Source of the DNA: Deltaproteobacteria bacterium
GTDB taxonomy: Bacteria; UBA10199; 2-02-FULL-44-16
Assembly: GCA_016203825.1 (NCBI GenBank)
Contig: JACQMA010000202.1
Span: forward strand, 1-18,462
Length of the DNA stretch: 18,462 nt
Direction of reading: 5' to 3'
Position 1 is the stretch's first letter. Each line of letters begins with the position of its first letter. Under the pieces are notes generated by a model. It worked only from the letters and a program-made list of their open reading frames with translations, ran no database searches and was not told the DNA's origin. The position numbers and the translations under genes are program-made. Shown here piece by piece: positions 1 through 18,462 of this stretch.

Positions 1-482
1 ATCCGAATTTGGGCGTCTATGCCGATGGAAAATATTATTCGTCGTTTATTGGGTTTGCCCCAAGCGACGATCCGCGGATTGTCGTGTACGTCGGGATCGA
101 TGAACCCGCGGGAGCCTATTATGGTGGACAGGTGGCGGCCCCAATCTTTCGGAAGATTGTCGAGGCGTCCCTTCATTATATGAAGGTCCCCGCCTACGCC
201 CTTCGGGCTACGGCGGGCAAGCCCGCTCGCCCCACACATCTTCCAACAACGACGGCAACACCATCATCTGAAATAATCCGCATGCTTCCGGCGGGGAAAA
301 CATCATGGCGTGTTCCGGATTTTCGGGGGCTTACGATGCGGGCCGTGTTGGACGCGACCGCAGGCGTGCCGTTGCGGATGGGGCTCAAGGGCAGTGGAAT
401 TGCGGTTGAACAAAGCCCATCTCCGGGGAGTGTGGTTTCTTCGGGGGCGCGGTGCGATGTGACCTTTCGGTCGATGTTGTAA
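1..482 (+). CDS. ftsI: FtsI / class B penicillin-binding protein, C-terminal part with PASTA domain (5' partial)
   Basis: This is the C-terminal end of the septal peptidoglycan transpeptidase. The reading frame is open from base 3 and runs off the left edge, so the catalytic SxxK, SxN and KTG motifs lie outside the window. The first visible stretch, GVYADGKYYSSFIGFAPSDD, is the typical segment just after the KTG motif of class B PBPs (usual form: ASFVGFAPADNP). After the transpeptidase fold (to about base 180) comes a low-complexity linker holding a GC-rich palindromic repeat (190-226). A single PASTA domain follows (about 298-477, beginning SWRVPDFRGLTM and ending SGARCDVTF). FtsI proteins with a C-terminal PASTA domain are known in several Gram-negative lineages, including deltaproteobacteria. 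The stop codon is 14 bases before the murE start, consistent with an operon. Family identity is secure; FtsI rather than another class B PBP is inferred from its place before murE. Confidence 0.9.
   Translation, partial: PNLGVYADGKYYSSFIGFAPSDDPRIVVYVGIDEPAGAYYGGQVAAPIFRKIVEASLHYMKVPAYALRATAGKPARPTHLPTTTATPSSEIIRMLPAGKTSWRVPDFRGLTMRAVLDATAGVPLRMGLKGSGIAVEQSPSPGSVVSSGARCDVTFRSML
190..226 (+). repeat. GC-rich double-hairpin repeat inside ftsI linker
   Basis: Two adjoining inverted repeats lie in frame in the linker of the penicillin-binding protein. The first pairs CCGCC (190-194) with GGCGG (212-216) and GCCC (198-201) with GGGC (205-208) around a TTC loop. The second pairs GCGGGC (213-218) with GCCCGC (221-226) around AA. 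Translation gives about PAYALRATAGKPA, unlike the transpeptidase and PASTA domains on either side. It looks like an inserted intragenic palindromic element, although a naturally GC-rich linker is possible. Confidence 0.6.
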
Positions 483-496
483 GAAAAAGGGAAGCG

Positions 497-1753
497 ATGA
501 AATCATCGGAACTCAAAATGATTGGCGTGACCGGAACGAGCGGAAAGACGACGGTGACGTATCTTTTGGAGTCCATTTTTATGGCAGCAGGATTTTCGAC
601 CGGTGTGATCGGGACAATTGAGTATCGCGTTGGCACCAAACGCAAACCGGCGACCCTCACGACACCCGATTCGAAAGCGCTTCCGCCGCTCCTTGGCTGG
701 GTGGCGGATGAGGGAGCAACCCATTGCGTGATGGAGGTTTCGTCGCATGCGCTGGTTCAGGGGCGTGTCGCGGCGGTGCAGTTTGACGGCGCCATTTTTA
801 CCAATCTCACCCCCGAGCATCTCGATTACCACGCTGACATGGAGTCGTATTTTCAGGCGAAGTCCACGCTCTTCACGAAGCTCTTGAATGCCAGCACCAA
901 ACCCAATCGATTTGCCGTCGTGAACACCGACGATCCCTTTGGGAAGAGACTGTGCACCAAGATTTCCGTGCCACTGATTTCTTACGGTGAACAGCATGCG
1001 AATGTTTTCGCCGAAAAGGTAGATGCCTGTCGAGATGGACTCGTGATGAGCGTGAAAACGCCGCGAGGAAAACTGGAGCTTCACTCGCCGCTCATCGCGC
1101 GGTTGAATGTCCCCAATATTTTGGCGGCCGTTGCGACGGCTCAGGCGATGGACCTATCAACGGACGCGATCGTGCGTGGCATTGCCAACATGAAAGGTGT
1201 GAAGGGACGCTTCGAGCTCGTGTCAAACGCCAAGGGCGTCATCGCCATTGTCGATTATGCGCACAAACCGGATGCGTTGCGAAAAGTTTTAGAAGAAGCG
1301 CGGGCTCTAGCCATGAACCGGCCGCTGCGAGATTCCCCCGAGGAGGTGGCCACCGCAACCGCCGCAGGGGGTCGAGCAGACAGGCCGGTTCATGGTCGAG
1401 TTCTCGTCATTTTTGGTTGTGGTGGCGATCGCGACCGACAGAAACGCCCCGTGATGGGGGAAACTGCCGCAGAGCTTGCCGATGTCGTTGTGGTGACGAG
1501 CGATAATCCACGAAGCGAATCGGCCGAGGCGATTATCGCCGAGATTCTTCCGGGCGTGAAAAAGAAAACATCTTCGGTTCAGGTCATTCCGGATCGCCGC
1601 GAGGCCATCCGCTGGGCGGTCAACGAATCTCGTCCGGGCGATGTTCTGGTCGTGGCCGGAAAAGGACACGAAGATTATCAAATCATCGGGAATCAGCGGA
1701 ACCACTTTGATGATCGCGAAGAATTGGAGCATGCCTTTGTTCAGCGTCGATGA
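497..1753 (+). CDS. murE: UDP-N-acetylmuramoyl-tripeptide synthetase MurE, lacking the N-terminal domain
   Basis: A cytoplasmic ATP-dependent Mur ligase that adds the third stem-peptide residue to UDP-MurNAc-L-Ala-D-Glu. The P-loop GVTGTSGKTT is at residues 10-19. TPEHLDYHADMESYFQAKS is the usual MurE centre with the lysine that is carbamylated in the family. DNPR (residues 336-339) is the motif associated with meso-diaminopimelate. The GKGHEDYQ...DDRE C-terminus is canonical. The start at 497 follows an A/G-rich ribosome site (AGGGAAG, 488-494). The 418 residues are shorter than the usual 480-500, and the protein begins almost directly at the P-loop, so the N-terminal UDP-binding domain is missing. 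Only 14 bases separate it from ftsI, so the domain is not encoded immediately upstream. Residues about 272-300, between EEARALA and GRVLVIFGCGGDRD, are an extra segment encoded by a palindromic element. The 3' end overlaps murF. Confidence 0.93.
   Translation: MKSSELKMIGVTGTSGKTTVTYLLESIFMAAGFSTGVIGTIEYRVGTKRKPATLTTPDSKALPPLLGWVADEGATHCVMEVSSHALVQGRVAAVQFDGAIFTNLTPEHLDYHADMESYFQAKSTLFTKLLNASTKPNRFAVVNTDDPFGKRLCTKISVPLISYGEQHANVFAEKVDACRDGLVMSVKTPRGKLELHSPLIARLNVPNILAAVATAQAMDLSTDAIVRGIANMKGVKGRFELVSNAKGVIAIVDYAHKPDALRKVLEEARALAMNRPLRDSPEEVATATAAGGRADRPVHGRVLVIFGCGGDRDRQKRPVMGETAAELADVVVVTSDNPRSESAEAIIAEILPGVKKKTSSVQVIPDRREAIRWAVNESRPGDVLVVAGKGHEDYQIIGNQRNHFDDREELEHAFVQRR
1311..1395 (+). repeat. 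Protein-coding palindromic element in murE (same family as murG copy)
   Basis: A 13-bp perfect inverted repeat, CCATGAACCGGCC (1311-1323) and GGCCGGTTCATGG (1383-1395), encloses an inner CCCCC (1335-1339) / GGGGG (1367-1371) pairing and the 10-bp palindrome GGTGGCCACC (1345-1354). The shared blocks GGCCGCTGCGAG (1320-1331) and CGAGCAGACAGGCC (1373-1386) recur exactly in murG at 7127-7138 and 7186-7199. It is translated in frame as a segment running from NRPLR to RADRPV. This segment is absent from ordinary MurE proteins, where the flanking parts are nearly adjacent. Confidence 0.85.
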
Positions 1754-3125
1754 CATTGTGAAGGCAACGGGTGGGGCACTCCTGCAAGCGGGGACACCGT
1801 CGGTGAAAATAACAGGGGTGAGTCACGACACACGGGCAACCCTTGGCAGCACTCTTTTTGTGGCCATCCCGGGTCCGCGTTTTGATGGTCACACGTTTGT
1901 GGCCGAGGCCGCGCGGAAAGGTGCCGTTGCCGCCCTTGTGAGCCACGTCGTTGCAGCCCCTCCCTCGATGGCGCTCATCAAAGTGGAAGATACGATTCGT
2001 GCCTTGGGCGATCTGGCTCATGCGTGGCGCCAAAAATTTTCTGTCCCCTGCGTGGCGATCACCGGGAGTAATGGAAAATCGACCACGAAACAGATGGCGA
2101 CGGCGATCGCCTCGGAGCTTGGTGACGTTCTCGCCACCGAGGGCAACTTTAACAACCTCATCGGTCTTCCGCTGACCCTCTTCCGATGGCGCGATCACCA
2201 TCGTGCGGCGATTCTCGAAATGGGAATGAACACACCGGGAGAAATTCAACGACTGACCGAGATCACGCGCCCGACGGTTGGCCTTATTACGAACGTGACC
2301 GCCGCCCATCTCGAACGTCTCGGCTCCGTCGAGGCCGTAGCCCGTGCTAAGGGCGAACTTTTCGACACGATGGGGAAAGAGGCGATCGCGATTATTAATG
2401 ATGAAGACCCTTGGGCGAAAAAATTGGGGGCAGCCTTTCGCGGTCGATGTATTCACTACGGAATGCAGAATGAATCGGATGTTCGTTTTTGTCACATGGA
2501 GACGCCAGCGTTCGACACAACGACCTTCACGGTTGCTGCGAAGGAGAAAGAGGTGACCATCACGCTTCCCGTGATGGGCGTGCATAATGTTCTGAATGCG
2601 ATGGCCGCCATCGCAATCGGCGAGGCGTTGGGTGTTGATCTGGAAAGGGCTGCGAAGCGACTCCAATCGTTCAAGCCCATGGCCATGCGCTTCGAACAGA
2701 TCCAGCTCGCCAATGGCGTTCGTCTTATTCACGACGCCTACAATGCAAATCCGGAATCGATGACAGCGGCCCTCACGACCATTGCCACCGCAAAGCGTGC
2801 GGGACGTTTTATTGCCGTTCTTGGCGACATGCTGGAATTGGGTGCAGCTTCCGCAAAGCTTCACCGTGACGTCGGAACAAAGGCTGTTCAGTGTGGCGTC
2901 GATCAACTCTATGCCGTGGGACGTTTCGCAGCCGCCATGGTTGATGGCGCTCGATCTGCCGGTATGAAAAATGGGCAAGCTCGCGCCGAGCAAGAGCTCG
3001 ATGCGGTGAAAGACGACGTGCTGGGCACATTGAAAACGGGAGATGTGATCTTGGTCAAGGCGTCACGAGGCATGAAGTTCGAGCGCCTCGTGGAATTTTT
3101 GAAACGAGAGATAGGGAGCGGCTAA
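1731..3125 (+). CDS. murF: UDP-N-acetylmuramoyl-tripeptide--D-alanyl-D-alanine ligase MurF
   Basis: A cytoplasmic Mur ligase that adds D-Ala-D-Ala to complete the UDP-MurNAc-pentapeptide. The N-terminal domain starts FSVDDIVKATGGALL. The P-loop is AITGSNGKSTTK (residues 109-120). Further signatures are EGNFNNLIGLPLTL, ILEMGMNTPGEI, ITNVTAAHLERLGS, HNVLNAMAA, DAYNANPESM and LGDMLELG. At 464 residues it has normal length and shows no inserted repeat. The start at ATG 1731 gives the usual MurF N-terminus and overlaps murE by 23 bases. GGAG at 1726-1729 is very close to it, so ATG 1710 (seven residues longer) is the alternative. The stop (TAA) shares a base with the mraY start (TAATG), which suggests translational coupling. 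Confidence 0.96.
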   Translation: MPLFSVDDIVKATGGALLQAGTPSVKITGVSHDTRATLGSTLFVAIPGPRFDGHTFVAEAARKGAVAALVSHVVAAPPSMALIKVEDTIRALGDLAHAWRQKFSVPCVAITGSNGKSTTKQMATAIASELGDVLATEGNFNNLIGLPLTLFRWRDHHRAAILEMGMNTPGEIQRLTEITRPTVGLITNVTAAHLERLGSVEAVARAKGELFDTMGKEAIAIINDEDPWAKKLGAAFRGRCIHYGMQNESDVRFCHMETPAFDTTTFTVAAKEKEVTITLPVMGVHNVLNAMAAIAIGEALGVDLERAAKRLQSFKPMAMRFEQIQLANGVRLIHDAYNANPESMTAALTTIATAKRAGRFIAVLGDMLELGAASAKLHRDVGTKAVQCGVDQLYAVGRFAAAMVDGARSAGMKNGQARAEQELDAVKDDVLGTLKTGDVILVKASRGMKFERLVEFLKREIGSG

Positions 3126-4201
3126 TGCTGTATCACTGGATTTATCCGTTGAAGGTTTATTGGAGCGGACTGAATGTCCTCAAATACATCTCGGTTCGGA
3201 TGTTTATTGCCGCCTTCATCGCGATGGGGATCTACTTTGTGTTTGGGCGCGCGATGATTCGCTGCCTCGCCGCTCGGCAATTTTGGCAGACGGTGCGCAA
3301 TGACGGTCCCGTGAGTCACATGGACAAGCGCGGCACGCCCACGATGGGAGGGTTGCTGTTGTGGGGAGCCGTCCTCGTTGCACTGCTGCTCTGCGGTCGT
3401 TTTGATGTGCCGTATATTCCGATCAGCATGGCCGTGATCGTAATCTTTGGTGCGATTGGATTCCTCGACGACTACCGCAAAGTGATTCTCAAGGATGCAA
3501 AGGGATTGCGGGCGCGTTGGAAATTTCCGCTTCAGGTCGCCACGGCGACCATCATTGTCCTGATCCTTTTTGATGTCGTTGGTCTTACGCGTGACATCAC
3601 GATTCCCTTTTTCAAAGACGTGCGTCCCGATTTGGGAAACTGGATGGTTCCCTTTGCAGTCCTTGTCATCGTGGGAACGTCGAATGCCGTGAATCTCACC
3701 GACGGTCTTGACGGCCTCGTCTCCATGCCCTCGATCGTCGTCTTCTTGGCGTATGCCGTCATCGCCTACATTACGGGCCACGCTGCCATCGCGTCGTACC
3801 TCCAGGTTCCCGTGATTCCGGGGAGTGGAGAACTTGCGGTGCTGTGCGGTGCCATCATCGGGGCGACGCTCGGTTTTCTCTGGTACAACGCGCATCCGGC
3901 GTCGGTCTTTATGGGGGACGTCGGATCGCTCCCGATGGGGGCGGTGCTGGGATACGTTGCCGTGGTGACGAAGAGTGAGATTCTCCTCGTTGTGATTGGC
4001 GGTCTCTTCGTCCTCGAGGCCATTTCGGTTATTACGCAGGTCATTTCGTTTAAACTTACGGGCAAACGGATCTTTCGGATGGCGCCGTTGCATCATCACT
4101 TTGAGCTGAAGGGTTGGCCGGAATCCAAGGTGATCGTCCGGTTTTGGATTATCACGATTATTTTGGCACTCGCGAGTTTGGCGACATTGAAACTACGATG
4201 A
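3125..4201 (+). CDS. mraY: Phospho-N-acetylmuramoyl-pentapeptide transferase MraY
   Basis: An inner-membrane enzyme that moves phospho-MurNAc-pentapeptide from UDP to undecaprenyl phosphate, giving lipid I. It has normal length (358 residues) and is very hydrophobic, with about ten membrane segments. Family motifs include SHMDKRGTPTMGG (residues 64-76), the Asp pair in LDDYRK (D115, D116), NLTDGLDGL (190-198), FMGDVGS (262-268) and PLHHHFE (321-327), all intact. The start overlaps the murF stop by one base and the stop overlaps the murD start as ATGA. Confidence 0.97.
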   Translation: MLYHWIYPLKVYWSGLNVLKYISVRMFIAAFIAMGIYFVFGRAMIRCLAARQFWQTVRNDGPVSHMDKRGTPTMGGLLLWGAVLVALLLCGRFDVPYIPISMAVIVIFGAIGFLDDYRKVILKDAKGLRARWKFPLQVATATIIVLILFDVVGLTRDITIPFFKDVRPDLGNWMVPFAVLVIVGTSNAVNLTDGLDGLVSMPSIVVFLAYAVIAYITGHAAIASYLQVPVIPGSGELAVLCGAIIGATLGFLWYNAHPASVFMGDVGSLPMGAVLGYVAVVTKSEILLVVIGGLFVLEAISVITQVISFKLTGKRIFRMAPLHHHFELKGWPESKVIVRFWIITIILALASLATLKLR

Positions 4202-5529
4202 ACATGCGCGGAAAAAAAGCCCTCGTCATCGGCCTCGGCAAATCGGGGATCGCTGCATGTCAGTATCTTGCGGCGCAAGGTGCACGCGTGGTGGCGGATG
4301 ATAGCAAACTCGGTCATCACGATCCCAAGCTCGTCGAAGGCATGGATCTTATTGTTGTGAGTCCTGGTGTACCGTTGAACCTCCCCCTGATCCAGCGAGC
4401 GCGCGAACGAAAAATTCCGGTTATCAGTGAAATGGAGTTGGCGTTGACAACTGTAGGGGCGGTTCGCGAACCGCCCCTACGCGAAAAACCCATTATCGCC
4501 ATCACCGGCACCAATGGAAAAACGACAACGACATCACTCATTGCCCATCTCTTGAAGGCGTGTGGTCAAAAAGTATGTGTTGCAGGAAATATCGGAACAC
4601 CACTCATCGCCATGATCGACGAAGCGCGCACAAGCGACTGGATCGTCCTTGAGGTCTCGAGTTTTCAATTGGAGACGACCCCGTCACTCCATCCCCAAGT
4701 GGCCGTATGGCTCAACGCGACCCCCGATCACCTCGATTGGCATGGATCGTTCGAGGATTATGTCGCCGCTAAGCGCAAGATCTTCGAACAACTGCCCCCT
4801 GATGGGTACGGCATATATAATGATAGGGATGAGGTAGTGACAAAGGCCGTGGCACAGGTAGGTGCGGGTTTCAAACCCGTCCCTACATTCATTCCATTCG
4901 GTAGGGGCACGGCATGCCGTGCCCCTACGTTCGATTTCACCAAGACGAAATTGGTTGGTGTCCACAACGAAGAGAACATGAAGGCAGCGGTGTTGGCGGT
5001 GGAATGTTGCCTCGGAAACGATAAAAAAGATATTTTTCAACACGCCCTCGAAACCTTTCGTCCGTTGCCCCACCGTCTTGAATTCGTTCGCGAGGTCAAT
5101 GGGGTTCGATATTATGACGACTCCAAGGGGACGAATGTGGGTGCCACGGTGAAGGCGCTTGAAAGCTTCACGTCCCCGATTATCCTGATTGCTGGCGGAA
5201 GAGACAAGGGTGGGAGTTATGATCCGCTGCTCCCGCTCGTAAAGAAACACGTCAAACACCTCATCGTCATCGGCGAGGCGGCAGCGGTTCTGCAAAAAAC
5301 AGTGGGGAGCGTCGCCATCACGACGCGCGCGGCATCATTAGAAGAAGCGGTTCTTCTTGCCGCACGGACGTCGAAGGCCGGTGATGTCGTCCTCTTGTCA
5401 CCGGCCTGTTCGAGTTTTGACATGTTCCGCGACTACGCCCATCGCGGCGAGGTGTTTCAGGGCGCCGTGAGATCATTGGGGAATACAGGAAAAAATGGAA
5501 GCGAACGAATTACACAAGCAGCACTTTGA
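4198..5529 (+). CDS. murD: UDP-N-acetylmuramoyl-L-alanine--D-glutamate ligase MurD
   Basis: A cytoplasmic Mur ligase that adds D-glutamate to UDP-MurNAc-L-Ala. The N-terminal domain begins KKALVIGLGKSGIAA. The P-loop is GTNGKTT (residues 104-110). EVSSFQLE, TPDHLDWHGSFEDYVAAKRKI, YYDDSKGTN, LIAGGRDKG and the SPACSSFDMF...HRGEVF end are canonical. The chosen ATG forms an ATGA overlap with the mraY stop; ATG 4204 is also possible. Three palindromic DNA elements lie inside the gene and stay in frame. The first (residues 86-95) sits in the linker just before the P-loop. The second and third (about 221-230 and 235-244) flank a short FIPFG strand in the central domain. Despite these inserts the gene is open throughout and 443 residues long. 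The 3' end overlaps ftsW by 35 bases. Confidence 0.96.
   Translation: MNMRGKKALVIGLGKSGIAACQYLAAQGARVVADDSKLGHHDPKLVEGMDLIVVSPGVPLNLPLIQRARERKIPVISEMELALTTVGAVREPPLREKPIIAITGTNGKTTTTSLIAHLLKACGQKVCVAGNIGTPLIAMIDEARTSDWIVLEVSSFQLETTPSLHPQVAVWLNATPDHLDWHGSFEDYVAAKRKIFEQLPPDGYGIYNDRDEVVTKAVAQVGAGFKPVPTFIPFGRGTACRAPTFDFTKTKLVGVHNEENMKAAVLAVECCLGNDKKDIFQHALETFRPLPHRLEFVREVNGVRYYDDSKGTNVGATVKALESFTSPIILIAGGRDKGGSYDPLLPLVKKHVKHLIVIGEAAAVLQKTVGSVAITTRAASLEEAVLLAARTSKAGDVVLLSPACSSFDMFRDYAHRGEVFQGAVRSLGNTGKNGSERITQAAL
4453..4480 (+). repeat. Perfect 28-nt palindrome in murD (copy 1)
   Basis: The left half GTAGGGGCGGTTCG (4453-4466) is followed directly by its exact reverse complement (4467-4480), with no loop. 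It is read in frame as VGAVREPPL between the N-terminal domain (SEMELALTT) and the P-loop segment (KPIIAITGTNGKTT). It shares the GTAGG...CCTAC ends with two further palindromes at 4858-4886 and 4901-4928. Confidence 0.9.
4858..4886 (+). repeat. 29-nt imperfect palindrome in murD (copy 2)
   Basis: The left arm GTAGGTGCGGGTTT (4858-4871) pairs with AAACCCGTCCCTAC (4873-4886) around one unpaired C. Twelve of 14 positions match as Watson-Crick pairs. It is read as VGAGFKPVP, the same frame as copy 1. It lies in the variable part of the MurD central domain. Confidence 0.85.
4901..4928 (+). repeat. Perfect 28-nt palindrome in murD (copy 3)
   Basis: The left half GTAGGGGCACGGCA (4901-4914) is followed by its exact reverse complement (4915-4928). 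It is read as GRGTACRAPT, a different frame from copies 1 and 2. It is 14 bases downstream of copy 2, and the spacer encodes part of a FIPFG strand that looks like native MurD. The two copies therefore look like separate insertions. Confidence 0.9.
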
Positions 5530-6610
5530 CGTCTGGCTCCTCTTTGTGGCCATCGCCCTCGTCGTGATCGGGGTCACGATGGTTTACAGTTCCAGTGGCG
5601 TCCTGGCACTCGAGCGCTACGGCGACTCCTATTATTATCTCAAGCGGACCGTCTTCTTTGCCCTCTTGGGTTTCTGTGGAATCGCCCTCCTGCTTCGTTT
5701 TCCCTACGTCCGGCTGCGGCGCTGGATTTATCCCATCCTCATCGGGACGTTGGGACTCGTCCTTCTCGTTTTTATTCCCGGTGTGGGACGCACGATTGGG
5801 GGCGCGACCCGTTGGGTCAACGTGGGGTTGTTTGCCTTTCAACCTTCGGAGATGATGAAGATCGCCCTCATTCTCTATCTCGCGTATTCGCTTGAGAAGA
5901 AGGGCGAGCGGGTCCATCGTTTCTCGGTCGGCATCCTTCCGCATCTTCTGGTCCTTGCGGTGGTCGGGGCGGCGATTTTGGCGCAGCGCGATTTCGGATC
6001 GGTGGCGTTGCTCGCGATGATCACCTGGCTCATGCTCTTTGCCGCGGGCGCCAAGCCTCGCTACCTTTACGGTTTTCTCGGTGCCGTGATCCTTGCCGGA
6101 ACCGCCCTCATCCTCGGGAGCCCTTATCGACGTGAGCGTGTGTTTGCTTTCCTTAATCCCTGGAGCGATCAGTACGGTTCCGGTTTTCAGATGATCCAGT
6201 CGCTCGTCGCCTTCAACGAGGGCGGATGGTTTGGCCAAGGGCTGGGAGAGGGGCGACAAAAACTTTTCTACCTCCCCGAGGCCCGCACAGATTTTATTCT
6301 CTCCGTCGTTGGAGAAGAGCTTGGTCTCTTGGGTGTGCTCACCGTTATCCTTCTCTTCGTCATTTTTTGTTATCGCGGATTTCGCATCGCGCTCAATGCC
6401 CCCGATGCTTTTGGTCGTCTCATGACGTTTGGGTGCACGGTGCTCGTGGGCGTGCAGTCGCTCCTCAATATGGGTGTCGTGATGGGGTTGCTTCCGACCA
6501 AGGGGCTCACCCTTCCGTTCATGAGTTATGGCGGGTCGTCGCTCGCGATGTCGCTCGTTGCGGTGGGACTCATGCTCAACGTGTCATCCTATCGAAAGGG
6601 GTACGAATGA
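5495..6610 (+). CDS. ftsW: Lipid II polymerase FtsW (SEDS family)
   Basis: A polytopic inner-membrane SEDS glycosyltransferase that polymerises lipid II at the septum together with FtsI. It has 371 residues and about ten membrane segments. The sequence NPWSDQYGSGFQMIQSLVAF, the following GLGEGRQKLFYLPEARTDFI segment, VGEELGLLG and the C-terminal FMSYGGSS are the conserved SEDS signatures. The start at 5495 has AGGA (5487-5490) at suitable spacing and lies inside the end of murD. Its stop overlaps the murG start as ATGA. FtsW rather than RodA is chosen from the dcw context. Confidence 0.96.
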   Translation: MEANELHKQHFDVWLLFVAIALVVIGVTMVYSSSGVLALERYGDSYYYLKRTVFFALLGFCGIALLLRFPYVRLRRWIYPILIGTLGLVLLVFIPGVGRTIGGATRWVNVGLFAFQPSEMMKIALILYLAYSLEKKGERVHRFSVGILPHLLVLAVVGAAILAQRDFGSVALLAMITWLMLFAAGAKPRYLYGFLGAVILAGTALILGSPYRRERVFAFLNPWSDQYGSGFQMIQSLVAFNEGGWFGQGLGEGRQKLFYLPEARTDFILSVVGEELGLLGVLTVILLFVIFCYRGFRIALNAPDAFGRLMTFGCTVLVGVQSLLNMGVVMGLLPTKGLTLPFMSYGGSSLAMSLVAVGLMLNVSSYRKGYE

Positions 6611-7752
6611 GGGTGCTCATCGCCGCCGGAGGAACGGGAGGGACATTGTATCCCGGCATTGCCCTTGCCCAGGGGATCGTGCGCCGCGCCCCTGATGCCG
6701 ACGTCGTTTTTGTCGGTGCGGGGCGTCCCGTGGAAACGCTTGCCCTGCGAGGGACGCCGTGGAGGCTGGTGACGCTTGCGATGCCGAGGATCAAAGGCCA
6801 GTCGTTGATCGTTCGACTGTGGACGATACTCCAGTTGCCGGTTGTCCTGATCCGCGCTCTCCTTCTCGTTCGGCGTCTTCGTCCGTCGTTGGTTCTAGGT
6901 ATTGGTGGCTACGCCGCTGGGCCCGTTCCACTTGCCGCCGCATTGCAGGGGATTCCGATGGCCATTGTGGTCCCCGATGCCATTCCGGGATTGGCCAATC
7001 GATGGCTGGCCCGTTTTGCGCGACGTATCTTTTTGGGATTTCGCGAGGCCGCGTCCTTTTTTCCTGCGCATAAAGTAAGGGTCACCGGTAATCCCGTTCG
7101 GGAGGAAGTGTTAACTTGTAGTAACGGGCCGCTGCGAGCGAACCCGCAGCGAGTGACTCATTCTATAGTCACTCGCGAGGCGTTCCGAGCAGACAGGCCC
7201 GTCGCCAGCTTCACTGTTCTCTGTAGCGGGGGATCACAAGGGGCGCGTAGTCTCAATCGCGCCGTGGTCGAAGCCCTTCCTCACCTTCGAACGCTTGCGG
7301 GAAAGATCGTCTTCATCCATCAAGTGGGCGCGAAAGAAGACCTCAAGCGCATCGAGTCGGCGTATCGCGTCGCGGGCTTTGCGGCGGACGTCACACCGTT
7401 CATCGATCGTATGTGGGAAAGTTTGGCACGAGCGGATCTCGTGATCACACGCGCTGGAGCGTCGACGATTGCTGAACTCATGGCGTTGGCGAAACCCGCC
7501 ATCCTCGTTCCCTACCCGTTTGCCGCCGATGACCATCAGCGTGCGAATGCTGAAGTGATCGCTCGCTTGGGGGGCGCGATCATGATTCTCGATCGAGATC
7601 TTTCAGGGGAACGATTGGCGAGCGAGATCATGCGCTTCGTGACGCATCCGGAACTTTTGGACAACATGCAGGTGGCGCTCAAAAAAGACGACGCGGCACA
7701 GGCGTCTGATCGTATTGTCGAGGAATGCTGGAAGATGATGAAAGCTGCGTAA
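6607..7752 (+). CDS. murG: MurG-family UDP-GlcNAc transferase (lipid II synthesis), divergent N-terminal motifs
   Basis: A membrane-associated GT-B glycosyltransferase that adds GlcNAc to lipid I on the cytoplasmic face. The C-terminal donor-binding half is standard: GGSQGAR (208-214), TRAGASTIAEL (281-291) and PFAADDHQRANAE (304-316). The N-terminal half keeps GIGGYAAGP (98-106) and AIPGLANR (125-132). However, the usual GGTGGH loop reads GGTGGT (Thr13 for His), and the usual HEQN before A(I/V)PG reads VVPD (121-124). Both are normally strongly conserved. Residues about 173-199 are an extra segment encoded by a palindromic element, between VTGNPVREEV and the GGSQGA domain. The ATGA overlap with ftsW fixes the start. 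The family call is firm from sequence and position; full catalytic competence is less sure. Confidence 0.92.
   Translation: MRVLIAAGGTGGTLYPGIALAQGIVRRAPDADVVFVGAGRPVETLALRGTPWRLVTLAMPRIKGQSLIVRLWTILQLPVVLIRALLLVRRLRPSLVLGIGGYAAGPVPLAAALQGIPMAIVVPDAIPGLANRWLARFARRIFLGFREAASFFPAHKVRVTGNPVREEVLTCSNGPLRANPQRVTHSIVTREAFRADRPVASFTVLCSGGSQGARSLNRAVVEALPHLRTLAGKIVFIHQVGAKEDLKRIESAYRVAGFAADVTPFIDRMWESLARADLVITRAGASTIAELMALAKPAILVPYPFAADDHQRANAEVIARLGGAIMILDRDLSGERLASEIMRFVTHPELLDNMQVALKKDDAAQASDRIVEECWKMMKAA
7124..7202 (+). repeat. Protein-coding palindromic element in murG (same family as murE copy)
   Basis: The outer stem is ACGGGCC (7124-7130) with GGCCCGT (7196-7202). The inner 10-bp perfect stem is GCGAGTGACT (7149-7158) with AGTCACTCGC (7167-7176) around an 8-nt loop. 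It contains the blocks GGCCGCTGCGAG (7127-7138) and CGAGCAGACAGGCC (7186-7199), identical to those in murE. It is translated in the same frame as the murE copy, from NGPLR to RADRPV. The inner part differs completely from murE, so the ends rather than the middle are conserved. Confidence 0.85.
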
Positions 7753-7763
7753 AGGAGCTGTGG

Positions 7764-9140
7764 ATGTTAAACAAGCATCACCACATTCATATGGTTGGCA
7801 TCGGCGGCTCGGGGATGAGCGGAATTGCCGAAGTCCTGCTGACCCTCGGCCATCACGTTACCGGGTCTGACGCCAAGCTCACCACGGCGACGACGCGACT
7901 CAAGCGTCGTGGTGCTAAAATTTTCCGTGGTCATGCACGTGCCCATCTCAACGGAGCGGAGGTGGTGGTCGTCTCTTCGGCGATCAACGGGACGAATCCA
8001 GAAGTCGCCGCCGCGAAGGAACGTGGCATCCCGATCGTTCCGCGTGCCGAGATGCTTGCGGAACTGATGCGACTCAAACACGGTATTGCGGTTGCGGGGA
8101 CGCACGGAAAAACGACGACGACGGCCATGATTGGCGCGATTTTGAGCGAGGCCGGTCTTGATCCGACCATCGTCATCGGCGGCCGCGTGAAGAGTCTGCG
8201 TGCCAACGCGCGTCTTGGAAAGGGCCAGTATTTGGTCGCCGAGACCGATGAATCGGATCGGTCATTTTTGTTGCTGAGTCCCGTGATCAGCGTTGTCACG
8301 AACATCGATCCCGAACATATGGAGTGCTACCGGGATTTTGCCGATCTGCAGCAGGCCTTTGTCGATTTTGCGAATAAGGTGCCATTCTATGGTGCGGTCA
8401 TCGCATGCACCGATCATCCGGTCGTGCGCCGGCTCGCCAAACGCTTCACGCGTCGCGTGATCACCTATGGAACAAAACGTGCAGACTACGTCGCCTCACA
8501 TATTCGTCAACAGGGTGCGATGCTCACGTTTGATGTCCTTCATCGCGGTGAAACGATGGGATCGATCGCGATGACGATGGTGGGAAAACACTACGCCCTC
8601 AACGCGCTTGCCGCCATTGCCGTGGCACGTGAAGTGGGGATCGCGTTTCCGGTGATTCGGCGCGCGCTCAAAAACTTCAAGGGCGTAGCACGCCGGTTCG
8701 AGATCCTTCGGAGCCACGATCCGATCGTGGTCGACGATTACGGTCATCATCCGGTGGAGATCGCAGCGACGATCAATGCCGCGCGTTCGGCATGGCCTTC
8801 GCTGCGACTCGTTGTCGTGATGCAACCGCATCGCTACACGAGATTGCGCGACCACTTTGATGCATTTGTGCGTTCCGTCCGCGGGGCCGATGTGATATGC
8901 ATAACGAATGTTTACGCTGCGAGCGAGAAGCCGCTCGCGGGAACCACAGGAGAAAAACTATGGCAGCAGGTAAAGAAGACGTATCCCCGGAAACAACTTG
9001 TGTGGACGCCGACGGGAGCGGATGTGCTGGCGACGCTTCCACAACTCGTTTCGAAGGAGGACCTCGTCCTCTTTCTCGGAGCGGGCGACGTGACGGCGCT
9101 CGCTCGAACGTTTACGAAGGGATTGACCTCTCGCTCCTAA
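7764..9140 (+). CDS. murC: UDP-N-acetylmuramate--L-alanine ligase MurC
   Basis: A cytoplasmic Mur ligase that adds the first L-Ala to UDP-MurNAc. The N-terminal motif is HMVGIGGSGMSGIAEVL (residues 9-25). The P-loop is GTHGKTTTT (112-120). ETDESDRSFLLL, TNIDPEHMECY, DDYGHHPVEI and MQPHRYTR are all standard for MurC. It has 458 residues, which is normal, and no inserted repeat. ATG 7764 has AAGGAG (7752-7757) six bases upstream, overlapping the murG stop. It is followed by murB after a 47-base gap. Confidence 0.97.
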   Translation: MLNKHHHIHMVGIGGSGMSGIAEVLLTLGHHVTGSDAKLTTATTRLKRRGAKIFRGHARAHLNGAEVVVVSSAINGTNPEVAAAKERGIPIVPRAEMLAELMRLKHGIAVAGTHGKTTTTAMIGAILSEAGLDPTIVIGGRVKSLRANARLGKGQYLVAETDESDRSFLLLSPVISVVTNIDPEHMECYRDFADLQQAFVDFANKVPFYGAVIACTDHPVVRRLAKRFTRRVITYGTKRADYVASHIRQQGAMLTFDVLHRGETMGSIAMTMVGKHYALNALAAIAVAREVGIAFPVIRRALKNFKGVARRFEILRSHDPIVVDDYGHHPVEIAATINAARSAWPSLRLVVVMQPHRYTRLRDHFDAFVRSVRGADVICITNVYAASEKPLAGTTGEKLWQQVKKTYPRKQLVWTPTGADVLATLPQLVSKEDLVLFLGAGDVTALARTFTKGLTSRS

Positions 9141-9187
9141 CGCCTCGGCAACGAGCGCGGCTGGAGCGGGAACAGGAAGACTTTCAT

Positions 9188-10138
9188 ATGACGCGACTTC
9201 ATCAGGAGAAGTTGAAAACGCTTGCGCGGACGGTGTTTGACGAACCGATGAGCCGACACACGACCTTGGGCGTTGGCGGTCCCGTCGATGCGTTGGTCGA
9301 CGTGACGACGCGCGACGAATTGAAATCGGTCCTCGCCTGGTGTCAGGATGAAAACGTCCCCTTCTTTTTTCTGGGCGGGGGCAGTAATCTCCTCGTGCGC
9401 GATGGCGGTATTCGGGGAATCGCGATTCGCCTTGCTGGTGAGTTTGAAACGTTCTGCGTCGACCATGAAAGCGGGGACGATATTTTCGTGACGGCCGGAG
9501 CGGCCGTGTCGCTCACGAAACTTATTCGTTGGAGTCTCGACCAGGGCCTCACCGGGATCGAGACACTTGCTGGCATTCCCGGTTGCATCGGCGGAAATAT
9601 TCGCATGAATGCCGGAACACACCTGGGTGCGATCGGTGATCGTGTCGAAGACGTGACCATCATGAATGCCCAGGGGCGAGAGATGACGATTCCGCATCGC
9701 GGCCTCGACTTTCAGTATCGCCGGGTGCGCCTCCCGCAGGCCGCGGCAATTCTTCGCGCGGTACTCAAACTTCAACGTGGCGATATGGAGAAGGCGCGTG
9801 CCACCTTCAAGGAACTCCTCGATCGGAGACGCACGACGCAGCCGGTTGCCACGCAGAACTGTGGTTGCGCCTTCAAGAATCCGGACAAGACGTCGGCGGG
9901 GAAGTTGATCGACGACGCGGGACTCAAGGGCGTGCGTGTCGGTGGCGCGCGCGTCTCGCCGCTCCATGCGAACTTTATTCTGAATGAAGGAAACGCGACG
10001 GCCCACGACGTGATCGTCTTGCTGAATCTCGTGCGGGAACGCGTGAAGGAAGAAAGTGGCGTGTTGTTGGAACATGAGGTGGTGATGGTGGGAGAAGAGA
10101 AAAAAAGAAGTGGAAAGGAAAAAAGATCGCGGTGCTGA
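9188..10138 (+). CDS. murB: UDP-N-acetylenolpyruvoylglucosamine reductase MurB
   Basis: A cytoplasmic FAD enzyme that reduces UDP-GlcNAc-enolpyruvate to UDP-MurNAc. The FAD-binding motif GGGSNLLVRDGG begins near residue 63. AGIPGCIGGNIRMNAG, QYRR, FKNPDKTSAGKLIDDAGLKG, HANFILN and the LEHEV glutamate near the C-terminus support the call. The residue matching the general-acid serine of the (A/C)GSxFKNP motif (Ser229 in E. coli) is Cys227 here (NCGCAFKNP). The start at 9188 has AGGA (9174-9177) about 10 bases upstream. A longer frame reaches back into murC, but its extra residues overlap conserved murC coding and look non-native. The tail after EVVMVG is a lysine/arginine-rich run (EEKKRSGKEKRSRC) produced by the A-rich murB/ddl junction. 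It overlaps the annotated ddl start by 7 bases. Confidence 0.94.
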   Translation: MTRLHQEKLKTLARTVFDEPMSRHTTLGVGGPVDALVDVTTRDELKSVLAWCQDENVPFFFLGGGSNLLVRDGGIRGIAIRLAGEFETFCVDHESGDDIFVTAGAAVSLTKLIRWSLDQGLTGIETLAGIPGCIGGNIRMNAGTHLGAIGDRVEDVTIMNAQGREMTIPHRGLDFQYRRVRLPQAAAILRAVLKLQRGDMEKARATFKELLDRRRTTQPVATQNCGCAFKNPDKTSAGKLIDDAGLKGVRVGGARVSPLHANFILNEGNATAHDVIVLLNLVRERVKEESGVLLEHEVVMVGEEKKRSGKEKRSRC

Positions 10139-11028
10139 TGGGCGGACCTTCGAAGGAACGAGAGGTTTCGCTTCGCAGCGGTCGTGCGGTGCTCGCAGCA
10201 CTCCAGCGTCGCGGATACGACGCAGTTGAAATCGATGCCGCCGCTGATCTCCCCGATCGGTTGCGGAGAGAAGGGATCGCGGCCGTCTTCATCGCCTTGC
10301 ACGGAAAGCTTGGTGAAGATGGCTGTGTGCAGGGCATGCTCGAATGGCTGGGCATCCCGTACACCGGTGCCGGAGTTCTGGGATCGTCCGTCGGGATGGA
10401 CAAAGTCGTGTGCAAACGAACCGCGCAGAGTCTCGGCATTCCCGTGGCGCCAGACGCCATTTTTATTGCGGGCAGGGATGACCCCACAACATTTGGAACA
10501 ACACTCCCGATGTCGTTGCCCGTGATCGTGAAACCGTCGCGCGAAGGATCGACGATCAATGTCACGATCGTCCAGACCACGGCAGAACTTTCCGCAGCGA
10601 TCCCACACGCCTGCGAATCCGATGGAACCGTCCTCGTCGAGAAATACGTGAAGGGCACAGAACTCACGGTGGGACTTCTGGAAGGGAAGGCCCTCCCCGT
10701 CGTGGAGATTGTGCCGAAAAGCGGATTTTACGACTATACCTCCAAGTATACGAAGGGGATGACGGAGTATATCGTCCCTGCGCGCATCGATGCGGAAACC
10801 ACCAAGGCGTTGCGAGCTTGGAGCGAAAAGTTGGCAGAAATTGTTGGCGCCGTTGGTTTCGCGCGTGCTGATTATATGATGGAAAACCACGACGTGGTTT
10901 TTTTAGAGCTCAATACGATCCCCGGCATGACCGATCTCTCGCTCGTCCCGATGGCGGCACGCGCAGCGGGGATTGAGTTTGATGAGTTGTGTGAACGTAT
11001 TTTGGAAGGAGCGTCGCTCAAGGCATGA
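10132..11028 (+). CDS. ddl: D-alanine--D-alanine ligase Ddl
   Basis: A cytoplasmic ATP-grasp enzyme that makes D-Ala-D-Ala for MurF. Motifs are LMGGPSKEREVSLRSG, ALHGKLGEDGCVQG, LEWLGIPYTGAG, KPSREGS, VEKYVKGTELTVG and LELNTIPGMTDLSLVP. The 298 residues are near the family norm. The start is doubtful. The normal Ddl N-terminus (KKIAVLMGG) is encoded in this frame from about 10120, but the only standard start codons are GTG 10132 and ATG 10138, inside that conserved strand. The frame is open back to a TGA at 10075-10077. AGGA at 10116-10119 is 12 bases from GTG 10132 but only six from an ATC codon at 10126. GTG is used here by default. The stop overlaps the ftsQ start. Confidence 0.93.
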   Translation: MLMGGPSKEREVSLRSGRAVLAALQRRGYDAVEIDAAADLPDRLRREGIAAVFIALHGKLGEDGCVQGMLEWLGIPYTGAGVLGSSVGMDKVVCKRTAQSLGIPVAPDAIFIAGRDDPTTFGTTLPMSLPVIVKPSREGSTINVTIVQTTAELSAAIPHACESDGTVLVEKYVKGTELTVGLLEGKALPVVEIVPKSGFYDYTSKYTKGMTEYIVPARIDAETTKALRAWSEKLAEIVGAVGFARADYMMENHDVVFLELNTIPGMTDLSLVPMAARAAGIEFDELCERILEGASLKA

Positions 11029-11795
11029 GTGTTTTCTTGGAACGACAAAAGGTGCGCAAGCAGAAGGCGGTGATTCGCTCGATGCGGCGTTTGAAGCGCA
11101 CCGTGACATCCTTTCTGATTGTGGGGAGCGGGTGCGCCCTTCTCTATGCGGCCTACCTCGTGATTTTTTCAAGCCCACTTTTTGCCGTGCGCGAGATCCT
11201 GGTTCGAGGGACGTGGAAGCACATCGATGCCGATGCGCTCGCAAAACTTTCCGGGGTCGAAGTCGGAACGAACCTCTTTGCCCTCGATGTGGAAACAGTT
11301 CAGCAACGTTTACATGAGAACGTATGGATTCGTCGAGCCGCCGTGCGTCGTCACCCACCCCACACGCTTTTGATTTTTGTCGAAGAATACGAGCCGGCAG
11401 CGATCGTGGCCGCCGACAAACTCTTCTTCATCGATGCCGAAGGCGTTGTCTTTAAACTAGTCGAAGCGGCCGATGAAAAAGGATATCCCGTGCTCACGGG
11501 AATGGCGGCAACCGATGATGAGCGACTCCGCCAGGCGCTCGAGATCGCAACGACCGCTGATCGCATGAGTCCGTTGGGGCACGCGGTCATCGCCGAGGTC
11601 AATTACCACGAGGTGCGCGGATATTCGCTCGTTATCGATACCGGATCGCCCATCGCGATTCTCGTCGGCAACAACGACATTGAAGAACGATTACGGAATC
11701 TCAAAATGGTTGAAGAAGATATTCGCAGTCGCGGAAGGATCTGGTACATTGTGGCCAACGATCCAGAGCGCATTGTGGTGAGGTATAAAGGATAG
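11025..11795 (+). CDS. ftsQ: Cell division protein FtsQ
   Basis: A bitopic inner-membrane divisome protein that links early and late division proteins (with FtsB and FtsL) in the periplasm. It has 256 residues: a basic cytoplasmic N-terminus (KVRKQKAVIRSMRRLKR), one membrane helix (about residues 25-47) and a POTRA domain (SPLFAVREILVRG through HTLLIFVEEYEPAAI). The FtsQ/DivIB beta domain follows (LFFIDAEGVVF, YPVLTG, and a C-terminal RIWYIVANDPERIVVRYKG strand). The ATGA overlap with ddl fixes the start. Its place before ftsA supports FtsQ over other POTRA proteins. Confidence 0.94.
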   Translation: MSVFLERQKVRKQKAVIRSMRRLKRTVTSFLIVGSGCALLYAAYLVIFSSPLFAVREILVRGTWKHIDADALAKLSGVEVGTNLFALDVETVQQRLHENVWIRRAAVRRHPPHTLLIFVEEYEPAAIVAADKLFFIDAEGVVFKLVEAADEKGYPVLTGMAATDDERLRQALEIATTADRMSPLGHAVIAEVNYHEVRGYSLVIDTGSPIAILVGNNDIEERLRNLKMVEEDIRSRGRIWYIVANDPERIVVRYKG

Positions 11796-11819
11796 GACTC
11801 TTGAGAAAGGGGGAAAGTT

Positions 11820-13049
11820 ATGGCGAAGAAGGATCATATCGTTGTTGGCCTCGACATTGGCACAACGAAAATCTGTGCGATTGTCGGGGAGGTGACCGAT
11901 GAGGGCATCGGCATCGTCGGCATCGGATCCCACCCATCGAAGGGACTTCGTAAGGGAGTGGTGATCAACATCGAGAGCACCGTTTCGTCGATCAAGAAGG
12001 CGGTCGAAGAGGCGGAGCTAATGGCAGGCTGCGAGATTACCTCGGTGTACGCCGGTATCGCCGGCGGTCACATCAAGGGGATCAACAGCCACGGCATTGT
12101 TGCCATCAAGGAGAAAGAGGTCACGGCGGCCGATGTTGACCGCGTGATCGACGCCGCGCAGGCCGTCTCGATCCCGCTCGATCGCGAGGTGATTCACGTC
12201 ATCCCCCAGCAGTTCATCGTCGACGATCAAGATGGCGTGCGCGATCCGGTCGGCATGAGTGGTGTGCGCCTCGAAACCAAAGTCCACATCGTGACGGGGG
12301 CTGTCACCTCAGCCCAAAACATTATCAAATGTTGCAACCGTGCCGGTTTGAACGTGAACGACATCATCTTGCAGCAATTTGCGAGTGCCGATGCCGTGCT
12401 CTCCGGCGATGAACGCGAACTCGGTGTAGCACTCGTCGACATCGGTGGCGGAACGACCGACATCGCCGTCTTTTCCGGTGGCAGCATCGTGCACACGGCC
12501 GTCCTCACCGTTGGGGGCAATCACCTGACGAACGACATCGCGGTGGGACTCCGAACGCCCGCGCACGAAGCCGAGAAGATCAAACAAAAATATGGTTGCT
12601 GCATGGTGGGGCTCGTGCACAAGGACGAGACGATCGAAGTCCCGTCCGTGGGGGGGCGCAACCCCCGCGTTCTCTCGCGACAGATTCTTGCCGAAATTGC
12701 CGAGCCACGCATGGAAGAAATTTTTACCCTCGTGCAGCAAGAGATCGTTCGTGCCGGGTGCGAAGACATGATGGCGGCGGGCCTCGTCATTACCGGTGGA
12801 ACCTCCATTATGGAAGGGGCGAGCGAGCTTGCCGAGCAGGTCTTCAATCTTCCCGTACGACGCGGCTCTCCGATGGCGATTGGTGGCCTCGTCGATGTGG
12901 TGCGCAGTCCCATGTATGCGACCGGCGTTGGCTTGGTTCGTGTCGGGGCATCGGGTGTGAACGATCAACGTCGTTTCAAATCGCGCGATCGCAACACCTA
13001 CTCCAAGGTCAGGGAGAGGATGAAGGAGTGGCTCGGAGAAATATTTTAA
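11820..13049 (+). CDS. ftsA: Cell division protein FtsA
   Basis: An actin-like ATPase that tethers FtsZ to the inner membrane and recruits late divisome proteins. It has 409 residues. The N-terminal phosphate-binding signature VVGLDIGTTKICAIVGEV, the SHPSKGLRKGVVINIE region, ALVDIGGGTTDIAVF and the VITGGTSIMEG adenosine motif are all typical. The C-terminus ends in an amphipathic helix-like KVRERMKEWLGEIF, matching the FtsA membrane anchor. The start at 11820 follows a purine-rich site (AAAGGGGGAAAG just upstream). It lies 24 bases after ftsQ and 27 before ftsZ, as expected for ftsQAZ. Confidence 0.97.
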   Translation: MAKKDHIVVGLDIGTTKICAIVGEVTDEGIGIVGIGSHPSKGLRKGVVINIESTVSSIKKAVEEAELMAGCEITSVYAGIAGGHIKGINSHGIVAIKEKEVTAADVDRVIDAAQAVSIPLDREVIHVIPQQFIVDDQDGVRDPVGMSGVRLETKVHIVTGAVTSAQNIIKCCNRAGLNVNDIILQQFASADAVLSGDERELGVALVDIGGGTTDIAVFSGGSIVHTAVLTVGGNHLTNDIAVGLRTPAHEAEKIKQKYGCCMVGLVHKDETIEVPSVGGRNPRVLSRQILAEIAEPRMEEIFTLVQQEIVRAGCEDMMAAGLVITGGTSIMEGASELAEQVFNLPVRRGSPMAIGGLVDVVRSPMYATGVGLVRVGASGVNDQRRFKSRDRNTYSKVRERMKEWLGEIF

Positions 13050-13064
13050 CAGTCGTTAACCTAC

Positions 13065-13071
13065 AAGGAGG
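13065..13071 (+). promoter_or_regulatory. Strong ribosome binding site of ftsZ
   Basis: AAGGAGG lies five bases before the ftsZ ATG at 13077. It is the best Shine-Dalgarno match on the + strand of the operon. Most other genes here have weak sites or overlapping starts, so this fits the high expression expected of FtsZ. Confidence 0.85.
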
Positions 13072-13076
13072 GTGCC

Positions 13077-14375
13077 ATGTTTGAACTTGTTGAGAGTGTT
13101 GGGCAGAGTGCCAGAATCAAGGTGATTGGCGTTGGTGGTGGTGGTGGCAATGCGGTGAACACGATGTTGGAGTTGGGACTGGATGGTGTCGATTTCGTCG
13201 CCGCCAATACCGACCTTCAAGCACTGCATGTCAGTCGTGTGACCGATAAAATTCAACTGGGCCGCGAACTGACCAAGGGGTTGGGAGCTGGCGCTAATCC
13301 CGATGTGGGTCGCAATGCCGCCCTCGAAGATCAGCGCGCGATTGTCGAACACTTCGAAGGTGCCGACATGGTTTTCATCACCGCGGGCATGGGTGGTGGG
13401 ACCGGGACGGGGGGCGCACCCGTGATTGCGAAACTTGCCAAAGAAGTCGGCGCACTGACCGTCGGTGTGGTGACGAAACCGTTCGCGTTTGAAGGTCGTC
13501 AGCGCATGTTGCAGGCCGAGCGCGGCATCAACGAGCTTCGCGAAGTCGTCGACACATTGATCACGATTCCGAACGAAAAACTTCTGCACCTTGTCGCGCG
13601 CGATGTCACGATGATCGATGCGTTCAAGCAGGCCGACCGCGTCCTCTACCAGGCGGTCAAGGGGATCTCCGATTTGATTACCGTCCACGGACTCATCAAT
13701 CTTGATTTTGCCGATGTGCGTACGATCATGAACGAGATGGGCATGGCCCTCATGGGCAGCGGAACGTCCGCAGGCGAAGGGCGTGCCATCGAAGCTGCGA
13801 CGCAGGCGATCTCGTCGCCGCTCCTCGAAGATGTGTCGATCAAGGGTGCCACGGGCGTGCTCATCAATATCACGGGTGGTTCCGATATGACGCTCCACGA
13901 GATCAGCGAGGCGTCGAAAATCATCCAAGAAGAAGCGCACGAAGATGCGAACATCCTCTTTGGTGCGGTCATCGACGAGAGCCTGAAAGGGAGCATGCGA
14001 GTCACGGTCATTGCCACGGGCTTCAATAAGCCTCTGCAACGGATGGTGCGTCAGCCCCAACCGACAACGACACCGTCCCAGCCGACGACGTACAGTCCGA
14101 CGATGGAGGTTGGTGTCATGACACCACCGAGGACCCAACGGCCGACGATGGAGCCGCGCACGATGAACTCCCCGACGGGTGCGAGTTACGCGTTTCCTTC
14201 GGGGGCGATGCGCAATGTTCCGCCACCACGTCCGACGATCGAAACCGAGATTCCGGGTTCGCGGAGCAGCATGGAGAGTGGGTTGCTCAAAGATCTTCCG
14301 AAGGAAGTGGGGATTCTGGAATTCCAGAACGATCAGTACGACATCCCCACGTTTCTCCGGAAACAAGCGGATTGA
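13077..14375 (+). CDS. ftsZ: Cell division protein FtsZ
   Basis: The tubulin-like GTPase that forms the cytokinetic ring. It has 432 residues. [13 protein letters not shown] (residues 18-30) and the tubulin signature GGGTGTG (106-112) are intact. [28 protein letters not shown] and the [12 protein letters not shown] segment are standard. A Pro/Thr-rich linker follows (about 335-400, with several PTM triplets). The C-terminal peptide [12 protein letters not shown], which binds FtsA and other partners, is present. This is the last gene of the cluster in the window. No clear terminator is visible before the convergent gene nine bases away. Confidence 0.98.
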
Positions 14376-14384
14376 GAGATCCCT

Positions 14385-15755
14385 TTATCGCCTTGCGCGA
14401 GGTGAGGCAAATGCCGGGTTTCCCTTTTGGGTGGGAATCTCGAAATTAATAATGACCCTTGGGTCTTTGGAGTTGACGTCGTCAGGATTCCATTCCACAC
14501 GCACCTGAGGTCGGATTGTACCGCGAAATTGGTAAAGATCGCGAAGCAACCACTCGACACTTCTCAAGATGGGTTCTAAAATCTGATTTTGATCCCCCTG
14601 GAGTTTAGCAATCCCCGCAGCTGACCAAGGTTGATCACTGCTAATCTGATCATCAATTGTAGAGATCTTACCGTCTTGGCCAGGAAGCAGAACATCACGC
14701 TGGAGAAAAAGAGAGAGTGAATACATTATGCCATATCCCGATTTCCTCTCCATGCCCCCAGTGCTTGAAAGTTGTGCGTCAACAACGGAAATTATTCCCA
14801 AATCCTGATCATCGAGTGTTGAGCGAGTATATAGATAATGCCCAACAGCGTTCATATCGACCACATAAACCTCAAGTGATTCTTGCTGCCGATCTGTAAG
14901 TTCACCCTCGCGGTTGATCTTGTGAGCAAAGGCTGGGTCGTCGATAAGCCGAGCATCGCGGTCGCCTTCCAGTTGATCGAGAAGACGATGAAAAGCAAAA
15001 CCAAACCCTCGACCATCGATCCGGCGTTCATAAAGAACCTTCGTTGTTGAATCCCAGACCCGAAGCATCTGACCTCTTTCGAAATTCCAACCAACATTCG
15101 CTTTGTACCTCGAACCATGCTCAAGTTCGACGTTGACCTGATTGGCAACCAACGTGACACCGGTTGTACCGAGTTCTTCAAGGCGTTGTTGTACAGTTCT
15201 TTGACTGCGAGCATCATAGGCATTCTGTGGTTCGGTCATCATAAGGTTGGTCGCCGTTAGACCCCAATTTTCTTCGGCGGCTCCCTTCGCTTTGGTGCGA
15301 GACCGCTCAACAGCTGCTCTCAAATCGTTGACGGACTGCTCCACAGCCTGCGGATTACGGCCACCCGACCATGAGCATCCCCCTCTGGAAAACTCTTTTT
15401 GCTCCTTTTCCAAAATATGCGGGAGGTCCCTGTCATAAACACGATCACTTTGGAGGCGGAGGTCGTCGGCGAGTGCCACTTGAGTCATATTTGGTACGCG
15501 TCGGTCAACAAGAGGTCGTGTGACATCAGGGCGCAGGGATTTGGTGATGACACATTGAAATTGATCATCTGCCGGTGTCCCCTTGAGAACAAAGGTCGAT
15601 TGTGCATGGTCAGGACAACGAACTTCATCTGCCCGACTACCGCACTCTGTCTGGCGAGGTTGGTCACTTGCCTCGTTCTCAGGCCAAATATCGCGACACA
15701 CCAATTCTCCATCAGAAAACCTTTGAACCCGCTCACCTTTCCCGGCGCTCCACAT
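14385..15755 (-). CDS. Hypothetical protein, unrecognised family, convergent with ftsZ
   Basis: I do not recognise this protein. It has 456 residues from an ATG with AAGGAGG four bases upstream (complement of 15760-15766). A TTG start ten codons earlier is less likely. There is no signal peptide and no clear membrane helix, so it is probably cytoplasmic. The N-terminal part holds five cysteines (20, 38, 47, 68, 127), including TECGS and VRCPDH, which could bind metal or be redox-active. A helical, charged stretch follows (EQSVNDLRAAVERSRTKAKGAAEE). The C-terminal half is mixed, with the segments VNVELEHGSRYKANVGWNFE, LFLQRDVLLPGQDG and VRVEWNPDD. Its DNA is visibly more AT-rich than the dcw genes, with different codon choice, which suggests separate ancestry. 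It converges on ftsZ and is divergent from the transglycosylase gene. The long open frame and good ribosome site support it as a real gene. Confidence 0.75.
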   Translation of the reverse strand: MWSAGKGERVQRFSDGELVCRDIWPENEASDQPRQTECGSRADEVRCPDHAQSTFVLKGTPADDQFQCVITKSLRPDVTRPLVDRRVPNMTQVALADDLRLQSDRVYDRDLPHILEKEQKEFSRGGCSWSGGRNPQAVEQSVNDLRAAVERSRTKAKGAAEENWGLTATNLMMTEPQNAYDARSQRTVQQRLEELGTTGVTLVANQVNVELEHGSRYKANVGWNFERGQMLRVWDSTTKVLYERRIDGRGFGFAFHRLLDQLEGDRDARLIDDPAFAHKINREGELTDRQQESLEVYVVDMNAVGHYLYTRSTLDDQDLGIISVVDAQLSSTGGMERKSGYGIMYSLSLFLQRDVLLPGQDGKISTIDDQISSDQPWSAAGIAKLQGDQNQILEPILRSVEWLLRDLYQFRGTIRPQVRVEWNPDDVNSKDPRVIINFEIPTQKGNPAFASPRARR

Positions 15756-15759
15756 AGTT

Positions 15760-15766
15760 CCTCCTT
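15760..15766 (-). promoter_or_regulatory. Ribosome binding site of the minus-strand hypothetical gene
   Basis: The + strand reads CCTCCTT, giving AAGGAGG on the - strand, four bases before the ATG at 15755-15753. It decides the start in favour of this ATG over the upstream TTG, which has no such site. Confidence 0.75.
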
Positions 15767-15828
15767 GCCTTTTAGTTATCGTCAAAACAAACTTTTTGTT
15801 GCGTGCTTTTTTTGTATTTGTGCCTGCA

Positions 15829-15867
15829 ACGCTTAAATGTCCGCTTTATTCCCACGCTAAAATGTCC
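15829..15867. repeat. Two 14-bp direct repeats, 25-bp period
   Basis: ACGCTTAAATGTCC (15829-15842) and ACGCTAAAATGTCC (15854-15867) differ at one position and are spaced by 25 bp. The layout fits a protein-binding site pair or the remains of a mobile-element end. There is no transposase gene nearby in the window. Confidence 0.6.
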
Positions 15868-15904
15868 TCCCCTGATGGTAACTTCTTGAGATCCTTTGGT
15901 TTAT

Positions 15905-15927
15905 ACGGGAAGCAGGTAATTTCCCGT
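15905..15927. repeat. Short hairpin upstream of the transglycosylase gene
   Basis: ACGGGAA (15905-15911) pairs with TTCCCGT (15921-15927) around a 9-nt loop. There is no T-run directly after it, so it is not a standard terminator. It may be an operator or an incidental inverted repeat. Confidence 0.35.
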
Positions 15928-16097
15928 TGGTGGTAAAAAATCTTGAGTTGGGAAGCAAGGGTAATGCGGATATCGACTCAAACGCATCGGGATCATCTTC
16001 GTCGTCGAGTGGAGATGGCAGGCGAAGGTATCCATTCGTGCGGCATTACCGTAATTTCACCTAGACACCCTCGGGGAGCATGGAGTATAAAGTGGGT

Positions 16098-17645
16098 ATG
16101 CGACCAGCGGCGTTCATCGTCACGGGGTTGGTGGCGGCCCTCGTGATGTCGAGTTGTTCCACATGGCAGGAGCGCCAGTTTGGTCGCGTTGATCGTCGAC
16201 CGACTGTTTCGCCATCCCGCGAACATCGACTTCCAAAAGCTCCCAAGTCGATCTACGGGGAGATCCCCGTCGAGATGAATGAGCGGGTGATCGCCTGGCT
16301 TGACTACTTCCAGGGCCCGTCGCGCGAGCGTTTTCAGCGTTACTTGATCCGCGGCGAACGTTTTCAGCCGATAATGGAAGACATCCTGGTCAAGGAAGAG
16401 GGGATGCCGCCAGAATTGGTGTACATCGCCTTGATCGAGAGCGGATTCAACACCCACGCCCGATCGCGTGCCAAAGCCGTGGGCCCGTGGCAGTTTATTC
16501 GTTCAACAGGAAAACACTATGGCCTCCGGATCGATTCCCAAGTCGATGAACGACGCGATCCGATCAAGTCGACCAAGGCCGCGGCTCACTATTTTCGCGA
16601 TTTGAAAACCGAGTTCGGTGACTGGTACCTTGCGATGGCGGCGTACAATGCGGGAGAAGGAAAAGTTCGGCGTGCGGTGAGGGCGTCGGGTTCGCGTGAT
16701 TTTTGGAAGATTGCCAATCATGGCCGCCTTCTGCGTCCCGAGACGCGTGATTACGTCCCCAAATATCTTGCGGCTCGGATCCTCGCGAGCGACCCCAAGC
16801 GTTTTGGTTTTGTGAGGGTGGGTGCGGAGCCATGGCAATTCGAAACGACCGTTTTGGAAACGCCGACCGATTTGAAAGTCCTCGCCCGTTGCGCCGGTGT
16901 GGCCGAAGAAGAGATGCGTGATCTCAATCCAGAGGTCGTGGGACATGCGACCCCGCGGAATTATACGCTGCGTCTCCCCGTCGGTACGACTGACGCCTTT
17001 CGTGTGGCGTTAGCGAGTATCCCGGTGGAACAACGAACCAGTGTCGTTGCCGCGGCCGGTCATACATATCGTGTGCGACGTGGAGATACGCTGGGTCGTA
17101 TTGCCCGCCGTCACCGTGTTTCCGTCCCGGATCTTGCCTCCGCGAACAACCTCGCCATCAACGATCACATCTACAGTGGCATGCGCCTTGTGATTCCTGG
17201 TCGTGAGGGGGGAGTAACAGTGGCAGCCAAAGACGAACCACCACCGAACGGGGTCAAGCAGATCCACGTCCTCCGGCCGGGTGAGACGATTGGTGTTGTG
17301 GCCAGTCAGTATGGCGTTCCCACGCGAAAGCTCATGGCGTGGAATCGAATCAGTAATCCCCGACGCGTTCCGGCAGGCATGAAGCTCAAGGTCTACACTT
17401 CTGAAAAGAAGGTCGCAGCAGCGACTCCCTCTGCTCCAATACGAGTCGCCGCCAATGACGCGACGCCGACCGATACGACATCATCGAGTGCCGTTTCCTA
17501 TCGTGTTCGCCGCGGTGATTCCCTCTGGAAGATTGCCAAGCGCCACGGCGTCTCGATCGCCGAACTTCAAGAGTGGAATGGTCTCGTCAATGCGTCGGCG
17601 GTGAAGGCCGGCGATCGGTTGACCATTCGAACCGTCCGCGAATAG
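16098..17645 (+). CDS. mltD: MltD-like membrane-bound lytic murein transglycosylase, lipoprotein with three LysM domains
   Basis: A probable outer-membrane lipoprotein that cleaves glycan strands to 1,6-anhydro-MurNAc ends. The signal peptide MRPAAFIVTGLVAALVMSSC ends at a lipobox cysteine. The GH23 transglycosylase domain carries the catalytic Glu in LVYIALIESGF (residue 114 from this start), then AVGPWQFI and MAAYNAGEGKV. A LysM-like segment follows (PWQFETTVLETPTDLK). Three LysM peptidoglycan-binding domains come next, starting about at residues 322 (HTYRVRRGDTL), 388 (QIHVLRPGETI) and 467 (VSYRVRRGDSL). ATG 16098 gives an ideal signal-peptide n-region and has GGAG 12 bases upstream. ATG 16080 (six residues longer) is possible, but its GGGGAG is only one base away. 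The product matches MltD architecture; the exact paralogue name is inferred. Confidence 0.88.
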   Translation: MRPAAFIVTGLVAALVMSSCSTWQERQFGRVDRRPTVSPSREHRLPKAPKSIYGEIPVEMNERVIAWLDYFQGPSRERFQRYLIRGERFQPIMEDILVKEEGMPPELVYIALIESGFNTHARSRAKAVGPWQFIRSTGKHYGLRIDSQVDERRDPIKSTKAAAHYFRDLKTEFGDWYLAMAAYNAGEGKVRRAVRASGSRDFWKIANHGRLLRPETRDYVPKYLAARILASDPKRFGFVRVGAEPWQFETTVLETPTDLKVLARCAGVAEEEMRDLNPEVVGHATPRNYTLRLPVGTTDAFRVALASIPVEQRTSVVAAAGHTYRVRRGDTLGRIARRHRVSVPDLASANNLAINDHIYSGMRLVIPGREGGVTVAAKDEPPPNGVKQIHVLRPGETIGVVASQYGVPTRKLMAWNRISNPRRVPAGMKLKVYTSEKKVAAATPSAPIRVAANDATPTDTTSSSAVSYRVRRGDSLWKIAKRHGVSIAELQEWNGLVNASAVKAGDRLTIRTVRE

Positions 17646-18462
17646 TGGTGCCCGCTTTTCTCCCTGCCCTTGTGATCGTGTTTGGACTCCAGGAACTTCG
17701 CGTCTTTTTCCCGAGTCTCGCGTGGTACCTCAAAGACACCGTCGGCCTTTCGTCGCTTCAACTTGCTCCTATTGCGTTTGGGACGGTGGCGACGGTTTTT
17801 CTCGTTCCCCTTTTCGCGCGTCGCTATGGATGGCATCGCCTCTGGCAGGGTGCGGCCGTTGGACTCGCGGTGGTGCGTGTCGCGGAACAAATGGTCACGA
17901 TCCCCGCCGCCGACTTTGTGCTGAGTGCGACGGGCGTTGTCCTTTTCCTCACGGCATGCGCGGCATTTCTTTCGTTGAGGTTGCGGGGAAGGGTACTTTC
18001 CTTCTTCCTTGGCTGTACACTCGACACCGCCATTCGCGGATTCGCCGGAACGTTGGATTTGAGTTGGTACGATACCTGGTGGGCAATCATTGCAGTTTTC
18101 GTACTAGCTGCGGCGGTCGTTGCTGTCATTGCGAGGAGCGAAGCGACGCGGCAATCTCCTGCTACACATGATGCCGGGAGATCGCCACGCCCCTCCGGGG
18201 CTCGCGATGACATCGCGGTCCTCGCTATCGGTCCCTTCCTCTTTCTCCAAATGCTCATCTTCCAAAATTTTGGCTGGATTGCGGAAACCTTTCATCTCAC
18301 GCCAAGCGGGTCATTTTTTGCGATCATGGTGGGGAATGCGGCGGTCATTGCACTTACTTCTTTCTGTGGGACGCCGCTGCGAGAATTCCTCGAGCACCGC
18401 AGTCATGCCGCTGCCGAAGGCACGAGCCCGCCCGGAGTCGAAGCGACGGGCGAGGCTCAAGG
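17645..18462 (+). CDS. Polytopic membrane protein, unknown function (3' partial)
   Basis: The frame from GTG 17645 (or GTG 17648) is open to the right edge. It overlaps the last base of the transglycosylase stop (TAGTG), which suggests coupling. No good ribosome site is seen. The product starts V-V-PAFLPALVIVFGLQELRVF and has about eight hydrophobic segments in the visible 272 residues, including LAPIAFGTVATVFLVPLFA, FVLSATGVVLFLTACAAF, WWAIIAVFVLAAAVVAVIA and IGPFLFLQMLIFQNFGW. The pattern resembles a transporter-like (MFS-like) or similar multi-helix protein; I cannot name the family. Between helices six and seven, residues about 160-190 (ARSEATRQ to ARDD) are hydrophilic and encoded by an 89-bp inverted-repeat element. 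Residues about 245-272 are also hydrophilic and repeat-like. Confidence 0.7.
   Translation, partial: MVPAFLPALVIVFGLQELRVFFPSLAWYLKDTVGLSSLQLAPIAFGTVATVFLVPLFARRYGWHRLWQGAAVGLAVVRVAEQMVTIPAADFVLSATGVVLFLTACAAFLSLRLRGRVLSFFLGCTLDTAIRGFAGTLDLSWYDTWWAIIAVFVLAAAVVAVIARSEATRQSPATHDAGRSPRPSGARDDIAVLAIGPFLFLQMLIFQNFGWIAETFHLTPSGSFFAIMVGNAAVIALTSFCGTPLREFLEHRSHAAAEGTSPPGVEATGEAQ
18124..18212. repeat. 89-bp imperfect inverted-repeat element inside the membrane-protein gene
   Basis: The ends TGTCATTGCGAG (18124-18135) and CTCGCGATGACA (18201-18212) are inverted repeats matching at 11 of 12 positions. An inner pair, CGCGGCAATCTCC and GGAGATCGCCACG, continues the palindrome around a short centre. The motif (TCATTGCGAGGAGCGAAGCG...) resembles a dispersed repeat that I recall from many bacterial genomes; this is not checked. 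It is read in frame as a hydrophilic loop between two predicted membrane helices. Confidence 0.8.
18424..18458. repeat. Inverted repeat near right edge, in hydrophilic tail of the membrane protein
   Basis: GAGCCCGCCC (18424-18433) pairs with GGGCGAGGCTC (18448-18458) with one bulged base. It encodes part of a hydrophilic segment (EGTSPPGVEATGEAQ) after a predicted membrane helix. It may be another intragenic palindromic element, cut by or close to the window end. Confidence 0.5.

Follow-up and report, generated by a model that had tools for sequence, protein, structure and literature searches.

In-gene palindromes with private but matched outer arms in two related bacterial genera

Rickettsia palindromic elements (RPE) are described, in the parts of the two papers drawn on here, as palindromic repeats of ~105–150 bp that are dispersed in and between genes, lie in frame in conserved protein genes, have terminal inverted repeats of 12 bp in the published table, and are modelled as RNA with a long stem-loop (PMC2229807, PMC10969869). 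The GTAG/CGTC REPs, mobilised by RAYT (Y1) transposases, are characterised in the relevant part of the source as small palindromes with alternative complementary stem residues, some of them intragenic, and are said to include RPE-4 and RPE-6 of R. conorii (PMC3733652). Mitochondrial double-hairpin elements are summarised as mobile hairpins of a compact genome (PMC7218506), and template-switch mutation is outlined as reverse-complement copying of a neighbouring stretch that yields a perfect stem in one event (abstract of PMC8794818). In the open-licence literature we found no description of the palindrome family reported here, and we regard it as an addition to protein-coding palindromes since we did not find it described.

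The window (the whole stretch of DNA analysed, 18,462 nucleotides) holds three copies of this palindrome, all on the plus strand. Copy 1 (1311..1395, module A) lies within murE (497..1753, +), whose product showed the Pfam domains Mur_ligase_M and Mur_ligase_C and no N-terminal Mur ligase domain; its outer palindrome of 13 bp, CCATGAACCGGCC/GGCCGGTTCATGG, spans 1311-1395, and its conserved blocks lie at 1320-1331 and 1373-1386. Copy 2 (7124..7202, module B with a nested GAGTGACTCATTCTATAGTCACTC hairpin) lies within murG (6607..7752, +; Glyco_transf_28 and Glyco_tran_28_C domains), and its outer palindrome of 7 bp, ACGGGCC/GGCCCGT, spans 7124-7202. Both segments are thus present exactly where the original prediction placed them, and they are read in frame as it said, giving N-x-PLR...RADRPV in MurE and MurG alike. 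A search of the window's genome with the combined end-block pattern, GGCCGCTGCGAG...CGAGCAGACAGGCC, matched at 1320-1386, at 7127-7199 and at a third site on contig C154, while the reversed-pattern control gave 0 matches in the same genome. Copy 3 (18369..18462, module C), overlooked in the earlier reading, is truncated by the contig end so that only its 5′ part is present. It lies in an open frame that reads GTPLREFLEHRS... and is without a Pfam match; 18373-18460 is a 90% match to the copy on contig C149 (BLAST), and its 5′ block is in the same reading frame as that of the murE copy.

In the whole of the window's genome (G000; 1.1 Mb, 84% complete), the dispersed palindrome amounts to 14 copies. 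Single-block searches together with a BLAST of four element types revealed 11 end-block copies (ten complete and one truncated by a contig end), and three further loci have only the murG-type inner hairpin, with 31–33 nt matched. The further end-block copies for which a whole-genome search had been proposed were therefore found. Module A occurs in murE, on C154 and at two places on C186; module B in murG, in aroB (C29) and on C85; module C on C149, on C88 and in the truncated window copy; and module D on C18, while the inner hairpin of module B is found by itself in mnmE (C50) and in intergenic DNA of C147 and C177. The centres of the murE and murG segments had been taken as unrelated and private, which does not hold: the murE centre recurs in three more copies and the murG centre in two more. 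Because the inner hairpin of the murG centre also stands alone at three other places, the modules appear to be nested or exchanged. Sites with the 5′ block only (C15, C108, C172, C207 and C212) were dropped, lacking a partner block and arms, the reversed control giving 11 matches versus 14; the same applied to sites with the 3′ block at one mismatch (C68, C73, C105 and C192; control 1 versus 13).

A covariance model of the end blocks and arms, built from ten copies with an artificial loop (R1), matched one of 59 relatives besides G000, namely a genome of the same family and another genus (G001). Weak R1 matches within G000 on C68 and C19 (E 0.017 and 0.27) were read as chance on inspection. 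A further model, R2, for which the C18 copy was combined with four from G001, revealed ten loci in G001 at E <= 6e-12, six of which had been absent from model building, and gave no match in 44 other genomes of the phylum under strict filters, with which weak matches are lost. Such stricter filters were used for all searches over >40 genomes; an additional search of the nine nearest genomes dispensed with these filters and gave 6.8 as the best E outside G000 and G001. In G001, the R2 rows dropped were a match on the reverse strand of one copy (E 0.007) and one to a fragment (E 4); in a further genome, G007, two rows were dropped (E 6.8 and 9.4). The exact end-block pattern had six matches in the GTDB genome collection, judged to be chance as arms and centres do not match, and eight in IMG/VR, which are one unrelated conserved sequence; the G001-type pattern had 0 matches in IMG/VR, and both collections may omit the records closest to the window's genome. 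BLAST of the murE element against plasmids and of the murG element against phages gave none, and among the 12 sources with G000 copies Rfam at its gathering threshold returned one match, a tRNA, leaving the elements unmatched.

Eleven complete copies are in frame inside recognisable genes, four in G000 (murE, murG, aroB and, as an inner-hairpin copy, mnmE) and seven in G001 (tgt, aroB, a radical-SAM gene that we take to be hemW, metG, a carotenoid-synthesis gene, a CxxCxxCC protein and an acyl-CoA synthetase). In aroB the element points one way in G000 and the other way in G001; the left boundaries are ~14 residues apart by eye and the right ones may coincide, and we regard the two insertions as independent. 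A further four G000 copies occupy open frames that continue into rsmH, an M23/LysM gene, surE and miaA, 5′ of the Pfam domain, and other neighbours in that genome, named from their translations, are presumably mutL, pcm, shc, trxB, rlmH, polX, hisS, aspS and deoC. The G001 copies on C22 and C29b are in open frames, and the one on C10 is between genes.

Sense in-gene end-block copies share one common frame, GCA GAC AGG (A-D-R; 6/6), and antisense copies likewise use one frame, CTG TCT GCT (L-S-A-R; 4/4). Of the 20 complete end-block copies, 17, 12 and 12 are open in the respective sense frames, so that stop codons account only in part for this single-frame use, and selection at the peptide level possibly lies behind it. 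A mechanism limited to one frame is not needed, because intergenic and antisense copies exist; the proposed restriction of mobility to one frame is thus not supported, given copies that are intergenic, antisense in genes, or in other frames ahead of gene starts. As the in-gene copies keep the host frame open, the inserts are presumably translated as a loop of ~25 residues.

Comparison with homologous proteins revealed empty sites. In an alignment of 40 of the 120 listed MurE proteins, query included, the insert region measures 31 residues here versus 5–8 in all 39 homologues, with five residues in the nearest of them (P0002, 76% identity), and in whole genomes most relatives' MurE matches end near residue 272 and restart near 299. 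The corresponding region of MurG has 38 residues here versus 16–19 in 42 of 43 aligned homologues, the 43rd (P0123) also having 38 residues but with a different insert. In TGT, chains are contiguous across the 40-residue insert in the two alignments inspected. For the acyl-CoA synthetase of G001, 13 of 121 proteins were aligned, and 11 of the 12 homologues are without the insert, the site having four residues in ten of them and eleven in P0250; the twelfth, P0242, is the same protein, with the insert. These comparisons bear out insertion within genes and speak against the ancestral loops that the original prediction had named as the alternative, with the insert absent from 39/39 MurE and 42/43 MurG relatives. 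A net gain in length was also observed in mnmE and in aroB of G001. The gain of ~20 residues in MurG and of 0 to 12 in aroB of G000, depending on the alignment, is below the coding length of the element, and host residues may therefore have been lost too.

The consensus fold is a rod, in which an outer helix is followed by a loop with G opposite RCA, a CTGC/GCAG helix, a tandem G-A opposite G-A and a variable second helix. Its conserved ends are CC-G-CTGC / GCAG-RCA-GG and its conserved loop is CTGCGA/GAGCAGRCA, to which the D type adds a loop, TCAGCA/GCGCG, and a third helix. When ten copies of G000 are compared, both sides have changed in 10 of the 12 arm pairs; the covariation score of the arms was as high in 0/500 shuffles, and the pair count was reached by 3/500. 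In the D type (five copies), both sides have changed in 16 of 25 pairs and 91.8% are paired versus 73.1% in shuffles (0/500). Pairing drops to 25–42% in slid controls. The structures were derived from the same sequences as were tested, which favours them. The inner-helix covariation supports a conserved fold. Non-Watson-Crick pairs, counted over the first helix of 20 copies and the second helix of 11, comprise 17 G.U, 6 A.C and 28 other mismatches, and the excess of G.U over A.C points tentatively to the sense strand as the one that folds. A kink-turn or an archaeal splice motif was considered for the CTGCGA/GAGCAGRCA loop. Both were set aside: 4 bp separate the bulge from the tandem GA, and copies within genes preserve the frame, something that splicing would not demand.

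While the cores are conserved, the outer arms are private to each site and nevertheless matched. In G000, an arm pairs with its own partner over a mean run of 6.0 bp beyond CC/GG versus 1.58 in 90 swapped pairs, and 0/20,000 permutations equalled the own-arm pairing; within each of the two genomes the result was 0/5,000. Pairing beyond the first helix likewise exceeded that of swapped arms in G000 (p 0.003) and in G001 (p 0.015, with two of ten copies, aroB and C29b, mis-anchored), and over 45 nt with corrected anchors 11 of 23 copies lie above the 99th percentile of swapped pairs. Among the four module A copies, 0–1 of 59 core positions differ, the 59-nt core being identical in three of them, as against 2–6 of 7 arm positions per side. 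As near-identical cores thus go with differing arms, the arms are site-specific. Only the CC/GG beside the core is nearly constant and the remaining arm is variable, so that there are no fixed terminal inverted repeats. The C-G to G-C difference between the murE and murG stems, read in the original prediction as a compensatory change, is real, but an old stem slowly mutated on both sides does not agree with arms that are specific to their sites.

We read the family as a small non-autonomous mobile palindrome that resembles the RPE, at a probability of roughly 0.55, with about even odds that its outer arms are made at the insertion site by inverted copying. The folded strand, either RNA or single-stranded DNA, would be the mobile or recognised form. 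The folded core would join a nascent end and then fold back, the neighbouring strand would be copied in inverted orientation over 5 to 40 nt, and synthesis would then switch back to the template, leaving the core on a matching stem of its own, and subsequent template switches from arm to arm would keep the two matched. A bolder version, to which we give a tentative and clearly smaller share of belief, has the mobile core build its own stem at each insertion as an inverted 'target duplication', with its open frames allowing entry into essential genes.

Several sites bear on the inverted copying. In the G001 copy on C6, where homologues set the insert boundaries at DFLS|xKxxF, the insert contains in its left part an inverted copy of the host right flank (15/18 nt; 1/300 shuffles as good) and, overlapping it, an 11-nt direct repeat of the host left flank (1/300 shuffles); these are two of four uncorrected comparisons, the other two giving 151/300 and 70/300, and the two standouts overlap in sequence. 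The flanks of the C154 copy of G000 form an imperfect inverted repeat of 48 columns with 36 identities (0/300 shuffles, in a test that takes in the 9-bp first helix; direct comparison 31/300), of which the outer block beyond the first helix and spacer has 27 columns and 23 identities. Pairing into neighbouring DNA at these two sites suggests strand-switching or snap-back copying. At murE, the right CATGG fits the host residues ALA-HG-R (ELA-KG-R in relatives), and the left CCATG would then be the copied arm; the protein alignments allow only ~5 nt of arm to be assigned to the host, and murE is the one site at which protein boundaries suggest the ancestral arm. The extra DNA inserted in tgt had no significant inverted flank copy (126/300 shuffles as good), which is why we hold inverted copying at only about even odds.

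The main rival explanation replaces inverted copying upon insertion by template switching at a later stage: the element brings its own arms, and template-switch mutation rewrites them fast by homogenisation, with no special insertion chemistry. Template switching is described, in the abstracts or excerpts that we draw on, as creating and repairing the stems of RNA genes (PMC8794818) and as homogenising inverted-repeat arms in yeast coding genes (PMC8604942). Some arms do look related, as those of C85 and C154 both contain GGCCACCATTTCC, those of C18 and C186b both contain AGGCGGTCC, and only 2 and 3 of 7 arm positions distinguish C154 from C186a; the inner helix P2 is variable too, with changes on both sides. 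The rewriting would, however, have to spare the adjacent 59-nt core that is identical in three of four module A copies, and at C6 and C154 the pairing extends into DNA outside the first helix. On balance we consider this explanation unlikely, albeit a serious contender.

That the core enters only pre-existing palindromes, with the arms as halves of the target, would account for arms that are site-specific yet matched, but the empty sites make it improbable. The gaps in the protein alignments span most of both arms in MurE (78 nt) and the whole of both first-helix arms in TGT, so that empty murE and tgt would lack the palindrome; for the acyl-CoA synthetase, the gap includes the left arm. We give slightly less credence still to an ordinary structured RNA under selection, for instance a hairpin in mRNA processing or stability, that spread long ago and drifted by compensatory change. 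The strong covariation, the 17 G.U against 6 A.C pairs and the position of several copies between genes that we read as co-directional all fit such an RNA, whereas slow substitution cannot give 0–1 of 59 differences in the core with up to 6 of 7 in the arms. Moreover, an old spread is at odds with the 44 other genomes of the phylum without a match under strict filters, with sites that differ between the two genera, and with the differing orientation in aroB.

For a mobile palindrome that would not move itself, we searched for a mobiliser in two enzyme families, Y1 transposase and reverse transcriptase, and found none. Y1 transposase gave 11 hits in three relatives and none in G000 (84% complete), and reverse transcriptase hits were confined to contig C4 of G001, where R2 has no copy. 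The 14 loci, 11 Y1_Tnp and three reverse transcriptase, with at most ~1.5 kb on each side, contained 0 element copies, and the copy nearest to a Y1 hit is that in aroB of G001, at ~2.5 kb. Three of the four Y1 loci examined in G001 have other clear palindromes.

In two genera, then, a palindrome has entered genes for conserved enzymes, in each of them including aroB. Near-identical cores with private matching arms make the origin of in-gene palindrome stems testable, and if insertion copies the flanks in inverted orientation, this would be a one-event route to new hairpins and new protein loops. 'Compensatory' stem changes in repeats need not mean selection. When compared with MITEs, the terminal repeats are not fixed here, and one direct repeat of 11 nt was met, on C6 of G001. 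The family resembles the REPs in being small palindromes that form sub-families with alternative complementary stem residues and are in part intragenic; unlike these, its conserved ends are without a GTAG or CGTC foot, and none of its copies lies in the loci around Y1 transposase hits that were examined. Unlike the organellar double hairpins of mitochondria, it forms a single rod, is bacterial and lies in frame in genes. The template-switch abstract describes no mobile core, whereas here the same core tips many different stems (PMC8794818). The closest likeness that we draw is one of kind, to the RPE, which are likewise dispersed, palindromic and in frame in conserved genes, and their choice as precedent is upheld by many dispersed copies of a mobile in-gene palindrome at in-frame sites that are empty in homologues. 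What sets the G000 and G001 family apart from them is its private outer arms, its exchangeable nested modules and its conserved internal loops.

Among 43 aligned MurG homologues, only P0123 carried a long insert at the site occupied by the murG copy of the palindromic element (window 7124–7202). This insert, approximately STHIPFTLSQSKGEQGSLGA, lies at the same place as the element and differs from it in sequence, which makes this position a possible hot spot for insertions. The N-terminal Mur ligase domain (PF01225) was found neither in the window MurE (497–1753) nor in its nearest relative, P0002, whereas it is present in most of the other MurE homologues listed. Upstream of murE, a palindrome-like stretch, CCCGCCTACGCCCTTCGGGCTACGGCGGGCAAGC, was located at window positions 190–222 within an open frame (9–482).

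Further repeats were observed in G001, a genome of the same family but another genus. Here, the acyl-CoA synthetase gene on stretch L130, which carries an element copy, contains a second insert, SFPQKRESHVNTGDPRMREGDI (residues ~587–608), similar to another repeat type. In addition, CCCCTGCGARAAAATCTTCACCAGTTTG occurs at least three times in stretches L148 and L155 of G001, and is a dispersed repeat different from the palindromic element family.

In the window, the open reading frame holding the element copy cut by the contig end includes a stretch (18124–18156) that reads CHCEERSDAAI in one frame, presumably a repeat type common in bacteria, and VIARSEATRQS in the long frame. Moreover, the murD-like open frame harbors two perfect GTAGGGGC...GCCCCTAC palindromes of the GTAG-REP type (4453–4480 and 4901–4928), the second immediately preceded by a related GGTGCGGGTTTCAAACCCGTCCCTAC. 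A palindrome similar to these GTAG-REP-type sequences is also found in G001.
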